From Actinomycetospora straminea (GTDB lineage Bacteria; Actinomycetota; Actinomycetes; Mycobacteriales; Pseudonocardiaceae), in contig NZ_JAQZAN010000003.1 in assembly GCF_028737255.1 (NCBI RefSeq), positions 124,001 through 188,000 on the forward strand: 64,000 nucleotides of DNA. Reading direction: 5' to 3'. Made by a program: the position numbers and the translations under genes. Numbering within the stretch: position 1 is the stretch's first letter; each line of letters starts with the position of its first letter. This document shows positions 1 through 64,000 of the stretch, piece after piece. The notes below the pieces were generated by a model. The model was not told where the DNA came from. It searched no databases and saw only the letters and a list, made by a program, of their open reading frames with translations.

Positions 1-162
1 TAGCCCCGACCCCCGACAGTCCCGCCCCGCTGCAGGGGCGGCAACGGGGACCTGGGCGTGGCCGGCCACCGAGATGGGTGGCCGACGCCGTTGGCCCTAC
101 CGCCCCGGCGCCGCATCCTGGCCCGGCGACCGCGCCACGTCGTCACCGCCGGGAGGGAACCG

Positions 163-663
163 ATGAACGCCGCCCTGAGCTTCTACCAGCTGCTGACCAC
201 GGTGAGCTTCACCCTGCTCGGGCTGTGGTTCGTCGTGCTCGGGCTCGACCCGCGGTGGCGTCAGGACCCCACCCGGCACCGGGCGAGCCTGCACACCACC
301 CTGATGTTCTTCCTGCCGGGCGTGATGGGACTCGGCTCGGTCCTCTCCGGGGGCGACGCGCTGTTCTGGCGGCTGTTCTTCGTCGTCGGCGGGCTCGTCG
401 GGCTGGTCGAGGCGGTGGCGTACCTGCGGGCCCCGGCCGACGGGGACCGGGTGCTGCGGCCCCTCGAACCGCTGGTCTACGCCGCGGTCGTGGGCGCCGC
501 GCTCGTGCCCGGGCCGGTCCTCGGACTGGTGCCCCTGCAGGTCGAGGGCCTCGCGACCGGGCTCGTGTTCGTCGGCGGCCTGGCCCGGTTGTGGCTGGCG
601 CTCACCCGCAGCGCGACGCCGGCGCGGCCGGGGATCGGGGCGCCCGTCGGTCGCCCCCGGTAG
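163..663 (+). CDS. small integral membrane protein of unknown function
   Basis: Predicted 166-aa protein. It starts at an ATG preceded by a GGGAGGGA ribosome-binding site 5 nt upstream; an in-frame GTG at 58 lacks such a site. The sequence shows about four hydrophobic segments, near residues 8-27, 45-62, 67-85 and 105-150, separated by short Arg/Asp-rich loops, and ends in a Pro/Arg-rich tail. I recognise no family motif. It stands alone upstream of the MaoC-like gene with a promoter-like gap between them, so nothing in the context suggests a role. Most likely a small polytopic inner-membrane protein. Confidence 0.75.
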   Translation: MNAALSFYQLLTTVSFTLLGLWFVVLGLDPRWRQDPTRHRASLHTTLMFFLPGVMGLGSVLSGGDALFWRLFFVVGGLVGLVEAVAYLRAPADGDRVLRPLEPLVYAAVVGAALVPGPVLGLVPLQVEGLATGLVFVGGLARLWLALTRSATPARPGIGAPVGRPR

Positions 664-748
664 GCACGACGCCGGTCGTGCCCGCGATGTGGGCAGTCCG
701 GCCCGGGCAGATGGGCAGTGCACGCCCTCGGCCCCGACGACCGTCCTC

Positions 749-757
749 CCTAGCGTC
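749..757 (+). promoter_or_regulatory. putative -10 region (CCTAGCGTC) for the MaoC-like gene
   Basis: TAGCGT at 751-756 fits the actinobacterial TANNNT -10 consensus and lies about 50 nt before the start at 803. The same string occurs ahead of the aldolase, phosphoribulokinase and methanol dehydrogenase genes. Three GGGCAG words (near 690, 707 and 714) lie just upstream. No experimental support. Confidence 0.4.
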
Positions 758-802
758 GTCGGTGCCCGGAGGACCCCGGGCCCGACGAGGGAGGTGCCCG
801 AC

Positions 803-1381
803 ATGACGACGCCGAGCAGCGGGGCCGTGCCGCGGGTGGGCCAGCGGGCCGACCGGTCGCGGTTGGTCACCCGCCGCGACATCGAGCTGTTCACCGCGAT
901 CTCCGGCGACCGCAACCCGCTGCACTACGACGACGAGTTCGCCGCGGCGACGCGCTTCGGCGGCATCGTCGTCCAGGGCGGCGTCACCACGGCCGTCCTC
1001 AACGCCGTCGTCGCCGAGGACCTCCCCGGCCCCGGCAGCGTCTTCCTGCAGCTCGACCTGCGCTTCCTCGCCCCCGTCCGCCCCGGCGACGTGATCACCG
1101 GGTCGGTCGAGGTGACGGCCGCGCGCACCGACAAGCCGATCACCGAGCTCGCGGTGCGCGTGACCCGCGGCGACGACGTCGTGGCCGTCGAGGGCACCGC
1201 GGTCTGCTGGACCGCGCGGCCTCAGCCCACCGCGGCGGCCCGGGACGGCGCGACCACCTCGTCGGCGACCCAGCGCGCCACGCCCGCGGGCCAGGGCGCG
1301 GGCAGTCCGAGCACCAGGTGCGAGAACCCGGCCTCGACCGCCGCGGCGGCGGCGTCGCGGGTGGCGCCGGGGTCGTCGTAG
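803..1381 (+). CDS. MaoC-like (hot-dog) dehydratase
   Basis: 192-aa predicted protein with the MaoC/R-hydratase hot-dog fold signature. The hydratase-type motif FTAISGDRNPLHYDDEFA near residues 31-48 carries the catalytic Asp and His, followed by the FGGIVVQGG loop. The family hydrates enoyl-CoA thioesters in fatty-acid or polyketide metabolism; the substrate cannot be deduced here. The start is ATG with GAGGG about 8 nt upstream. The hot-dog domain ends near residue 138. The last ~53 residues (Ala/Ser/Thr-rich) are encoded antisense to the 3' end of the luciferase-like gene, so the tail is probably non-functional read-through. Convergent with the monooxygenase gene. Confidence 0.85.
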   Translation: MTTPSSGAVPRVGQRADRSRLVTRRDIELFTAISGDRNPLHYDDEFAAATRFGGIVVQGGVTTAVLNAVVAEDLPGPGSVFLQLDLRFLAPVRPGDVITGSVEVTAARTDKPITELAVRVTRGDDVVAVEGTAVCWTARPQPTAAARDGATTSSATQRATPAGQGAGSPSTRCENPASTAAAAASRVAPGSS

Positions 1382-2103
1382 GCGACCGGCAGGAAGATCG
1401 AGCGCGTGATCTCCGCGGGGTCCCGGCCGATCTCGGCGCAGTAGCGGTCGAGCAGGGCGCTGCGCTCGACGCAGTCTGCGAGGTCGCCGCCGGGGATGTT
1501 CCAGAGGTCGGCGTGGCGGGCGACCACGCGCAGGGTCGCCGACGCCCGGCCCCCGACGAGGATCGGCGGGCGGGGTCGCTGGAGGGGCTTCGGGTTGCCC
1601 CACGCGCCCGTGACCTGCACGTGCTCGCCGTGGTGGTCGAACGGCGCGTCCTCGGTCCAGATCCGCTCGATGACCGTGCAGGCCTCGTCCAGCGCGGCGA
1701 CCGAGTCGCCGAAGTCGTGGTACGGCAGGCCATGGGCCTCGTACTCGCGGCGTGCCCACGGGACGCTCGGGCGGGAGCCGGCGCCGATGCCGAGGTCGAG
1801 CCGCCCGCCCGAGACGTGGTCGACCGTCGTCGCGATCTTCGCGAGCAGGGCCGGCGGGCGGATGCGGTTGCTCGTCACCATGACGCCGAGGCGCAGCCGG
1901 CGCGTGCGGGCCGCGAGCGCCGAGAGCAGCGTCCAGCCCTCGAGGATCGGGCCGTCCGGGTCGCCGCCGATGGGCAGCAGGTGGTCGAACAGCCACGCGT
2001 GCTCGATCTCGGGGACCTCGTCGGCCTCCTCCCACACGCGCAGCACGTCGGCGTACCCGACCTGCTGCGGCGCGGTCATGATGCCGAAGCTCGTCGCGGT
2101 CAC
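1222..2103 (-). CDS. luciferase-like (LLM-class) monooxygenase, probably F420-dependent
   Basis: 293-aa predicted protein of the bacterial luciferase-like/F420-dependent oxidoreductase superfamily. Visible features are AWLFDHLLPIGGD near the N-terminus, RLRLGVMVTSN, the family hallmark GGRLDLGIGAGSR, and the LQRPRPPILVGG segment before the second half of the TIM barrel. Members use F420 or FMN to oxidise or reduce diverse small molecules; the substrate is unknown. I chose the GTG at 2103 because GGGGAG lies 6 nt upstream; an upstream start at 2178 would run through the operator region. It is divergent from a TetR-family gene across two palindromes, so it is the likely target of that repressor. 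Confidence 0.87.
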   Translation of the reverse strand: MTATSFGIMTAPQQVGYADVLRVWEEADEVPEIEHAWLFDHLLPIGGDPDGPILEGWTLLSALAARTRRLRLGVMVTSNRIRPPALLAKIATTVDHVSGGRLDLGIGAGSRPSVPWARREYEAHGLPYHDFGDSVAALDEACTVIERIWTEDAPFDHHGEHVQVTGAWGNPKPLQRPRPPILVGGRASATLRVVARHADLWNIPGGDLADCVERSALLDRYCAEIGRDPAEITRSIFLPVAYDDPGATRDAAAAAVEAGFSHLVLGLPAPWPAGVARWVADEVVAPSRAAAVG

Positions 2104-2147
2104 GGCCGTCTCCCCTCGCCGGTGCGCGCCGTCTACCCTGACGAGAC

Positions 2148-2186
2148 GGAACGCGGTTCCACCAACGTTACGGAACAACGTTCCGT
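2148..2186. promoter_or_regulatory. paired palindromic operators for the adjacent TetR regulator
   Basis: Two copies of GGAACNNNGTTCC lie at 2148-2160 and 2172-2184, with centres 24 bp apart. The second extends to a perfect ACGGAAC-AAC-GTTCCGT (2170-2186). They fill the gap between the divergent monooxygenase and TetR genes. Two half-helix-phased palindromes between a TetR gene and its neighbour are the usual autoregulatory arrangement; binding itself is inferred. Confidence 0.65.
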
Positions 2187-2207
2187 TTGTCGACGACGGG
2201 GACGGGG

Positions 2208-2780
2208 ATGACCGAGGGGACGGGGCGCGCGCCGCGGCGCCGGGCCGACGCGCGGCGCAACGAGAGCGCGCTGCTCGACGCGGCGGCGGCGGTGTTCGTC
2301 GCGTCCGGGGTCGAGGCGCCGGTGCGCGACATCGCCGCGAAGGCCGGCGTCGGCGTCGGCACGGTCTACCGCCACTTCCCGACGCGCGCGGACCTCGTCG
2401 TCGCGGTCTACCGCCACCAGGTCGAGGCGTGCGCCGTCGCCGGCGAGCAGGCCCTCGAGCACACCGACAGCCCGTTCGAGGCCCTGCGGGGCTGGATCGA
2501 CGTGTTCGTCGACTTCCTCGTCACCAAGCACGGCCTGGCGGGCGCGCTGCAGTCCGACGACCCGCAGTTCCAGGTGCTGCACGCGTACTTCCTCGACCGC
2601 CTCCTGCCCGTCGGTACCCGGCTGCTCGAGGCCGGGGTGGCCGCGGGCGAGGTGCGCGACGACGTCAGCGCGATGGAGCTGATGCGCGGGGTCGGCGGGC
2701 TGTGCATCGGCCCGGCCGACGACCGCTACGACGTGCGGCACACCGTCGGGGTGTTCCTCGACGGGATGCGCGCCCCCTAG
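2208..2780 (+). CDS. TetR/AcrR-family transcriptional regulator
   Basis: 190-aa predicted repressor. Residues ~16-60 form a TetR helix-turn-helix: LLDAAAAVFVASG, then VRDIAAKAGVGVGTVYRHFPTRADL with the conserved Y-x-HFP recognition-helix end. The C-terminal ligand-binding half is unspecific but resembles repressors with an SbtR-type domain (LRGWIDVFVDFL). ATG at 2208 is preferred over a TTG at 2187, which lies inside the operator; GGGGACGGGG precedes it. It is divergent from the luciferase-like monooxygenase with two palindromes between them, so it probably represses both genes and responds to a substrate of that enzyme. Its stop overlaps the convergent XPB helicase gene by 4 nt. Confidence 0.88.
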   Translation: MTEGTGRAPRRRADARRNESALLDAAAAVFVASGVEAPVRDIAAKAGVGVGTVYRHFPTRADLVVAVYRHQVEACAVAGEQALEHTDSPFEALRGWIDVFVDFLVTKHGLAGALQSDDPQFQVLHAYFLDRLLPVGTRLLEAGVAAGEVRDDVSAMELMRGVGGLCIGPADDRYDVRHTVGVFLDGMRAP

Positions 2781-4489
2781 CTCTGCGGGTCCCGGCGCTC
2801 CGACTCCGGCTCGCCCTCGGTCTCGGTGCCCGGGATCGCCGGGCCGAGCAGGTCGTCGGCGTCGACGATGCGGTACGCGTAGCCCTGCTCGGCGAGGAAG
2901 CGCTGGCGGTGGGCGGCGTACTCGGCGTCGATCGAGTCGCGCGCGACCACCGAGTAGAAGTGCGCCTGCCGGCCGTCGCCCTTGGGGCGCAGGAGCCGGC
3001 CGAGGCGCTGGGCCTCCTCCTGGCGCGACCCGAACGTCCCCGACACCTGCACGGCGACCGACGCCTCGGGCAGGTCGATGGAGAAGTTCGCGACCTTCGA
3101 CACGACCAGCACCGGGATCTCGCCCCGACGGAACCGGTCGAACAGGACCTCGCGCTCCTTGTTCTTCGTCGAGCCCTGGATCACCGGGGCGTCGAGGGCC
3201 ACGCCGAGCTCGTCGAGCTGGTCGAGGTAGGCGCCGATGACCAGCGCAGGCTCGCCGCGGTGGCGCTCGAGGATGCTCTTCACCACCGGGATCTTGGTGT
3301 TGGCGCAGGCGCAGAGTCGGTAGCGCTCGTCGGCCTCGGCGGTGGCGTAGATGATCCGCTCGTTGTCGGTCATGGTCACGCGGACCTCGACGCAGTCGGC
3401 GGGCGCCACCCAGCCCTGCGACTCGATGTCGCGCCACGGGGCGTCGTAGCGCTTCGGGCCGATGAGCGAGAACACGTCGCCCTCGCGGCCGTCCTCGCGC
3501 ACGAGCGTGGCGGTGAGGCCGAGGCGACGGCGCGACTGCAGGTCCGAGGTCATGCGGAACACCGGCGCGGGCAGCAGGTGGACCTCGTCGTAGATGATCA
3601 GGCCCCAGTCGCGGGTGTCGAAGAGCTCGAGCGCGCGGTACTCGCCCTTCGACTTGCGGGTCATCACCTGGTAGGTCGCGATGGTGACCGGGCGGATCTC
3701 CTTGCGCTCGCCCGAGTACTCGCCGATCTCGTCCTCGGTCAGCGACGTGCGCGCGACGAGCTCGCGCTTCCACTGCCGGCCAGCGACGGTGTTGGTGACG
3801 AGGATGAGCGTCGTGGCCCCGGCCTTCGCCATCGCCGCCGCGCCGACCAGGGTCTTGCCGGCCCCGCAGGGCAGGACGACGACGCCCGAGCCGCCGTGCC
3901 AGAAGCCCTCGACGGCGTCGGCCTGGTAGTCGCGCAGCTCCCAGTCGTCCTGGACCAGCGAGATGGGGTGCGCCTCGCCGTCGACGTAGCCCGCGAGGTC
4001 CTCGGCCGGCCAGCCGACCTTGAGCAGCGCCTGCTTGAGCCGTCCGCGCTCGGACGGGTGCACCGTCACGGTGTCGTCGTCGATGCGGTCGCCCAGCATC
4101 GGGGCGATCTTCTTGTTGCGCAGGACCTCCTCGAGGACCGCGCGGTCGTTCGACAGCATGACCAGGCCGTGGACCGGCGAGTTGGTCAGCTGGAGGCGCC
4201 CGTAGCGGCCCATGGTGTCGACGACGTCGACGAGCAGGGCCTGGGGCACGGCGTAGCGGGAGTACTGGACGAGCGCGTCGACGACCTGCTCCGCGTCGTG
4301 ACCCGCGGCGCGGGCGTTCCACAGCGCCAGCGGCGTCACACGGTAGGTGTGGACGTGCTCGGGCGCGCGCTCCAGCTCGGCGAACGGCGCGATCGCCTGC
4401 CGAGCGGCGGGCGCGGCCTCGTGGTCGACCTCGAGCAGCAAGGTCTTGTCGGACTGGACGATGAGCGGTCCGTTGCCGGGCTGACTCAA
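2777..4489 (-). CDS. DNA repair helicase XPB (superfamily 2)
   Basis: 570-aa actinobacterial XPB/Ercc3-like 3'-5' DNA helicase, very similar in layout to the mycobacterial protein. An N-terminal damage-recognition-like region begins PLIVQSDKTLLLEVDHEAA. It is followed by the Q-motif region WELRDYQADAVEGFW, Walker A LPCGAGKT, the DEVH box IIYDEVHLLP, motif III LGLTATL, and motifs V-VI with QEEAQRLGRLLRPK. I chose the TTG at 4489 because GGAGG lies 8 nt upstream and because the family begins just before PLIVQSD; upstream ATGs at 4606 and 4636 would add an unusual basic leader. XPB unwinds or anneals DNA in repair. Its usual partner, the helicase-associated protein at 12.8-15.2 kb, is separated from it here by about 8 kb. 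Confidence 0.95.
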   Translation of the reverse strand: MSQPGNGPLIVQSDKTLLLEVDHEAAPAARQAIAPFAELERAPEHVHTYRVTPLALWNARAAGHDAEQVVDALVQYSRYAVPQALLVDVVDTMGRYGRLQLTNSPVHGLVMLSNDRAVLEEVLRNKKIAPMLGDRIDDDTVTVHPSERGRLKQALLKVGWPAEDLAGYVDGEAHPISLVQDDWELRDYQADAVEGFWHGGSGVVVLPCGAGKTLVGAAAMAKAGATTLILVTNTVAGRQWKRELVARTSLTEDEIGEYSGERKEIRPVTIATYQVMTRKSKGEYRALELFDTRDWGLIIYDEVHLLPAPVFRMTSDLQSRRRLGLTATLVREDGREGDVFSLIGPKRYDAPWRDIESQGWVAPADCVEVRVTMTDNERIIYATAEADERYRLCACANTKIPVVKSILERHRGEPALVIGAYLDQLDELGVALDAPVIQGSTKNKEREVLFDRFRRGEIPVLVVSKVANFSIDLPEASVAVQVSGTFGSRQEEAQRLGRLLRPKGDGRQAHFYSVVARDSIDAEYAAHRQRFLAEQGYAYRIVDADDLLGPAIPGTETEGEPESERRDPQS

Positions 4490-5004
4490 CCTCTCGACCT
4501 CCGGGCACGTGGACGGGTGGTCCGTCCCATTGTCCTCCGGGACACCGACAGGCCGTCGGGCGGAGCAGGGACACCGCTCGGGGAGCGCTGTGGAACGGCC
4601 GGTCATTCCCTGGGGCGCGACCGTTACAGTGGCCATGCCCTACCCACCCACGCTCGAGCCCGCCCTCGAGGAGTGACCACCGACCCGATGGGCTGACGGC
4701 GCCGCGCACGTCGGCGTCCCGGCCCGCCTGTTGCGTGGTCCCCGCGCGGCCCCGCCGCCCGTGGACCCCGCACCGACCGCCCTGGACGCCTGACCACGCT
4801 GATGCGCTCGCCCGCCCTGCTCCCCGTCCGTTGTGCCGACGTGTCACCACGCGGCCGCACGGTGTCACCCACGTGCCACCCCGCGCGGCGGTCGGAGCGC
4901 ACCATAGCCCATCGCTCGTCACCCAGCGTCGACCAGGGACGCGTTCGGCGTGGGGGCGCGCCGGGCGACCTCCGACCGACCGGCGGAACCGGGAGGACCC
5001 GTCC
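4490..5004. other. 515-bp divergent intergenic region
   Basis: Holds no convincing gene. It must contain the promoters of the helicase (minus) and of the conservon operon (plus). Visible items are a CTCGAG...CTCGAG inverted repeat near 4652-4668, two GTGTCACC words near 4848 and 4862, and the GGGAGG ribosome-binding site at 4991 for the sensor kinase. A 13-codon reading frame starting at 4636 has no homology I can recognise. Confidence 0.5.
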
Positions 5005-8000
5005 GTGACCACCCACGAACGAGCACCCGAGCGCACGCCGGTGCGGTACCACGACCCGCACGACGGCCGCCCCGGCGACGACCGCGCCGGCGGCGACTGG
5101 ACCGAACGCCTGGCGCTGCGCAACTGGAGCCTGCCGGTCAAGCTCGCGGCGGTCCTGCTGGTGCCGACGCTGTTCGTGCTGACGCTCGGCGTGCTGCGGA
5201 TCGTCGAGGAGACGCGCGAGGCGGCGGCGTACGACAACGTGCAGCAGGCGGTGGCCCTCGAGGACAGCACCGCGCAGGTCCTGGGTGACCTCGCCGACGA
5301 GCGCTCGGCCGCCGCGGTCTACGTCGCGGCCAACCGGGCGGGCGGCTCCGGACCGGTCGAGGAGCGCATCGCGGCGACGACCGAGGCCGTCTCGCAGCTG
5401 CGCCGCGCGGCCGGGTCGGCCGACTCGCTCGACCAGCAGACGCGCACGGCCCTCGACCAGGCCGACGCCGAGTTCGAGCAGCTCGACCAGCTGCGCGACG
5501 ACGTCATCGACGGTCGGACCGACGCCGCCGGCGCGATCGCGCGCTACACCGAGACCATCGACAGCGTCGAGATCTTCGACCGCTCGCTCTCGCGCGAGGC
5601 CGCCGACCCGAGCGTCGCGGGCCTCGCGTCCGGGCTCTACTCGCTCTCGGTGGTGCGCGAGGAGGACGCCTACGTCCAGGCCGTCGTCGCCGCCGGGATC
5701 GCCGCGGGCCGCATCGACGCCCCTTCGATCGACCAGGCGCGCAACGCGACGCTGCGCCGCTCGATCGCCGTCGACGACTTCCGCTCGGCGATCGGCACCG
5801 ACAACGCCGCGCTCGCCGACGCCGTCGTCGGGCCGGACGTGAACAACCGCGACCTGCTCGCCCAGGTGGTCCTCGGCCGCGGCGCCGCGGGCCTCCCGCT
5901 GCAGGTCGCGGGGCCGGACTGGGAGCGCGCGTCGGCCGCCGTCGAGGACCGCGACGCCGCGACCGCCGAGCAGCTGCGCGGCCAGCTCCAGGAGCAGGCC
6001 GGCTCGCTGCAGGCCACCGCGCGGAGCAACGCCGGCATCTCGTCGGTGGTCCTGCTGCTCGCGCTGATGGCCGGTGCGGCCGTGGTCTTCTTCGTCACCC
6101 GCTCGCTGCTGCGCCCGCTGCGCCTGCTGCGCCGCACCGCGCTCGACGTGGCCGAGCGGCGCCTCCCGCAGGCGGTGCGCAGCCTGCGCGAGGGCGAGAC
6201 GCCCGACACCACGATCGTCCCCACGCCGATCACCACGCGCGAGGAGATCGGGCAGGTCGCGCGGGCGTTCGACCAGGTCCACGAGCAGGCGGTCCGCCTG
6301 GCCGCCGAGCAGGCGGGCCTGCGCTCCGCGTTCAACTCGATCTTCGTGAACCTGTCGCGGCGCTCGCAGGCGCTGGTCGAGCGCCAGCTGCGCCTCATCG
6401 AGCAGCTGGAGAACTCCGAGGAGGACCCGGAGGCGCTCTCCAACCTCTTCCAGCTCGACCACCTCGCGACGCGCATGCGCCGCAACTCCGAGAACCTGCT
6501 GGTCCTCTCGGGCACCGACCTCTCGCGCCGCGGCAGCCGCCCGGTGCCGCTGGTGGACGTGCTGCGCGCCGCGGCGTCGGAGGTCGAGCAGTACCAGCGC
6601 ATCGACCTCGCCCAGCTCCCGCAGGCCCAGCTGCTCGGCCGCACCGCGAGCGACGTCGTGCACCTGGTGGCCGAGCTCCTCGAGAACGCCACCACGTTCT
6701 CCGCCCCCGACACCCGCGTGCGGGTGCAGGCGACGCAGAACAGCGACGGCTCGGTGCTCGTCGAGATCCTCGACTCGGGTGTCGGCATGAGCGAGGAGGA
6801 CCTGCACGAGGCCAACGTCCGCCTCGACTCGCCGCCGACCGTCGACGTCTCCGCGTCCCGCCGCATGGGCCTGTTCGTGGTCGGCCGCCTGGCCACGCGC
6901 CACGGGATCACCGTCGAGCTCCGCAACCGCGAGGACGGGGGCGTCGCCGCGACGGCGCTCGTACCCGCCTCCGCGGTGCTCGCGGTCGTCGAGCAGGGCG
7001 CGCCGGCGGTCGGTGTCGGCGCGGCCGTGCGCGGCGGCGACGGTGCCGTGGGCGCCGGCGCGGTGCCCGAGCAGGCGCGGGGCGGCGCCACCGGCCTGCC
7101 CCAGCGCACCCGGCGCGCGCCCGGCACGCCGAGCTCGTACTTCTCGCCCGCCCAGGAACAGGGTCGGCCCGCGCCCGACGGCAGCCCCAACCGCGGCACG
7201 AACGGCAGCCCGAACGGGTCGCCGGACCAGCGCCCGGTCCTGCCGCGCCGCGGCGCCGCGACCGGCGCGCCGGGGACCAACGGGCACACCCACGACCACC
7301 CGAACGGCGCCGGGCCGGGTGGACCCGGAGGTCCGGGTGGCCCGGCGGGTCCGGGTGGTCCCGGGCGTCGGCCCGCTCCGGCCGAGCCGGGGCCCGCCCA
7401 GCGCCCGGAACGGGAGCCCGCCGACGCCACGGTGGAGGAGCAGGAGGCGGTCGCCGAGGGTGCACCGGTCGACGGCGCGGTCGAGGAGCACCGCGGCGCC
7501 GCGCCCGAGCAGGTGGCGCAGCAGTCCTCCGAGCAGACCGAGCAGCCCGGCGACGCCCAGGAGGGCGGCCGGCACGGGTTCGTCGGCGGCGCGGCGGCCG
7601 CGGCCGGCGGTGCCGCCGCCCTGATCGGTGCGGCGGCCGCGCGCCGGCGCAGCCGACGGTCCGAGGAGCCCGGTCCCGCCGACGCGGAGGGGCCCGCGCA
7701 CGACGACGAGGCCGCGGTCGAGGCGTCCGACGGTCACGAGGCCGACGCGGACGTCACGGAGCAGCCCGACGAGGCCGACGACCGGGGACGCCGTTCCGCC
7801 GGGGCGCCGTACGGCCCGACGCCCGGTGCCCGGCACGGCCCGCTGCCGGGACGCCCCGGCCAGCCCGGCGGCCCGGGTGGTCCCGGGGCACCGACGGGTC
7901 CCGGCGGCTACGGCAGCGGTGGCGGCACCGGCACCCCGGGGCCCGCGGGGCCCGCGGGCCCCGCCGGTCCCGTGTGGGGCCCGTCGCCCGGCGGTCCGGG

Positions 8001-9819
8001 TCAGCCCGGCGGTCCGGGTGGGCCCGGGGGCCCGCCGCTCGGCTGGCGTGGCGGCCCGCCCGGACGCGGCCCCGGTGGTCCCGGCAGCTCCGGTGGTCCC
8101 GGCGGCCCTGCTGGCCCTGGTGGCCCGAACGGTCCGTACGGCCCGCCGCGCCGGCCCGCCGCCGGGCCGCCCATGTGGAACGGCGCGCCGGTCGTGCCCC
8201 CGCCCGGTCCCACGCCGACCGACGAGGAGCAGGCCGACGCGGTCCCGGCGGACGAGGTCGTCGCTGACGAAGGCCCGGTCGAGGAGTCGCCCGAGGTCTT
8301 CGTGGACGAGGACCCCGAGGTCGAGGCGCTCGTCGACGACCGCACCGCGTTCGCCGTGCCCGAGACGCCGGCGGCCGGGGACGCCCCCGGTGCCGGTGGC
8401 GGGACCGGCGAGGAGACCGAGGGCGCGGACGCGGCGGCGGAGGGCCTGCCCTCCCGCATGCCGAGCCGGCGGGGCACGTTCCCGCTGCGCCCGCGCGTCG
8501 TGCAGACGCAGCGGCGACCGGGACTGGGTCCGGACACGCCGCACCCGGGGACCCCGGTGCCTCCGGCGTCCGACGGGCCGGCCGACGCCGAGCCCGAGGT
8601 CGCGGGCGCCGACGCCCCCGCGGCTGACACCTCCCCGGCCACCGCGGCCGACGCCGCCGACGCCGCCGACGCCACCGCCGCGCCGGAGGCCCCCGAGGCG
8701 CCGGCCGGACCCGAGCCGCTGCCGCGGCGCCGGGCCCCGGGCGCGCCCACGGGCGACCAGGACGCCGAGGACACGGGCCGCGGGCCCGGCGCCCCGGACG
8801 AGGCCGAGGAGGCGGCGCCGGGCGAGCCCCGCGGCATCCGTCCCTCCGGCCGACGGCTCCCGCCCAGCGGCGCGCCGTTCTCGCCCGGCATGGCACCGCG
8901 GCTGCGGCCGCGCCGCCCGGCGGGCGAGCCGACCGAGGAACGCGAGCCCGCGGAGTCGTTCGCCCAGGACCCGACCCAGGAGTCGACCCCGGAGCCGCCG
9001 GCACCGGAGGCGGCGGCGTCGGCCGAGGGCGCGGCCCCGTCCGCACCGTTCGACCCCTCCTCGCCGGCCGGCCCGGCCGCCCCGTACCCGGCCCGGAGCC
9101 AGGGGCCGGCACCGACCGAGCAGCCACCGGCCCCGCGCGGTGCCGGGTCGGGCCCGGCCGGCACCGACCCCGGCGCGCCCGTCCCCGGCGGCGGCCCGCT
9201 CCCGTCGCGGGCGCGGCGTCCGCAGGGCCCGGACGGCCCCCCGGCGCCGTTCGGTCCGCCGTCGGCGATGCCGGCCGGACCGGACCGCCTCTTCGACCCG
9301 ACCCCGTCGGGCGAGGGCAACGGCCGCCCGCGCAACGGTGGCCGCACCCCCGGCCGGGCGGTCCCGGAGCGCCTGGCCGGGCGGGCGGGGGCCCCGCAGC
9401 GGGAGCGGACGCCGATCTACGACGAGGTCGCGTCCGCGTGGTTCCGCGAGGCACCGCCGTCCGCGGGGCCCGACGAGGCCGAGTGGGCCTCGACGTCCGG
9501 CGACGAGGGATGGCGGGCGGCCGCGGCCACCGCCGACGCCCTCGACGCCGGGGTGAGCGCGGATGGCACGACCGAGGCCGGTCTGCCGCGGCGCCGTCCG
9601 AAGGCCCAGCTCGTGCCCGGGGCTGCGCGCTCCGGGGGCGGGGCGCCCGGTGACGGTCCCGCACCCGCGGGTCCGCGTCGCAGCGCCGACGCGATCCGCG
9701 GCCGACTGGCGAGCTATCAGCGAGGTGTGGCCGACGGGCGGACGACTCGTGCGGCCCGACCCGCCGAGACCGAGGGCGAGCCGCCGGCGGCGCGTCCCGG
9801 GGACGAGGAGGAGCAGTGA
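5005..9819 (+). CDS. conservon sensor histidine kinase (CvnA-like) with nitrate/nitrite-sensing-type domain and giant disordered tail
   Basis: 1604-aa predicted membrane protein and first gene of a conservon. TM1 lies near residues 44-66, followed by an extracellular NIT-type helical domain (~75-340), TM2 (~346-368), HAMP (~368-430), and a phosphoacceptor-like helix containing [14 protein letters not shown] (~483). The HATPase domain (~545-660) has the N box [16 protein letters not shown] and G box [14 protein letters not shown] at 5005 follows GGGAGG by 8 nt. Conservon kinases act with a roadblock protein, a DUF742 protein and a GTPase as a membrane G-protein-like switch. Residues ~665-1604 are low complexity: collagen-like Gly-Pro-Gly repeats, acidic Ala/Glu stretches and basic Pro/Arg segments, with a hydrophobic Ala/Gly patch near 855-880. 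That tail is far longer than in most homologues. Confidence 0.9.
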
Positions 9820-10238
9820 CCGGAGCCCAGTCGCAGCCGAGCCGCTTCGGCTGGTTGGTCTCGAACTTCGCCGAGCGGGTGCCGGGGGTGGCGCACGCGG
9901 TCGTCGTGTCGGCCGACGGACTGCTGCTCACGGCGTCCAACCGGCTGCCGCGCGACCGGGCGGACCAGCTCGCCGCGGTCGCGTCCGGCCTCATCAGCCT
10001 CACGCAGGGCGCCGCGCGCTGCTTCGAGGCGGGCGAGGTCGTCCAGACCGTGGTGGAGATGGAGCGGGGGATCGTGCTGCTCATGTCCATCAGCGACGGG
10101 TCGTGCCTGGCCACGCTGGCCGCGCCGAACTGCGACATCGGGCTGGTCGGCTACGAGATGACCCTGCTCGTCGACCGCGTCGGGCAGCTGCTGACCCCCG
10201 AGCTCCGCGCCGAGCTGCAGGGGTCAGCGGTGCGATGA
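9816..10238 (+). CDS. conservon roadblock/LC7 protein (CvnB-like)
   Basis: 140-aa roadblock/LC7-domain protein. It shows [22 protein letters not shown] at the N-terminus and the typical [20 protein letters not shown]-like C-terminal helix (here [12 protein letters not shown]). In conservons this protein binds the GTPase and probably acts in its GAP/GEF complex at the membrane. The GTG start overlaps the kinase stop (GTGA) and is preceded by GAGGAGGAG, so it is translationally coupled. Second gene of the four-gene operon; identity follows from domain plus order. Confidence 0.93.
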
Positions 10239-10261
10239 CCGTGTCGAGGGGGTGACGACCG

Positions 10262-10975
10262 GTGAGCGATGACCGCGGCGAGTCCTTCGCCGACGTCCTC
10301 AACGGGATCAGCGGGCCGCCGCCGAAGCCGCGCGGTGAACGCCGCGGGCTCTTCCGGCGTCGGCGCTCCGCCGAGCCCGAGGAGACGTCGCCGGAGGTCA
10401 CGCCGGCCGGCCGCCGGGACGGCGGGGAGGACGGGGACGACGCTGCCCCCGGCCACCCGACCGGCGGTTCCGTCGCCCCCGACGGCTACCTGTACGGCGA
10501 GGGCGTGCCCGGGGGCCCGGACGGCGCCCACGCGCTGGCCCCGGGCGAGCCGCAGACCGCGCCGTACGGTGTCCCGCAGCCGGGCCCGCCGCGGCACGAG
10601 CTCCCCGAGCCCGAGGCACCGGGCGAGCGCGCCGAGGACGTCGCGATCGTGCGTCCCTACGCCTGGACCGGCGGACGGACCCGCCCGGTCTACGACCTCG
10701 CCGTCGAGACGCTGGTCTCGGTCGGCGGGGCGGGCCGCGACCCGTCGCGGATCCCCCAGTACGAGCACCGTGCCGTGGCCGAGCTGTGCCGCGAGCCCCG
10801 ATCGGTCGCGGAGGTGGCGGCGATGATGTCGATCCCGCTCGGCGTGGCCCGGGTGCTCATCGGCGACATGGCCTCGCAGGGCACCGTCGTGGTGCACCAG
10901 ACCGCCTCGACCTCGGGCGACGTCCCGGACCTGGCGTTGATGGAAAGGGTGTTGAGTGGACTTCGACGGCTCTGA
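10262..10975 (+). CDS. conservon DUF742 protein (CvnC-like)
   Basis: 237-aa protein. The first ~115 residues are a charged, Pro/Gly-rich disordered region, longer than in most CvnC proteins. The C-terminal ~115 residues are the DUF742 winged-helix-like domain: IVRPYAWTGGRTRP, YEHRAVAELCREPRSVAEVAAMMSIPLGVARVLI, and a final MERVLSGLRRL. DUF742 proteins are always found between the roadblock protein and the GTPase of conservons, and are thought to transmit the signal. The GTG start lies 23 nt after the roadblock gene, and the 3' end overlaps the GTPase gene by 20 nt. Confidence 0.92.
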   Translation: MSDDRGESFADVLNGISGPPPKPRGERRGLFRRRRSAEPEETSPEVTPAGRRDGGEDGDDAAPGHPTGGSVAPDGYLYGEGVPGGPDGAHALAPGEPQTAPYGVPQPGPPRHELPEPEAPGERAEDVAIVRPYAWTGGRTRPVYDLAVETLVSVGGAGRDPSRIPQYEHRAVAELCREPRSVAEVAAMMSIPLGVARVLIGDMASQGTVVVHQTASTSGDVPDLALMERVLSGLRRL

Positions 10976-11561
10976 CGCAGCGGTCGCGGCCGAGCCGGTC
11001 CCGACCACCACGTCGGCCAAGATCGTCGTGGCCGGGGGGTTCGGGGTCGGCAAGACGACGTTCGTGGGCTCGGTCTCCGAGATCGACCCGCTGACCACCG
11101 AGGCCGTGATGACCGACGCCAGCTCGGGCGTCGACGACCTGTCGGCGGTGCCGAACAAGCGCACGACCACGGTGGCCATGGACTTCGGCCGCGTCTCGCT
11201 CGACTCGGACCTGATCCTCTACCTGTTCGGGACGCCCGGGCAGGACCGGTTCTGGTTCATGTGGGACGACCTCGTGCGCGGCGCCATCGGCGCGGTCGTG
11301 CTGGCCGACACCCGGCGCCTCGCCGACTGCTTCGCCGCGGTCGACTTCTTCGAGGACCGGCGGCTGCCCTACGTGCTCGGCGTCAACTGCTTCGACGGCG
11401 TCCTGCGCCACGACCTCGAGGACGTCCGCGAGGCGCTGGCCATCGACCCGTCGGTGCCGATCCTCACCGTCGACGCCCGCGACCGGGAGTCGACGAAGCA
11501 GACGCTCATCGCGCTCGTGGAGCACGCGATGCAGGTCTGGGCGGTCGGCGCCCGGGCCTAG
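10956..11561 (+). CDS. conservon small GTPase (CvnD-like)
   Basis: 201-aa ATP/GTP-binding protein. Residues ~24-35 contain the P-loop GGFGVGKTTFVG. Switch I-like TTVAMDFGRVSL is followed by the G3 variant LFGTPGQDRFWFMW. The G4 position reads GVNCFDG instead of NKxD, which is normal for CvnD proteins. It is expected to cycle between GDP and GTP at the membrane under control of the upstream kinase complex. GTG start within the end of the DUF742 gene; last gene of the operon, ending 13 nt before a convergent hydrolase gene. No output gene is attached, unlike conservons that carry a downstream cytochrome P450. Confidence 0.93.
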   Translation: MDFDGSDAAVAAEPVPTTTSAKIVVAGGFGVGKTTFVGSVSEIDPLTTEAVMTDASSGVDDLSAVPNKRTTTVAMDFGRVSLDSDLILYLFGTPGQDRFWFMWDDLVRGAIGAVVLADTRRLADCFAAVDFFEDRRLPYVLGVNCFDGVLRHDLEDVREALAIDPSVPILTVDARDRESTKQTLIALVEHAMQVWAVGARA

Positions 11562-11574
11562 TGGGTGGACGGTC

Positions 11575-12552
11575 CTAGGGCGCGCAGCAGGAGGTGAGGC
11601 CGTACCACGTGTCGGGGCTCTGTGCTCCGGTCACGACCTGACGAACTGCTTCCACCACGAGGGCCGGCTCGTCCTGGTAGATGTCGTGACCGCTGCGCGC
11701 CGCGCTGATGTGCCGGGCGTGCGGGGTGAGCGTGGCCAGGTCGTCCTGGAGCGCCTGCCAGCGTTGTTCGAGCTCCGCGACCGGGAACCCCGGCAGGGGG
11801 ACGTCCACCGGACGGCCGCGGGTCAGCACCGCCAGGGGCATCGGCCGGAGCGGCCCCTCCGCGCGTGCTCGGGCCACGAGAGCGCCGGTGCGCTCGGTGT
11901 CGACCAGCTCGAAGTCGGGATACGTCTCCCGCAGCGAGGACGAGCTGCTCTGCACGTCGGCGAACTGTTCGGGCGTCAGTAGGCTACGCAGCTCGTCGTC
12001 GTACCGCTCGTGTGCGGCGTCGACGAGGACCATCCCCGCGACGTCGTCGGGATGGGCTGCCTGGAAGAGGCGGGCGTAGTGGCCGCCCAGCGAGTGGGCG
12101 GCGAGCACGTACGGGCCCGGGACCTGGGCAGCCTGCAGCAGGGAGTGCAGGTCGGCGACCGTCTCCTCGGCCGGGCGGGGTTGCGGCACCGGGTCGCTGC
12201 GGCTGCGGTCTGCCGGGTCGTCGATCGACTCGCCGATGGTGCCCGGGCGGTCGTACGCGCAGACCCGGGTGAACGCCGCCACCCCCGGGAGCACCGCAGG
12301 TGGCGGCACGCTGGGGGACAGGGCGTCCCAGGCGCTGCCGCGATTGCCGTAGCCGGCGATGAGGACGACCGTCGGGCCACCCGTGCCGCGGCACTCCAGG
12401 TACAGCCGCCGACCGCCGCCGATGTCGACGAGTCTGCCGTCGTCACCGTCGCCGGGGGCCGGTGCGCTCGCGGCCACCGAGCCGCATCCCGCCGCAGCGA
12501 GCAGGAGAGCGATCGCCGCGGCCACCAGCACACGACGTCCTCGCGGTGTCAT
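11575..12552 (-). CDS. secreted lipoprotein alpha/beta hydrolase
   Basis: 325-aa protein with a type II signal peptide: basic MTPRGRR, a hydrophobic Ala/Leu core, and lipobox LAAAGC giving Cys23 as the lipidation site. The mature part is an alpha/beta hydrolase with oxyanion-region VVLIAGYGNRGSAW, nucleophile elbow AAHSLGGHYA, acid region near VLTRGRPVD and catalytic His near SGHDIYQDEP. It is therefore probably an extracytoplasmic membrane-anchored esterase or lipase-like enzyme of unknown substrate. ATG at 12552 has GGAG 7 nt upstream. Monocistronic, convergent with the conservon. Confidence 0.88.
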   Translation of the reverse strand: MTPRGRRVLVAAAIALLLAAAGCGSVAASAPAPGDGDDGRLVDIGGGRRLYLECRGTGGPTVVLIAGYGNRGSAWDALSPSVPPPAVLPGVAAFTRVCAYDRPGTIGESIDDPADRSRSDPVPQPRPAEETVADLHSLLQAAQVPGPYVLAAHSLGGHYARLFQAAHPDDVAGMVLVDAAHERYDDELRSLLTPEQFADVQSSSSSLRETYPDFELVDTERTGALVARARAEGPLRPMPLAVLTRGRPVDVPLPGFPVAELEQRWQALQDDLATLTPHARHISAARSGHDIYQDEPALVVEAVRQVVTGAQSPDTWYGLTSCCAP

Positions 12553-12730
12553 CGTCCCGCTCCGCTGGTGTCCACACGATCACCTCGACACGTGATGTGA
12601 CATCCAGCATCCTCGTCAGGACCGTACGGGGGAACCAGGGTCACGGAAGGCCGAGCAGTGGTGACCGTGGGGAGCGGACGGAGAACCTGTTAGCCGCCGC
12701 AACCCGGCTCGGCGCCGCCCGCGACTGATC

Positions 12731-12782
12731 AACGGGGACTTCGTACGCCTAGAAGCAGCGAGATACCCGTTCGCTGCGGCAG
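12731..12782. repeat. dispersed hairpin repeat, diverged copy
   Basis: AACGGGGACTTCGTACGCCT followed by AGAAGCAGCGA...TCGCTGCGGCA. It aligns along its length with the copies at 20253 and 20346, including the AACGGGGAnTTC head and the GCAGCGA/TCGCTGC stem. It lies between two minus-strand genes, 25 nt downstream of the helicase-associated gene, so it may also act as a transcription terminator. Confidence 0.6.
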
Positions 12783-12806
12783 GCCTCGTCCGGCGACAGA
12801 CCGACC

Positions 12807-15200
12807 TCAGCGGTCGGCGAGCACGCTGACCGAGGTGATGCGGTGCAGCGCGAACGACAGCGGCGCCCCGCCGACCGTGGCGCCGTTGGTCTCGCCGTCG
12901 TCCTCCCCGCTGTCCTCCACGCCCTCGAGCACCCCGCCCCCGACCCGCAGGGGGCGCACGACGCGCTGGGACGCCGTCCCGTGGGCGTCGACGTAGCCGA
13001 TCCACACGCTGCGCCCGGACCGCGCGGCCTCGGCGAGGACGGCGACGGTGGCCGACGCCGCGGTGCGCCCCGGTCCGGCGACGGTGCCGCGGCCCCGGGC
13101 GGCGGTGGCGGCCCGGTCGCCGGCGCGGAGCTGGGCGACGAGCGCGGTGACCTGGTCCTCGGAGAGGGTCGGCGTGGTGCCGATCGCGCGCTCGGGGCGC
13201 CGGGCCGGGGTGCGCCGGCCGCGGGGGCGCAGGTCGAGCACGCCGCCGACGTCGTCCTCGGCGACCGGCGACAGGCCCGCCTCCCGCAGGGCCGCGAGCA
13301 CCTCGACCAGCGGCTGCGGGCTGACGAGCACGGTCGGCGCGATGCGGCGCAGCTCCAGGCGCTCCGCCTCGGGGTGGGAGAGCACCTCGGCGACGAGGGC
13401 CTCGTCCTCCGAGCGCAGGAACGACGCGGCCGCCCCGCCGCGCAGGCGTCCGTGGCGGCGGGCGACGTCGTCGACGAGGTAGGTCAGACCCTGGGGGACC
13501 GGGGTGGCCGAGCGGGTGGCGAACAGCTCGTGCAGGTCGGCGGCCGTCTGCCCGAGGTCGAGCGCGCGGCGCACCGACGCCTCGCTGATCCGGTAGACGG
13601 TCGCGCCGCCCGCGGACTCGACGTCGGCGACGCGGTCGAGCGCCGCGGCGAGCTCGGGCTCGAGGCGCCCCGGGGCGACCGCGGTGAGGTCGGCCTGCAG
13701 GAGCACGTGGTCGACGGGGTCGGGCAGCGCCCGGCGCAGCGCGGCGGCGGCGGCGCCGTCCGGGTCGTCGCCGGGGCCGCGCGCGGGGACGAGCAGCTCG
13801 CGGGTCGCGGAGGTGACGGCGTCGAGCGCGACGAGCCCGATCGTCGTCGCCTCGCGCAGCACCGTCCGGATCATCTCGTCGCGCCGGCGCCCGCCCTTGC
13901 GCGGCGCGCGCCAGGCCAGGGAGGCGACGAGGTCGTCGGCGCTCGGCGGGCCGTCGCCGTCGTCGAACTCGCAGAGCCGGTCGAGCACCCGGCGGCGCAG
14001 CGCCGGCGCCCAGGGTCGGCGCGCCTCGTCGGAGAGCGGGCCGATGAGCTTGTCGCCGACGTCGCGCTCGCCCACCAGCGACGGGGCCCGCGGGGTCTCC
14101 AGCCAGCCCCGGGCCAGCGTCACCCAGCGCACGTCGGGCCCGGCGGCGAGCCAGCGGTCGACGGTGACGGTCGGCGTCCAGGCCGCGTCGGCGCCCTCGG
14201 AGACCGCGACGAGCCCCGCGCCGGCGAGCACCTCGACCAGCAGCGCCGCGTCCTGCTCGGTGAGCCCGAGGTCGCGGGCGACGCGCCGCAGGTCGCGCAC
14301 GCCCAGGCCGCCGGAGCGCAGCACCGCGGGCGGCGCCGCCGACCACGCCGTCAGCACGGCCTCGGCGCGCCGCGTGAGCTCGAGAATTGCGCCGGCGGCG
14401 GTGGCGTCGACGTCGGCGGGGTCGTGGTGGCGCGGCGTGGGCATGGGGTCGGCGAGCGGGACGTCGCCGAGCGGGCGGTCGCCGCGCACCCCGAGGGCGG
14501 CCTCGCGGGTGAGCTCGACGGTCTCGTGGTCGACGCGGTGCAGCAGGCCCGCGGCGAGCAGGCGCCCGACCGGCCCCGGATCGGCGTCCTCGCCCGCACC
14601 CGGGCCCGGCGCGCGGCTGCGCCCGATCGGCCCGTCCGCGGACAAGGCGTCGACCACGGCCCGCTCGTCGGCGGGCAGCGCCGCGACGATCGTCGTGGGG
14701 TCGTCGGCGGTGGCGATCGCGGAGAACTCCGGCGCGGGCCGCCCGAGCCCGCCCGGGTAGCGCACGGACACCTCGCGCAGCGCCGGCACCGCGCGCAGCC
14801 CCGCGGTGGCCCCGGGGTCCCTGGCGTCGGCGCGCGGCAGGGCGGGCTCGACGTTCGAGCCGTCGGGCCACACGAGGGCGCGGGTCTGCAGGTCGGCGAG
14901 GGCGGCGCGCCCGGCGTCCGCGCGGTCGGGACCGAGGAGCGCCAGCACGTCGCCGGCGGCCGCGGGCGCCTCGTCGGCGCGCACGACGAGCAGCGCGTCG
15001 ACCACCTGGAGCGTGAACGCGTCGAGGTCCTCGCACGCCCGTCCCACCGACATCCGCACGCTCGCCCGGGTGGCGACGACGCCGGTGTCGGCGGGCGCGG
15101 GCAGGGCGAGGTCCGGGCGGGCGCGCAGCAGCGCGCCGAGGGTGTCGTCGTCCTGGGCGCGCAGGTGCTCGGTGAGGGTCCGGCCGGACATCGCCTCCAC
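12807..15200 (-). CDS. helicase-associated (XPB/Ssl2-like C-terminal domain) protein
   Basis: 797-aa actinobacterial protein of the kind annotated as helicase C-terminal/XPB-Ssl2-like domain protein, which in mycobacteria is encoded beside XPB. It has an N-terminal winged-helix-like region (TLTEHLRAQDDDTLGALLRA), a long alpha-helical middle, and a C-terminal half with VDHVLLQADLTAVAPGRLE and ATVYRISEASVRRALDLG. A WYL-like tail contains SVWIGYVDAHGT and FALHRITSVSVL. No Walker motifs are present, so it is not itself an ATPase. It may load or regulate XPB in DNA repair. GTG at 15200 has GGGAGAG 9-11 nt upstream; an ATG three codons later is equally possible. Here it is about 8 kb from the XPB gene, an unusual separation. 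Confidence 0.85.
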   Translation of the reverse strand: MEAMSGRTLTEHLRAQDDDTLGALLRARPDLALPAPADTGVVATRASVRMSVGRACEDLDAFTLQVVDALLVVRADEAPAAAGDVLALLGPDRADAGRAALADLQTRALVWPDGSNVEPALPRADARDPGATAGLRAVPALREVSVRYPGGLGRPAPEFSAIATADDPTTIVAALPADERAVVDALSADGPIGRSRAPGPGAGEDADPGPVGRLLAAGLLHRVDHETVELTREAALGVRGDRPLGDVPLADPMPTPRHHDPADVDATAAGAILELTRRAEAVLTAWSAAPPAVLRSGGLGVRDLRRVARDLGLTEQDAALLVEVLAGAGLVAVSEGADAAWTPTVTVDRWLAAGPDVRWVTLARGWLETPRAPSLVGERDVGDKLIGPLSDEARRPWAPALRRRVLDRLCEFDDGDGPPSADDLVASLAWRAPRKGGRRRDEMIRTVLREATTIGLVALDAVTSATRELLVPARGPGDDPDGAAAAALRRALPDPVDHVLLQADLTAVAPGRLEPELAAALDRVADVESAGGATVYRISEASVRRALDLGQTAADLHELFATRSATPVPQGLTYLVDDVARRHGRLRGGAAASFLRSEDEALVAEVLSHPEAERLELRRIAPTVLVSPQPLVEVLAALREAGLSPVAEDDVGGVLDLRPRGRRTPARRPERAIGTTPTLSEDQVTALVAQLRAGDRAATAARGRGTVAGPGRTAASATVAVLAEAARSGRSVWIGYVDAHGTASQRVVRPLRVGGGVLEGVEDSGEDDGETNGATVGGAPLSFALHRITSVSVLADR

Positions 15201-15304
15201 GGTAGTCGGGCTCTCCCGCGGGCACCCCCGAGGTGCGGCAGACTGGGCCCGGTCGACCGGGAACGACCCGGGGCCCGACGCACCACGAGTGAGGAGCCAG
15301 CGAG

Positions 15305-15535
15305 ATGGCCGACCACCGCGCGAGCGAGGACCAGTCGGAGGCGGGGGCCGCGGAGTCCCAGGAGACGCCCCGCCAGGACCCCTGGTGGCCGGAGGTCGAC
15401 GGCGGTCACCCGATCACCGAGCTCATGGCCCCGACCCAGGGCTCGCCCTCGCCGTTCGGCGAGACCCAGTTCCCGCTGCCGGCCGACCAGCTCGGGTACG
15501 AGCACCCGGTCACCGAGATCAACCACAGCGGCTAG
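15305..15535 (+). CDS. small acidic hypothetical protein with two HP-I/V-TE motifs
   Basis: 76-aa protein preceded by GAGGAG at 15291. The N-terminal third is Glu/Ser-rich and probably disordered. The C-terminal part carries two related motifs, GGHPITELM (~residues 34-42) and YEHPVTEIN (~65-73), separated by a Pro-rich stretch with a PFGETQFPLP segment. No family or catalytic residue recognised. It lies 16 nt before the MobA-like transferase gene on the same strand, so it may be cotranscribed with the moa cluster. Two motif copies in a short peptide suggest a bivalent adaptor, which is speculation. Confidence 0.7.
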   Translation: MADHRASEDQSEAGAAESQETPRQDPWWPEVDGGHPITELMAPTQGSPSPFGETQFPLPADQLGYEHPVTEINHSG

Positions 15536-15551
15536 GACGAGCCGGACCATC

Positions 15552-16151
15552 GTGACGGTCGCGGGCCTGCTGCTCGCCGCGGGCGGCGGGCGGCGCATGG
15601 GCCGGCCGAAGGCCGCCGTCGAGCTCGACGGCGAGCCGTTGGTGCGCCGGGCCGTGGCGGCGCTGCGCGCGGCCGGTCTCGACCCGGTCGTCGTGGTGCT
15701 GGGCGCGGGCCTGCCCGAGGTCGCCGAGCTGCTCCCGGACGGCACGAGCTGGGTGCCGGCGCCGGGCTGGGACACCGAGGGCCAGGCGGCCTCGCTGCGC
15801 GCCGGTCTCGACGCCCTGACCGGCACCGAGGCCGCCGCCGCGCTCGTGGCGCTCGTCGACACCCCGGGGATCGGGCCGGCCGCGCTGGCGCGGGTCGCAG
15901 CCCGCGCCGACGGACCGGACGTGCTCGCCCGCGGCGCGGTGGACGGGCGGGCCGGGCACCCGGTGCTGCTCGGGCGGGCGCACTGGGAGGCTGTGCGGGC
16001 GGCGGCCACGGGCGACGCCGGGGCGCGGGGCTTCCTGCGCGGCCGGGACGACGTGGCGGTCGTGGAGATCGGTGACGTCGCGGTGCCCGACGACCTGGAC
16101 ACGCCCGACGACCTGCAGCGGTGGACCTCACGGGAGGAGGCGGGACGATGA
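15552..16151 (+). CDS. MobA/MocA-like molybdenum cofactor nucleotidyltransferase
   Basis: 199-aa NTP-transferase of the MobA/MocA family. The nucleotide-binding loop LLLAAGGGRRMGRPKA is at residues ~6-21, with ALVDTPG at the metal-binding centre and GRAGHPVLLGRAHW near 135. These enzymes add CMP or GMP to molybdopterin for molybdenum hydroxylases, and are commonly linked to xdhC/cox accessory genes. Context supports a cofactor role: moaC, mog and moaE follow within 3 kb and an xdhC-type gene lies at 23.9 kb. GTG start; the stop overlaps the malic enzyme start (ATGA). A related sugar-nucleotide transferase cannot be wholly excluded. Confidence 0.82.
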   Translation: MTVAGLLLAAGGGRRMGRPKAAVELDGEPLVRRAVAALRAAGLDPVVVVLGAGLPEVAELLPDGTSWVPAPGWDTEGQAASLRAGLDALTGTEAAAALVALVDTPGIGPAALARVAARADGPDVLARGAVDGRAGHPVLLGRAHWEAVRAAATGDAGARGFLRGRDDVAVVEIGDVAVPDDLDTPDDLQRWTSREEAGR

Positions 16152-17614
16152 CGGTTCCCGGACCGGGCTACGCGATCACGGCACGCGTGGAGGCCCCGGC
16201 GAGCGCGACCGCCGCCGGCGACCTCGCCGTGGCCGTCGGGCGCGTCGGCGGGGTGATGACGGCGTTCGACGTCGTCGAGTCGCGCACCGACTCGATCATC
16301 GTCGACATCAGCTGCAACGCCCTCTCCGAGGAGCACACCCACCAGATCACCGGCGCCCTCGACGCCCTCGACGGCGTCCGGGTGCGCAACGTCTCCGACC
16401 GCACCTTCCTCGTCCACCTCGGCGGGAAGATCGAGGTGACCGCCAAGGTCGGCCTGCGGACCCGTGAGGACCTCTCCCGCGCCTACACCCCCGGCGTCGC
16501 CCGCGTGTGCCAGGCGATCGCGGCCCGGCCCGAGGACGCGCGGAGCCTGACGATCAAGCGCAACACCGTCGCCGTCGTCACCGACGGTTCGGCGGTGCTC
16601 GGGCTCGGGAACCTCGGGGCCGCGGCCGCGATGCCGGTGATGGAGGGCAAGGCGGCCCTGTTCAAGCGCTTCGCGGGCGTCGACGCGTGGCCGGTGTGCC
16701 TGGACACCCAGGACACCGAGGAGATCATCCGCACCGTCGAGGTGCTCGCGCCGGCGTACGGCGGGATCAACCTCGAGGACATCGCCGCGCCGGCCTGCTT
16801 CGAGATCGAGGAGCGGCTGCGCGACGCGCTCGACATCCCCGTCTTCCACGACGACCAGCACGGCACCGCGGTCGTCGTCCTCGCCGCCCTGCGCAACGCG
16901 CTGCGCGTCGTCGGCAAGGAGATGAACGACTGCCGCATCGTCGTCTGCGGCGTGGGCGCGGCCGGCTCGGCGATCATCCGCCTGCTGCTGCCGCTGGCGC
17001 CCGCGGACCTCGTCGCGGTCGACGTCGAGGGGATCATCCACCCGGACCGGCCGGGCCTGCACCCGAGCCTGGAGTGGGTCGCGGAGCAGACCAACCGCGA
17101 GCGCGCCACGGGCGACCTGCACGACGCGATGCCCGGCGCCGACGTCTTCATCGGGGTCTCGGCGCCGAACCTGCTGCGCGAGGTCGACATCGCGGGCATG
17201 GCCGACGAGGCCGTGGTGTTCGCACTGGCCAACCCGGACCCGGAGATCGACCCCTCGATCGCCCAGCGCCACGCCCACGTCGTCGCCACCGGGCGCTCCG
17301 ACTACCCGAACCAGATCAACAACGTGCTGGCGTTCCCCGGCATCTTCCGGGGCCTGCTCGACGCCCACGCCCGGGGCATCACCGACGAGATGCTGCTGGC
17401 CGCCGCCGCGGCGATCGCCGACGTCGTCGCCGAGCCGAACCCGCTGTTCATCGTGCCCAGCGTCTTCGACAACACCGTCGCGCCCGCCGTGGCCGGGGCG
17501 GTGCGCAAGACCGTGGAGCGGGCACGCGAGGGGGGCGGGGGCCCGGTCGCCATCGGCGACGCCCTGGCCCTCGGCGAGGAGACCGCGCGCGCCGTGGAGA
17601 CGTCGGATGAGTGA
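16148..17614 (+). CDS. NAD-dependent malic enzyme with N-terminal ACT-like domain
   Basis: 488-aa enzyme converting malate to pyruvate and CO2. The first ~85 residues resemble an ACT regulatory domain ([18 protein letters not shown]). The malic domain begins with [10 protein letters not shown] (tyrosine of the active site), then [22 protein letters not shown] (catalytic Lys), and metal ligands at [19 protein letters not shown] and FHDDQHGTA. The Rossmann domain carries [19 protein letters not shown] at 16148 follows GGAGGAGG closely and overlaps the upstream stop. The 3' end overlaps moaC. The mixture with molybdopterin genes is probably a transcriptional convenience rather than a pathway link. 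Confidence 0.93.
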
Positions 17615-18095
17615 GCAGTCCGGTCTCACCCACGTCGACGCGACGGGCGCGGCGCGCATGGTCGACGTCGGCGACAAGGAGGTCACGCGCCGCACGGCGA
17701 CGGCGACGGGCGTGGTGCGCACGACGCGGGAGGTCACCGCGGCGCTGCGCGACGACACCGTCCCCAAGGGCGACGCGCTCGGCGTGGCCCGGGTCGCGGG
17801 CATCATGGGCGCCAAGCGCACGCCGGACCTCGTACCGCTGTGCCACCCCATCCCGCTGGCCGGCGTCACCGTCGACCTCGACGTCGCCGACGATCACGTC
17901 ACCATCACCGCCACCGCCCGCAGCGCCGACCGCACCGGCGTCGAGATGGAGGCGCTGACCGCGGTGGCCGTGGCCGGGCTGACCCTGCACGACATGATCA
18001 AGGCCCTGGACCCGGCGGCGACGCTGGACGGCGTGCGCCTCGAGCGCAAGGAAGGGGGACGCTCCGGTGTCTGGACCCGACCCGACGGACGCTGA
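17607..18095 (+). CDS. moaC: cyclic pyranopterin monophosphate synthase MoaC
   Basis: 162-aa enzyme that forms cyclic pyranopterin monophosphate from the MoaA product, the second half of molybdenum cofactor step 1. Hallmarks are [17 protein letters not shown] near the N-terminus, [41 protein letters not shown], and the lysine-bearing end [15 protein letters not shown] start with GGAG 7 nt upstream, 8 nt inside the malic enzyme end; the mog gene starts inside its 3' end. moaA and moaD are not in the window. Confidence 0.96.
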
Positions 18096-18600
18096 GCCGA
18101 CCGGGCCCGCCGACCCGACCGACCCGACCCGCCGCGCCCGCGTCGTCACGGCCTCCAACCGCGCGTCGTCGGGCGTCTACACCGACCGCGGCGGGCCGAT
18201 CATCGTCGACTGGCTGCGCGCGATGGGCTTCACGACGCCCGACCCCGTCGTCGTCCCCGACGGCGAGCCGGTCGCCGTGGCGCTGCGAGAGGCCGTCGCC
18301 GACGGCGCGCACGTCGTCGTCACCACCGGCGGCACCGGCATCGCGCCCACCGACGCCACGCCGGAGGCGACCCGCGCGGTCGTCGACTACGAGGTGCCCG
18401 GCCTCGCCGACGCGATCCGGCGCGCGGGGGCGGACAAGGTCCCGACGTCGGTGCTCTCACGTGGCGTGGCCGGGGTGGCGAAGCGCACCCTGGTGGTGAA
18501 CCTGCCCGGCTCCCCGGGCGGGGTGCGCGACGGCCTGGCGGTGCTCGAGCCCGTGCTGGCCCACGCCGTCGACCAGATCCTGGGAGGGGACCACCAGTGA
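18067..18600 (+). CDS. molybdopterin adenylyltransferase-like MoaB/Mog
   Basis: 177-aa MogA/MoaB-family protein that adenylylates molybdopterin before metal insertion. An N-terminal Pro/Asp-rich extension (~25 aa) precedes the domain. Diagnostic motifs are [34 protein letters not shown], and [16 protein letters not shown] at 18067 has GGAAGGGGGA upstream and lies 29 nt inside moaC. The stop overlaps moaE (GTGA), so moaC, this gene and moaE are translationally coupled. Confidence 0.93.
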
Positions 18601-19037
18601 GCGCTCCGGAGACCGCCCGCGTGCTGCGCGCGACCGTCACCGAGGAGCCCCTCGACGTCGCCGAGCACGCTGCGCTGGTCGACGACGCGGCCGCCGGCGC
18701 GGTGGTGACGTTCGCCGGCGTCGTGCGCGACCACGACCACGGCCGCGGGGTCACCGCCCTCGACTACGAGGGCCACCCCACGGCCGCCGCCGTCGTGGCG
18801 AAGGTGGCCGCGGACGTCGCCGGGCAGTTCCCCGGCGTGCGGGCGCTCGCCGTGACCCACCGCGTCGGCCCGCTCGGGATCGGCGACGTGGCCCTGGCCT
18901 GCGCCGTCGCCGGCGAGCACCGCCGCGAGGCGTTCGACGCCTGCAGCGAGCTCGTCGACGCCGTCAAGCGCGAGCTGCCGGTGTGGAAGCGCCAGGAGTT
19001 CACCGACGGCACCGAGGAATGGGTCAACTGCCCCTGA
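18597..19037 (+). CDS. moaE: molybdopterin synthase catalytic subunit MoaE
   Basis: 146-aa large subunit of molybdopterin synthase, which converts cyclic pyranopterin monophosphate to molybdopterin using the thiocarboxylate of MoaD. Visible motifs are AAGAVVTFAGVVRDHDHGR, VTALDYEGHP, VTHRVGPLGIGDVA, and the active-site segment DAVKRELPVWKRQEFTDG with its conserved lysines. GTG start with GGGAGGGG 8 nt upstream, overlapping the preceding stop. The gene's TGA lies inside the first unit of a 22-bp tandem repeat. Confidence 0.96.
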   Translation: MSAPETARVLRATVTEEPLDVAEHAALVDDAAAGAVVTFAGVVRDHDHGRGVTALDYEGHPTAAAVVAKVAADVAGQFPGVRALAVTHRVGPLGIGDVALACAVAGEHRREAFDACSELVDAVKRELPVWKRQEFTDGTEEWVNCP

Positions 19038-19100
19038 GCGGCTGACCCGGGGGAGCTGAGCGGCTGACCCGGGGGAGCTGAGCGGCTGACCTGGGGGAGC
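19035..19100. repeat. three tandem 22-bp units at the moaE stop codon
   Basis: TGAGCGGCTGACCCGGGGGA plus GC repeated at 19035, 19057 and 19079; the third unit has one C-to-T change. The first TGA is the moaE stop codon. The array ends 1 nt before the stop of the convergent rpf gene. Each unit could supply TGA stops in several frames. No long hairpin is evident. Confidence 0.85.
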
Positions 19101-19101
19101 G

Positions 19102-19830
19102 TCAGCCCATCGCCAGCGTCTGACCCGGGAAGATCATGTTCGGGTCGGTGAGGACGTCGCCGTTGGCCTGGGCGATCGAGCGCCAGCTCGCCCCGTGGGA
19201 CGCGGCGATCGAGCTGAGCGTGTCCCCGGCCCGAACGGTGTAGCTGCCCGACGACGGGGTGGCGCTGCGGACCTGGCGCGTGTCCTCGGAGCCGGAGCCG
19301 GAGCCGGACTCCTGGCTCCCGGCGTCGTCGTCGCCGGAGTCGTCGCCCGAGTCCGAGGACGAGCCCGACGACGAGCTCGAGGAGCCCTCGTCCGAGGACG
19401 GCACGCTGCTGTTGGGCGAGTCGTCGGTCTGGCCGGTCTTGCGCGAGCAGGTCGGCCAGGCGTTCATGCCCTGCTCGGCCTTGACCCGCTCGGCGACACG
19501 GATCTGCTCGCTGCGGCTGGCGTCCTCGGGCTGGCCGGAGCCGCCGAAGGCGCGCCAGGTGGAGTCGGTGAACTGCAGGCCGCCGCCGAAGCCGTTGCCG
19601 GTGTTGATGCCCCAGTCGCCGCCGCTCTCGCACTGGGCGAGGGCGTCCCAGTCGGTCTCGGCGTGGGCGGCCGGCGCGGCGAGCAGCGCGGCGGGGACGA
19701 CGGGCGCGCCCGCCGCGACGACGGCGAGGGTGGCCCGGCCGAGACGGCCGGGGCGGCGCGGGGCGCGGTGACGGCCCCGCGCACCGGGAGCAGAGGGGGC
19801 AGAGGGCGCTGCGGGCAGCACGGTGTCCAC
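19102..19830 (-). CDS. resuscitation-promoting factor (Rpf) with LysM domain
   Basis: 242-aa secreted muralytic enzyme. A signal peptide with a [15 protein letters not shown] n-region and an Ala/Val core ends AAPAAHA|E. Next comes the Rpf transglycosylase domain, with [18 protein letters not shown] carrying the catalytic Glu, then [19 protein letters not shown] and [14 protein letters not shown] Ser/Asp/Glu linker of about 50 residues leads to a LysM peptidoglycan-binding domain ([18 protein letters not shown]). Rpf proteins cleave peptidoglycan to allow regrowth of dormant cells or spores. I chose the GTG at 19830 because it leaves a normal signal peptide; a GTG at 19926 would add a basic extension. 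Paralogue of the gene at 20498. Confidence 0.9.
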
Positions 19831-20064
19831 GGATCTCCACGAGGCCGCGCCGATCCCCGCGCCGGGCCGTCGCGCGAGGGGGAGCGGACGGCGGGAGCAC
19901 CGGCGGTCGGAGCCCTGTCCGGGCACGCTGCTGCGGGGGACGGGACCCGCCGGACAGGGCGGCGCGCGGGCTCCGGTCGGCGCCGCCGCGCGGGCCGACG
20001 CGACAACGGTAGATCTCCGCAGCGGTCACGGCCGGTGGCTCTCAGCTGTGTGAGCCCGGCCCGA

Positions 20065-20081
20065 GGTCACGAAAGGGTGAC
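20065..20081 (-). promoter_or_regulatory. possible MtrA-type site upstream of the first rpf
   Basis: On the minus strand this reads GTCACC-CTTTC-GTGACC, a direct repeat of GTNACC with 5-nt spacing, the form described for MtrA boxes in actinobacteria. MtrA controls rpf genes in mycobacteria and Streptomyces. It lies about 235 nt upstream of the chosen rpf start. One occurrence in a GC-rich genome is weak evidence. Confidence 0.3.
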
Positions 20082-20252
20082 GAACGCGCAGCTCTCGGGC
20101 CTCGATGTGACGCAGCGCGAGCGCCCGCCACGGCCCGTCGCTGAGAGGTGTGTCGGGCTTCACAATGCCGGTGCGGGAGCGTTCGTCCGCGTGCACGCAG
20201 TGGTTCGAGCGTCCGCTCGACACTCCCTCACCCCGCTCGCGGCCCCGGCACC

Positions 20253-20308
20253 GCGAACGGGGAGTTCCGGCGCGTAGAGGCAGCGAACAGCGCGTTCGCT
20301 GCGACACC
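20253..20308. repeat. dispersed hairpin repeat, copy A
   Basis: The unit begins CGCGAACGGGGAGTTC, continues CGCGTAGAGGCAGCGAAC, and ends with the complementary arm GTTCGCTGCGACACC. The stem GCAGCGAAC/GTTCGCTGC encloses a 5-nt loop. It is nearly identical to the copy 93 bp downstream and similar to the copy at 12731. It lies between the two rpf genes. Confidence 0.8.
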
Positions 20309-20345
20309 GCGCGCCCGACGCCGGTGCCGGCGCGGCCCGCCGGAT

Positions 20346-20402
20346 CGCGAACGGGGAGTTCGGCCGCGTAGAAGCAGCGAACAGCGCGTTCGCTGCGACA
20401 CC
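20346..20402. repeat. dispersed hairpin repeat, copy B
   Basis: Second copy with the same CGCGAACGGGGAGTTC head and GCAGCGAAC/GTTCGCTGC stem. It differs from copy A at only a few positions (G/C swaps after the head and AGAA for AGAG before the stem). The two copies are in the same orientation, 93 bp apart. Confidence 0.8.
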
Positions 20403-20437
20403 AGGTGCCCGCCCGCCGACGCGCACCCCACGAACGA

Positions 20438-20478
20438 CGACGACCCCGGTCCAGCTCGGGGCAGGACCGGGGTCGTCG
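20438..20478. terminator. strong hairpin terminator downstream of the second rpf
   Basis: Perfect 15-bp inverted repeat, CGACGACCCCGGTCC (20438-20452) and its complement (20464-20478), with an 11-nt loop. It lies 20 nt beyond the stop of the minus-strand rpf at 20498. No U-run, as usual in high-GC actinobacteria. Confidence 0.75.
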
Positions 20479-20497
20479 AGGTGCTCGGGGCGGGCGG

Positions 20498-21154
<657 letters not shown>

Positions 21155-21675
21155 GACCTCTCTCCGTACCGCGCCGCGCGGGCGGGGCCTCGCGAGCGGG
21201 TCGACGGCCGGTTCCACGCGGCCTCACCGCCCGTGGGTGCCGGGGCACCCGGGGCCTCTCGTTCCTCGCGCCCGTCCGGTCCGCCTCTTTCGTTTCGGGG
21301 CTCGTAGTCCCGGGGCCGCTGGACGGGCGTCGGCGCGGCGGCCCCGGGATGTGTCCGGTCCCGCACACACCACTCCGGCGTGTCGTCGGGAACCGCCGTC
21401 GAACGGTACGGAGCACACGCGGTCTTTCAACCCGTGCTCAGGCGACCGTCGTCACCCTCCTGCGACCGATCCGTGACCTGGTGAGGGACGGATCCGCAGG
21501 CGGGAGCGGGAGATGATCATGAATCGGTTGATGTTTCACCGATGTAGCACAGATCCACAGTGTGCGTGGCCTCACGGTGTCAACAGGGCCGTTCGGAGCA
21601 GGAACCCTCAGGTCGGGGGGCCTCCTGCCCGGTCGTCCGGTGGCTACCCGTTCGGCGCTGCGGGATGCTGGACGG
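21155..21675. other. 521-bp intergenic region between rpf and the moxR-type operon
   Basis: No gene is supported. The rpf side has a GC-rich leader with several short self-complementary segments, among them a GGGTGC-CCCG-GCACCC hairpin near 21232-21250. Actinobacterial rpf leaders often carry c-di-AMP (ydaO) riboswitches, but I could not align the conserved core. The stretch 21510-21570 is noticeably more AT-rich (GATGATCATGAATCGGTTGA) and is the likely promoter zone. Confidence 0.45.
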
Positions 21676-22572
21676 GTGAGCGTGACCACCGAACCCACCA
21701 GCCCGGACGACCTGGCGCGCGCCCTCGACGGCACCGGCTACCTCGCCGACGCGGGCCTCGCCTCCGCGGCGTTCCTGGCGCTGCGCATGGGTCGCCCCCT
21801 GTTCTGCGAGGGCGAGCCGGGGACGGGGAAGACCGCCCTCGCCCAGGCGCTGTCCCAGGCGCTCGGGCTGCCCCTCGTGCGCCTGCAGTGCCACGAGGGC
21901 ATCGACGCCGCCCAGGCGCTCTACGACTGGGACTTCCCGCGCCAGCTCCTGCACCTGCGCGCCCTCGAGGCCTCGGCCAGCGCGTCGCACACCGAGCTCG
22001 ACGTCGACGCCGTCGAGTCCTCCCTCTACGACCGTCGCTTCCTGCTCGCGCGGCCCGTGCTGCAGGCGCTGCAGGACGCGCCGTGCGTGCTGCTCGTCGA
22101 CGAGGTCGACCGCGCCGACGACGAGTTCGAGGCCTTCCTCCTCGAGGTGCTCGCCGAGAACTCCGTCACCATCCCCGAGATCGGGGTCGTGCGCGCCGAG
22201 ACCCCGCCGCTGGTCGTCCTGACCTCCAACCGCACCCGCGAGGTGCACGACGCGCTCAAGCGCCGCTGCCTCTACCTCTGGCTCGAGCACCCCGACCTCG
22301 CCCGGGAGACGGCGATCCTGCGCCGGCGCCTGCCCGACCTGCCCGAGGCGCTGGCCGAGCAGGTCGCGCAGGCGGTGCACGGGCTGCGCGGGCTGGACCT
22401 GCTCAAGCCGCCGGGCGTGGCCGAGTCGATCGACTGGGCGCAGGCCCTGCAGCTCATCGGGGCCCGCCACCTCGACCTCGCGTCGGCCACCGCGACGCTC
22501 GGTGCGGTCCTGAAGTACCGCGAGGACGCCGACCGGGCGCGCGACAAGCTGGACGCCCTGCTCGCCTCGTGA
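21676..22572 (+). CDS. MoxR-family AAA+ ATPase, CoxD-like
   Basis: 298-aa AAA+ ATPase. Walker A is CEGEPGTGKTALAQAL; Walker B is CVLLVDEVDRADDEFEAFLLEVL; sensor 1 is VVLTSNRTREVHDALKRRC. It is followed by a VWA protein and an XdhC protein with overlapping stops and starts, the same order as coxD-coxE-coxF of aerobic CO dehydrogenase clusters. CoxD/CoxE help build the Cu-Mo active site of that enzyme. GTG at 21676 or 21682 are the plausible starts; neither has a good ribosome-binding site. No molybdenum hydroxylase subunit lies in the window, so the client enzyme is elsewhere or different. Confidence 0.85.
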   Translation: MSVTTEPTSPDDLARALDGTGYLADAGLASAAFLALRMGRPLFCEGEPGTGKTALAQALSQALGLPLVRLQCHEGIDAAQALYDWDFPRQLLHLRALEASASASHTELDVDAVESSLYDRRFLLARPVLQALQDAPCVLLVDEVDRADDEFEAFLLEVLAENSVTIPEIGVVRAETPPLVVLTSNRTREVHDALKRRCLYLWLEHPDLARETAILRRRLPDLPEALAEQVAQAVHGLRGLDLLKPPGVAESIDWAQALQLIGARHLDLASATATLGAVLKYREDADRARDKLDALLAS

Positions 22573-23909
22573 GCACCGGCAGGCGAGCGGAGCGACGGGA
22601 CATGACCATCAGGGACGGTGACCACCAGGGACGTGACCACGAGGGGCGAGCGGGGCGACGGGGAGTGACCACTGCCGACCGGGGCGGGAGCAGCGACGCG
22701 CCCGCCCCCCGCCAGCACGCTGGCGCGCTCCTGGCCGCCGGCGTCGTCGAGTCCCTCAGCAGGGACGGGGACAGCGGGGACGCCGACCCCGGGACCGACG
22801 CCGTCCTCGAGGACTTCGTCGCGTTCACCCGCCTCGTGCGCAACGCCGGCGTGCCGGTCACGACCGACCGGGTCGCGGCGTACCTGCAGGCCCTGCGCCT
22901 GTCCGACCTGCGCAGCGAGGTCGCGACCTACTGGGCGGGGCGCCTGACGCTGTGCGGCGACCCCGACGACGTCGTGCGCTACGACCACGCCTTCGCCGCC
23001 TGGTTCTCCGCCGACCCGCGCGACCAGCGCATGGGCCGCCCGGCGCCGCCGAAGCCGCGCATCTCGACGATGGCGGCGCTCACCGAGCCGCCGCCGGGCT
23101 CGGGCACCGGCGACGAGGACGAGGAGACCCCGGAGCTGCGGGTCGCCGCGTCCGGCGAGGAGATCCTGCGCGACCGCGACATCGCCGAGCTCTCCATCGG
23201 CGAGCGCGAGCACCTCAAGCAGCTGCTCGCCCTCCTGCGCCCGGCCCCGCCGAAGCGCCGGGCCCGGCGACGGCGCGCCGCCCGGCGCGGCGAGCCCGAC
23301 CCGCGGCGCACGCTGCGCGCGGCGCTCGCCAACGGCGGGGAGATCACCGACCTGCGTCGCCGCGCCCGCCGGAAGCGCCCGCGCCGGGTGGTGCTGCTCA
23401 TCGACGTGTCCGGCTCCATGAGCCCGTACGCGGACACGCTGCTGCGGTTCGCGCACGTCGTCACCCGGCGCACGCCGACGGCCGTGGAGACGTTCACGCT
23501 CGGCACCCGGCTGACCCGTGTCACCCGCGAGCTGCGCCAGCGCGACCCCGAGCGCGCGCTGGCCGACGCGGGGCGCGCGATCCCCGACTGGTCGGGCGGC
23601 ACCCGGCTCGGCGAGGTGCTGCGGGCGTTCCTCGACCGCTGGGGCCAGCGGGGCGTGGCCCGGCGGGCGGTGGTCGTCGTGTTCTCCGACGGCTGGGAGC
23701 GCGGGGGCGCCGACCTGCTCGGCGAGCAGTCCGCGCGGCTGCGGCGCCTGGCCCACCGGGTGGTCTGGGTGAACCCGCACGCGGGCAAGAGCGGCTACGA
23801 GCCGGTGCAGGGGGGAATCGCGGCGGCCCTCCCGCACGTTGACCGATTGCTGGCGGGTCATTCCCTCACCACATTGGCCGAGCTCCTGGAGGTGCTGCGG
23901 GATGCGTGA
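22569..23909 (+). CDS. VWA-domain protein, CoxE-like
   Basis: Predicted 446-aa partner of the preceding MoxR ATPase. N-terminal ~150 residues: FVAFTRLVRNAGVPVTTDRV, a helical domain typical of CoxE. A basic linker ([21 protein letters not shown]) precedes the C-terminal VWA fold with MIDAS motif LIDVSGSMSPYAD, threonine/aspartate positions at DWSGGTRLGE and VVVFSDGWERGG. MoxR-VWA pairs act as metal-cofactor or protein-maturation chaperones. The start is uncertain: GTG 22569 overlaps the moxR stop (GTGA), while ATG 22602 and GTG 22665 are alternatives because the first ~55 residues look unconserved. The 3' end overlaps xdhC by 8 nt. Confidence 0.83.
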   Translation: MSTGRRAERRDMTIRDGDHQGRDHEGRAGRRGVTTADRGGSSDAPAPRQHAGALLAAGVVESLSRDGDSGDADPGTDAVLEDFVAFTRLVRNAGVPVTTDRVAAYLQALRLSDLRSEVATYWAGRLTLCGDPDDVVRYDHAFAAWFSADPRDQRMGRPAPPKPRISTMAALTEPPPGSGTGDEDEETPELRVAASGEEILRDRDIAELSIGEREHLKQLLALLRPAPPKRRARRRRAARRGEPDPRRTLRAALANGGEITDLRRRARRKRPRRVVLLIDVSGSMSPYADTLLRFAHVVTRRTPTAVETFTLGTRLTRVTRELRQRDPERALADAGRAIPDWSGGTRLGEVLRAFLDRWGQRGVARRAVVVVFSDGWERGGADLLGEQSARLRRLAHRVVWVNPHAGKSGYEPVQGGIAAALPHVDRLLAGHSLTTLAELLEVLRDA

Positions 23910-25071
23910 CGTGCTGCCGACCCTGGAGAGCTGGTGGGCCGACGGGCGCCCGACCGCGCTCGCGACCGTCGTCGGGACCTTCCGCTCCGCCCCGCGCCAG
24001 CCCGGCGCCTCGATGCTCGTCGGCGACGACGGCCAGGCGGTCGGGAGCGTGTCCGGCGGCTGCGTCGAGGGCGCGGTCTACGAGCTCGGGTCCGGCATCC
24101 TGGAGGGCACCGACGAGGCGACCCTGCAGCGCTACGGGGTCTCCGACGACGACGCGTTCGCGGTCGGCCTGACCTGCGGCGGCATCCTCGACGTGTACGT
24201 CGAGAAGGTCGACCGCGAGTCGTTCCCGCAGCTCGGGGCCATCGCCGAGGCCGTGCGGGAGCACCGTTCGGTCGCCGTCGCCACCGTCGTCTCCGGGCCC
24301 GCCGAGCGCCTCGGGCGCCGGCTGGTGGTCTGGCCCGAGGAGGTCGAGGGCACCACGGGCTCCGCGCGGCTCGACGACGCGCTGCGCGACGACGTGCGCG
24401 GCCTGCTCGCCGCCGGGCGCTCGGCGCTCGTGTCCTACGGCACCGACGGCGAGCGGCGCGGCGAGGGCCTGCAGGTCTTCGTCGAGTCGTTCGCCCCGCC
24501 GCCCCGGCTCATCGTCTTCGGCGCCATCGACTTCGCCGCCGCGGTCGCTCGCATCGGCACGTTCCTCGGCATGCGGGTGACGGTCTGCGACGCGCGCCCG
24601 GTGTTCGCGACCTCGAGCCGCTTCCCCGAGGCGCACGAGGTCGTCGTCGAGTGGCCCCACCGCTACCTCGCGAAGGAGGCCGAGGCGGGGCGCATCGACT
24701 CCCGGACCTCGCTCGCCGTGCTCACCCACGACCCGAAGTTCGACGTGCCGCTGCTCGAGGTGGCGCTGCGCCTGCCCGAGATCGGCTACATCGGGGCCAT
24801 GGGCTCGCGGCGCACCCACCTCGACCGCCGCCAGCGCCTGCTCGACGCCGGGGTCGCCGAGGAGGAGCTGGCGCGCATGTCCAGCCCCATCGGCCTCGAC
24901 CTGGGTGCGCGGACGCCGGAGGAGACCGCGGTGTCGATCGCCGCGGAGATGATCGCCCAGCAGTGGGGCGGACGGGGCACCCCGCTCTCGGATCGCGAGG
25001 GCCCCATCCACACCGAGTCCAACGTCGAGCCGGCGGTGTCGGCCGCGTCGCTGGACGCCGCCCTGCGCTAG
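23902..25071 (+). CDS. XdhC/CoxF-family molybdenum cofactor maturation protein
   Basis: 389-aa protein with the N-terminal XdhC/CoxI domain (ALATVVGTFRSAPRQPGASM, then GSVSGGCVEGAVYE with the conserved Cys, and LTCGGILDVYVE) and the C-terminal Rossmann-like XdhC domain (PRLIVFGAIDFAAAVARIG, VCDARPVFATSSRFP, IGYIGAMGSRRTHLDRR). Family members bind molybdenum cofactor and sulfurate or insert it into xanthine- or CO-dehydrogenase-type enzymes. ATG at 23902 lies 8 nt inside the VWA gene. The C-terminal end overlaps a convergent methyltransferase gene by 4 nt. It fits with the MobA-like, moaC, mog and moaE genes 5-8 kb away. Confidence 0.92.
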   Translation: MRDVLPTLESWWADGRPTALATVVGTFRSAPRQPGASMLVGDDGQAVGSVSGGCVEGAVYELGSGILEGTDEATLQRYGVSDDDAFAVGLTCGGILDVYVEKVDRESFPQLGAIAEAVREHRSVAVATVVSGPAERLGRRLVVWPEEVEGTTGSARLDDALRDDVRGLLAAGRSALVSYGTDGERRGEGLQVFVESFAPPPRLIVFGAIDFAAAVARIGTFLGMRVTVCDARPVFATSSRFPEAHEVVVEWPHRYLAKEAEAGRIDSRTSLAVLTHDPKFDVPLLEVALRLPEIGYIGAMGSRRTHLDRRQRLLDAGVAEEELARMSSPIGLDLGARTPEETAVSIAAEMIAQQWGGRGTPLSDREGPIHTESNVEPAVSAASLDAALR

Positions 25072-25943
25072 ACGACGCGGGCCGTCAGCAGCAGGTACTC
25101 CCAGTCCATGGTGAGGCCCTGCCCGTCGCGGGCGTGACGCTGCGCGACCGCGGCGATCTCGCGGTCGAGCTCCGCGGTGCGCTCCGCGTCCTCGGCGTTG
25201 TTGCGGTACGCCACGATCGTCGGCCCGTAGGTCTCCTTCCAGTAGGAGCGGAAGCCGTCGGGGGTGTCGAAGGCGTCCACGGTCACGGTCCGGCGCTCGG
25301 CCTGGACGTCGGTGACGCGGTCGCCGAGCAGCGCGCGGACGTGCGCCTCGTCGCCCCACAGCGGCGGCGGCTGGGCGCCGGGCGGCGGCGGGGGCGCGAA
25401 CGGCTTCATCGTCTTGAACAGGTCGCCGACGAAGCCCTCGGGCGTCCAGCTGATGAGCCCGATGCGGCCGCCGGGCCGGACGACGCGGACGATCTCGTCG
25501 GCGGCCTCCTGGTGGTGCGGGGCGAACATGATGCCCACGCACGAGGTGGCGACGTCGAACGAGTCGTCGTCGTAGGGCAGCGCCTCGGCGTCGGCCTCCT
25601 GCCACTGCAGCGTGACGCCGGCGCGCTCCGCGGCCGCGCGGCCGGCGACGAACAGCTCGGGGGTGAGGTCGGAGGCCACGACGTCGGCGCCGGCGAGGGC
25701 CGCGGGCACGGCGACGTTCCCGGTGCCCGCGGCGACGTCGAGCACCCGCTCGCCCGGGCGGATGCCCGTGGCCGTGACGAGGACGGGGCCGAGCTCGGCG
25801 ATGAGCCGGGCGGCGACGTCCGGGTAGTCGCCCAGGCCCCACATCGTGCGGTGGCGGGCCTTGAGCGCGGCGTCGGCGGCCTTGGCGTCGGCAGCGGCGT
25901 CGGTGGCGGCGTCGGTGCGGGCGGCGGTGGTCGTGTCGGTCAT
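25068..25943 (-). CDS. class I SAM-dependent methyltransferase
   Basis: 291-aa predicted methyltransferase. After an Ala/Thr/Asp-rich leader, residues ~45-60 lead into motif I VLDVAAGTGNVAVPAA (~residues 68-83), motif II VASDLTPELF, and motif III DEIVRVVRPGGRIGLISWTPEGF. This layout is that of UbiE/MenG-like small-molecule methyltransferases; the acceptor is unknown. ATG at 25943, with GGGAGACACCGAG upstream. Divergent from the LAL regulator across a 165-bp gap that is relatively AT-rich near 26020-26100, so it may be that regulator's target. Confidence 0.87.
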   Translation of the reverse strand: MTDTTTAARTDAATDAAADAKAADAALKARHRTMWGLGDYPDVAARLIAELGPVLVTATGIRPGERVLDVAAGTGNVAVPAALAGADVVASDLTPELFVAGRAAAERAGVTLQWQEADAEALPYDDDSFDVATSCVGIMFAPHHQEAADEIVRVVRPGGRIGLISWTPEGFVGDLFKTMKPFAPPPPPGAQPPPLWGDEAHVRALLGDRVTDVQAERRTVTVDAFDTPDGFRSYWKETYGPTIVAYRNNAEDAERTAELDREIAAVAQRHARDGQGLTMDWEYLLLTARVV

Positions 25944-26108
25944 CTCGGTGTCTCCCGTCCGGTGGACCGGCGTCGTGCCGGCCGGTGGGAGAGAAGGCTC
26001 CGCTCACGCGCTGCAGTAATCATCGGGAGGACCTCCCTAGATTCCGCTCCGGCGACTAGGCCGATCGAGACATTCCGCTGGTGATGTCGATCACGTAGAG
26101 TCACGCCC

Positions 26109-28736
26109 ATGGACCTGCTCGAGCGCGAGGACGAGCAGCGCCTCCTCGCGCACGCGTGGGCCGAGGCGCGCACCGGCCGGGGCTCGATCGTCCTGCTCGC
26201 CGGGGAGTCGGGCATCGGGAAGACGTCGCTGGCACGGGCCTTCGCCGCCGGCCTCGACGGCGGCTCCGACGACGCCCAGGTCCTGTGGGGCGTCTGCGAC
26301 CCGCTGGGCGTGCCCCGCCCGCTGGGCCCGCTGCACGACGTCGCCGCCGACCTCGGCGAGCCGGTGACGCGCCTGCTGCACACCGGCGCCCCGCCGCACG
26401 AGATCCACCGCGCCCTGCTCGACGCGCTCGCCGCCCGCCCGTTGCTGCTGGTCGTCGACGACCTGCAGTGGGCCGACGAGGCGACCATCGACCTGCTGCG
26501 GTTCCTCCTGCGCCGTGTCGCGGGCACCCGCTCGCTGGTCCTCGCCACCTACCGCGCCGACGAGCCCGACCCCCAGCCCGCGCTGCGGGCCCTGCTCGGC
26601 GACGTGGCGCGCAGCCCCGCCGCCACGCGCCTGGAGCTCGGGCCGCTGTCGGTCGCGGCGGTCACCGCGCTGGTGGGGGAGCGCGCCATCGACCCCGCCC
26701 ACCTGCACCGCCTCACGCGCGGCAACTCGTTCTTCGTCACCGAGGTGATCAGCCAGGACGGGGACGCGCTGCCCGCGTCGGTGCGCGACGCCGTGCTCGC
26801 GCGCACCGCGGGTCTCGACCCCGAGGCCGGGGACCTCGCGGACCTGCTCGCCTGCGCGCCGGGTCCCGTCCCCGACGCCCTGCTGCCCGCGCTCGGCGCC
26901 GGCATCGGTCCGCTGCGCACGCTCGACACCGCGGGCCTCATCGCCCGGGACCGGCGGGGCATCACGTTCCGCCACGACATCTGCCGGCTCGCGGTCGCGG
27001 GCGCCATCCCGCCCGGTGGGGAGATCGCCCTGCACCGGCGCATGCTCACCGCGCTCGAGACCCTGCCCGACCCCGACCCCGCCGTGCTCGCCCACCACGC
27101 CCTGGCCGCCGGCGACGACGCGCGCGTGTTCCGGTACGCCGCGCGGGCCGGGCGCGTGGCGGCGGGCGCAGGCGCCCACACCGAGGCCGCGCGCTTCTTC
27201 ACCACCGCGCTCGAGCACGCGCCCGCCGACGCCCTCGGCGCCCGCGCGGGCCTCTGCGAGCTGCTCGCGCACGAGCTCTTCCTCACCAACCGGCTCGACG
27301 AGGCGATCGCCGCCTGCCACCGCGCCATCGGCTGGCACCGGGCGGAGGGCGACCTCGACGGCGTCGGCGCCGGACACCGGTCGCTCGCCTCGTTCGAGTG
27401 GTACCACGGCGACCGCGCGCGGGCCGTCGAGCACGCGACCACCGCGATCGAGGTGCTCGAGCCCCGCGCCGAACCGGGCAGCCGCGCCGCCGTGCTCCTC
27501 GGGCACGCGCTCGCGGCCCGCGGGTTCCTCGCGATGCAGGACAACGACCTGGCCACCGCGCGCGAGCTGCACGACCGGGCCCGCGCGATCGCGGACGGTG
27601 CCGACGACGAGGCCCTCGAGGTCCGGCTGCTCATGCTCGACACCGTGGTCCCGATGATGGCCGGCGAGAGCGCGGCGCGCGGGCGGCTGCTCGGCGCGCT
27701 CGAGGCGGTCGGCGACGACGTCAAGGTCGAGCACTCCACGTGCTGGACCCAGCTCGCGAACCTCGACGTCGAGCAGCGGCGCCTCGACGCGGCGGAGAAG
27801 GTGCTCGACCGGAGCCTGCCGCTCACCGTCCAGTGGGAGTACCCGATCTGCGAGCACTGGCAGCGCGGCGTGCGCGCCCGCCTGCGCGTGCTGCGCGGCG
27901 CCTGGGACGAGGCCGTCCACGACGCCCGCGGCGTGCTCACCGACAGCGGGTCCATGCTCACCCACACCTGGCCCTCGCTGGTGCTCGGGCTCGTCGCGCT
28001 GCGCCGCGGGGACGCCGAGACCGACGCGCACCTCGAGCGCGGCTGGGACATCGCGCGCCACTTCGGCGAGCCGCTGCGCCTGCTGCCCGCGGCGTCGGCG
28101 CTGGCCGAGCGCTGCTGGGTGACCGGAGCGCCCGACGCCCGTCTCGGGGACGTGCTCGCCCTGCTCGCCGAGGCCGGCGCGCGCCCGGGCACCGAGTGGT
28201 CCGCCGCCGAGCTCGCGGTGTGGCTGCGCCGGCTCGGGCACCCTGCAACCCCGCCCGTCCCGCCGGCCGAGGGCCCCTACCGCCTGCTGCTCGACGGCGA
28301 CGCCGCCGGCGCCGCGCAGGCGTGGACCGCGCTCGGCGCGCCCTACGAGGCGGCGCTCGCGCTCGTCGACACCGGCGACACGACCGAGATCTTCACCGCG
28401 CTCGAGACGTTCGACCGCCTGGGCGCGGACGCCGTCGCGGCCAAGGTGCGCCGCGACCTGCGCGGGCGCGGCGTGACCGGCGTGCCCGCCCGCCCGCGCG
28501 CGACGACGCGGACCAACCCCGCGGGCCTCACCGCGCGCCAGGTGGACGTCCTGCGCCTGCTCGCCGAGGGCCTGACCAACGCCGGGATCGCCGGGCGCCT
28601 GTTCATCTCCGAGAAGACCGCCGACCACCACGTCTCGGCGATCCTCGCGAAGCTGGAGGTGCCCACGCGCCGCGAGGCCGCCGCGGCCGGCCGGCGCCTC
28701 GGGCTCGTGCCGGACCGTCGCGTCGCGCGGGCCTAG
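26109..28736 (+). CDS. LAL-type LuxR-family ATP-binding regulator
   Basis: 875-aa large ATP-binding regulator of the LuxR family. N-terminal AAA domain: Walker A LLAGESGIGKTSLARA (~30-45), Walker B LLLVVDDLQWADEATI (~115-130). Long middle with tetratricopeptide-like helical repeats (~360-700). C-terminal LuxR helix-turn-helix GLTARQVDVLRLLAEGLTNA, then IAGRLFISEKTADHHVSAIL. Such proteins act as ATP-dependent activators of catabolic or secondary-metabolite operons and bind an inducer through the repeats. ATG at 26109. Divergent from the methyltransferase; the azlCD-deacetylase run begins 71 nt downstream. Confidence 0.93.
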   Translation: MDLLEREDEQRLLAHAWAEARTGRGSIVLLAGESGIGKTSLARAFAAGLDGGSDDAQVLWGVCDPLGVPRPLGPLHDVAADLGEPVTRLLHTGAPPHEIHRALLDALAARPLLLVVDDLQWADEATIDLLRFLLRRVAGTRSLVLATYRADEPDPQPALRALLGDVARSPAATRLELGPLSVAAVTALVGERAIDPAHLHRLTRGNSFFVTEVISQDGDALPASVRDAVLARTAGLDPEAGDLADLLACAPGPVPDALLPALGAGIGPLRTLDTAGLIARDRRGITFRHDICRLAVAGAIPPGGEIALHRRMLTALETLPDPDPAVLAHHALAAGDDARVFRYAARAGRVAAGAGAHTEAARFFTTALEHAPADALGARAGLCELLAHELFLTNRLDEAIAACHRAIGWHRAEGDLDGVGAGHRSLASFEWYHGDRARAVEHATTAIEVLEPRAEPGSRAAVLLGHALAARGFLAMQDNDLATARELHDRARAIADGADDEALEVRLLMLDTVVPMMAGESAARGRLLGALEAVGDDVKVEHSTCWTQLANLDVEQRRLDAAEKVLDRSLPLTVQWEYPICEHWQRGVRARLRVLRGAWDEAVHDARGVLTDSGSMLTHTWPSLVLGLVALRRGDAETDAHLERGWDIARHFGEPLRLLPAASALAERCWVTGAPDARLGDVLALLAEAGARPGTEWSAAELAVWLRRLGHPATPPVPPAEGPYRLLLDGDAAGAAQAWTALGAPYEAALALVDTGDTTEIFTALETFDRLGADAVAAKVRRDLRGRGVTGVPARPRATTRTNPAGLTARQVDVLRLLAEGLTNAGIAGRLFISEKTADHHVSAILAKLEVPTRREAAAAGRRLGLVPDRRVARA

Positions 28737-28807
28737 GTGGTCACGCAGCGCAAGATGGGGAGCGGGCACCGACGCCCTGACCGCGGGCCGGACGCGATCG
28801 TTCGGTC

Positions 28808-29521
28808 ATGTCCATCACCGAGCGTCACACCGCTCCCCGCGGCGAGATCGCGACGGCCGTGCGCGACCTGGCGCCGGTCGCCCTCGGCCTCGCTCCCTTC
28901 GCCCTCCTCATCGGCGTCACCGGCGCCCGCTCGGCCGCCGGTGCCGGCACCGCGGTGCTCTCCTCGGTGCTGCTGCTCGGCGGCAGTGCCCAGCTCACCG
29001 CGCTGACCCTGCTCGCCGGCGGCGCGTCCGCCGGCGCGGTCGTCGCCACCGTCGCCCTCGTCAACGCACGCTTCCTGCTCTACGCGGCGGCGCTCGAACC
29101 CCGGTTCCGCGACCAGCCGACGTGGTTCCGCTGGCTCGCGCCGCACTTCGTCGTCGACCCCACCTACGCCATGGTCGCGGGCCGGGCCGACCTCGAGGAC
29201 CCCGCGCGGTTCCGCCGCTACTGGCTGACCGCCGGCGGCGGGCTCGCGGCGGCCTGGGTCGCGATGACCGCGCTCGGGGCGGTGCTCGCGCCGGTCCTGC
29301 CCGCCTCCGCGGCCCTGACCGTGGCGGCGCCCGCGATGTTCCTCGCGATGCTCGTGCCCCACCTGCGCGCCCGGGCCGGGCGCCTCGCCGCCGTCGTCGC
29401 CGCGGTGGTCGCCGTCCTCGCCGCCGGCCTGCCCGACGGGCTCGGCCTGCTCGCCGCCATCACCGCCGGGGTCGTCACGGCCACCGTCGCCGAGAGCCTC
29501 ACCGACCGGAGCCCGTCATGA
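28808..29521 (+). CDS. azlC: AzlC-family branched-chain amino acid exporter subunit
   Basis: 237-aa polytopic membrane protein. AzlC signatures: LGLAPFALLIGVTGARSAAG, LGGSAQLTALTLLAGGAS, VALVNARFLLYAAALEPRFR and an HFVVDPTYAMVAGR segment. With AzlD it forms a two-component exporter for branched-chain amino acids or azaleucine. ATG at 28808 has no clear ribosome-binding site. Its stop overlaps the azlD start (ATGA). Six or more hydrophobic segments are visible. Confidence 0.92.
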   Translation: MSITERHTAPRGEIATAVRDLAPVALGLAPFALLIGVTGARSAAGAGTAVLSSVLLLGGSAQLTALTLLAGGASAGAVVATVALVNARFLLYAAALEPRFRDQPTWFRWLAPHFVVDPTYAMVAGRADLEDPARFRRYWLTAGGGLAAAWVAMTALGAVLAPVLPASAALTVAAPAMFLAMLVPHLRARAGRLAAVVAAVVAVLAAGLPDGLGLLAAITAGVVTATVAESLTDRSPS

Positions 29522-29823
29522 CCCTCCTCCTCGCGGCCATCGCCACCCACGGCCTGCGCACCGTCCTCATCACGCTCGTCCCCGCGCACCGACTGCCGGC
29601 GCTGCTGCGCCGTGGCCTGCCCCACCTCGCGCCCGCCGCGCTCGCCGGCCTGGTCGCGACGGCGCTGGTCACGACGACGGGACCCGCCGCCGGGTCCGCC
29701 GTCCCCGGCGTCACGTACGCGGCCCTCGCCGTCGCCGCCCTCGTCGCGTGGCGCTCCCGCCACCCCGCCCTGCCCGTCCTGGCCGCCGTCGCGGTCACCG
29801 TCGTCGCGGAGGTGCTGGCGTGA
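29518..29823 (+). CDS. azlD: AzlD-family transport accessory subunit
   Basis: 101-aa membrane protein with about four hydrophobic segments. Motifs LLAAIATHGLRTVLITLVPA and HRLPALLRRGLPHLAPAALAG match the AzlD family, the small partner of AzlC exporters. ATG overlaps the azlC stop, and its own stop overlaps the deacetylase start (GTGA), so the three genes are translationally coupled. Confidence 0.9.
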   Translation: MTLLLAAIATHGLRTVLITLVPAHRLPALLRRGLPHLAPAALAGLVATALVTTTGPAAGSAVPGVTYAALAVAALVAWRSRHPALPVLAAVAVTVVAEVLA

Positions 29824-30548
29824 CCCGCACCCTGCTCGGCGTCTGGGCCCACCCCGACGACGAGACCTTCCTGTCCTCCGGCCTCGTGCTCGCCGCGCGC
29901 GAGCGGGGCGACCGCGTCGTCCTCGTCACCGCGACCCGCGGCGAGCACGGCACCGACGACCCCGCCGCCTGGCCGCCCGCGCGGCTCGGGCGCCACCGCG
30001 AGCGCGAGCTCGAGGCGGCGCTGGCCGTGCTCGGCGTCGACGAGCACCGCTTCCTCGGCCACCGCGACGGCGCCTGCGCCGACGCCACCGAGCCGATGGC
30101 CGCGCGCGCGATCGCGACGATCATCGAGGAGGTGGCCCCGGACACGATCGTGACCTTCGGGCCCGACGGCGTCACCGGGCACCCCGACCACCGCGCCGTC
30201 GGCCGCTGGACGACCCGCGCGCGGAACGCCGTCGCACCCGGCGCCGAGCTGCTGCGCGCGGTCCTCGCGCCCGGGTTCACGCGCCGCTTCGCCGACGTCA
30301 ACGCCGCCTTCGGGGTGTTCCTGGACGAGCCCGCCGACGAGGTCGTGCCCGGACTGCACCTGCGCCTGGACGGCGCCCACCTCGACCGCAAGATCGAGGC
30401 GATGCTCGCCCAGGACAGCCAGACCCGGCGCCTGGTCGACGGCGTCGGCCTCGCCGTGTTCCGCCGCTGGTGGGGCGAGGAGGCGTTCCTGGTGGAGGCC
30501 GGTTCCGGGGCCGGGGCGGGCGTGGCGGCGTCGGCGCGGGCGGCGTGA
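29820..30548 (+). CDS. PIG-L/LmbE-family deacetylase
   Basis: 242-aa zinc-dependent N-acetylglucosaminyl-type deacetylase. The metal motif LLGVWAHPDDETFLSSG lies at residues ~5-21, with TRGEHGTDD and the second site FGPDGVTGHPDHRAVGRW near 115-132. The family includes MshB and Mca of mycothiol metabolism, but the sequence does not settle which substrate is used. GTG start overlapping the azlD stop. The Ala/Gly-rich last ~20 residues look disordered. Operonic with azlCD, perhaps in an amino-acid-derivative export or detoxification route. Confidence 0.9.
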   Translation: MTRTLLGVWAHPDDETFLSSGLVLAARERGDRVVLVTATRGEHGTDDPAAWPPARLGRHRERELEAALAVLGVDEHRFLGHRDGACADATEPMAARAIATIIEEVAPDTIVTFGPDGVTGHPDHRAVGRWTTRARNAVAPGAELLRAVLAPGFTRRFADVNAAFGVFLDEPADEVVPGLHLRLDGAHLDRKIEAMLAQDSQTRRLVDGVGLAVFRRWWGEEAFLVEAGSGAGAGVAASARAA

Positions 30549-30673
30549 ACGGGATGTGACCTGCGCCGCGGAGCCGTCCGATCGGGCGCGACCGAACCCG
30601 TTCGTCACCCTGCCGTCGCCCCGTCGTCGTCTGTAACGTGGGCCTCAATCGTCGCCGGCAGGAAGGGGGCAGC

Positions 30674-31987
30674 GTGGTCCTCGTCGACAGCGTGACCCGC
30701 GCGGGAGAGTCGGTCATCGCCCGCCGCCGCTCCGTGGAGCCGGTGGTCGGGGCGTCCGCCCTCCCGACGGCCCCCGCGGCCACCCCGGCCGAGCGGGCGG
30801 CGGCGCGGTCGCGCGCGGGGACCACGCGGCTCGCGAAGTTCCACGTCCCGGAGATCCTCTTCGGCCCCGGCTCGCTGCCGGAGGCGGCCCACGCGGCGGT
30901 GCGCCTCGGGGCCCGCCGGCCCCTGCTCGTCACCGACCCCGGGCTCTGCGCCGCCGGCTGGCCCACCCAGCTCGGCGCCCACCTCGCCGAGGCCGGCCTG
31001 CGCCCGACGGTGTGGTCGGGCGTGACGCCCAACCCCAAGGACCACGAGATCGCCGCGGGCCACGTCGCCTACCGCGAGCACGGCTGCGACGTCATCGTCG
31101 CCCTCGGCGGCGGCTCGGTGATCGACGCGGCCAAGGGCATCGCGCTGCTCGCGGGCAACGGCGGCACGATCCTCGACTACGAGGGCGTCGACCGGATGGC
31201 GCTGCCCATCCCGCCGCTGGTCATGGTGCCGTCCACCTCGGGCACGGGCGCCGACGTCTCGCAGTTCTGCATCGTCACCGACACCGCGCGCAACACCAAG
31301 ATCACGATCCTGGGACGCGCCATGGTGCCCGACGTGTCGGTCGTCGACCCGTCGCTGCTCACGACGATGCCCGACTGGCTCAACGCCGCCACCGGGCTCG
31401 ACGCGCTCACCCACGGCATCGAGGCCTACGTCTCGCGCGCCCACAACCCGCTGACCGACCACCACGCGCTGCAGGCGATCGCGCTGGTCGGCGAGCACCT
31501 CGTGCGCACGATGGACCATCCCGCCGAGGAGGGCGCCCGCACCTGCATGGCGCAGGCCGCGCTCGAGGCGGGGCTGGCGTTCACCAACGCGATCCTCGGC
31601 GCCGCGCACGCGATGAGCCACCAGGTCGGCGGCCTGCTCGACCTGCCGCACGGCGTCATCAACGGGGTGCTGCTGCCGCACGTCATCCGCTTCAACGCCG
31701 AGCCCGACCCGCACCGGTTCGTGCCGATCGCCCAGGCCCTGGGCCTGCCCGGGCAGATCGTGCCCGACTCGACGGCGGGTGCCGCGGAGGCCGCGGAGTG
31801 GGCGGCGGCCGAGGTCCGCCGCCTCGGCGACGAGCTGGGCGTGCCCAAGGGCCTCGGCGAGATCGGGGTGACGGAGGCGGACGTGCCGGTGCTGTCGGCG
31901 ATGACGCTGGCCGACGCCTGCCTGTCCACCAACCCGCGCGAGGCCGACCAGGCCGACATCGAGACGCTGTTCCGCGCGGCCCTGTAG
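30674..31987 (+). CDS. iron-containing (group III) alcohol dehydrogenase, 1,3-propanediol dehydrogenase-like
   Basis: 437-aa enzyme. An N-terminal leader of ~50 residues, Ala-rich and variable, precedes the Fe-ADH domain beginning KFHVPEILFGPGSL. NAD-binding loop VIVALGGGSVIDAAKGIA; metal region GLDALTHGIEAYVSRAHNPL, AHAMSHQVGGLLDLPHGVING. GTG at 30674 is preceded by AGGAAGGGGG. It is followed 5 nt later by a GAF-type kinase and a LuxR-type regulator. In Mycobacterium smegmatis an iron-type 1,3-propanediol dehydrogenase gene lies beside the mnoS/mnoR system and near mno; the same order supports a role in diol or alcohol oxidation here. A TGTAACGT -10-like box lies near 30632. Confidence 0.9.
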   Translation: MVLVDSVTRAGESVIARRRSVEPVVGASALPTAPAATPAERAAARSRAGTTRLAKFHVPEILFGPGSLPEAAHAAVRLGARRPLLVTDPGLCAAGWPTQLGAHLAEAGLRPTVWSGVTPNPKDHEIAAGHVAYREHGCDVIVALGGGSVIDAAKGIALLAGNGGTILDYEGVDRMALPIPPLVMVPSTSGTGADVSQFCIVTDTARNTKITILGRAMVPDVSVVDPSLLTTMPDWLNAATGLDALTHGIEAYVSRAHNPLTDHHALQAIALVGEHLVRTMDHPAEEGARTCMAQAALEAGLAFTNAILGAAHAMSHQVGGLLDLPHGVINGVLLPHVIRFNAEPDPHRFVPIAQALGLPGQIVPDSTAGAAEAAEWAAAEVRRLGDELGVPKGLGEIGVTEADVPVLSAMTLADACLSTNPREADQADIETLFRAAL

Positions 31988-31992
31988 TCCCG

Positions 31993-33375
31993 ATGTCCGT
32001 CGACCACCACGATCTGGACCAGCTCACCGGCATCCGGTCGGGCAAGCCGTCCTTCTACATCGAGTACCTGGCCTCGGCCGAGCGGCTGCGCCGGGTCATC
32101 CACGCCCTCGACCGGATCTCCCGGGCGCTGGTGCGCACCACCGAGGGTCCCGGCACGTTGGTGCGCGCGGTGGCCGAGGCGGCCGCCGATCACCTGACCG
32201 CGCACTGGGTGGTGTTCGCCCTCGCCGACGGCGCGCTCCCCGAGGCCGCGCCGCGTCACCTGGTGCTCGGCCCGGCGGGCGAGGAGGTCGGGGCCGACGA
32301 CCCGGAGCTGCCGCCGTGGGTCGTCGCGCACCTGCGCGCGGTGCACGCCGGCGAGGGGCACACGCACGCCGTCACCCCGGCGTCGGACCCCGCGCACGAC
32401 CCCCACCACCTGCACGTCCCGGTGCACCTCGACGGCGACGTCGTCGGCGAGATCGTGGCGTGGACGGGCGCCGAGCGGGCCATCGACGCCACCGACGCCT
32501 CGGTGCTGCGCGTGCTCGCCGGCCAGACCGCGGCGGCGCTGCAGAACTCGGCGCTGCACCAGCGCACGATGCGGCTCTACGGCGAGGCGAGCCGCCACGC
32601 CGAGGACCTCGCCGCGCGCAACGAGCAGCTCCAGCACACCCGCGACGCGCTGACCGTCGCCCGCCAGCGCGAGGTGCTCGACTCCGAGCGGCACCGCATC
32701 GCCCGCGAGCTGCACGACTCGGTGACGCAGTACGCGCTCTCGGCCGGCATGCAGATCGAGGTCGTCCGCTCCGAGATCCGCGACGAGCGCCAGCGCGAGC
32801 GCCTCGGGACGGCGAAGGCGCTGACGCGGCGCGCCGTCGAGCAGCTGCGCTCGGCGATCTACGCGCTCAACCACTCCGGCGACCGCGGCCGGCAGAGCCT
32901 GCCCGCCATGCTCGAGGAGCTCTCGACGGTCCACATGCCCTCGGACCTGCGGGTCCAGGTGCGCATCGAGGGGCGCCCGGTGCCGCTGCCGTCGGCGGCG
33001 GAGCGCTCGCTCTTCCGGGTCGCGGGCGAGGCGCTGTTCAACGCGGCGGTGCACGCCGAGGCGGGCGTGGCCGTCGTGCGCCTGGCCTACCGCAAGGACC
33101 GCCTGGTGCTCTCGGTGTCCGACGACGGCACCGGCGACCCCGAGCACGTGCGCCGCTCGCTGCGCGTGGCCGCCGCCGGCGACCTCGACGGGTCGCACCG
33201 GGGCCTGGTGAACATGGCCGAGCGCGCCCGCGAGATCGGCGGGACCCTGCGCATCCGCCGCGCGCCCCAGGGCGGCATCCGCGTCGAGGTCGGCGTGCCG
33301 CTCCCCGCGGCGCCCGCCGCGGCACCCACCAGCGACACCACCGACACTGCCGAGGAAGCCGGGAGCCGGTCATGA
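31993..33375 (+). CDS. NarL-type sensor histidine kinase, MnoS/MadS-like
   Basis: 460-aa cytosolic kinase with no membrane segment. GAF-like sensory domain at ~40-195, ending VLRVLAGQTAAALQNSALHQ. A coiled-coil linker follows. The HisKA_3 dimerisation/phosphoacceptor motif is ERHRIARELHDSVTQYALS (His ~ residue 241). The HATPase domain contains FRVAGEALFNAAVHAEAG, VSDDGTGDPEH and GLVNMAERAREIGG. ATG start 5 nt after the alcohol dehydrogenase; the stop overlaps the response-regulator ATG. Order and domain content match the MnoS kinase that controls mycobacterial methanol/propanediol dehydrogenase expression; that assignment is an inference. Confidence 0.88.
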   Translation: MSVDHHDLDQLTGIRSGKPSFYIEYLASAERLRRVIHALDRISRALVRTTEGPGTLVRAVAEAAADHLTAHWVVFALADGALPEAAPRHLVLGPAGEEVGADDPELPPWVVAHLRAVHAGEGHTHAVTPASDPAHDPHHLHVPVHLDGDVVGEIVAWTGAERAIDATDASVLRVLAGQTAAALQNSALHQRTMRLYGEASRHAEDLAARNEQLQHTRDALTVARQREVLDSERHRIARELHDSVTQYALSAGMQIEVVRSEIRDERQRERLGTAKALTRRAVEQLRSAIYALNHSGDRGRQSLPAMLEELSTVHMPSDLRVQVRIEGRPVPLPSAAERSLFRVAGEALFNAAVHAEAGVAVVRLAYRKDRLVLSVSDDGTGDPEHVRRSLRVAAAGDLDGSHRGLVNMAERAREIGGTLRIRRAPQGGIRVEVGVPLPAAPAAAPTSDTTDTAEEAGSRS

Positions 33376-34049
33376 CCGAGATCCGCGTGCCCGCCCGCGC
33401 CGCCGCCAAGCGCGGCGAGGTGCGCATCGTCCTCGTCGACGACCACGCCATCGTCCGCCAGGGCCTGCGCTCGGTGCTCGAGCGCGAGCCGCAGTTCGCC
33501 ATCGTCGGCGAGGCGTCCAGCGCCGCCGAGGCGCTCGCCGTGGTCGCGCACCAGCGGCCGTCGATCGTGCTGCTCGACCTCAAGCTCTCGACGAGCTCCG
33601 ACTCCGAGGGCCTGCAGCTGTGCCGCCAGCTCACCCAGGCCCACCCCGGCGTCGGCGTGCTCGTGCTGACGACGTTCCTCGACGACCGCCTGGTGGTGGA
33701 GGCCGTCCACGCCGGCGCCCGCGGCTACGTGGTCAAGGACGTCGACACCACCGAGCTCACCGCGGCGATCCGCGCGGTGTCGCGGGGCGAGTCGGCGTTC
33801 GACTCCCGCTCGGCGGCCGCCGTGGTGCGCTCCCTCAACGGGCAGCAGGCCCACGGCGACCCGCTGACCGGCCGCGAGCTCGACGTCCTGCGCCTGCTCG
33901 CCCGCGGCATGTCCAACCGCACCATCGGCCGAGAGCTGTTCATCTCCGAGACGACGGTCAAGTTCCACGTCGGCAACCTCATGCGCAAGCTCGACGTCAC
34001 CCGCCGCGCCGAGGCCGTCTACGCCGCCTCGAAGATGGGCCTGATCTGA
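33372..34049 (+). CDS. LuxR/NarL-type response regulator, MnoR/MadR-like
   Basis: 225-aa response regulator. Receiver: VRIVLVDDHAIVRQGLRSVL (acidic pocket), phosphoacceptor Asp in IVLLDLKLSTSSDSEG, switch Thr in VLVLTTFLDD, Lys in YVVKDVD. C-terminal LuxR helix-turn-helix: DPLTGRELDVLRLLARGMSN, then TIGRELFISETTVKFHVGNL. ATGA overlap with the kinase gene. Likely activates the upstream alcohol dehydrogenase and the distant mno gene at 47.0-48.3 kb, as MnoR does in mycobacteria. The transcript probably ends at the hairpin repeat 15 nt downstream. Confidence 0.92.
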   Translation: MTEIRVPARAAAKRGEVRIVLVDDHAIVRQGLRSVLEREPQFAIVGEASSAAEALAVVAHQRPSIVLLDLKLSTSSDSEGLQLCRQLTQAHPGVGVLVLTTFLDDRLVVEAVHAGARGYVVKDVDTTELTAAIRAVSRGESAFDSRSAAAVVRSLNGQQAHGDPLTGRELDVLRLLARGMSNRTIGRELFISETTVKFHVGNLMRKLDVTRRAEAVYAASKMGLI

Positions 34050-34063
34050 GGCACGGGGTGTGT

Positions 34064-34112
34064 CAGCGTGGCGTCCACGCTGGCACTCAACGCGAGGAAA
34101 GCCCCCACGATC
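34064..34112. repeat. dispersed repeat with hairpin, single copy
   Basis: CAGCGTGGCGTCCACGCTGG continues to GAGGAAAGCCCCCACGATC. The first 19 nt form a CAGCGTGG/CCACGCTG stem with a CGT loop. About 42 of 49 positions match the reverse complement of 62263-62311, so it belongs to the same family as the element at 62183. Sitting just after the response regulator, it can act as a terminator. Confidence 0.75.
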
Positions 34113-34997
34113 ACCGCAGCTCCACCTCGATCCCGGCGAGCACGTCCGGGTCGGCGATCATCTCGATGGCCACGATCCGCCCGTCGACGACGACGAGGTC
34201 GAACGCCGCGCGCACCTGCCCGCCCGGGGCGTAGGCCATCCCGAACGCGCCGTCGAGCAGCGCCGGCTGCGCGGCGGCGGCGCGGCCGCTGAACACGCGC
34301 GCCACGACCTCGGCCCCGCGCATGTCCTCGCAGACCGCGGGCGCGTTCGGGTTGGCGGCGGCCGCGGCGAGCGCGACCCGGTCGGCGCGCAGCTCGACGT
34401 CGGGGTCGAGGACGCCGAGCAGCCCGGCGAAGTCGCCGTCGCGGGCGGCGGTGAGGAAGGCCGCGACGACCTCGCGCCGCCGCGCCGGGTCGGGGTGGCT
34501 GTCGCCCGACCCGCCCCGCACACGCCGCCGCGCGCGGCTCGCGAGCTGCGGGCCGCGACCGGGCTGCGCTCGACGACCGTCGCGATCTCGTCGAACGGGA
34601 CGCCGAACAGGTCGTGGAGCACGAACGCGAGGCGCTCGGCGGGCTCGAGGCGCTCGAGCACGACGTGCAGCGCGGCGCCCAGGGCGTCGGCCTGCAGGGC
34701 CCGGGTCTCGGGGTCGGGCTCCTCGTCGACGGCGGCCTCGGCCTCGGCGAGGTCCGACTCGGCGCGTGTCCCGCGCCGCTGCAGCATCGTCAGCGCCACG
34801 CGCCCGGCGACGGTCGTCAGCCAAGCCCGCAGGTTCTCCACGTCGGAGACGTCGGTGCGCGCGAGGCGCAGCCAGGTCTCCTGCACCGCGTCGTCGGCCT
34901 CGGACGGGCTGCCGAGCAGCCGCATCGTCACCGCGCGCAGGTGCGGGCGGTGGGTCTCGAAGGTCCCCGCCAGCTCAGCCAGATCGTCCTCGTCCAT
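34111..34997 (-). pseudogene. frameshifted ECF41-type sigma factor with SnoaL-like C-terminal domain
   Basis: The N-terminal part (from ATG 34997) is a normal ECF sigma factor: region 2 THRPHLRAVTMRLLGSPSEA, DDAVQETWLRLARTD, VENLRAWLTTVAGRVAL, and region 4 up to DEIATVVERSPVAAR. There the reading frame is lost. The other frame resumes exactly where homology predicts (QLASRARRRVRGG) and continues through the SnoaL-like domain (VVAAFLTAARDGDFAGLLGV, LDPDVELRAD, FDLVVVDGRIVAIEMIADP) to a stop at 34111. Restoring one G near 34547-34551 would give one continuous ~295-aa protein. Either a recent inactivation or a sequencing error. ECF41 sigma factors control a neighbouring carboxymuconolactone-decarboxylase-type gene, which is present and intact. 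Confidence 0.85.
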
Positions 34998-34998
34998 C

Positions 34999-35025
34999 GG
35001 TCACATCCTCGGTCCGCGAGACGTC
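34999..35025 (+). promoter_or_regulatory. ECF41-type promoter for the AhpD-like gene
   Basis: GGTCACA at 34999-35005 and CGTC at 35022-35025, separated by exactly 16 nt. This matches the known ECF41 promoter form TGTCACA-N16-CGTC with one substitution. It lies between the divergent sigma factor (start 34997) and the AhpD-like gene (start 35079), giving a leader of about 45 nt. Confidence 0.75.
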
Positions 35026-35078
35026 TCCCTGGTGACCGGCGAGCGCCGGTCGACGTGACACGGATCGAGGAGATCATC

Positions 35079-35531
35079 ATGGCCGGACGTCTCGAACACT
35101 TCACCCGCGCGCTGCCCGGCTTCGGTGAGGCGGTGGGGTCGATGATCGGCACCATCCGCGCCGCGGGCGTGCCGGACGCGACGCTGGAGCTCGTGCACCT
35201 GCGCGTCAGCCAGATCAACGGCTGCGCGTTCTGCGTCGACACGGGCACGAAGGGGCTGCGCAAGAACGGCGAGCCCGACGAGCGGATCGACATGCTGCCG
35301 GTGTGGCGCGAGGCGCCGGGCTACTCCGACGCCGAGCGGGCGGCGCTCGCGCTGGCGGAGGCGGCGACGCGCATCGCCGACCGGCCCGACCCGGTGTCCG
35401 ACGAGGTCTGGGCCGAGGCGGCCCGGCACTTCGACGAGACGGCGCTGGCCGGGCTCGTCGCGCAGATCGCCCTGACCAACCTGTTCAACCACGCGAACGT
35501 CGCCATCCGCCGGCCGGTGGGCGCCTGGTGA
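35079..35531 (+). CDS. carboxymuconolactone decarboxylase/AhpD-like protein
   Basis: 150-aa AhpD-fold protein. Residues ~40-60 read LRVSQINGCAFCVDTGTKGL with the CxxC pair and the downstream conserved helix. The rest is the standard six-helix core (YSDAERAALALAEAATRIAD, LFNHANVAIRRP). AhpD-like proteins are thiol-based peroxidase partners. ATG at 35079 follows GAGGAG by 6 nt; GTG 35055 is an alternative. It is the classic ECF41 target gene (the COE group) and is preceded by an ECF41-type promoter. Confidence 0.9.
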   Translation: MAGRLEHFTRALPGFGEAVGSMIGTIRAAGVPDATLELVHLRVSQINGCAFCVDTGTKGLRKNGEPDERIDMLPVWREAPGYSDAERAALALAEAATRIADRPDPVSDEVWAEAARHFDETALAGLVAQIALTNLFNHANVAIRRPVGAW

Positions 35532-35540
35532 CCGGGCCAT

Positions 35541-35580
35541 GTGAGCGGTATTCACGGTCCTGACCGTGAACTCCGCTCAC
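35541..35580. terminator. bidirectional hairpin terminator
   Basis: GTGAGCGG (35541-35548) pairs with CCGCTCAC (35573-35580), and inside it TTCACGGT (35551-35558) pairs with ACCGTGAA (35563-35570). It lies between the convergent AhpD-like and HxlR genes. The outer GTGAGCG-ATTC head is shared with the palindrome at 55541. Confidence 0.8.
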
Positions 35581-35587
35581 GTGAGGC

Positions 35588-36127
35588 TCACGGCAGCGGC
35601 GCCAGGAGCCGGTGGGGGCGGCGCAGGGCGCGGCTGACGGCGTCGTCGCGCTCGGGGCGGGTGCCGTCGTCGTCGTCGGGGTCGAGCGCCCGCGTCTCCA
35701 GCGACGACGGCGCCGGCAGCGTCCCGCACGCGGGGCAGACGGCGCCGGCGGCGAGGTCGGCGCCGCCGGCCGGGCAGTCGGCGTGGCGGAACCGGCGCCG
35801 CCCGCCGCCGGGCCCCACGCGGTGCCGGTCGCCCCACCGGGCGAGGGAGAACAGCGCGGGCCACAGGTCGAGCCCGTCCTCGGTGAGCACGTACTCGTCG
35901 CGGCCGGCGGCGTAGGGGCGGCGTTCGAGGATGCCGGCGTCGACGAGGGTCGCCAACCGGTCGGAGAGCACGGCGCGGGGGATGTCGAGGTGGGCGCGCA
36001 GGTCGGCGAAACGGCGGACGCCGAAGAAGCAGTCGCGCAGCACCAGCATCGTCCAGCGCTCGCCGACGACCTCGAGCGCGCGGGCGAGCGCGCAGTCCTG
36101 ACGGTCGTAGTCCTTGCCCAGCGGCAC
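35588..36127 (-). CDS. HxlR-family winged-helix regulator
   Basis: 179-aa regulator. HxlR signature near the N-terminus: DYDRQDCALARALEVVGERW with the redox-capable Cys, then TMLVLRDCFFGVRRFADLRA, LDIPRAVLSDRLATLVDAGI and RDEYVLTEDGLDLWPAL. The C-terminal region has a CPAGG...CPACG pair spaced as in a zinc ribbon, a less common extension. GTG at 36127 gives the usual family start; an upstream GTG at 36175 would run through the operator. Divergent from an MFS transporter, which is its probable target. Confidence 0.87.
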   Translation of the reverse strand: MPLGKDYDRQDCALARALEVVGERWTMLVLRDCFFGVRRFADLRAHLDIPRAVLSDRLATLVDAGILERRPYAAGRDEYVLTEDGLDLWPALFSLARWGDRHRVGPGGGRRRFRHADCPAGGADLAAGAVCPACGTLPAPSSLETRALDPDDDDGTRPERDDAVSRALRRPHRLLAPLP

Positions 36128-36156
36128 GCGGCCACGGTAACCGTCACCGCCGCTGA

Positions 36157-36173
36157 GGTTCAATGGCCGAACC
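36157..36173. promoter_or_regulatory. palindromic operator between hxlR-type and MFS genes
   Basis: GGTTC-AATGGCC-GAACC, 5-bp arms with a 7-bp spacer, placed between the two divergent starts. A likely site for the HxlR regulator. A TAGCGT -10 box follows at 36182-36187 for the transporter, leaving a very short leader. Confidence 0.5.
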
Positions 36174-36195
36174 ACAACTGCTAGCGTGCTGCGAC

Positions 36196-37587
36196 GTGAC
36201 CCCGGTCGAACGCCCCCGCGCCGTGCTCGCCGTCGCCGGGACCGCCACGTTCCTCGCGCTCGTCGTCTTCACGACGCCGCTCGCGACGCTGCCCTCGACG
36301 GCCACGACGCTCGGGGCGGGCCCGGAGGCGCAGGCCTGGATCCTCAGCTCGATGAGCATCGGGCTCGGCGTCGCGCTGCTCTCGGTGGGCGCGCTCGGCG
36401 ACGACCTCGGCCGGCGGCGGGTCCTCGTGCTCGGCGCCGGGGTGCTGGCGGCGTCGTCGGTCCTCGGCGCGCTGGCCCCGAACGCGCTCGTGCTCGTCGT
36501 CGCGCGCGTGCTGCAGGGCATCGGGGCGGCGGCGCTGGTCGCCTGCAGCCAGGGGCTCCTCGGCCACGCCTTCCCCGCCGGCACCCACGAGGCGCGCACG
36601 GCCAGCAGCGTGTGGGGGGCGAGCCTGGGCGCCGGGATCGCCGCGGGCCCGTTCCTCGCGTCGGGCCTCGACCGCGTCGTCGGCTGGACCGGCGCCTACT
36701 GGGCCGCCGCGCTCGCCGCGGCGGTCCTCGCCGTCGTGGCCGCCCGCGCGGTGCCGGAGTCCCGCGCCGACGTCCCGCGCCCGATCGACCTGCCCGGCGT
36801 CCTCGTCCTCGCGGCCGGCCTCGCCGCGCTGCTCGCCGGCCTCGTCGAGGGCCGCTCGGGGTTCGCCCGGCCCGGCGTGCTCGCGCTGCTGGCGGCCGGC
36901 GTCGTGCTGCTCGCGGTGTTCGTCGTCGTCGAGCGCCGGCGCGCCGCCCCCATGCTCGACCTGGGCCTGTTCGCCTCGCCGGCGTTCGTCGCCGCCACCG
37001 TCGGGGCGCTCGCGACGGGGATGGGCATCATCGCGTCGACCTCCTTCCTGCCCACCGTCGTCGAGCGCGGGCTGGGCAGCACCGCGCTGGTCGGGGCGCT
37101 GCTGCTGCTCGCGTGGTCGGGCACGAGCGTCGTCACCGCGCTGCTCGCCCGCCGCCTGCCCGCCGCGTGGTCGGGGCGGCTCCTGCTCGCCGCCGGCCTC
37201 GCCGTGGTGGCACTCGGCCAGCTCCTGCTGCTGGGGCTCGCGATCGGCGACAGCCCGCTCTCGCTCGTGCCGGGGCTCGCGGTCGCCGGCGCGGCGAGCG
37301 GGGTCGTCAACGCGTCGCTGGGCCGCGAGGCCGTCGCCAGCGTGCCCCCGGGCCGCGGGGCGATGGGCGGCGGCGCCAACAACACCGCCCGCTACGTCGG
37401 CTCGGCGATCGGGACCACCGTCATCGCCGTCGTCGCCACCCGCCCCTCCCTCGGCGCCGGCCCGGCCGCGCTGGTCGAGGGCTGGAACGACGCGCTGCCG
37501 CTGCTCGTCGCGTTCTCGCTGGTCGGGGCCGTCGCCGTGGCGGCTTGCCGACCCCGTCGGGTGCGCACCCCCGTGACGACCGGGTGA
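36196..37587 (+). CDS. MFS transporter (drug efflux type)
   Basis: 463-aa major facilitator with 12-14 hydrophobic segments. Motif A between TM2 and TM3: GALGDDLGRRRVLVLGAG. TM4-5 region: RVLQGIGAAALVACSQGLLG. DHA2-like layout with a loop near FASPAFVAATVG. Likely exports drugs or toxic metabolites by proton antiport. GTG at 36196 chosen because it follows the TAGCGT box and matches the usual short cytoplasmic leader; ATG 36163 lies inside the operator. Divergent from the HxlR regulator. Confidence 0.88.
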   Translation: MTPVERPRAVLAVAGTATFLALVVFTTPLATLPSTATTLGAGPEAQAWILSSMSIGLGVALLSVGALGDDLGRRRVLVLGAGVLAASSVLGALAPNALVLVVARVLQGIGAAALVACSQGLLGHAFPAGTHEARTASSVWGASLGAGIAAGPFLASGLDRVVGWTGAYWAAALAAAVLAVVAARAVPESRADVPRPIDLPGVLVLAAGLAALLAGLVEGRSGFARPGVLALLAAGVVLLAVFVVVERRRAAPMLDLGLFASPAFVAATVGALATGMGIIASTSFLPTVVERGLGSTALVGALLLLAWSGTSVVTALLARRLPAAWSGRLLLAAGLAVVALGQLLLLGLAIGDSPLSLVPGLAVAGAASGVVNASLGREAVASVPPGRGAMGGGANNTARYVGSAIGTTVIAVVATRPSLGAGPAALVEGWNDALPLLVAFSLVGAVAVAACRPRRVRTPVTTG

Positions 37588-37619
37588 CGCACGACCGATC
37601 ACGGGGGAGACTCGCGGTC

Positions 37620-38144
37620 ATGGACAAGACGAAGCTCGCCGAGACCCAGGGCCCGCTCAAGTCGCAGTACAAGGAGGACCCCGAGTCGGCGGTCGTCACG
37701 CTCAAGGCCGACGGCGACGTCGACGGCTCGGGCATCGCCTGCCGCGTGCAGACGTCCCAGGCGCTCGTCGAGGCCGGGCTGCACCCCGCGACCGGCGGCG
37801 ACGGCACCCAGCTCTGCTCCGGGGACATGCTGCTCGAGGCGCTCGTCGCCTGCGCCGGCGTCACCCTGCGCGCCGTGTCCACGTCGATGGGCGTCGAGAT
37901 CCGCGGCGGCAACGTGCACGCCGAGGGCGACCTCGACTTCCGCGGCACCCTGGGCGTCGCCAAGGACGCGCCGGTCGGGTTCCGCGAGGTCCGCCTGCGC
38001 TTCGACCTCGACACCGACGCCGACGCCGACACCCTCGCCACGCTGCACAAGCTCACCGAGCGCTACTGCGTCGTGTTCCAGACGCTGGCCAAGCCGCCGG
38101 AGCTCTCGGTCGAGATGACCCCGCGCCAGGCCGCCAGCGCCTGA
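37620..38144 (+). CDS. OsmC-family redox protein
   Basis: 174-aa OsmC/Ohr-fold protein. Conserved: DGTQLCSGDMLLEALVACAG with the first reactive Cys region and ERYCVVFQTLAKPPEL with the second. The family reduces organic hydroperoxides. ATG at 37620, GGGGGAG 8-10 nt upstream. It stands after the MFS gene and is closed by a strong hairpin. Possibly part of a peroxide-defence neighbourhood with the AhpD-like gene. Confidence 0.9.
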   Translation: MDKTKLAETQGPLKSQYKEDPESAVVTLKADGDVDGSGIACRVQTSQALVEAGLHPATGGDGTQLCSGDMLLEALVACAGVTLRAVSTSMGVEIRGGNVHAEGDLDFRGTLGVAKDAPVGFREVRLRFDLDTDADADTLATLHKLTERYCVVFQTLAKPPELSVEMTPRQAASA

Positions 38145-38160
38145 GGGACCGCCCCGGGAC

Positions 38161-38204
38161 GAACGAACGGCGCCGCTGCTTCGACGCAGCGGCGCCGTTC
38201 GTTC
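38161..38204. terminator. 19-bp perfect stem, bidirectional terminator
   Basis: GAACGAACGGCGCCGCTGC (38161-38179), a 6-nt loop TTCGAC, then the exact complement at 38186-38204. It lies between the convergent OsmC and flavohemoglobin genes and serves both. Confidence 0.9.
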
Positions 38205-38250
38205 CTCCACGAGGCGCGGCGTCCGGGCGATCGACGTCGCCCGGGACGGC

Positions 38251-39996
38251 TCAGTCCGTGTGGTACGGGTCGTAGTGGATGTTGAGGAACGGCGTCCCGG
38301 CGTCGAGCAGCGCGTTGACGGTCGCGCGCACCATGGGCGGCGAGCCGCTGACCGTGATCTCCCGGTCGGCCCAGGCGCCGTAGCGGGCGACGACCTCGCC
38401 CACCGTGCCGGTCTCCGCGCCGTGGGCGCGGCCGTCGTCCTCGACCACGGGCACGACCGACAGCCAGGGGTTCTCCTGGGCGCTGCGGCGCAGGGCCTCG
38501 ATGTCGTAGAGGTCGGCCCAGGTGCGCCCGCCGACGAACAGCGCGACCTTGCGGTCGGTGCCGTCGATGATGAGCTGCTCGATGATCGCGCGGGCCGGCG
38601 CGAGGCCGGTGCCGCCGGCGACCATGAGCAGGTCGGAGCGCGAGCGGGGGTCGAGCGTCATCTGGCCCATGGGCGGGCCGATGCGCCAGACGTCGCCGAC
38701 GCGGGCGTGCGACACGATCGCCCGGCTGACCCAGCCGCCCGGGACCGTGCGCACGTGGAACTCGAGCACGCAGTCGGGGCCCGGCGCGTTGGCCGGGGAC
38801 ATCGAGCGCCACATCCGCGGGCGCTGCGGTGTCTCGACACTGACGTACTGCCCGGCCTGGTAGGGCACCGGCTGGCTGGTCTGCACCCGGACCACGGCGA
38901 GGTCCTGGGAGATCCGCCGGTGCTCCATGACGCGGGCCATCCACACCGCGGGGCCGCGCTCGGCGTCGGCCGCCTCGCGCATGGCCTGGGCGACGATCCC
39001 GTACGCGCCGCTCCACGCCTCCTCGACCTCGCGGGTCCACAGCGACGGCCCGGCCGTCTCGCGCAGCGCGCCGAGCAGGGCCTCGCCGACCTTGTCGTAG
39101 TGCTCGCCGATGACCCCGAACTTGCGGTGGTCGCGGCCGAGCTGGCGCAGGAAGACCGACAGCTCGTCGGGGCGGTCGACCATCTGCACCACGTGGACCA
39201 GCGCGCGCAGCAGCCGCGTGCGCTGCAGCTCCATGGTGACCGGGAACAGCTCGCGCGTCTCGGGCGCGATCCGGAACAGCCAGCCGTAGAACAGCTGGGT
39301 CAGCTCGTCGGAGCGCGGCGCGACCGCGGCGAAGCTCGACCGGATCAACGACACCATGTCGTGCACGTCGTTCGACGCGGCGGCCTCGCGCGGCGCCGGC
39401 AGCCCGACGCCCTCGGGCGCCCAGCCCGACGAGGCGTTCGGGGCCGGCGCGGGCGGCGCGGGCGGCGCGGGCGGCGGCGCGGTGGGGATCGGCGGCATCG
39501 ACGACGGACCGTTGTGCCGGCCCCCGTCGTACCGGCCACCGTCGTAGGGGGCCGGCGGCGCGGCCGCCGGCGTGGACCCCGGATAGGAGCGCACGCCGGA
39601 CTGCCGACCGTACGAGCCGGGCGGGTAGGTCATCGAGCTCCCCTCGGACGCCGAGCGGTAGGGATCCGGGCGATCGGATCCGGGTGTGGACGGTCGGTAC
39701 GACGGGCCGTCACGGCGATCGTCGGCGATGTCGAAGACCGAGCTGTCGGTCTCGTCGGGACCGGCCGGGCGACCGGAGCCGAGGGGGCGGGAGAAGGGGC
39801 CGGAGGACGTCTCGTAGCCGTCGGGCTCGGACCGGCGGCCGTCGTGGGCCTCGGCGCCCCGCGGACCGCCCCGGTAGCCGTCCCGGGCCTCCATGCGGTG
39901 GTCGTCCCGGAGGTCACGGTCGCGGGCGCCCCCCGGCGCTGGTGACCGGCCGAGCGGTCCCCCCGCCAGGGATCGGTCGTCCCTCGCTGCGGTCAC
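38251..39996 (-). CDS. flavohemoglobin-like NO dioxygenase with long disordered N-terminus
   Basis: 581-aa protein. Residues 1-205 are Pro/Ser/Arg/Gly-rich and probably disordered (PIPTAPPPAPPAPPAPAPN near 170-188). A globin domain follows (~207-345) with VSLIRSSFAAVAPRSDELTQ and proximal His ~290 in LGRDHRKFGVIG. Next a ferredoxin-reductase module: FAD domain (~350-450, YQAGQYVSVETP, RMWRSMSPAN) and NAD domain (LLMVAGGTGLAPARAIIEQL, VSGSPPMVRATV). Such proteins convert NO and O2 to nitrate using NAD(P)H. GTG at 39996 has GAGGAG 10 nt upstream; a shorter form from ATG near 39633 is possible. A nitric oxide synthase gene lies 1.7 kb away. Confidence 0.9.
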   Translation of the reverse strand: MTAARDDRSLAGGPLGRSPAPGGARDRDLRDDHRMEARDGYRGGPRGAEAHDGRRSEPDGYETSSGPFSRPLGSGRPAGPDETDSSVFDIADDRRDGPSYRPSTPGSDRPDPYRSASEGSSMTYPPGSYGRQSGVRSYPGSTPAAAPPAPYDGGRYDGGRHNGPSSMPPIPTAPPPAPPAPPAPAPNASSGWAPEGVGLPAPREAAASNDVHDMVSLIRSSFAAVAPRSDELTQLFYGWLFRIAPETRELFPVTMELQRTRLLRALVHVVQMVDRPDELSVFLRQLGRDHRKFGVIGEHYDKVGEALLGALRETAGPSLWTREVEEAWSGAYGIVAQAMREAADAERGPAVWMARVMEHRRISQDLAVVRVQTSQPVPYQAGQYVSVETPQRPRMWRSMSPANAPGPDCVLEFHVRTVPGGWVSRAIVSHARVGDVWRIGPPMGQMTLDPRSRSDLLMVAGGTGLAPARAIIEQLIIDGTDRKVALFVGGRTWADLYDIEALRRSAQENPWLSVVPVVEDDGRAHGAETGTVGEVVARYGAWADREITVSGSPPMVRATVNALLDAGTPFLNIHYDPYHTD

Positions 39997-40288
39997 GTCT
40001 GGTCGACTCCTCGTCCCGGATGACTGATCTCCCCCGGCGTCGCGCCACCCTAGCGGCTGTCCTCGACCTGCGAACGCTACTCCCGGTCGCCTCCGGTACC
40101 GCTCCGTCGTGTCCCCGTGCGGTCAGCGTAGGGCCACGCCCGGTGAGCGGAGTCCGGCGACCCCCGGATCGGGTGACGCCGCCGATCGGCCGCGTCACCC
40201 GTCGTCGCGGGACGACCGCTCCTCGTCGTCGATCTCCGTGGTCCGCGGGGGCCGCGATCGTGTGTCGCCGGACGGGCGCCCGGCCGCG

Positions 40289-41182
40289 TCAGTTCGCGGT
40301 GGTGGATCCGCCGTCGAGGGGCGACGACGAGGTCGCGGACCCGTCGTCGACCTCGTCGAGGCCCCGGCTCCCGACGGCCGCGTCCTCCCGCGGGGCCGCG
40401 GCCTCGCCGCCGTCCGCGCGCGGGGTGGCCGAGGCCGTGGAGCGCGGGGTCGGGGTGGACGTGGTGGGGCGGTCGGGGGTGGTCGAGCGCGGGGTCGTGG
40501 CGCTCGGCCGGGTCCGCGCCGACGAGGTCGTCGCGCGCGGGGGTACGACCGGCTGCGGCGCGCGCCGGGCGTCGACGGCGACCGACGAGGGCTCGACGAC
40601 CCGCACGGAGACGTCGGGCTCGAGCGCCCCGACGACGCCGGTGTCGACCGTCGGGACGGTGGTGGTGCCGTCGGTCTCCGGGACCGGTGTCGGCTCGGCC
40701 GGCACGTCGGGGAGACCGGGGAGCGCGATCTGCGCCCCGGTCCGTTGGGCGTCGAGACCGAGGGCGATGCCCACCCCGCCGACCGCGACGGCGGCGAGCA
40801 CCGCGGCGGCCGCCGGCACCGACGACAGGCCGCGGCGCTCCCGGTGCCCGGTCCCGGGCGCGCGGGACAGGAGGCGCGCCATCTCGTCGGCGCGCGCCCG
40901 CATGTGCCGCGAGGGGCGGGGGCGGCGTCGGGCCGGGGGTTCCTCGGGGGCGCCGACGGCGTCGACGACGGCCGAGACGTCCGGGCGCCCGGGCGCGGCG
41001 ATGTCGGCGATCGCGGGGACCTCCGGCAGCGCGGGCGCCGTGCGGCCCGTCTCGGCCGCGCCGACCACGGGCAGCACCGTGGTGTCGCACTCGTCGGCGG
41101 GCAGGGGCGGGGGCAGGGGCAGGGGGCCCGCCGGGCCCGGCCCGTCCGGCTCGTGGCTCGCGGGCCCCGGGCCTCGCGTCAC
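40289..41182 (-). CDS. single-pass membrane protein with Thr/Ser-Pro-rich tail, unknown function
   Basis: 297-aa protein. An acidic, Pro-rich cytoplasmic part (~1-110) ends in a basic stretch ([21 protein letters not shown]). One transmembrane helix spans ~125-148 (VPAAAAVLAAVAVGGVGIAL). The external tail is rich in Thr, Pro, Ser and Asp, like a cell-wall-spanning stalk. GTG at 41182 is chosen because GGGAGG lies 6 nt upstream. No domain recognised. The architecture resembles anti-sigma-like or stalk proteins, but there is no sigma factor next to it. Lies between flavohemoglobin and NO synthase genes. Confidence 0.7.
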   Translation of the reverse strand: MTRGPGPASHEPDGPGPAGPLPLPPPLPADECDTTVLPVVGAAETGRTAPALPEVPAIADIAAPGRPDVSAVVDAVGAPEEPPARRRPRPSRHMRARADEMARLLSRAPGTGHRERRGLSSVPAAAAVLAAVAVGGVGIALGLDAQRTGAQIALPGLPDVPAEPTPVPETDGTTTVPTVDTGVVGALEPDVSVRVVEPSSVAVDARRAPQPVVPPRATTSSARTRPSATTPRSTTPDRPTTSTPTPRSTASATPRADGGEAAAPREDAAVGSRGLDEVDDGSATSSSPLDGGSTTAN

Positions 41183-41661
41183 GGTGCACCTCCCGACCCC
41201 GCGGTGCGCGCCGTCCCCGACGACGTGACGCGCTGTGTACGAGGTCATCACACGTTGTCGACGGGGCAGCGTGCCAGACGTGATCGACCGGTGACGAACG
41301 ACCCGCTCCCGGAGGCCGTGTCCCGGATGGTCCGGGGAGGGACGGTGTGTGCTCAGGGTGCGCGCAGCACCCACTACAGTGGGCCCGCGTGGAGCCGTCA
41401 CGGGACGCCGGCACGTCGGCGACGCCGCGCCGGGCACACCGCGTGGCGCCGGGGATGTCCGCCGACCCGATCGTGGAAACGCCGCCTGACGCTCTTCGAG
41501 AACCGCTCACCGTCGGCCAGTGGGGCGCGATTGCGCCGAACAGACGTTCACGATTCCAACGTCCGCCGGGTGATTGATCCGAACAGCGAGATCCGCTTCC
41601 GGGCACGGGGCGGCACAGTGGACGGCGGCCGCGCGGGGACGGCTCGAGACACGGAGGTGGC
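41183..41661. other. 479-bp intergenic region upstream of the NO synthase gene
   Basis: Divergent promoter region for the membrane protein (minus) and NO synthase (plus). I see no supported gene. A CACTACAGT segment near 41370 and the AT-richer stretch 41560-41590 are the best promoter candidates for the NO synthase; GGAGG at 41652 is its ribosome-binding site. Confidence 0.4.
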
Positions 41662-43056
41662 ATGACGCGCGGCGTGGCGATCGAGGCCGTCGGCAGCGGG
41701 GACCACACCACGGTCCCCACCCCGCACCCGCGACCCCGTCCACGGCCCCGTGTGCCGTCGGTCGTCGGCACGGGCGCGCCCGTGTCCGCGGTGCCCCCGG
41801 AGGTGCCGTCGCCGGAGGTGCCCGAGGCGCCCGCCGGGGCGGAGGATCTCGTCGAGGCGCCCGTGGCCGTCGCGGCCCCCGACGTCGTCGAGGCGCCGGC
41901 GGCCGACCCGGCCCCCGAGCAGCCGGTCCGCGGCCGCACCGTCGACCCCGCCGAGGCCGAGGAGTTCCTCCGGCTCTTCCACGCCGAGAACCCGGCCGAG
42001 GGCCCCGTCGAGCCGCGGGTCGCCGCGGTGCGCGACGAGATCGCCCGCACCGGCACCTACGTCCACACCACCGCGGAGCTCGAGTTCGGCGCCCGCGTGG
42101 CCTGGCGCAGCTCCGCGCGCTGCATCGGGCGCCTCTACTGGCGCAGCCTGCACCTGCGCGACCGCCGCCACGTCACCGCGCCCGACGAGGTCGCCGCCGA
42201 GTGCGTCGGGCACCTGCACGAGGCCACCCGCCGCGGGCGCATCCGCTCCACGATCACCGTGTTCGCCCCCGACGGGCCGTCGGGCCCGGGGCCGCGCATC
42301 TGGAACGAGCAGCTCGTCCGCTACGCCGGCTACCGCGCCGGCGGGCGGGTGCTCGGTGACCCGCGCTACGTCGGGTTCACCGACAACGCCCGCGCGCTGG
42401 GGTGGATGCCGCCGAGCCCGATGGGCCGCTTCGACGTCCTGCCGCTCGTGGTCAGCGGCGGCGGCGAGCACGTGGCCGCGGGCCCGCAGGTCCACGAGGT
42501 CCCGGCGGACGCGGTGCTCGAGGTGCCGCTGAGCCACCCCGACTTCGGCTGGTTCGGCGACCTGGATCTGCGCTGGCACGCCCTGCCGGTGATCAGCAAC
42601 ATGCGCCTGGACATCGGCGGCATCTCCTACCCGGCCGCCCCGTTCAACGGCTGGTACATGGCCACCGAGATCGCGGCCCGGAACTTCGCCGACGCCGACC
42701 GCTACGACCTGCTCCCCGACGTGGCCGAGGCGATGGGCCTCGACACCTCCAGCGAGCGCACCCTGTGGCGCGACCGCGCGGCCGTCGAGCTCACCGCCGC
42801 GGTCCAGCACTCCTTCGACGAGGCCGGCGTCTCCCTCGCCGACCACCACGGCGAGTCCCAGCGCTTCCTGCGCTTCGTCGAGAAGGAGGAGGCCGCGGGG
42901 CGCACGTGCCCGGTGGACTGGAGCTGGATCGTCCCGCCGATCTCCGGTGGCCTCACGCCGGTGTTCCACCGGTACTACGACGAGCCCACCGACACCGGCC
43001 CGATGTTCCGCCTCGACGAGCAGGCCAAGGCGCGCGGACGCGGCTGCCCGGTGTAG
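41662..43056 (+). CDS. nos: bacterial nitric oxide synthase oxygenase
   Basis: 464-aa heme enzyme making NO and citrulline from arginine. The first ~95 residues are a Pro/Val/Glu-rich extension (PTPHPRPRPRPRVPSVV) absent from Bacillus enzymes. The oxygenase core begins AEEFLRLFHAENP. Heme-thiolate Cys154 is in ARVAWRSSARCIGRLYWR. The substrate/heme face shows FDVLPLVVSGGGEH, PFNGWYMATEIAARNF (arginine-binding Glu), DHHGESQRFLRFVEKEE and the pterin-side end CPVDWSWIVPPISGGLTPVF. No reductase domain, so it must borrow electrons. ATG has GGAGG 5 nt upstream. Closed by a hairpin at 43072. A NO-consuming flavohemoglobin lies 1.7 kb upstream on the other strand. Confidence 0.95.
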   Translation: MTRGVAIEAVGSGDHTTVPTPHPRPRPRPRVPSVVGTGAPVSAVPPEVPSPEVPEAPAGAEDLVEAPVAVAAPDVVEAPAADPAPEQPVRGRTVDPAEAEEFLRLFHAENPAEGPVEPRVAAVRDEIARTGTYVHTTAELEFGARVAWRSSARCIGRLYWRSLHLRDRRHVTAPDEVAAECVGHLHEATRRGRIRSTITVFAPDGPSGPGPRIWNEQLVRYAGYRAGGRVLGDPRYVGFTDNARALGWMPPSPMGRFDVLPLVVSGGGEHVAAGPQVHEVPADAVLEVPLSHPDFGWFGDLDLRWHALPVISNMRLDIGGISYPAAPFNGWYMATEIAARNFADADRYDLLPDVAEAMGLDTSSERTLWRDRAAVELTAAVQHSFDEAGVSLADHHGESQRFLRFVEKEEAAGRTCPVDWSWIVPPISGGLTPVFHRYYDEPTDTGPMFRLDEQAKARGRGCPV

Positions 43057-43071
43057 GTGCGCTCCGCGCTC

Positions 43072-43111
43072 GTGAGCAGAAAGAGGTGCTGGAGCACGTC
43101 TTTCTGCTCAC
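43072..43111. terminator. bidirectional hairpin terminator
   Basis: GTGAGCAGAAAGA (43072-43084) pairs with TCTTTCTGCTCAC (43099-43111), with an inner GTGCT/AGCAC stem. It lies between the convergent NO synthase and methyltransferase genes. Confidence 0.85.
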
Positions 43112-43118
43112 CTGGGCG

Positions 43119-44054
43119 TCAGCCCACCTCGATCACGAGCCAGCCGCCGTGGTCGTCGGCGACGGTGAACGGGCGCCCGGAGCGCTCGCCGAGCGCGTGC
43201 AGGGCGGCGTGGTCGAAGGTCCGGAGGTGGCCGTACACGGGCTCCGGCTCGTCCTCGTAGGGCACGGCGACCACGACGCGGCGACGCGCGACGCGCAGCG
43301 CCTCGTCGAGCACGCCGGCGGTCTCGCGCGGCGGCAGGTGCTCGAGCAGGTGGACCGCGGTGACGGTGTCGACGGCGCGGTCGGCGACGGGCAGGGTCCG
43401 GGCGTCGGCGACGACGGGACGCACGGCCTCGCCGCGGCGCCGGGCGACGGCGCCGAGCAGCCCCATGGTGCCCGGGGTGTGGTCGCTGGCGACGACGTCG
43501 AACCCCTCCTGCGCCAGGCGCAGCGGCAGGAAGCCGAAGCACGAGCCGACGTCGAGCACCGTGCGGCCGCGGATCTCGACGAGCGCCCGCTCGTGCACCG
43601 GCGCGAAGGCCGCCAGCGACGACTCGGGCGCGACGTCGGACGCCACCTCGTGTCCCGGCGCGCGCAGCACCGCGAGGCTGTTGGCGTAGAACGTCGACCA
43701 GGCCGTCAGCGGGTCGCTGATGGTCGAGCGGACGATGCCGGTGAAGATCCGCTCGAAGTCGCCGGCCGACGCGACGAGCCCTCCCAGCTCGACCGCGATC
43801 AGCCCGGCGATGTCGTCGTCGAGCTCGTCGGGCCGCAGCCGGTGCAGCACGAGCAGCCGCTCGCCCTGCCGGTGCACCTCGAAGTGCTCGGTGACCCGTT
43901 CCGGCGGCCGCGCCGCGACGAGGCGGACCGGCACCGCGCCCCGGTCGACGTGGCACACGACGACCCGCTCGTCCTCCCAGCGGCCCGGGTGGGACGGGGC
44001 GAGGGGGTCGATCCGGACGACCCCCGTGGCGGGCGCGTCCGCCAGCCCGGTCAT
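43119..44054 (-). CDS. class I methyltransferase, candidate mycofactocin oligosaccharide methyltransferase (MftM-like)
   Basis: 311-aa protein. The N-terminal ~90 residues (FEVHRQGERLLVLHRLRPDE, DDDIAGLIAVELGGLVAS) precede SAM motif I VLDVGSCFGFLPLRLAQEG (~165-183), then VVASDHTPGTMGLLGAVARR and motif III AVDTVTAVHLLEHLPPRET. This extended N-terminus plus a VLDVGSCFGFLP motif is what I recall of actinobacterial MftM proteins (the Rv3030 type), which methylate the glucose chain of mycofactocin. The identification is tentative. Its stop overlaps the VWA gene start region by 4 nt, so it is the last gene of the methanol dehydrogenase-moxR-VWA transcription unit, which supports a mycofactocin link. 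Confidence 0.65.
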   Translation of the reverse strand: MTGLADAPATGVVRIDPLAPSHPGRWEDERVVVCHVDRGAVPVRLVAARPPERVTEHFEVHRQGERLLVLHRLRPDELDDDIAGLIAVELGGLVASAGDFERIFTGIVRSTISDPLTAWSTFYANSLAVLRAPGHEVASDVAPESSLAAFAPVHERALVEIRGRTVLDVGSCFGFLPLRLAQEGFDVVASDHTPGTMGLLGAVARRRGEAVRPVVADARTLPVADRAVDTVTAVHLLEHLPPRETAGVLDEALRVARRRVVVAVPYEDEPEPVYGHLRTFDHAALHALGERSGRPFTVADDHGGWLVIEVG

Positions 44055-45595
44055 CTGCCGATCATCTCGGCCGCCATGTCGTGGCTGACCTCGGAGAGCC
44101 CGGTGAGGTCGCGGACGACGCGGATGCGGTCGACGAACTCGGCGTAGCGCGGCAGGTCGCAGGCGCCCAGGCCCCAGGAGTAGCGGGGCTCCGGGGTCAG
44201 CCAGATCGTCTCCCGCGCGCGCCGGGTGATCTCGGCGAACGCCTCCATGTTCGCGTCGTTGCCGTTGCCCCGGCCGTCGCCCAGCACGATCACCGTGGAG
44301 CGCCGGTTCACCGCCGACCCGTGGTCGGAGAGGAACGTGCCGAACGCCGTGCCGTAGTCGGAGTTGGCGTCGACGTCGAGGAGGTCGCCGCCGAAGATCA
44401 GGCCGAGGGCGTCCTCGACGGTGTGGTCGGCGAACAGGTCGGTGACCTCCAGGAGGTCGGCGACGAACGCGAACGAGCGCACCTGGCCGAACATGTCCTG
44501 CAGGCCGTGCACCAGGTGCAGGGTGAAGCGCGCGGTGGCCCGCACCGACAGCGACACGTCGGCGAGGATCACCAGCCGCGGCTTGTCCTCGGTGCGCGAG
44601 ACGGTCACCGGGCGGAAGGGCACGCCGTCGAAGCGCATGTTGCGGCGCATCGTGCGCCCGGGGTCGATCCGCCCGCGGGGGGACTCGCGGCGCTTGTGGG
44701 TCAGCGCGCCGTGCAGGGTCTTCGCGAGCCGGCGCAGGGAGTCCTCGAGCTGCTGGCGCTCGTGCTCCTCGGCGCGGTCGACCTCGGCTCGGTGCGCCTC
44801 CTCGTCGACGTGCCCGCCGTCGACGATCCGCTGCTCGATCTCCAGCAGCCGCTCGAGGTGGCGCTTGATGGCCTCGGGGAGGTTCTCGAGCATCCCGGCG
44901 AGCCGGCGTCGCAGCGCCATCGCGTCGGTCTCGTCGCCCTCGTCGGAGATGCCGTCCTCGACGCCCTGCAGCCAGCCGAGCAGGGCCTCCTGCTGGGCGA
45001 CGTTGAGGTCGGCGTCGACCTTGGTGCCGGACTCGGTGGCGATGTCGCCGGGCAGGCCGCCGCCGTGCAGGCGGTCGGTCTCGATCTGCACCTTCTCGGT
45101 GGTGCCGGTCTGGTCGGTGGCGCCGTCCTTGGAGAAGACGATCTCGTCGGTCATCGCCGCGAGGTCGAGCTTGTTGGCCTCCTGGTGCAGGTTGTACTGC
45201 TGGGCCATGTCCTCGGGGTCGAAGAACTCCTTGATGTCCACCGGCTTGCCGTGGTCGTGACCCTGCTGCGGGGTCTCGCCGGGCTCCTCGGAGAGCGTGA
45301 AGTCCTCGAGCGTGCCGTCGTCGGACAGGTCCTCGTGGCCGTGCCCGTGGCCGTGCCCCCGCTCCTCGGCGCCGATGCGGACGAGGGCGAAGAACGCGTC
45401 GAAGATCTCGTCGAAGGTCGCCTCGTCCCGGATGTCCTTGACCAGCGCGACCCGCAGGGCGGCCCGCAGCGTCTCGCGGTCGGCGAGCACGCCGGGCTCG
45501 CGCGCGCAGCGCATGGCGTCGAGGACCTCCGAGGTGGAGATCCGGACCTGCCGGATGCGGAGCAGCCGGACGAAGCGGTGGATGCTGGCCTCCAC
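44051..45595 (-). CDS. VWA-domain protein with His-Gly repeat, partner of the MoxR ATPase
   Basis: 514-aa protein. N-terminal ~75 residues form a CoxE-like helical domain (VRLLRIRQVRISTSEVLDAM). A short GHGHGHGH tract (~residues 80-88) is followed by an acidic region with HDHGK. A long coiled-coil (~250-300) precedes the VWA domain, with the MIDAS variant VILADVSLSVRATARFTL, Thr at DYGTAFGTFL and VIVLGDGRGNGND. GTG at 45595 has GAGGAGG 5 nt upstream. Order on the strand is methanol dehydrogenase, MoxR, this gene, methyltransferase. MoxR-VWA pairs mature or reactivate metalloenzymes; methanol dehydrogenase is the evident client. Confidence 0.88.
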   Translation of the reverse strand: MEASIHRFVRLLRIRQVRISTSEVLDAMRCAREPGVLADRETLRAALRVALVKDIRDEATFDEIFDAFFALVRIGAEERGHGHGHGHEDLSDDGTLEDFTLSEEPGETPQQGHDHGKPVDIKEFFDPEDMAQQYNLHQEANKLDLAAMTDEIVFSKDGATDQTGTTEKVQIETDRLHGGGLPGDIATESGTKVDADLNVAQQEALLGWLQGVEDGISDEGDETDAMALRRRLAGMLENLPEAIKRHLERLLEIEQRIVDGGHVDEEAHRAEVDRAEEHERQQLEDSLRRLAKTLHGALTHKRRESPRGRIDPGRTMRRNMRFDGVPFRPVTVSRTEDKPRLVILADVSLSVRATARFTLHLVHGLQDMFGQVRSFAFVADLLEVTDLFADHTVEDALGLIFGGDLLDVDANSDYGTAFGTFLSDHGSAVNRRSTVIVLGDGRGNGNDANMEAFAEITRRARETIWLTPEPRYSWGLGACDLPRYAEFVDRIRVVRDLTGLSEVSHDMAAEMIGR

Positions 45596-45645
45596 GCAGG
45601 CCTCCTCTCGGGCGGGCTCTCGGGTGGGCTGAGCCAGGGGCTGAG

Positions 45646-46920
45646 CTAGAGAGCGCGCTTCTTGCCGAGCCCGAACGACCGGCTGCCCTGACCGGAGCTC
45701 ACCGGCCGCTTCTTGGTGGGCTCGGCCTCGCCGGAGCGTGCGCGCTCCTGGTACTCCCGGCCCGGGGCGCCGTAGACGCCCGCGTGCCGGCCCTCCTGGT
45801 CCTTGGCGGCGCGGACGGCGCGCCCGTCGGGCCCGTCGTCCTCGTCGTCGTGCACGGGCCGCGCGGTCGCCGGCGCGGGGCCGCTCGAGTGCCCGTTGTC
45901 GTGCCCGTGCTCGTGCCCGTGGCCGTGACCGTGCCCGTGGCCGTGGCCGTGGCCGTGCCCGTGGGCGTCGTCGATCTCGGCGTTGGGGTCGACGAGCTTC
46001 GGCAGCGCGCCGAGGGCCTTGGTGACGTCCTTGTCGTACTTGACGACGACGGAGACGGTGTCGGAGAGGATCTGCGAGTTCAGCTCGTCGACGCCCAGCA
46101 CGGCCAGGGTGCGGGCCCAGTCGATGGTCTCGGAGATGCTCGGCGCCTTGCGCAGTTCGAGCTCGCGCAGGCCGCGGACCACCTCGACGAGCTCGCGCGC
46201 GGCCGCCTCGGGCAGCCCGGTGTCCTTCGAGCGCACGATCTCCAGCTCGCGCTCGGCGGTGGGGTAGTCGAGGAACAGGTGCAGGCAGCGACGCTTCAGG
46301 GCGGCGGCGAGGTCCCGCGTGTTGTTGCTGGTCAGGATGACGTAGGGCGCGTTCTCGGCGGTGAACGTCCCGACCTCGGGCACCGAGATCTGGAACTCGC
46401 CGAGGGTCTCGAGCAGCACGGCCTCGAGCGCCTCGTCGGCGCGGTCGACCTCGTCGATCAGCAGCACGACGGGCTCGTCGGAGCGGATGGCCTCCATGAG
46501 CGGGCGCTCGGCGAGGAACTCCTCGGAGAAGAAGACGCTGTCCTGGTGGGCGATGCGCTCGACCGACGTCTTGATGTCGGGGGCGTCCTGGACGATCTCG
46601 GCGATCTTCTCGCGCAGCATCTGGGTGTAGAGCAGCTGCTTGCCGTAGTCCCACTCGTAGAGGGCCTTGGTCTCGTCCTGGCCCTCGTAGCACTGCAGCC
46701 GCAGGAAGCGCCGTCCCGTGGCCAGGGCGAGCATCTTCGCCAGCTCGGTCTTGCCGACGCCGGCCGGGCCCTCGAGCAGCAGCGGCTTCTCGAGGCGGGT
46801 CAGCAGGAACACCGTCGTGGCCAGACGCCGATCGGCGATGTAGCCCTGCGCGGCGAGCGCGTCCACGACCTCCTCGACCGAACCGAAGGGGTAGCTGGCG
46901 TCGGTGGTCGTGCTGGTCAC
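45646..46920 (-). CDS. MoxR-family AAA+ ATPase with long His-Gly repeat
   Basis: 424-aa ATPase. Walker A LLEGPAGVGKTELAKML (~ residues 47-63), Walker B VVLLIDEVDRADEALEAVLL, sensor ILTSNNTRDLAAALKRRCLH. After the AAA+ module, at ~315-340, comes an unbroken stretch of alternating His-Gly (at least eight pairs) with HEHGHDNGH. A basic, disordered C-terminus follows. The His-rich tract is a plausible Zn/Ni/Fe store or delivery segment. GTG at 46920 has GGAAGGA 6-7 nt upstream. It lies 96 nt downstream of the NDMA-dependent methanol dehydrogenase gene. Second MoxR paralogue in the window, distinct from the CoxD-like one at 21.7 kb. Confidence 0.9.
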   Translation of the reverse strand: MTSTTTDASYPFGSVEEVVDALAAQGYIADRRLATTVFLLTRLEKPLLLEGPAGVGKTELAKMLALATGRRFLRLQCYEGQDETKALYEWDYGKQLLYTQMLREKIAEIVQDAPDIKTSVERIAHQDSVFFSEEFLAERPLMEAIRSDEPVVLLIDEVDRADEALEAVLLETLGEFQISVPEVGTFTAENAPYVILTSNNTRDLAAALKRRCLHLFLDYPTAERELEIVRSKDTGLPEAAARELVEVVRGLRELELRKAPSISETIDWARTLAVLGVDELNSQILSDTVSVVVKYDKDVTKALGALPKLVDPNAEIDDAHGHGHGHGHGHGHGHGHEHGHDNGHSSGPAPATARPVHDDEDDGPDGRAVRAAKDQEGRHAGVYGAPGREYQERARSGEAEPTKKRPVSSGQGSRSFGLGKKRAL

Positions 46921-47016
46921 GCGGTGTCCTTCCAACGGGTGGCGGATCGAGGGGAACACACCGGTGCCCGGTGGGCCAGCGCGAACGCCGACCTCACCGG
47001 GCACCGGACGTGGCGA

Positions 47017-48309
47017 TCAGCTGAGCAGGTCGTCCAGGTCGCCGTTCATGCAGTGGTCGACCACGGGGCGCACGGTCGTGAACGTGCACTCCTTCGGGTT
47101 GCCCGGGGTGCAGGCGTCACCGAGGACGTGGTTGGTGATGCGGTCCACGTCGGCGTCGTTGCCCGTGATCGTCTTCTCGTTCTCGTAGAACTTGGTCGGG
47201 CCCTGGCCCAGACGGTTCTTCGAGTACGAGTCCTGGGTGACGTCGGTGAACTTCTCCGGGATGCCCACGTCGCGCAGCAGCCGGATGGACGCGGCGAGCG
47301 CGGCCTCGGCGGCCTGGACGTCGGTCATGTGCGTGGTGTCCACGCCCATGGCCTGGGCGATGCGCGCGAAGCGCTTGTAGGCCACCGGCATGTTGAACGC
47401 CCACACGCGGGGGAGCGCGACGGCGTTGTTGAGGCCGTGGTGGGTGTCGTAGAAGGCCGACACCGCGTGCGAGATCGAGTGGATGATCCCGAGGCCACCG
47501 GAGTTGAACGCCTGGGCGGCGATGTACTGCGCGTACATCATGCCCTGGCGGCCGGGCAGGTCCTGCCCGTTCCACACGGCCTCGCGCAGGTGCTCGTTGG
47601 TCAGCTCGATGGCGCGGATCGCGTTGCCCAGGCTCGGCTCGAAGTTCAGGCGCGAGACGTAGGGCTCGGAGGCGTGCGCGAGCACGTCGAAGCCGCACTG
47701 CGCGGTGAAGTCGACCGGGCAGTCGTAGTAGAGCACCGGGTCGTCGATCGCGAGGCTGGTCACCGAGGCGTCGTCGAACGCGACGTACTTGTGCGGGTTG
47801 TTGGGGTCGGTCGTGGTGTCGGTGATGACGTAGGCCCACGACGTCTCCGAGCCCGTGCCGGCCGTCGTCGAGACCGCGATGTGCGGCGGGTTCTTCGGGT
47901 TCTCGGACTGGTTGAAGCCCTCGAACTCGTTGACGTTGCGGCCGTCGTGCGCGACCGAGACACGGGCGCCCTTGCAGGCGTCGTGCGAGGAACCGCCGCC
48001 GATGGAGACGAAGCTGTCACAGGAGTTCTCCTGGTACAGCTTCACCGAGTCCATGACGTTGTAGTCCTTGGGGTTGGACTCGACCTGGTCGTAGATGACC
48101 GTCTCGATCCCGTGCCACTTCATGGACTCGGAGATCTTGTGGACGATGTCCGTGCCGCGCAGACCCGAGGTCATGATCAGCGTCTTCTTGAAGCCCATCT
48201 TCAGGGCCTCGGGGCCGATCATCTCGTGCGAGCCGGGCCCCAGCAGCGCCCGGGGGAAGGGGTGGAACTCCTTGATCGGGAACGGCTTGAGCAGCTCGTC
48301 GACCTGCAT
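47017..48309 (-). CDS. mno: NDMA-dependent methanol dehydrogenase
   Basis: 430-aa enzyme, nearly collinear with Amycolatopsis methanolica methanol:NDMA oxidoreductase. It begins MQVDELLKPFPIKEFHPFPR. Cofactor loop FVSIGGGSSHDACKGARVSV; TTAGTGSETSWAYVITDTTT; metal ligands in FDVLAHASEPYVSRLNFEPS and GIIHSISHAVSAFYDTHHGL. These decameric enzymes carry a non-exchangeable nicotinamide and Zn/Mg, oxidise methanol and other primary alcohols, and depend on mycofactocin for re-oxidation. ATG with AGAGGACACCC upstream. A promoter with a TAGCGT -10 lies about 70 nt before the start. Followed by MoxR, VWA and a methyltransferase as one transcription unit. Confidence 0.97.
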   Translation of the reverse strand: MQVDELLKPFPIKEFHPFPRALLGPGSHEMIGPEALKMGFKKTLIMTSGLRGTDIVHKISESMKWHGIETVIYDQVESNPKDYNVMDSVKLYQENSCDSFVSIGGGSSHDACKGARVSVAHDGRNVNEFEGFNQSENPKNPPHIAVSTTAGTGSETSWAYVITDTTTDPNNPHKYVAFDDASVTSLAIDDPVLYYDCPVDFTAQCGFDVLAHASEPYVSRLNFEPSLGNAIRAIELTNEHLREAVWNGQDLPGRQGMMYAQYIAAQAFNSGGLGIIHSISHAVSAFYDTHHGLNNAVALPRVWAFNMPVAYKRFARIAQAMGVDTTHMTDVQAAEAALAASIRLLRDVGIPEKFTDVTQDSYSKNRLGQGPTKFYENEKTITGNDADVDRITNHVLGDACTPGNPKECTFTTVRPVVDHCMNGDLDDLLS

Positions 48310-48378
48310 GGGTGTCCTCTCGTCGGTGCGGTCCTCGGAGCCCCGCCCCGACGGGCGGGCTCCTCGCGATCCGGCGCG

Positions 48379-48468
48379 ACGCTAGGGGTGGCGCGGGTCA
48401 CCGGGACAGGGGCGCGCGGTGATCCCGACCACGGCGACGGTGCCCGGCCTGCACCTTCGGACAGGGGG
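48379..48468 (-). promoter_or_regulatory. promoter and two GGACAGGGG repeats upstream of mno
   Basis: On the minus strand the -10 TAGCGT (48384-48379) is spaced 18 nt from TGTCCC (48408-48403). The -35 lies within one copy of GGACAGGGG (48404-48412, plus-strand reading); a second copy lies at 48459-48467, 55 bp away. Candidate sites for the MnoR-like response regulator; CGGACAGGG also occurs upstream of mftA. Confidence 0.4.
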
Positions 48469-48536
48469 TCCGCCTGGCCATCGTGCGGCGTTGTCGCGAT
48501 CCCGTTGTTGCCACTGATACGCGACAAGTCGTGGGG

Positions 48537-49280
48537 ATGGACCCGACCGCCCGCGGGAACCTCGGGCCGGTGAGCTCCACCGACCTCGCCGGCCGCACCG
48601 CGCTCGTCACCGGCGCGAGCCGGGGCCTGGGCCGCGCCATCGCCGCCGGCCTGGCGTCCGCGGGTGCCGCGGTGATCGGGGTGGCGCGGGACGGGGACGC
48701 GCTGTCGTCGGCGATGGAGGCGGTCGGCGGGCGGGCGCTGGTGCACGACCTGGCCGACGTCGACGGGATCGCCGCGCGCGTCGAGGGTCTCGAGGTCGAC
48801 GTGCTGGTCAACGCCGCGGCGGTGATGAGCAGCAAGCGCTCGACGACCCTCGCCACGACGCTGGGGGAGTGGCGCGACGTGCGCGCGGTCGACCTCGACG
48901 CCCCGTTCGCGCTGGTCAGCGCGCTGGTGCCGGGGATGGCCCGGCGCCGGTGGGGGCGGGTGGTCAACCTGTCGGCGTGCCTCGGGCGCCTGACCGGTCC
49001 GGGCACGGCGGGCGGGCTCGCGCCCTACCGCGTCGCGAAGGCCGGGCTCAACGCGCTGACCCGCAACCTCGCCCACGAGCTCGCGCTGGGCCGGCGGGGC
49101 GTCCTCGTCGACGCGACCTGCCCCGGCCACTGCCGCACCGACATGGGCGGGCCCGACGCGCCCCGGTCGATCGAAGAGGGCGCGGACACGGCGATCTGGC
49201 TCTGCCGCCGGGCGTCCAGCCCGTCCGAGCCGGCGCCCACCGGGCGGTTGTGGGAGGACCGGGCCGAGGTGCCCTGGTAG
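48537..49280 (+). CDS. short-chain dehydrogenase/reductase
   Basis: 247-aa SDR. Rossmann motif TALVTGASRGLGRAIAAGLA; NAAA-type motif DVLVNAAAVMSS; catalytic Ser in VVNLSACLGRL and Tyr-Lys in YRVAKAGLNALTRNLAHELA. Substrate unknown. ATG at 48537 is weakly supported; a GTG at 48570 next to VSSTDLAGRT is an alternative. It is divergent from mno, so it could share the alcohol-oxidation regulation, but nothing else links them. Many SDRs near mycofactocin genes keep a tightly bound NAD; no such insertion is obvious here. Confidence 0.88.
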   Translation: MDPTARGNLGPVSSTDLAGRTALVTGASRGLGRAIAAGLASAGAAVIGVARDGDALSSAMEAVGGRALVHDLADVDGIAARVEGLEVDVLVNAAAVMSSKRSTTLATTLGEWRDVRAVDLDAPFALVSALVPGMARRRWGRVVNLSACLGRLTGPGTAGGLAPYRVAKAGLNALTRNLAHELALGRRGVLVDATCPGHCRTDMGGPDAPRSIEEGADTAIWLCRRASSPSEPAPTGRLWEDRAEVPW

Positions 49281-49294
49281 GGCGCGGCTCGGGC

Positions 49295-49343
49295 GGTTAC
49301 TGGCTCGTATCGCTCGCGCGGCGAGGGATACGAGCCAGTAACC
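49295..49343. terminator. bidirectional hairpin terminator
   Basis: GGTTACTGGCTCGTATC (49295-49311) pairs perfectly with its complement at 49327-49343, and CTCGC/GCGAG forms an inner stem. It lies between the convergent SDR and hypothetical genes and nearly abuts the stop at 49347. Confidence 0.85.
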
Positions 49344-49346
49344 ACC

Positions 49347-49832
49347 TCAGAGGAGCTCAGTGCCCGGGGTCGCTGCTCCATGCTCGGCGTGCCGCGGGAG
49401 CCTCCGCCAGTCCAGCTCGTCCGCGAACACGGCGGGTTCATCGTGCGGTCCGGCCGATGTCTCGGGCGGCGGTCCGGGATCGTCGTCGCGCTCCTCGACG
49501 AGGTGGAGGCCGTGTCCCTGGTCGGCGAGCCAGAGGCGACGGACGCGGTTGACGCCGTCGCCGTGGTCGGTGGTCAGGAGTTCCAGGATCTCGAGCATCG
49601 CGAGGCCCCGGGCGTGGTCGAGCGGGCGGGCACTCGAGTCTGAGCCGGCGGCGAGGTGCTCCAGACAACGGCGATACCGGACCTCGTCGACCTCGAGGAT
49701 CGCTGCGGGACCGTTGGGCCTGCGCGGCTCGATCCGCACCGACGACGCCGCCACGTCTACGTGCGCGTCGAGACCGCTCTCGCGCAGGAAGTCCACCAGG
49801 CGATCGAGCTCGGGACTCGGCGACCCCGGCAC
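49347..49832 (-). CDS. hypothetical protein
   Basis: 161-aa predicted acidic protein starting at GTG 49832 with no good ribosome-binding site; the codon pattern of the region supports this frame. Readable parts: SPELDRLVDFLRESGLDAHV, SSVRIEPRRPNGPAAILEVD, LAMLEILELLTTDHGDGVNR and an acidic Pro-rich C-terminus. No cysteine, membrane segment or motif recognised. It follows the frameshifted GntR gene on the same strand. Start and even length are uncertain. Confidence 0.6.
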   Translation of the reverse strand: MPGSPSPELDRLVDFLRESGLDAHVDVAASSVRIEPRRPNGPAAILEVDEVRYRRCLEHLAAGSDSSARPLDHARGLAMLEILELLTTDHGDGVNRVRRLWLADQGHGLHLVEERDDDPGPPPETSAGPHDEPAVFADELDWRRLPRHAEHGAATPGTELL

Positions 49833-49870
49833 GGCGCGAGACGCTGGGTGCCGTCGTGAACGCCCGGGGG

Positions 49871-50241
49871 TCAGAGGTCGGCCAGGGCCGCGCGGGCGAG
49901 GTCCAGCGCGCGCTCGCGCGAGACGCCCAGCGCCATCACCCGCCGCGCGTACTCGGCGGCCAGCTCGCGGGCCGGGTCGGCGGCCGACTCCCCGCCCACG
50001 ACGAAGGTGCCGAGCCGCCCACGCGTCTCCACGACCCCGGCCGCCTCCAGCTCGCGGTAGGCGCGGGCGACGGTGCCGGGCGCGAGGTTGAGGTCCCCGG
50101 CGAGGCGCCGCACCGCGGGCAGGCGGGTGTGGGGCGCAGCGCGCCGGTGCGGGCGAGCTCGGTGACACGGGCGCGCAGCTGCTCGTAGGGCGGATCGGTC
50201 GAGTCGGGGTCGAGGTCGATGAGCTCCTCGGGCGCGCTCAC
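49871..50241 (-). pseudogene. frameshifted GntR-family (YtrA-type) regulator
   Basis: The start at 50241 encodes a normal GntR N-terminus: DSTDPPYEQLRARVTELART then GALRP. The frame then fails within a run of four Gs (plus strand 50129-50132). The other frame continues the same domain as TRLPAVRRLAGDLNLAPGTV, then ARAYRELEAAGVVETRGRLG, and ends with the short helical tail ALGVSRERALDLARAALADL. One extra base in the run would give an intact ~123-aa YtrA-type regulator. It overlaps the start region of mftR's stop by 4 nt. Either a recent pseudogene or a homopolymer sequencing error. Confidence 0.85.
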
Positions 50242-50828
50242 GGCGACGAGAACCCCCGCGCCAGGGCGTCGAACGCCTCCTCGACCAGAGCGCCCAGCGC
50301 CGCCGCGTCCGCCTCCGGGCGCACGTGCCAGGCGCTGAACACCGCGCGCATCGCCGCGACGACCGCGCGCCCGAACACCTGGGCGCGCAGCGAGGCGGGG
50401 TCGGTGCCCCAGCGCGCGGCGGCATCGGTGGCGAGGGTCTGCTCCCAGTCGCGGTAGCGGACCGTGGCCCGCGCGGCGAGCTCGGGCACGTCCTCGATGA
50501 GCCCGAGGCGCCGGCGCAGGGCGGGGAGCTCGGCGTCGGCGTAGTGGTTGACCGCGAGGAAGGCGGCGCGCGCGGCCGCGACCGGGTCGTCGCCGGGCTC
50601 CTCGCGCAGCACCGAGGCCAGCGCGGCCAGCCCGTCGTCCAGCTCGCCGAGCACCACGTCGAGCTTGGTGGGGAAGTACCGGAAGAAGGTCCGCCGGCCC
50701 ACCCCGCCGGCGAGGGCGAGCTCGTCGACCGTGGTCTCGTCGAAGCCCTGCGTCGCGAACAGCTCGAGGGCGACGTCCTCGAGGCGCCGGGCGACCGGCA
50801 CCCGTCGCGCGCTCCTCGTCGTCACCAC
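50238..50828 (-). CDS. mftR: mycofactocin system TetR-type regulator MftR
   Basis: 196-aa TetR-family repressor. Helix-turn-helix: RRLEDVALELFATQGFDETT, VDELALAGGVGRRTFFRYFP; the FFRYF end and its position divergent from mftA are typical of MftR. In mycobacteria MftR represses the mft operon and is released by long-chain acyl-CoAs. GTG at 50828 (or 50825) has GAGG 8 nt upstream. The longer frame upstream would cross the mftA promoter. It shares a 4-nt overlap with the frameshifted GntR gene downstream. Confidence 0.88.
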   Translation of the reverse strand: MVTTRSARRVPVARRLEDVALELFATQGFDETTVDELALAGGVGRRTFFRYFPTKLDVVLGELDDGLAALASVLREEPGDDPVAAARAAFLAVNHYADAELPALRRRLGLIEDVPELAARATVRYRDWEQTLATDAAARWGTDPASLRAQVFGRAVVAAMRAVFSAWHVRPEADAAALGALVEEAFDALARGFSSP

Positions 50829-50874
50829 ACGAGCATCCTCTACCAACCCGGGTGGTCCGCCGCCCCCACCGAAC

Positions 50875-50932
50875 GGACAGGGCAATCCCGTCCGCCGGAC
50901 GTCTGGTGGTGGCACCGAGTGCCGCTTAGCGT
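50875..50932 (+). promoter_or_regulatory. mftA promoter and candidate MftR operators
   Basis: Between mftR and mftA: GGACAGGG-CAAT-CCCGTCC (50875-50893, one-base bulge), then CGTCC-GCC-GGACG (50889-50901), two overlapping inverted repeats suited to a TetR dimer. TAGCGT at 50927-50932 is the likely -10 box, 38 nt before the mftA start. Binding is inferred. Confidence 0.5.
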
Positions 50933-50969
50933 TCGCAGCGCCCGAGGCACCGCTGGTGAGGAGGACGCG

Positions 50970-51047
50970 ATGGAGGAGCACGAGGAACTGGTCGAGGAGA
51001 CCCTCGTCGAGGAGGTCTCGATCGACGGCATGTGCGGCGTCTACTGA
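50970..51047 (+). CDS. mftA: mycofactocin precursor peptide MftA
   Basis: 25-aa peptide, too short for most gene finders. Acidic leader (EEHEELVEETLVEE) and the invariant C-terminal core IDGMCGVY, whose last Val-Tyr pair becomes mycofactocin. ATG preceded by GAGGAGG 4 nt upstream. Its TGA overlaps the mftB start by one base (TGATG). MftB presents the peptide to the radical SAM enzyme MftC, both encoded next. Confidence 0.98.
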   Translation: MEEHEELVEETLVEEVSIDGMCGVY

Positions 51048-51382
51048 TGTCGACGACGGCGGCGGGGGCCGGCCCGCGAGCCACCCCCGCCGGCGTCGAG
51101 CACTTCGACGCCGACCAGCCGTACCGGATCTCCGGCTCGGTCTCGGTGCGTCCGGAGTCCTTCGGCGCCCTGGTCTACGACTTCCACACCCGGCGGCTGT
51201 CGTTCCTCAAGACCCGGCCCCTGGTCCGGGTCGTGGAGACGCTCGCCGACCACCCCGACGTCCACGGCGCCCTCGAGGCCGCCGAGGTTCCTGCACACCA
51301 GCGGGACCAGTACCTGAAGGCCCTGGCCGGCCTGGCGCAGGCGGGCACCATCCAGCGGCGCTTGCAAGGGGACACCCCATGA
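51047..51382 (+). CDS. mftB: mycofactocin RiPP recognition chaperone MftB
   Basis: 111-aa PqqD-like RiPP recognition element. Readable fold: YRISGSVSVRPESFGALVYD, FHTRRLSFLKTRPLVRVVET, LADHPDVHGALEAAEVP. It binds MftA and delivers it to MftC. The start overlaps the mftA stop (TGATG) and its own stop overlaps mftC (ATGA), consistent with strict coupling of the three genes. Confidence 0.97.
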   Translation: MSTTAAGAGPRATPAGVEHFDADQPYRISGSVSVRPESFGALVYDFHTRRLSFLKTRPLVRVVETLADHPDVHGALEAAEVPAHQRDQYLKALAGLAQAGTIQRRLQGDTP

Positions 51383-52599
51383 AACTCGTCGACCACTTCG
51401 TCGAAGGCCTGAACTCCCCGATCTGCCTGACCTGGGAGCTCACCTACGCCTGCAACCTGTCCTGCGTGCACTGCCTGTCCAGCTCCGGCCGTCGCGACCC
51501 GAACGAGCTCTCCACCGAGGAGTGCAAGGCGGTCATCGACGAGCTGCAGCGCATGCAGGTCTTCTACGTCAACATCGGCGGCGGCGAGCCGACGGTCCGC
51601 AGCGACTTCTGGGAGCTGCTGGACTACGCGATCGCCCACGACGTCGGCGTGAAGTTCTCCACCAACGGCGTCAAGCTCGACGAGGCGCGCGCGAAGCAGC
51701 TCGCGGCCACCGACTACGTCGACGTGCAGATCTCCCTCGACGGCGCGACGGCCGAGGTCAACGACCACGTCCGCGGGCCCGGCTCCTACGCCACGGCGAT
51801 CCGGGCGATGGAGAACCTGTACGCGGCCGGGTTCGGGCAGTTCAAGATCAGCGTGGTGGTGACCCGCCACAACGTCGACCAGCTCGACGAGTTCAAGGCC
51901 ATCGCCGACCGCTACGGCGCCCAGCTGCGGATCACCCGCTTCCGTCCCTCGGGTCGCGGCGCCGACTCGTGGGACGAGCTGCACCCCACCCGCGAGCAGC
52001 AGCGCCAGCTCTACGACTGGCTCGTCGCCCGCGGCGAGGACGTCCTCACCGGCGACTCGTTCTTCCACCTCTCCGCGTTCGGCCAGGAGCTGCCGGGGCT
52101 GAACCTGTGCGGCGCGGGGCGCGTGGTGTGCCTGATCGACCCGGTCGGCGACGTCTACGCCTGCCCGTTCGCCATCCACGAGCAGTTCCTCGCCGGCAAC
52201 GTCCGGTCGCCGGGCGGCTTCGACACCGTGTGGCGGGAGTCGGAGCTGTTCGCCGAGCTGCGCGGACCGCAGTCCGGCGGGGCGTGCACGAAGTGCTCGC
52301 ACTACGACGCCTGCCAGGGCGGCTGCATGGCGGCGAAGTTCTTCACCGGCCTGCCGCTCGACGGCCCGGACCCGGAGTGCGTGCTGGGCAACGGCGAGCG
52401 CGAGCTCGCGAAGCTCGAGATGGATACCGTCGTCCCCAAGCCGTCACTGGACCACTCCCACCGCACGACCCGGGGTCCGCGCAAGGACGGCGGGCCGGTG
52501 CCGCTGACGCTGTCGGTGCGCCGCCCCGACCGGGCCTGCGACTCCGACCCCCTCGCCGGCGAGGGCACCCGCCTGCCCGCCGGCATCCGTGTCGGCTGA
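51379..52599 (+). CDS. mftC: mycofactocin radical SAM maturase MftC
   Basis: 406-aa radical SAM/SPASM enzyme. Cluster motif CNLSCVHC (Cys25, 29, 32) within LTWELTYACNLSCVHCLSSS. SAM-binding NIGGGEPTVRSDFWELLDY. SPASM cysteines in LNLCGAGRVVCLIDPVGDVY, ACPFAIHEQ and CTKCSHYDACQGGCMAAKFF. It oxidatively decarboxylates and cyclises the C-terminal Val-Tyr of MftA. ATG overlaps the mftB stop. The last ~45 residues are Pro/Arg-rich. The usual next genes mftD, mftE and mftF are absent: two hairpins and an unrelated minus-strand gene follow. Confidence 0.98.
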   Translation: MKLVDHFVEGLNSPICLTWELTYACNLSCVHCLSSSGRRDPNELSTEECKAVIDELQRMQVFYVNIGGGEPTVRSDFWELLDYAIAHDVGVKFSTNGVKLDEARAKQLAATDYVDVQISLDGATAEVNDHVRGPGSYATAIRAMENLYAAGFGQFKISVVVTRHNVDQLDEFKAIADRYGAQLRITRFRPSGRGADSWDELHPTREQQRQLYDWLVARGEDVLTGDSFFHLSAFGQELPGLNLCGAGRVVCLIDPVGDVYACPFAIHEQFLAGNVRSPGGFDTVWRESELFAELRGPQSGGACTKCSHYDACQGGCMAAKFFTGLPLDGPDPECVLGNGERELAKLEMDTVVPKPSLDHSHRTTRGPRKDGGPVPLTLSVRRPDRACDSDPLAGEGTRLPAGIRVG

Positions 52600-52707
52600 T
52601 CCTCCGGGAGCGGAGGGCGGTCGGTTGATCTCCCCCGGTGCCGCGGGCGATCCCCGCGGCGCCGGGGTGAGCCCCACCGGCGCCAGGGGACGACCGTGTC
52701 ACGGGGA

Positions 52708-52761
52708 GACGCCTCCCTCTCGAGGCGTCGGTGCGGGCGGACCCGTGTCCCGAGGACACGG
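52708..52761. terminator. two adjacent hairpins after mftC
   Basis: GACGCCTC/GAGGCGTC (52708-52715 with 52722-52729) and CCGTGTCC-CGA-GGACACGG (52743-52761). They lie between the convergent mftC and membrane-protein genes and probably terminate both transcripts. Confidence 0.8.
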
Positions 52762-52784
52762 CTCCTGACCCTCGGTTCCCGGAC

Positions 52785-53429
52785 CTAGTCCGACGAGCTG
52801 CTCGACGACGAGCCCGAGTCGCTCGACGACGACGAGCCCGAGTCGCTCGACGACGACGAGGACCCGGAGTCGCTCGACGACGAGCCCGAGTCGCTCGACG
52901 AGGACCCGGCGTCCGACCAGCTCGAGCCGGACCAGCCGGAGTCGGACCCGCCCGACCAGCCGCCGTGGTCGTGGTGGCCGTGGTGGTGGCCGTGGTGCCA
53001 CGGCTGGTGGTGGTCGTGGCCGGGCCAGCCCGACGGGTCGTACCAGGGACCCGGGCCACCGCTGCCGCCGCCCCGGCCCGGCGCCCCGTACCCGCCGGCG
53101 GAGCCTCGCGGACCGCCGGCGAAGCCGCCCGGACCGCCGTCCCGGTGCCCGTACGGACCGCCCGCGACGGCGGACCGGGCCAGCCCCGTCATGCCCGCGA
53201 ACATCCGCGCCCGGGCGAGGTTGATGAACGCGAGGCTCATCAGCGCCGACACCGCGGCGAGGCCGAGGACGGCGCCGACGAGGTGCCCGGTCGACGGTGA
53301 GCCGATGACGATCGTGACGACGGTGAGGACCGCCGCGACCTCGAGGACGATCGCGAGGACGACGAGCAGGCGCGCCCGGCGCACGGGGTCCGAGCCGTTC
53401 GGTGACGGGAACAGCGGGTGATCGGTCAC
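52785..53429 (-). CDS. two-pass membrane protein with His-, Gly- and Ser-rich tail
   Basis: 214-aa protein. Two hydrophobic helices (ARLLVVLAIVLEVAAVLTVV and HLVGAVLGLAAVSALMSLAF, ~19-73) form a small membrane anchor. The remaining ~130 residues are low complexity: a Gly/Pro region, a His cluster (HDHHQPWHHGHHHGHHDHGG, ~130-150), then a Ser/Asp/Gly tail. GTG start with weak ribosome-binding site. No domain recognised. The His cluster could bind metal. Neighbouring proteins of the methanol dehydrogenase unit are also His-rich, but they are 7 kb away. Confidence 0.75.
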   Translation of the reverse strand: MTDHPLFPSPNGSDPVRRARLLVVLAIVLEVAAVLTVVTIVIGSPSTGHLVGAVLGLAAVSALMSLAFINLARARMFAGMTGLARSAVAGGPYGHRDGGPGGFAGGPRGSAGGYGAPGRGGGSGGPGPWYDPSGWPGHDHHQPWHHGHHHGHHDHGGWSGGSDSGWSGSSWSDAGSSSSDSGSSSSDSGSSSSSSDSGSSSSSDSGSSSSSSSD

Positions 53430-53502
53430 GATGCGTCATTCTGGGGGGCGCATCGGGCCCGCGACAAGCGTCGATGTGACCGCGAGTAGTCATTGCCGGG
53501 AT

Positions 53503-53560
53503 CTCCCCCGTCGGCTCCACCGCGCAGGGGACGTCGTGGCCCGCGGGCGTTCCTAGCGTC
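53503..53560 (+). promoter_or_regulatory. aldolase promoter with CTCCCCCGTCG element
   Basis: CTCCCCCGTCG at 53503-53513, and CCTAGCGTC (-10) at 53552-53560, 49 nt from element start to box start. The same element and spacing occur at both cbb promoters near 60.4 kb. The -10 box lies 34 nt before the aldolase start. Confidence 0.6.
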
Positions 53561-53593
53561 GGTCGACGCGCATGACCGCCCGAGGAGGCCGCC

Positions 53594-54649
53594 GTGACCA
53601 CGACCGCCGCGACCAGCCCGACCCGCCCGACCCGCCGCACCGGCCCGACCACCACGCCGACGTCCGAGGAGCTGCGCGCCACCGCCGCGCGCCTCGTCGC
53701 CGGGTGGCGCGGCATCCTCGCCGCCGACGAGAGCCCGCGGACCATGTCGCGCCGCCTCGCCGACGCCGGCGTCGCCCCCACCGAGGAGCAGCGCCGGGCG
53801 TACCGCGAGCTGCTCCTGACCACCGAGGACCTCGAGGCGGGTGTCAGCGGCGTCATCCTGTGCGACGAGACGCTGCGCCAGCACCTCGCCGACGGCCGCC
53901 CGTTCCCCGCCGCGCTCGCCGACGCCGGCATCCAGACCGGGATCAAGGTGGACACCGGCACCGCGCCCCTCGACGGCGGCGAGGACGGCGAGACGGTGAC
54001 CGAGGGCCTCGACGGGCTCGCGGACCGCGTCGCGGAGTACGTCGCGCTCGGCGCCGAGTTCGCGAAGTGGCGCGCGGTGCTGCACCTCGGCGCCGGGCGT
54101 CCGTCGCCCCGGGCGCTCGAGGCGGCAGCCGAGGCGCTCGCCGCCTACGCGCGCACCTGCCAGGTCGGCGGCCTCGTGCCGATCGTCGAGCCGGAGATCC
54201 TCAGCGCCGGCGGGCACCGCATCGAGGTGTGCGCCGCCGCGACCGCCCGCACGCTGGCCACGCTCGCCCGCGCCCTCGACCGCGCGGGCGTCGACCCGGC
54301 GGCGATGGTGCTCAAGCCGAACATGGTCACCGCGGGCGAGGGCGCGCGGCAGGCGGCCGGTCCCGCCGAGGTCGCCCGCGCCACCGTCGACACCCTGCGC
54401 GCGACGATGCCCGACGAGCTCGCCGGCGTCGCGTTCCTCTCCGGCGGCCAGCCCTCGGCGACCGCCGCCGCGAACCTCGCCGCGATCCGCCGCCTCGGCG
54501 GGCCCTGGCGGCTGACGTTCTCGTTCGGGCGGGCGCTCGTGTCGCCGGCGCTGCTCGCGTGGCGTGGCGACCCGGCCGCCGTCGACGCGGGCCGCGCGGC
54601 CCTGCGGCGGGAGGTCGACCGGGTCGTCGCCGCCGGAACAGCCGCCTGA
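53594..54649 (+). CDS. fba: class I fructose-bisphosphate aldolase
   Basis: 351-aa Schiff-base aldolase. Residues ~40-60 read GILAADESPRTMSRRLADAG. Further motifs are GVILCDETLRQHLADG, GIKVDTGTAPLDG and FAKWRAVLHLGAG. The Schiff-base lysine is in MVLKPNMVTAG, and the phosphate loop in FLSGGQPSATAAANLAAI. It condenses triose phosphates in the Calvin cycle (fructose- and perhaps sedoheptulose-bisphosphate) and gluconeogenesis. GTG at 53594 has GAGGAGG 6 nt upstream. Convergent with the LysR gene 5 nt downstream. Its promoter shares an element with the cbb operons, so it is likely coregulated. Confidence 0.95.
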   Translation: MTTTAATSPTRPTRRTGPTTTPTSEELRATAARLVAGWRGILAADESPRTMSRRLADAGVAPTEEQRRAYRELLLTTEDLEAGVSGVILCDETLRQHLADGRPFPAALADAGIQTGIKVDTGTAPLDGGEDGETVTEGLDGLADRVAEYVALGAEFAKWRAVLHLGAGRPSPRALEAAAEALAAYARTCQVGGLVPIVEPEILSAGGHRIEVCAAATARTLATLARALDRAGVDPAAMVLKPNMVTAGEGARQAAGPAEVARATVDTLRATMPDELAGVAFLSGGQPSATAAANLAAIRRLGGPWRLTFSFGRALVSPALLAWRGDPAAVDAGRAALRREVDRVVAAGTAA

Positions 54650-54654
54650 CCAGC

Positions 54655-55530
54655 TCAGACCCGCACCCAGCCGAGCTCCTCGTCCTCCAGCAGGTGGCGG
54701 ACGAGGAGCTCGGTGCTGGCCGTGGCGTCGGGGTGGGTGACGAAGTGCCAGGGGCGCGCGATCGGGACGCCCGGCACCGCCAGCTCCACCAGCGCGCCCT
54801 CGTCGAGCAGGCGCGCGACGCCCTCGCGCGCCACCAGTGTCACCCCGAGCCCGGCCCGCGCCGCGGCGATCGTCGCGCCGTGGGAGCCGAGCACCATGCG
54901 GGGCGGGTCGCCGGGCAGGGCCTCGAGCAGGGCGGTGAGGGTGGCGCGGATGCCGGAGCCGGTCTCGCGCAGCAGCCAGGTCGCAGTCGCCGGGTCGAAG
55001 CCGGCCGCCGCGTCCGGGGCACCGACGACGGTCAGCGTGTTCTCGCGCCGCGCGCGCACCCGGCCGTCGAGGTCACCCGGCGGGCTCCCGGCGACGACGA
55101 CGTCGAGCTCGTGGTGGCGCAGCATCGCCCACACCGCGGCGCTGGGGGAGACGTCGACGCCGACCCCGACGTGCGGGTGGCGGGCGCGGAAGGAGGCGAG
55201 CAGGGCGGGCAGGAGGTGCTCGCCGGCGGTGGTGACGGCGCCGAGACGGATGTGCCCGTGCTCCGGGTCGGCCTCGCCACGCGCGGCGGTCGTGGCCTCG
55301 TCGAGCAGGCCGAGGATGCGGCGGGCGTAGTCGGCGTAGCGGGCGCCGGCGGGGGTGAGGCGCACGCCGCGCCCGTCGCGCTCCAGCAGCGCGACGCCGA
55401 CCTCCTCGGCCAGCGCGCGCACGGCCGCCGACACCGTGGACTCGGTGACCACCAGCGCCGCCGCCGCCCCGCGCACCGACCCCCGGTCGGCGAGCGCGAC
55501 GAACGCCCGCAGGCGCGCGGTGGTGGTCAC
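54655..55530 (-). CDS. LysR-family regulator, CbbR-like by position
   Basis: 291-aa LysR regulator. N-terminal helix-turn-helix: ARLRAFVALADRGSVRGAAA, ALVVTESTVSAAVRALAEEV. The C-terminal effector domain has HIRLGAVTTAGEHLLPALLA and FVTHPDATASTELLVRHLLE. CbbR proteins of this type activate cbb operons and sense metabolites such as NADPH or RuBP; assignment rests on position between aldolase and cbbX, not on a diagnostic residue. GTG start. A perfect 46-bp palindrome lies 11 nt upstream of the start, which could be either the cbbX terminator or an autoregulatory site. Confidence 0.82.
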   Translation of the reverse strand: MTTTARLRAFVALADRGSVRGAAAALVVTESTVSAAVRALAEEVGVALLERDGRGVRLTPAGARYADYARRILGLLDEATTAARGEADPEHGHIRLGAVTTAGEHLLPALLASFRARHPHVGVGVDVSPSAAVWAMLRHHELDVVVAGSPPGDLDGRVRARRENTLTVVGAPDAAAGFDPATATWLLRETGSGIRATLTALLEALPGDPPRMVLGSHGATIAAARAGLGVTLVAREGVARLLDEGALVELAVPGVPIARPWHFVTHPDATASTELLVRHLLEDEELGWVRV

Positions 55531-55540
55531 CCGCCGAACC

Positions 55541-55586
55541 TATGTGAGCGATATTCCCGGCTATAGCCGGGAATATCGCTCACATA
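55541..55586. terminator. perfect 46-bp palindrome between cbbX and the LysR gene
   Basis: TATGTGAGCGATATTCCCGG followed by CTA is mirrored exactly by its complement, with no spacer: two 23-bp arms, centre at 55563/55564. It lies 20 nt past the cbbX stop and 11 nt before the LysR start, both on the minus strand. Most likely the terminator of the cbbLSX transcript; an operator role is possible. The head GTGAGCG-ATTC recurs in the terminator at 35541. Confidence 0.8.
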
Positions 55587-55606
55587 GACCGTTCGCACCA
55601 ACGAGG

Positions 55607-56599
55607 TCAGGAGCGGTGCCCGCCGGCGAAGACGCGGCTGGCGCGCAGGTCGGCGGCCTCGAGGGTGGTGAGGTCGGCGAGGCCGACGCGGCTGCCGCCC
55701 TCGGAGAGCCGCCGGGCCTGGCGCATGCGGGCGCGGTCGAGGGCGTTGCGCACGCTGCGGGCGCCGGCGAACCACTCCTGCTCGCGGCGCAGCGCCAGGT
55801 ACTCCCGCAGTGCGGTGTGCGCCTCGGCCGAGAACCCCAGCCCCTGCTCGGCGACCATGCCCTCGGCGATCGTCACCAGCTCGTCGGCGCTGAAGTCCGG
55901 GAAGTCGACGTGGTGCGCGATCCGGCTCTGCATCCCGGGGTTGGCCTCGAAGAACGTCGCCATCCGGTCGGCGTAGCCGGCGAGCACGACGACGAGGTCG
56001 TCGCGGTGCGCTTCCATCGCCTGCAGGAGGATCTCGATGGCCTCGCCGCCGTAGTCGCGCTCGTTGCCCGGACGGTGCAGGTAATAGGCCTCGTCGACGA
56101 ACAGCACGCCGCCGCGCGCCTTGCCGACGATCTCCTTCGTCTTGGGCGCGGTGTGCCCGACGTACTGGCCGACGAGGTCGTCGCGCGTCGCGGTGACGAG
56201 GTGCCCGCGGCGCAGGAGGCCCAGGCCCTTGAGCAGGTCGCCGATCCGCTGCGCGACGGTCGTCTTGCCCGTGCCGGGGTTGCCGGTGAAGCACATGTGC
56301 AGGGTCGGGCGGTCGGTCGTCACGCCGAAGCGCTCGCGGACCCGGTCGACGACCAGCAGCGCCGCCAGCTCGCGCAGCCGCTCCTTGACCGGCGCGAGGC
56401 CGACGAGCTCGCGGTCGAGGCGGTCGAGGACGTCGTCGACCCCGGCCTCCCGGCGGACGTCGTCGAGGTCGACGACGGCGTCGGGGGCGAGCGTCTCGGC
56501 GGGGGTCTCCTCGACGTCGTCGGGCGGCGAGGCGACGGCCGGACGGGACGCCCGCCCGGCCGTCGCGAAGGAGACCCGTCCGTTGTCAGTGCTGCCCAT
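55607..56599 (-). CDS. cbbX: red-type RuBisCO activase CbbX
   Basis: 330-aa AAA+ protein. Walker [21 protein letters not shown] (~106-125), pore-loop region [20 protein letters not shown], Walker [21 protein letters not shown], and [20 protein letters not shown] with the arginine finger. CbbX removes inhibitory sugar phosphates from form IC/ID RuBisCO by pulling on the large-subunit C-terminus. Preceding ~50 residues look disordered. ATG at 56599 lies 14 nt inside cbbS. Third gene of cbbL-cbbS-cbbX. Confidence 0.96.
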
Positions 56600-57059
56600 G
56601 GCCGGACCCGTGACCGTTGCTCCGCGAGCCGCCCCGGGCGCCGCCGTAGCGCGCGCCCGCGGGCCGTTCGGTGGCGTAGGAGTGGATCGAGTAGGTGACG
56701 CGCCGGTCCGCGCCCTCCTGGCGGTCGACGCGGAAGCCGGGCTCCTCGCTCGGCCGGTTGACCAGGAACGACAGCGCCACGGTCTGCCGTCCGAGGCTCG
56801 CGTCGTAGGCGTTGACGCGCACGTAGTGCTCCGGGTGCTCGCCGCGGCACGCGCGCACCTCGTCGAGCACCGCGGCGGGGTCGGCCAGGTCGAACAGCGG
56901 CAGGCCCCACATCTCCCAGTAGGTGTTCCGGGGGTGCGGGTCGTCGGTGTACTCCACCGAGCAGGGCCAGCCGTGCTCGAGCGCGTAGGCGATCTGCGCG
57001 GTGATCTCGTCGTCGGTCAGGTCGGGCAGGAACGAGAAGGTTCCCTGGGTGATGCGCAC
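56586..57059 (-). CDS. cbbS: RuBisCO small subunit
   Basis: 157-aa small subunit. [20 protein letters not shown] at the start; [20 protein letters not shown] with the conserved Tyr-Trp-Glu; [20 protein letters not shown]. The C-terminal extension ([20 protein letters not shown] and a Gly/Ser/His tail) is typical of red-type form I small subunits. ATG 10 nt downstream of the cbbL stop, GGAGGA 5 nt upstream; its end overlaps cbbX. Confidence 0.97.
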
Positions 57060-57069
57060 GGTGTCCTCC

Positions 57070-59734
<2,665 letters not shown>

Positions 59735-59738
<4 letters not shown>

Positions 59739-60397
59739 CGGAACACCCCCTCGCGCAGCGCCGCCGCGACGGCCGCCGTGCGGTCGGGCACCGCGAGCTT
59801 GCGCAGCAGCGAGCGCACGTGGCTCTTCACCGTCTCGTCGCCGATGACCAGCTCGGCGGCGATCGCGCGGTTGCTGTGCCCGGCGACGAGCAGCGCGAGG
59901 ACCTCGCTCTCCCGCTGGGTGAGCCCGAGGTGCGCGCCCGGCCAGAACTCGTCGCGCTCCAGGCGGGCCGCCGACGCCGCGGCGCGCCCGGCCATCGTCG
60001 CGTCGACCACCGTCGTCCCGGACGCGGCGAGCTCGAGGTGGCGGACGAGCTCCTCGCCGCCGATGTGCTTGAGCAGGTAGCCGGCGGCCCCGGCGCGCAG
60101 GGCCTGGTAGAGGTACTGCTCGTCGTCGTAGACCGAGAGCAGCACGACCTTCTGCCCCGGCGCGCGCTCGGCGAGGCTGCGGCACAGGTCGAGGCCGCTG
60201 TCGCCGCGCAGGCGCACGTCGCACAGGACGATGTCGGGGGCCAGCGACACGGCGACGTCGAGGGCCTCGCGGGCGCCGTTCGCGCTGCCCACCACCCGGA
60301 CCCGACCGGCGAACGGGGCGAGCATCGCCTTGAGCCCGACGATCACCATCTCGTGGTCGTCGACGAGGACCACGCGCAGCGGTGCGGTCCCCGTCAT
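59735..60397 (-). CDS. NarL-type response regulator of the cbb locus
   Basis: 220-aa response regulator. Receiver: LRVVLVDDHEMVIVGLKAML, phosphoacceptor in DIVLCDVRLRGDSGLDLCRS, switch Ser in VVLLSVYDDEQYLYQ, Lys in YLLKHIGG. LuxR-type HTH: LGLTQRESEVLALLVAGHSN, RAIAAELVIGDETVKSHVRS. ATG at 60397 lies only ~8 nt from the TAGGGT -10 box, so the transcript is nearly leaderless. First gene of regulator-kinase-cbbL-cbbS-cbbX. Probable binding target: the CTCCCCCGT elements in its own upstream region and at the aldolase promoter. Confidence 0.9.
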
Positions 60398-60404
60398 CCG
60401 GCTC

Positions 60405-60488
60405 ACCCTAGGGACGGCGCTGCGCGGCGTCTCCCCCGTCGCACCCCCCGTCACGGGGGAGTAGGGGCCGGGCGGCGGTACCTAGCGT
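60405..60488. promoter_or_regulatory. divergent cbb promoters with inverted CTCCCCCGT elements
   Basis: CTCCCCCGT (60431-60439) and its inverted copy ACGGGGGAG (60453-60461). The plus-strand copy begins 50 nt before CCTAGCGT (60481) of phosphoribulokinase. The minus-strand copy begins 49 nt before CCTAGGGT (60412-60405) of the regulator-kinase-RuBisCO operon. The same element begins 49 nt before the aldolase -10 box at 53552. Confidence 0.7.
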
Positions 60489-60511
60489 CCGGGTCGACGA
60501 AGGGAGACCTC

Positions 60512-61456
60512 GTGCCCGACAAGTCCCTGCGCATCCGGCGCGCCGGCGGTGTGCCGTCGTCCCGTCGCCCGGTGATGCTCGCGATCGCCGGGGACAGTGC
60601 CGCCGGCAAGACGACGATGACCCGCGGTCTGGTGGAGGCCCTCGGGCCCGAGCGGTGCGTGTCGCTGTGCACCGACGACTACCACCGCTACGACCGGGAG
60701 GAGCGCAAGGAGCTGCCGTTCACCGCGCTCCACCCCGACTGCAACCACCTCGAGATCATGGAGCAGCACCTGCAGCTGCTCGCGACGGGCGCGCCCGTGC
60801 TCAAGCCGGTCTACGACCACGGCACCGGCGAGCTCGTGCGCCCCGAGCTGGTCGAGCCCGCCGAGTTCGTCATCGTCGAGGGCCTCTTCCCGCTGTGGAG
60901 CAAGCTCTCCCGGGCCTGCTTCGACGTCACCGTCTTCCTCGACCCGCCCGAGGAGATCCGCCGCGGGTGGAAGGTCGCCCGGGACACGAGCAAGCGCGGC
61001 TACACCGAGGAGAAGGTGCTCGCCGAGCTCGAGCGCCGCGAGCCCGAGTCGGAGGCCTACATCCGCCCGCAGCGGGCCAACGCCGACCTCGTCGTGCGCT
61101 TCGCGCCGATCGAGAGCCGCGACGACCCGCCCGACACGCCGCTGTCGGCGACGATGATGATGCGCCCGACCATCGACCACCCCGACCTCACCGAGGCCCT
61201 GCAGCCGGGACTGTCGCGCGCCATGCACCTCAAGCTCGAGCGGGATCGCGACGGCCGGCCCGTCGAGTCGCTGCACGTGCACGGCTACGTGCCGCGCGAG
61301 GAGAGCCTCGCGGTGGAGAAGGCGATCTGGACCTCGCTCGGCGCGCCCGACACCGAGACCCCGGAGTGCCTGGGGCGGCTCGGTGAGGCGCGCAGCGAGC
61401 CGCTCGCGATCGCCCAGCTCCTGCTGCTCTACCACCTCACGGAGGCGGCGCGGTGA
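60512..61456 (+). CDS. prk: phosphoribulokinase
   Basis: 314-aa kinase making ribulose-1,5-bisphosphate, the substrate of RuBisCO. P-loop MLAIAGDSAAGKTTMTRGLV (~22-41); CTDDYHRYDREERKELPFTA with the catalytic Asp; ALHPDCNHLEIMEQHLQLL; PVYDHGTGELVRPELV; VIVEGLFPLWSKLSRACFDV. C-terminal region with LHVHGYVPREESLAVEKAIW. GTG at 60512 has AGGGAG 5-6 nt upstream. Divergent from the RuBisCO operon and coupled to cbbY by a GTGA overlap. Confidence 0.96.
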   Translation: MPDKSLRIRRAGGVPSSRRPVMLAIAGDSAAGKTTMTRGLVEALGPERCVSLCTDDYHRYDREERKELPFTALHPDCNHLEIMEQHLQLLATGAPVLKPVYDHGTGELVRPELVEPAEFVIVEGLFPLWSKLSRACFDVTVFLDPPEEIRRGWKVARDTSKRGYTEEKVLAELERREPESEAYIRPQRANADLVVRFAPIESRDDPPDTPLSATMMMRPTIDHPDLTEALQPGLSRAMHLKLERDRDGRPVESLHVHGYVPREESLAVEKAIWTSLGAPDTETPECLGRLGEARSEPLAIAQLLLLYHLTEAAR

Positions 61457-62175
61457 TCCCCGATCTGCCCGAGGCCGTCGTCTTCGACGTCGACGGCACC
61501 CTCGCCGACACCGAGCGCGACGGGCACCGCGTGGCGTTCAACGAGGCGTTCGCCGCGCACGGGCTCGACCTGTCGTGGGGCGTCGAGCACTACGGCGAGC
61601 TGCTGACGATCACCGGCGGCCGGCAGCGGGTCGCGGCGGCGCTGCGGGCGCAGGGGGTCGACGACGCCGAGGAGCTCGCCGCGGCCGTGCACCGCACGAA
61701 GACCGACCTGTTCGTCGACGTGGTGCGGCGCGGCGAGATCGGCCCGCGCCCGGGGCTGCCCGCGCTGGTCGACGACCTGCGCGCTCGCGGCGTCCGCATC
61801 GCCGTCGCCACGACGGGCCGGCGGGCGTGGGTGGAGCCGTTGCTCGCCCACCTGTTGGGCGCGGGGACCGCGGAGGTCGTGGTGTGCGGCGACGACGTCG
61901 CGGAGCTCAAGCCCGACCCGGAGGCCTACCGGCTCGCGCTCGCCCGGCTCGACGTCGACGCCGCGCGGATCGTGGCGGTCGAGGACTCGGGGCCGGGGCT
62001 GCGGGCGGCGCTGGCGGCGGGGATCGCGACGGTCGTGGTCACGAACCACTACACCGCCGACCACGACGTCCGCGGCGCGGCGATCGTGCGCGAGGCCTAC
62101 GACACCCCGACGCCGCTCACGGCCGCCGAGCTCGGCACCGCCCTCGCCCGCACCCCCCGCGCCCGCGCTCACTGA
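61453..62175 (+). CDS. cbbY: CbbY-type HAD phosphatase
   Basis: 240-aa HAD phosphatase. Motif I VVFDVDGTLADTERDGHRVA (nucleophile Asp), cap VEHYGELLTITGGRQRVAAA, motif II IAVATTGRR, motif III/IV LKPDPEAYRLALARL and VAVEDSGPGLRAALAAG. DVDGTLADTERDGHRVAFN is diagnostic of CbbY, which degrades the RuBisCO inhibitor xylulose-1,5-bisphosphate. Together with CbbX this gives both inhibitor-clearing functions. GTG overlaps the prk stop. Confidence 0.94.
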   Translation: MIPDLPEAVVFDVDGTLADTERDGHRVAFNEAFAAHGLDLSWGVEHYGELLTITGGRQRVAAALRAQGVDDAEELAAAVHRTKTDLFVDVVRRGEIGPRPGLPALVDDLRARGVRIAVATTGRRAWVEPLLAHLLGAGTAEVVVCGDDVAELKPDPEAYRLALARLDVDAARIVAVEDSGPGLRAALAAGIATVVVTNHYTADHDVRGAAIVREAYDTPTPLTAAELGTALARTPRARAH

Positions 62176-62182
62176 CCGGGGC

Positions 62183-62311
62183 CAGCCTGGCGTCCACGCT
62201 GGCGTTGAACGCCAGTTTCTCCACCCGCTTGACCCCGCGGGAGTCACGCCACGTCCGGCCGAGATCGTGGTGGCTTTCCTGACGTTGGACGCCAGCGTGG
62301 ACGCCAGGCTG
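62183..62311. repeat. 129-bp element with 23-bp perfect terminal inverted repeats
   Basis: CAGCCTGGCGTCCACGCTGG+CGT at 62183-62205 is exactly mirrored at 62289-62311. Each arm continues with a diverged internal half. The left arm contains its own GGCGTTGAACGCC hairpin. The right half, reverse-complemented, matches the repeat at 34064 at about 42 of 49 positions. Placed between the convergent cbbY and Hsp70-like genes, it may also terminate both. Confidence 0.85.
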
Positions 62312-62352
62312 CCACACCCCGGGCCTCGCTCGTCGGCTGCCGCTGGCTGGTT

Positions 62353-63825
62353 CTACTGCTGCTGCTGCTGGTCGGGCGGGGTCGGGGTGTCGTCGCCGGG
62401 GCTCTGGTCGGGGTCCTCGGGGCCGGGGTCGTGGCGGTCGGTGTCGTGGCGGTCGGTGTCGTCGCGGCCCTCGTCGTGCCGGTCGTCGCGGCCCTGGTCA
62501 TGCCGGTCGTCGGGCCGGTCGTGCGAGCCGCGGGGGCGGTGCTCCGACGTCTCGGTGGGCGTCGTGGTGCTGGTGGTGGTCCGGGTCCGGGGGGTCACGG
62601 CGCGGGTCGTGGTGTCGGTGGTGGTGTCGGTGGTGGTGTCGGCGACCGAGGTGACCTCCGGCTCGGCCGTCTCCACGGGCTCGGTCGTCGTGGTCTCCGC
62701 CGCGACCGGCGCCGGCGGCAGCGGCGCGGGCGGGGCCGCGACGGCCGGGGACGCGGCGCCGAGCAGGGCGAGCGTGCCCCCACCGGCCGCGCCCAGCACG
62801 ATCGCGGCCGCGGCGAGCCCGGCGGCCAGGCCCCGCCGCGGGCGCCGGCGCGCCGCACCGGCGGCGACCGGCCGGGCCGGCGACGGCGCCGGGAGGGCCG
62901 CGGCTCCCACGACGGCGGGCGCGGGGTGCTCGACGCGCACGGTCGCGGGCTCCGCGTCCACCACCGCACGGGGCGGCGGGGGAGCCGCCGCCCGGAGATG
63001 CGCGCCGAGCCGGGCGGCGCCGATCGCGACCGCGTGCTCCGGCTCCGGCCCGGCCTCGACCGGGCGGCCCAGCGCCGCGCCCAGCGACGCCGCCAGCACG
63101 CCCATCCGCGTCGTGCGTCCCGTGAGCAGGACGCCGTCGAGGTCGGCCGCGGCGAGGCCGGCGCTCGCGAGCGTCCGGTGCAGGGTGGCGAGGATGCGCT
63201 CCTCGGTGGGCTCGTCGTCGTCGGGGTGCTCGACGCTCTCGGGCCGCCCGAGGACCGTGGTCCCGCCGCCCGCGTGCGCCACCACGGTGGCGTCGAGGCT
63301 GCCGCCGCCGAGGTCGACGACGGCGAGCGTCCCGTCGGCGACGGCCCAGCGCCGCGCGAGGTGGTCGGTGACGGCCGCCTCCGGCGCGGTGACGAGGGCG
63401 ACCGCGTCGAGGCCGAGCGTGGCCGCCACCTCGGCGAACGCGTCGCGGTGCGCCGCACCCCACGTCGCCGGGTGCGTGAGCACGACGCTGTCGGGCGCCC
63501 CGCCCTCGCGCTGCGCGACGAGGTCGACGACCCGGCGCAGCAGCACCCCGAGCAGCGCGCTCGCGGCGAAGGGCGCCCCGCCGAGCGAGAACGGCACGGG
63601 GTCGAGGAGGCGGGGGCGGATGCCGCGGGCGATGCGGGTCGGCTCGTCGGCCGCGCGCCGCTCGGCGTCGTCACCGATCAGCGGCGACCCCTCGGCCGGC
63701 CACAGCAGCAGCGACGGGATGGCCGCGCTGCGCTCGCCGAGGATGACGACACCGGCGCCGCCGGGACGGTGGACGGCGGCCGTGGTGGCCGTCGTGCCGA
63801 GGTCGACACCGAGGTGGTAGCTCAT
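62353..63825 (-). CDS. Hsp70-like actin-fold protein fused to a membrane helix and Thr/charged tail
   Basis: 490-aa protein. The N-terminal Hsp70-like ATPase (~1-270) starts YHLGVDLGTTATTAAVHRPG, with LAVVDLGGGSLDATVVAHAG and VLLTGRTTRMGVLAASLGAA. It lacks the substrate-binding domain of DnaK. A basic stretch (RRRPRRG) precedes one TM helix (~332-355). The external part is Thr/Pro-rich, then repeats of Asp-Arg-His (DRHDTDRHDPG-like), and ends in five Gln. ATG at 63825. Similar Hsp70-membrane fusions are common in actinobacteria and unassigned. The architecture hints at an ATP-driven cell-envelope sensor. Confidence 0.88.
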   Translation of the reverse strand: MSYHLGVDLGTTATTAAVHRPGGAGVVILGERSAAIPSLLLWPAEGSPLIGDDAERRAADEPTRIARGIRPRLLDPVPFSLGGAPFAASALLGVLLRRVVDLVAQREGGAPDSVVLTHPATWGAAHRDAFAEVAATLGLDAVALVTAPEAAVTDHLARRWAVADGTLAVVDLGGGSLDATVVAHAGGGTTVLGRPESVEHPDDDEPTEERILATLHRTLASAGLAAADLDGVLLTGRTTRMGVLAASLGAALGRPVEAGPEPEHAVAIGAARLGAHLRAAAPPPPRAVVDAEPATVRVEHPAPAVVGAAALPAPSPARPVAAGAARRRPRRGLAAGLAAAAIVLGAAGGGTLALLGAASPAVAAPPAPLPPAPVAAETTTTEPVETAEPEVTSVADTTTDTTTDTTTRAVTPRTRTTTSTTTPTETSEHRPRGSHDRPDDRHDQGRDDRHDEGRDDTDRHDTDRHDPGPEDPDQSPGDDTPTPPDQQQQQ

Positions 63826-63931
63826 CGCGGTCTCCGGTGGGCGGGGGCGGGCGGGACGATCACGAGCTTGGGGCCGCCGGGGCGCGCACGGAGTAGGGAA
63901 GACCCGACCCCGCGCGGGGAGGACCCGCTGA

Positions 63932-64000
63932 TCAGGGCGCGACCCACCGCGCCGCCCGGGCGCCCGCCGCCGACGCGAGCGTCTCCAGCGGCCCGCGCCC
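63932..64000 (-). CDS. possible 3' end of a gene running off the window
   Basis: Twenty-two codons reading GRGPLETLASAAGARAARWV-AP and a TGA at 63934-63932, open to the window edge on the minus strand. Amino-acid use and GC at third positions fit a real coding end, but it is too short to identify. Confidence 0.35.
   Translation of the reverse strand, partial: GRGPLETLASAAGARAARWVAP

Follow-up and report, generated by a model that had tools for sequence, protein, structure and literature searches.

The window, a 64,000-nucleotide stretch of the Actinomycetospora straminea genome, contains a three-block DNA element of about 31 bp, TCCCCC-N7-CCNCC-N4/5-GGGGGA, which lies at a fixed distance ahead of the -10 boxes of the Calvin-cycle genes prk and fba and which, at prk, is also shared with the divergent gene of a NarL-type response regulator (Table 1). 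The element is almost certainly a conserved operator, and comparison of sequences and genomes makes it very probable that it would serve the two-component system encoded beside it.

Table 1 Features of the Calvin-cycle region and copies of the element, in window coordinates
Feature	Position	Strand	Remarks
CTCCCCCGT (9-mer)	53503-53511	+	
CTCCCCCGT (9-mer)	60431-60439	+	
CTCCCCCGT (9-mer)	60453-60461	-	
CTCCCCCGT (9-mer)	37601-37609	-	
CCTAGCGT	starts 53552 and 60481		
CCTAGGGT	60412-60405	-	
Three-block element between divergent regulator and prk promoters	60431..60461		towards prk: CTCCCCCGTCGCACCCCCCGTCACGGGGGAG
prk -10 box TAGCGT	60483..60488	+	22 nt past GGGGGA
Regulator-operon -10 box TAGGGT	60405..60410	-	7 nt ahead of ATG
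Three-block element ahead of class I aldolase	53503..53533	+	CTCCCCCGTCGGCTCCACCGCGCAGGGGACG
fba -10 box TAGCGT	53554..53559	+	22 nt past GGGGA
NarL/LuxR-type response regulator (receiver + GerE HTH)	59735..60397	-	proposed binder
Sensor histidine kinase (GAF, HisKA_3, HATPase_c)	58530..59738	-	
cbbL, RuBisCO large subunit	57070..58533	-	
cbbS, RuBisCO small subunit	56586..57059	-	
cbbX-like AAA+ protein	55607..56599	-	CbbX model 447.6 bits, cut-off 459.25
LysR-type regulator	54655..55530	-	best named match CbbR, 126.5 bits vs cut-off 450
fba, class I fructose-bisphosphate aldolase	53594..54649	+	
prk, phosphoribulokinase	60512..61456	+	
HAD-family phosphatase	61453..62175	+	overlaps prk end

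prk and the overlapping phosphatase gene likely form one operon (operon extents here are predictions), and every phosphoglycolate-phosphatase model scores the phosphatase under its cut-off. An Rfam search of the 53-63 kb region gave no match. Between cbbX and lysR (55540-55587, minus strand) lies a perfect 48-nt inverted repeat with a 22-bp stem and a TATA loop, an RNA energy of -48.1 kcal/mol and a z-score of -7.43 for a 76-nt stretch; across seven congeneric sequences both partners have changed in 12 of the 22 pairs, and 93.5% of cells pair. As a guess, it could be a terminator or attenuator ahead of lysR. The hairpin sequence has a diverged second copy at 35538-35583, with three mismatches in the conserved ends (0 of 100 shuffles), and may thus belong to a dispersed family.

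An earlier note on this DNA had proposed the 9-mer CTCCCCCGT as an element placed at constant distance from three promoters. Its coordinates were correct, with 9-mer-to-box distances of 49 (fba), 50 (prk) and 49 (regulator operon), and the two divergent promoters do have a repeat in common, as it had said. The 9-mer is real, but it is the outer block of the larger element, whose inner run of C (CCCCCC at prk, CTCCACC at fba) had been overlooked and is kept in relatives. The blocks read CTCCCCC-GTCGCA-CCCCCC-GTCAC-GGGGGAG in the prk direction and CTCCCCC-GTCGGC-TCCACC-GCGCA-GGGGACG ahead of fba, with a palindromic core of TCCCCC-N3-6-GGGGGA. On both the prk and fba sides block 3 starts about 28 nt ahead of a TANNNT -10 box, and the 22-nt gap to TAGCGT, counted from the A of the last block, is the same. 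By itself the 9-mer is ordinary, with four copies in the window against 1.71 expected and 11 of 100 shuffles reaching four, and it is the spacing that is distinctive, again as the note had held: the 6,285,992-base genome has just three instances of CTCCCCCGT-N20-45-TAGNNT, all at these promoters, and the backwards control gave 0.

The spacing is conserved well beyond this species. Our promoter sample combined the mapped loci of the family, in which 36 of 297 genomes carry prk (the source genome counted in), with at least 80 named contigs matching a profile of the regulator; it covered many genera, among them Actinomycetospora, Pseudonocardia, Amycolatopsis, Actinopolymorpha and mycobacteria, and 8 duplicate loci were removed before the final counts. 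Using patterns (regular expressions) composed after viewing the sequences, and counting over genomes that are related and therefore not independent, we found the element at its fixed spacing from a -10 box in 56 of the 63 listed loci on the prk (or tkt-prk) side with a loose pattern and in 40 of 63 with a tighter one; in the region ahead of class I fba, either pattern matched 23 of 37 listed loci. The corresponding means in 50 dinucleotide shuffles of the regions, scored with the identical expressions, were 0.2 (maximum 2) and 0.08 (maximum 1). In the remaining 14 of the 37 loci the fba upstream region is without the pattern. A narrower fba pattern (18/42) was rejected, as it left out the window's own site; the wider one gave 26/41, and 23/37 after duplicate removal. 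When gaps of 20-39 nt were permitted, every distance from the start of block 3 to TANNNT still fell at 26-30 nt on the prk side and 27-29 nt at fba. The element with this spacing spans several actinobacterial families, and the -10 boxes that follow it vary (TAGCGT, TACCGT, TACCTT, TAACGT) like ordinary TANNNT boxes. The loose pattern was not found upstream of the kinase (0/51), cbbS (0/49), cbbX (0/49), lysR (0/49) or HAD (0/35) genes, nor upstream of cbbL (0/50). Several genera have fba and cbbL in divergent orientation, which brings the fba element close to cbbL as well.

On the regulator side the picture is different, with the prk-type distance in just 9 of the 63 listed loci. The last G-block lies 21 nt from TANNNT in the source genome, G210 and G166 (in the latter via an inserted extra G-block); the gap is 42-44 nt in three congeners, while five others and G139 have one of 9-10 nt. 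Because of this variation, we take the distance to be under constraint at prk and fba and a local feature at the regulator-RuBisCO operon, and the claim of one constant distance from all three promoters can be kept for the first two only. Considered by eye, the regulator-side gaps (9-10, 21, 23, 28, 34-35, 37, 40 and 42-44 nt) did not support helical phasing. In two loci (L034 and L039) the element is separated from the regulator promoter by an inserted short repeat that includes GTCGAGCTCCGCT, giving three GGGGGA blocks in L034, while the prk side is intact in both. The regulator mRNA is probably leaderless, since the -10 box lies so close to the ATG and TANNNT-N5-8-start codon is found in 33 of 34 family loci.

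The regulator itself has a receiver domain (PF00072, 77.4 bits, cut-off 30.2) and a GerE domain (PF00196, 60 bits, cut-off 23.5), and D13, D14, D60 and K110, corresponding to the acidic pair, the phosphoryl-accepting Asp and the Lys, are invariant across 17 sequences. As judged from these domains and residues it belongs to the NarL/FixJ family; it scores 144 bits against a cut-off of 250 with the NarL equivalog, and the best 25 of 81 models all stay under their cut-offs. Its nearest named relatives come from Actinomycetospora species, with 98% identity to A. lutea. A HisKA_3 kinase gene adjoins it in the window and in most, not all, loci of the relatives.

To relate the site to this gene, we counted a strict palindrome, [TA]CCCCC-N3-6-GGGGG[AT], within 200 nt upstream of the regulator. 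It was present in 49 of 80 listed loci, against a background of 4 in 902,127 bases. Dividing the loci by whether cbbL, prk or cbbX lay in the fetched stretch (each no longer than about 12.7 kb, and some ended by contig ends), the palindrome was found in 19 of 37 listed loci with such a neighbour and in 30 of 43 without. The latter are mostly mycobacterial, many having the regulator divergent from a HAD gene. A relaxed palindrome was absent ahead of the regulator in 26 of the 80 listed loci, 11 of which match the looser prk-side pattern. The regulator is encoded in all 36 prk-positive family genomes, at 59% identity or more; G071 and G037, tried as prk-positive controls lacking it, were ruled out because both encode it elsewhere. 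Six Calvin-linked regulators form a divergent clade in which the relaxed palindrome is absent (one member, L166, matches the loose prk-side pattern), which fits a site and regulator that changed together, although loss of the site would look alike. Even in loci whose fetched stretch showed no cbbL, prk, cbbX or lysR, the core palindrome still accompanies the regulator gene, and the element tends to be found where the regulator is. For these two reasons we consider the NarL-type regulator the likeliest protein to bind the element, in line with the earlier suggestion that it was an attractive binder. Two further observations concern the mycobacterial loci. In L138 a regulator-kinase pair without cbb genes stands beside a HAD gene and what appears, by eye from translations, to be a valine-degradation cluster. 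Four cbb-linked mycobacterial loci (L104, L106, L110 and L111) carry near 2076-2143 a palindrome, CCCCCGATCAGGGG, 111-195 nt upstream of a HAD match.

The same counts bear on whether the element could instead be bound by the CbbR-like LysR protein, whose gene lies downstream of cbbX, in the way known from Calvin regulons of proteobacteria. That protein has CbbR as its best named match, and CbbR governs cbb genes in many organisms, according to PMC2942843 and PMC9833100. We nevertheless find this reading improbable, as none of the 30 palindrome-bearing loci without cbbL, prk or cbbX has a lysR match in the fetched stretch, and none of the 50 cbbL and 49 lysR upstream regions has the element in the orientation of the gene. 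Its G/C-run blocks are also unlike T-N11-A or TNA-N7-TNA, as had been remarked for T-N11-A at the outset. Moreover, another motif, CTTGATAGACA, is present with one mismatch or none in 11 of 17 cbbL upstream regions from other genera; the window's regulator-prk, fba and cbbX-lysR regions contain it only at 4-5 mismatches. Elsewhere in the window CTTGATAGACA has two matches at two mismatches (1.32 expected), none of them at these promoters.

We built a profile of the element from 38 training elements, none from the source genome, and searched whole genomes with it. The source genome gave three strong matches, at fba (8.0e-11), at prk in the prk direction (3.8e-8) and at G000:C54:185763 (8.3e-8), then one at E 0.0014 and nothing else better than 0.079; the regulator direction was absent among the matches. 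The fba and prk matches were expected because congeners sit in the training set, but the third was not, because no such element had been included. This third site lies, again with a 22-nt gap, ahead of the gene of a class V aminotransferase (sgaA) whose best solved relative is a serine-glyoxylate aminotransferase (6pk1, E 1.5e-116) and whose best curated model is the L-aspartate-glyoxylate aminotransferase BhcA (568 bits, under the cut-off of 650). Both activities convert glyoxylate to glycine, and the protein is a candidate serine-glyoxylate aminotransferase that might act in photorespiratory salvage. The sgaA-side element recurs in four of the nine congeners searched (G166, G243, G178 and G210, gene 87-94% identical). 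A 697-aa open reading frame after sgaA had no family match and was taken as spurious. The match at E 0.0014 (G000:C14:1959-2001; L181, gene 2009-3226) is a two-block TCACCC-N5-GGGTGA followed by TACCGT and a leaderless ATG, ahead of an AI-2E-family membrane protein gene (156 bits, cut-off 318); this two-block element is directly upstream of the orthologue in G235 and G178 and not so placed in G243 and G135.

Among relatives, matches at E<1e-3 were found in 23 of 24 prk-positive genomes (22/22 of one set, plus G071), many of which had supplied training sequences; the prk-positive G037 had no match at E 0.02 or better. Both congeners that have the regulator and lack prk had such matches, and none of the 17 genomes with neither prk nor a close regulator did. 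Five of these 17 gave weak matches (E 0.0085-0.017), and one of the 17, G007, encodes a 45%-identical regulator (8e-42).

The two prk-less congeners, G042 and G075, keep a regulator that is 76-78% identical and that groups with the Calvin-linked regulator of G200 (support 100/90), within a 19-row clade (100/100) that is otherwise Calvin-linked. Here the regulator gene is found together with fba, rpe and the gene of its kinase, and the element points towards hxlB-glpX-pfk-tkt-hxlA, which belong to the ribulose monophosphate (RuMP) pathway (hxlB of G042, 222.9 bits, cut-off 160). Similarly, G189 and G135, which have both systems, encode a 56-58% identical regulator paralog about 7.7 kb from an element facing hxlB-hxlA-glpX-pfk-tkt (hxlA of G189, 207.9 bits, cut-off 200). 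In all four RuMP loci the region ahead of the regulator is without the relaxed palindrome, and the element precedes the pathway genes instead. Because the same regulator lineage and site would run RuMP in congeners, the pathway may have been exchanged while the switch was kept, and we see about even chances that kinase, regulator and operator together make up a portable switch for one-carbon assimilation, serving the Calvin cycle and salvage, or RuMP in species of the same genus.

These loci also bear on whether another regulator binds the element, the two-component regulator being one more of its targets. Autoregulation is assumed in our reading, and the relaxed palindrome is absent at the regulator in the 26 of 80 listed loci and 4 RuMP loci mentioned, which could be read this way. 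The regulator, however, is the gene common to all three settings of the site (Calvin, RuMP and mycobacterial HAD), and none of the 17 genomes without prk and regulator has a strong site (E<1e-3), which makes a different binder quite unlikely. That the element is an extended promoter signal of an alternative sigma factor and not an operator, as the fixed -10 spacing and common TAGCGT could suggest, is highly unlikely, since the palindrome stands at variable distance on the regulator side, mycobacterial regulator-HAD loci have it without a prk-type -10 box, and the -10 varies as in ordinary TANNNT boxes.

The most likely reading is an operator of the NarL-type system. Blocks 2 and 3 (CCNCC-N4/5-GGGGGA) form an inverted pair that would fit one response-regulator dimer, and block 1 (TCCCCC) could be an additional half-site about 12 bp upstream. 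With the T of the -10 box set at -12, simple arithmetic on the sequence puts the centre of the pair at about -43 and block 1 at about -60, positions that would let an activator contact RNA polymerase where the promoter has no clear -35 box. Inverted half-sites near -43 presumably fit an activator, going by the positions of known NarL and DosR sites, and the element is probably an activator site, activation rather than repression being suggested by position. The phosphorylated regulator would then switch on fba, prk-HAD and, outside the window, the serine-glyoxylate aminotransferase gene, and from the same site could control the leaderless regulator-kinase-cbbLSX operon on the other side.

What is known of Calvin-cycle control comes mostly from CbbR and related regulators, and the cbb genes of Mycobacterium sp. 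JC1 have reportedly been the subject of earlier work. Some actinobacteria fix carbon with trace gases in soils, as parts of PMC9561532 describe. The titles, abstract starts and passages covered by our search (passages including those of PMC4269115, PMC7895386, PMC2942843, PMC7486775 and PMC9833100) do not treat the regulator, operator or regulon described here, and say little about how form I RuBisCO is switched in actinobacteria. Being conserved, exactly placed and paired with a named candidate for its binder, the operator lends itself to direct tests and provides a motif with which to find the regulon in many genomes; if our reading is true, carbon fixation, a salvage enzyme and RuMP assimilation would be linked under one regulator family.

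By sequence, the best solved relatives of the regulator are VraR, NarL and DevR, and like NarL, DevR/DosR and VraR it combines receiver and GerE domains; the element could work like a NarL/DosR-type operator. It differs from NarL, MadR and MctR in falling under all three equivalog cut-offs, and from its NarL/FixJ relatives in a half-site that is a C/G run and in candidate targets that are Calvin, salvage and RuMP genes. The arrangement resembles CbbR systems in having a regulator gene beside RuBisCO, divergent promoters and co-ordinated cbb genes, but the protein family and the DNA motif are different, and a CbbR-like gene is present in addition. In Rhodopseudomonas, the two-component system CbbRRS influences carbon-fixation genes by acting through CbbR. 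RegB/RegA of Rhodobacter likewise exerts a two-component influence on such genes, with RegA described as a broad redox regulator in the part of PMC5359404 consulted. Thus two-component influence on carbon fixation is known elsewhere, and within the partial texts searched we did not find a dedicated NarL-type pair with its own operator. In contrast to RegB/RegA and CbbRRS, the pair described here is of the NarL type, lies just upstream of cbbL and has its own conserved candidate operator.
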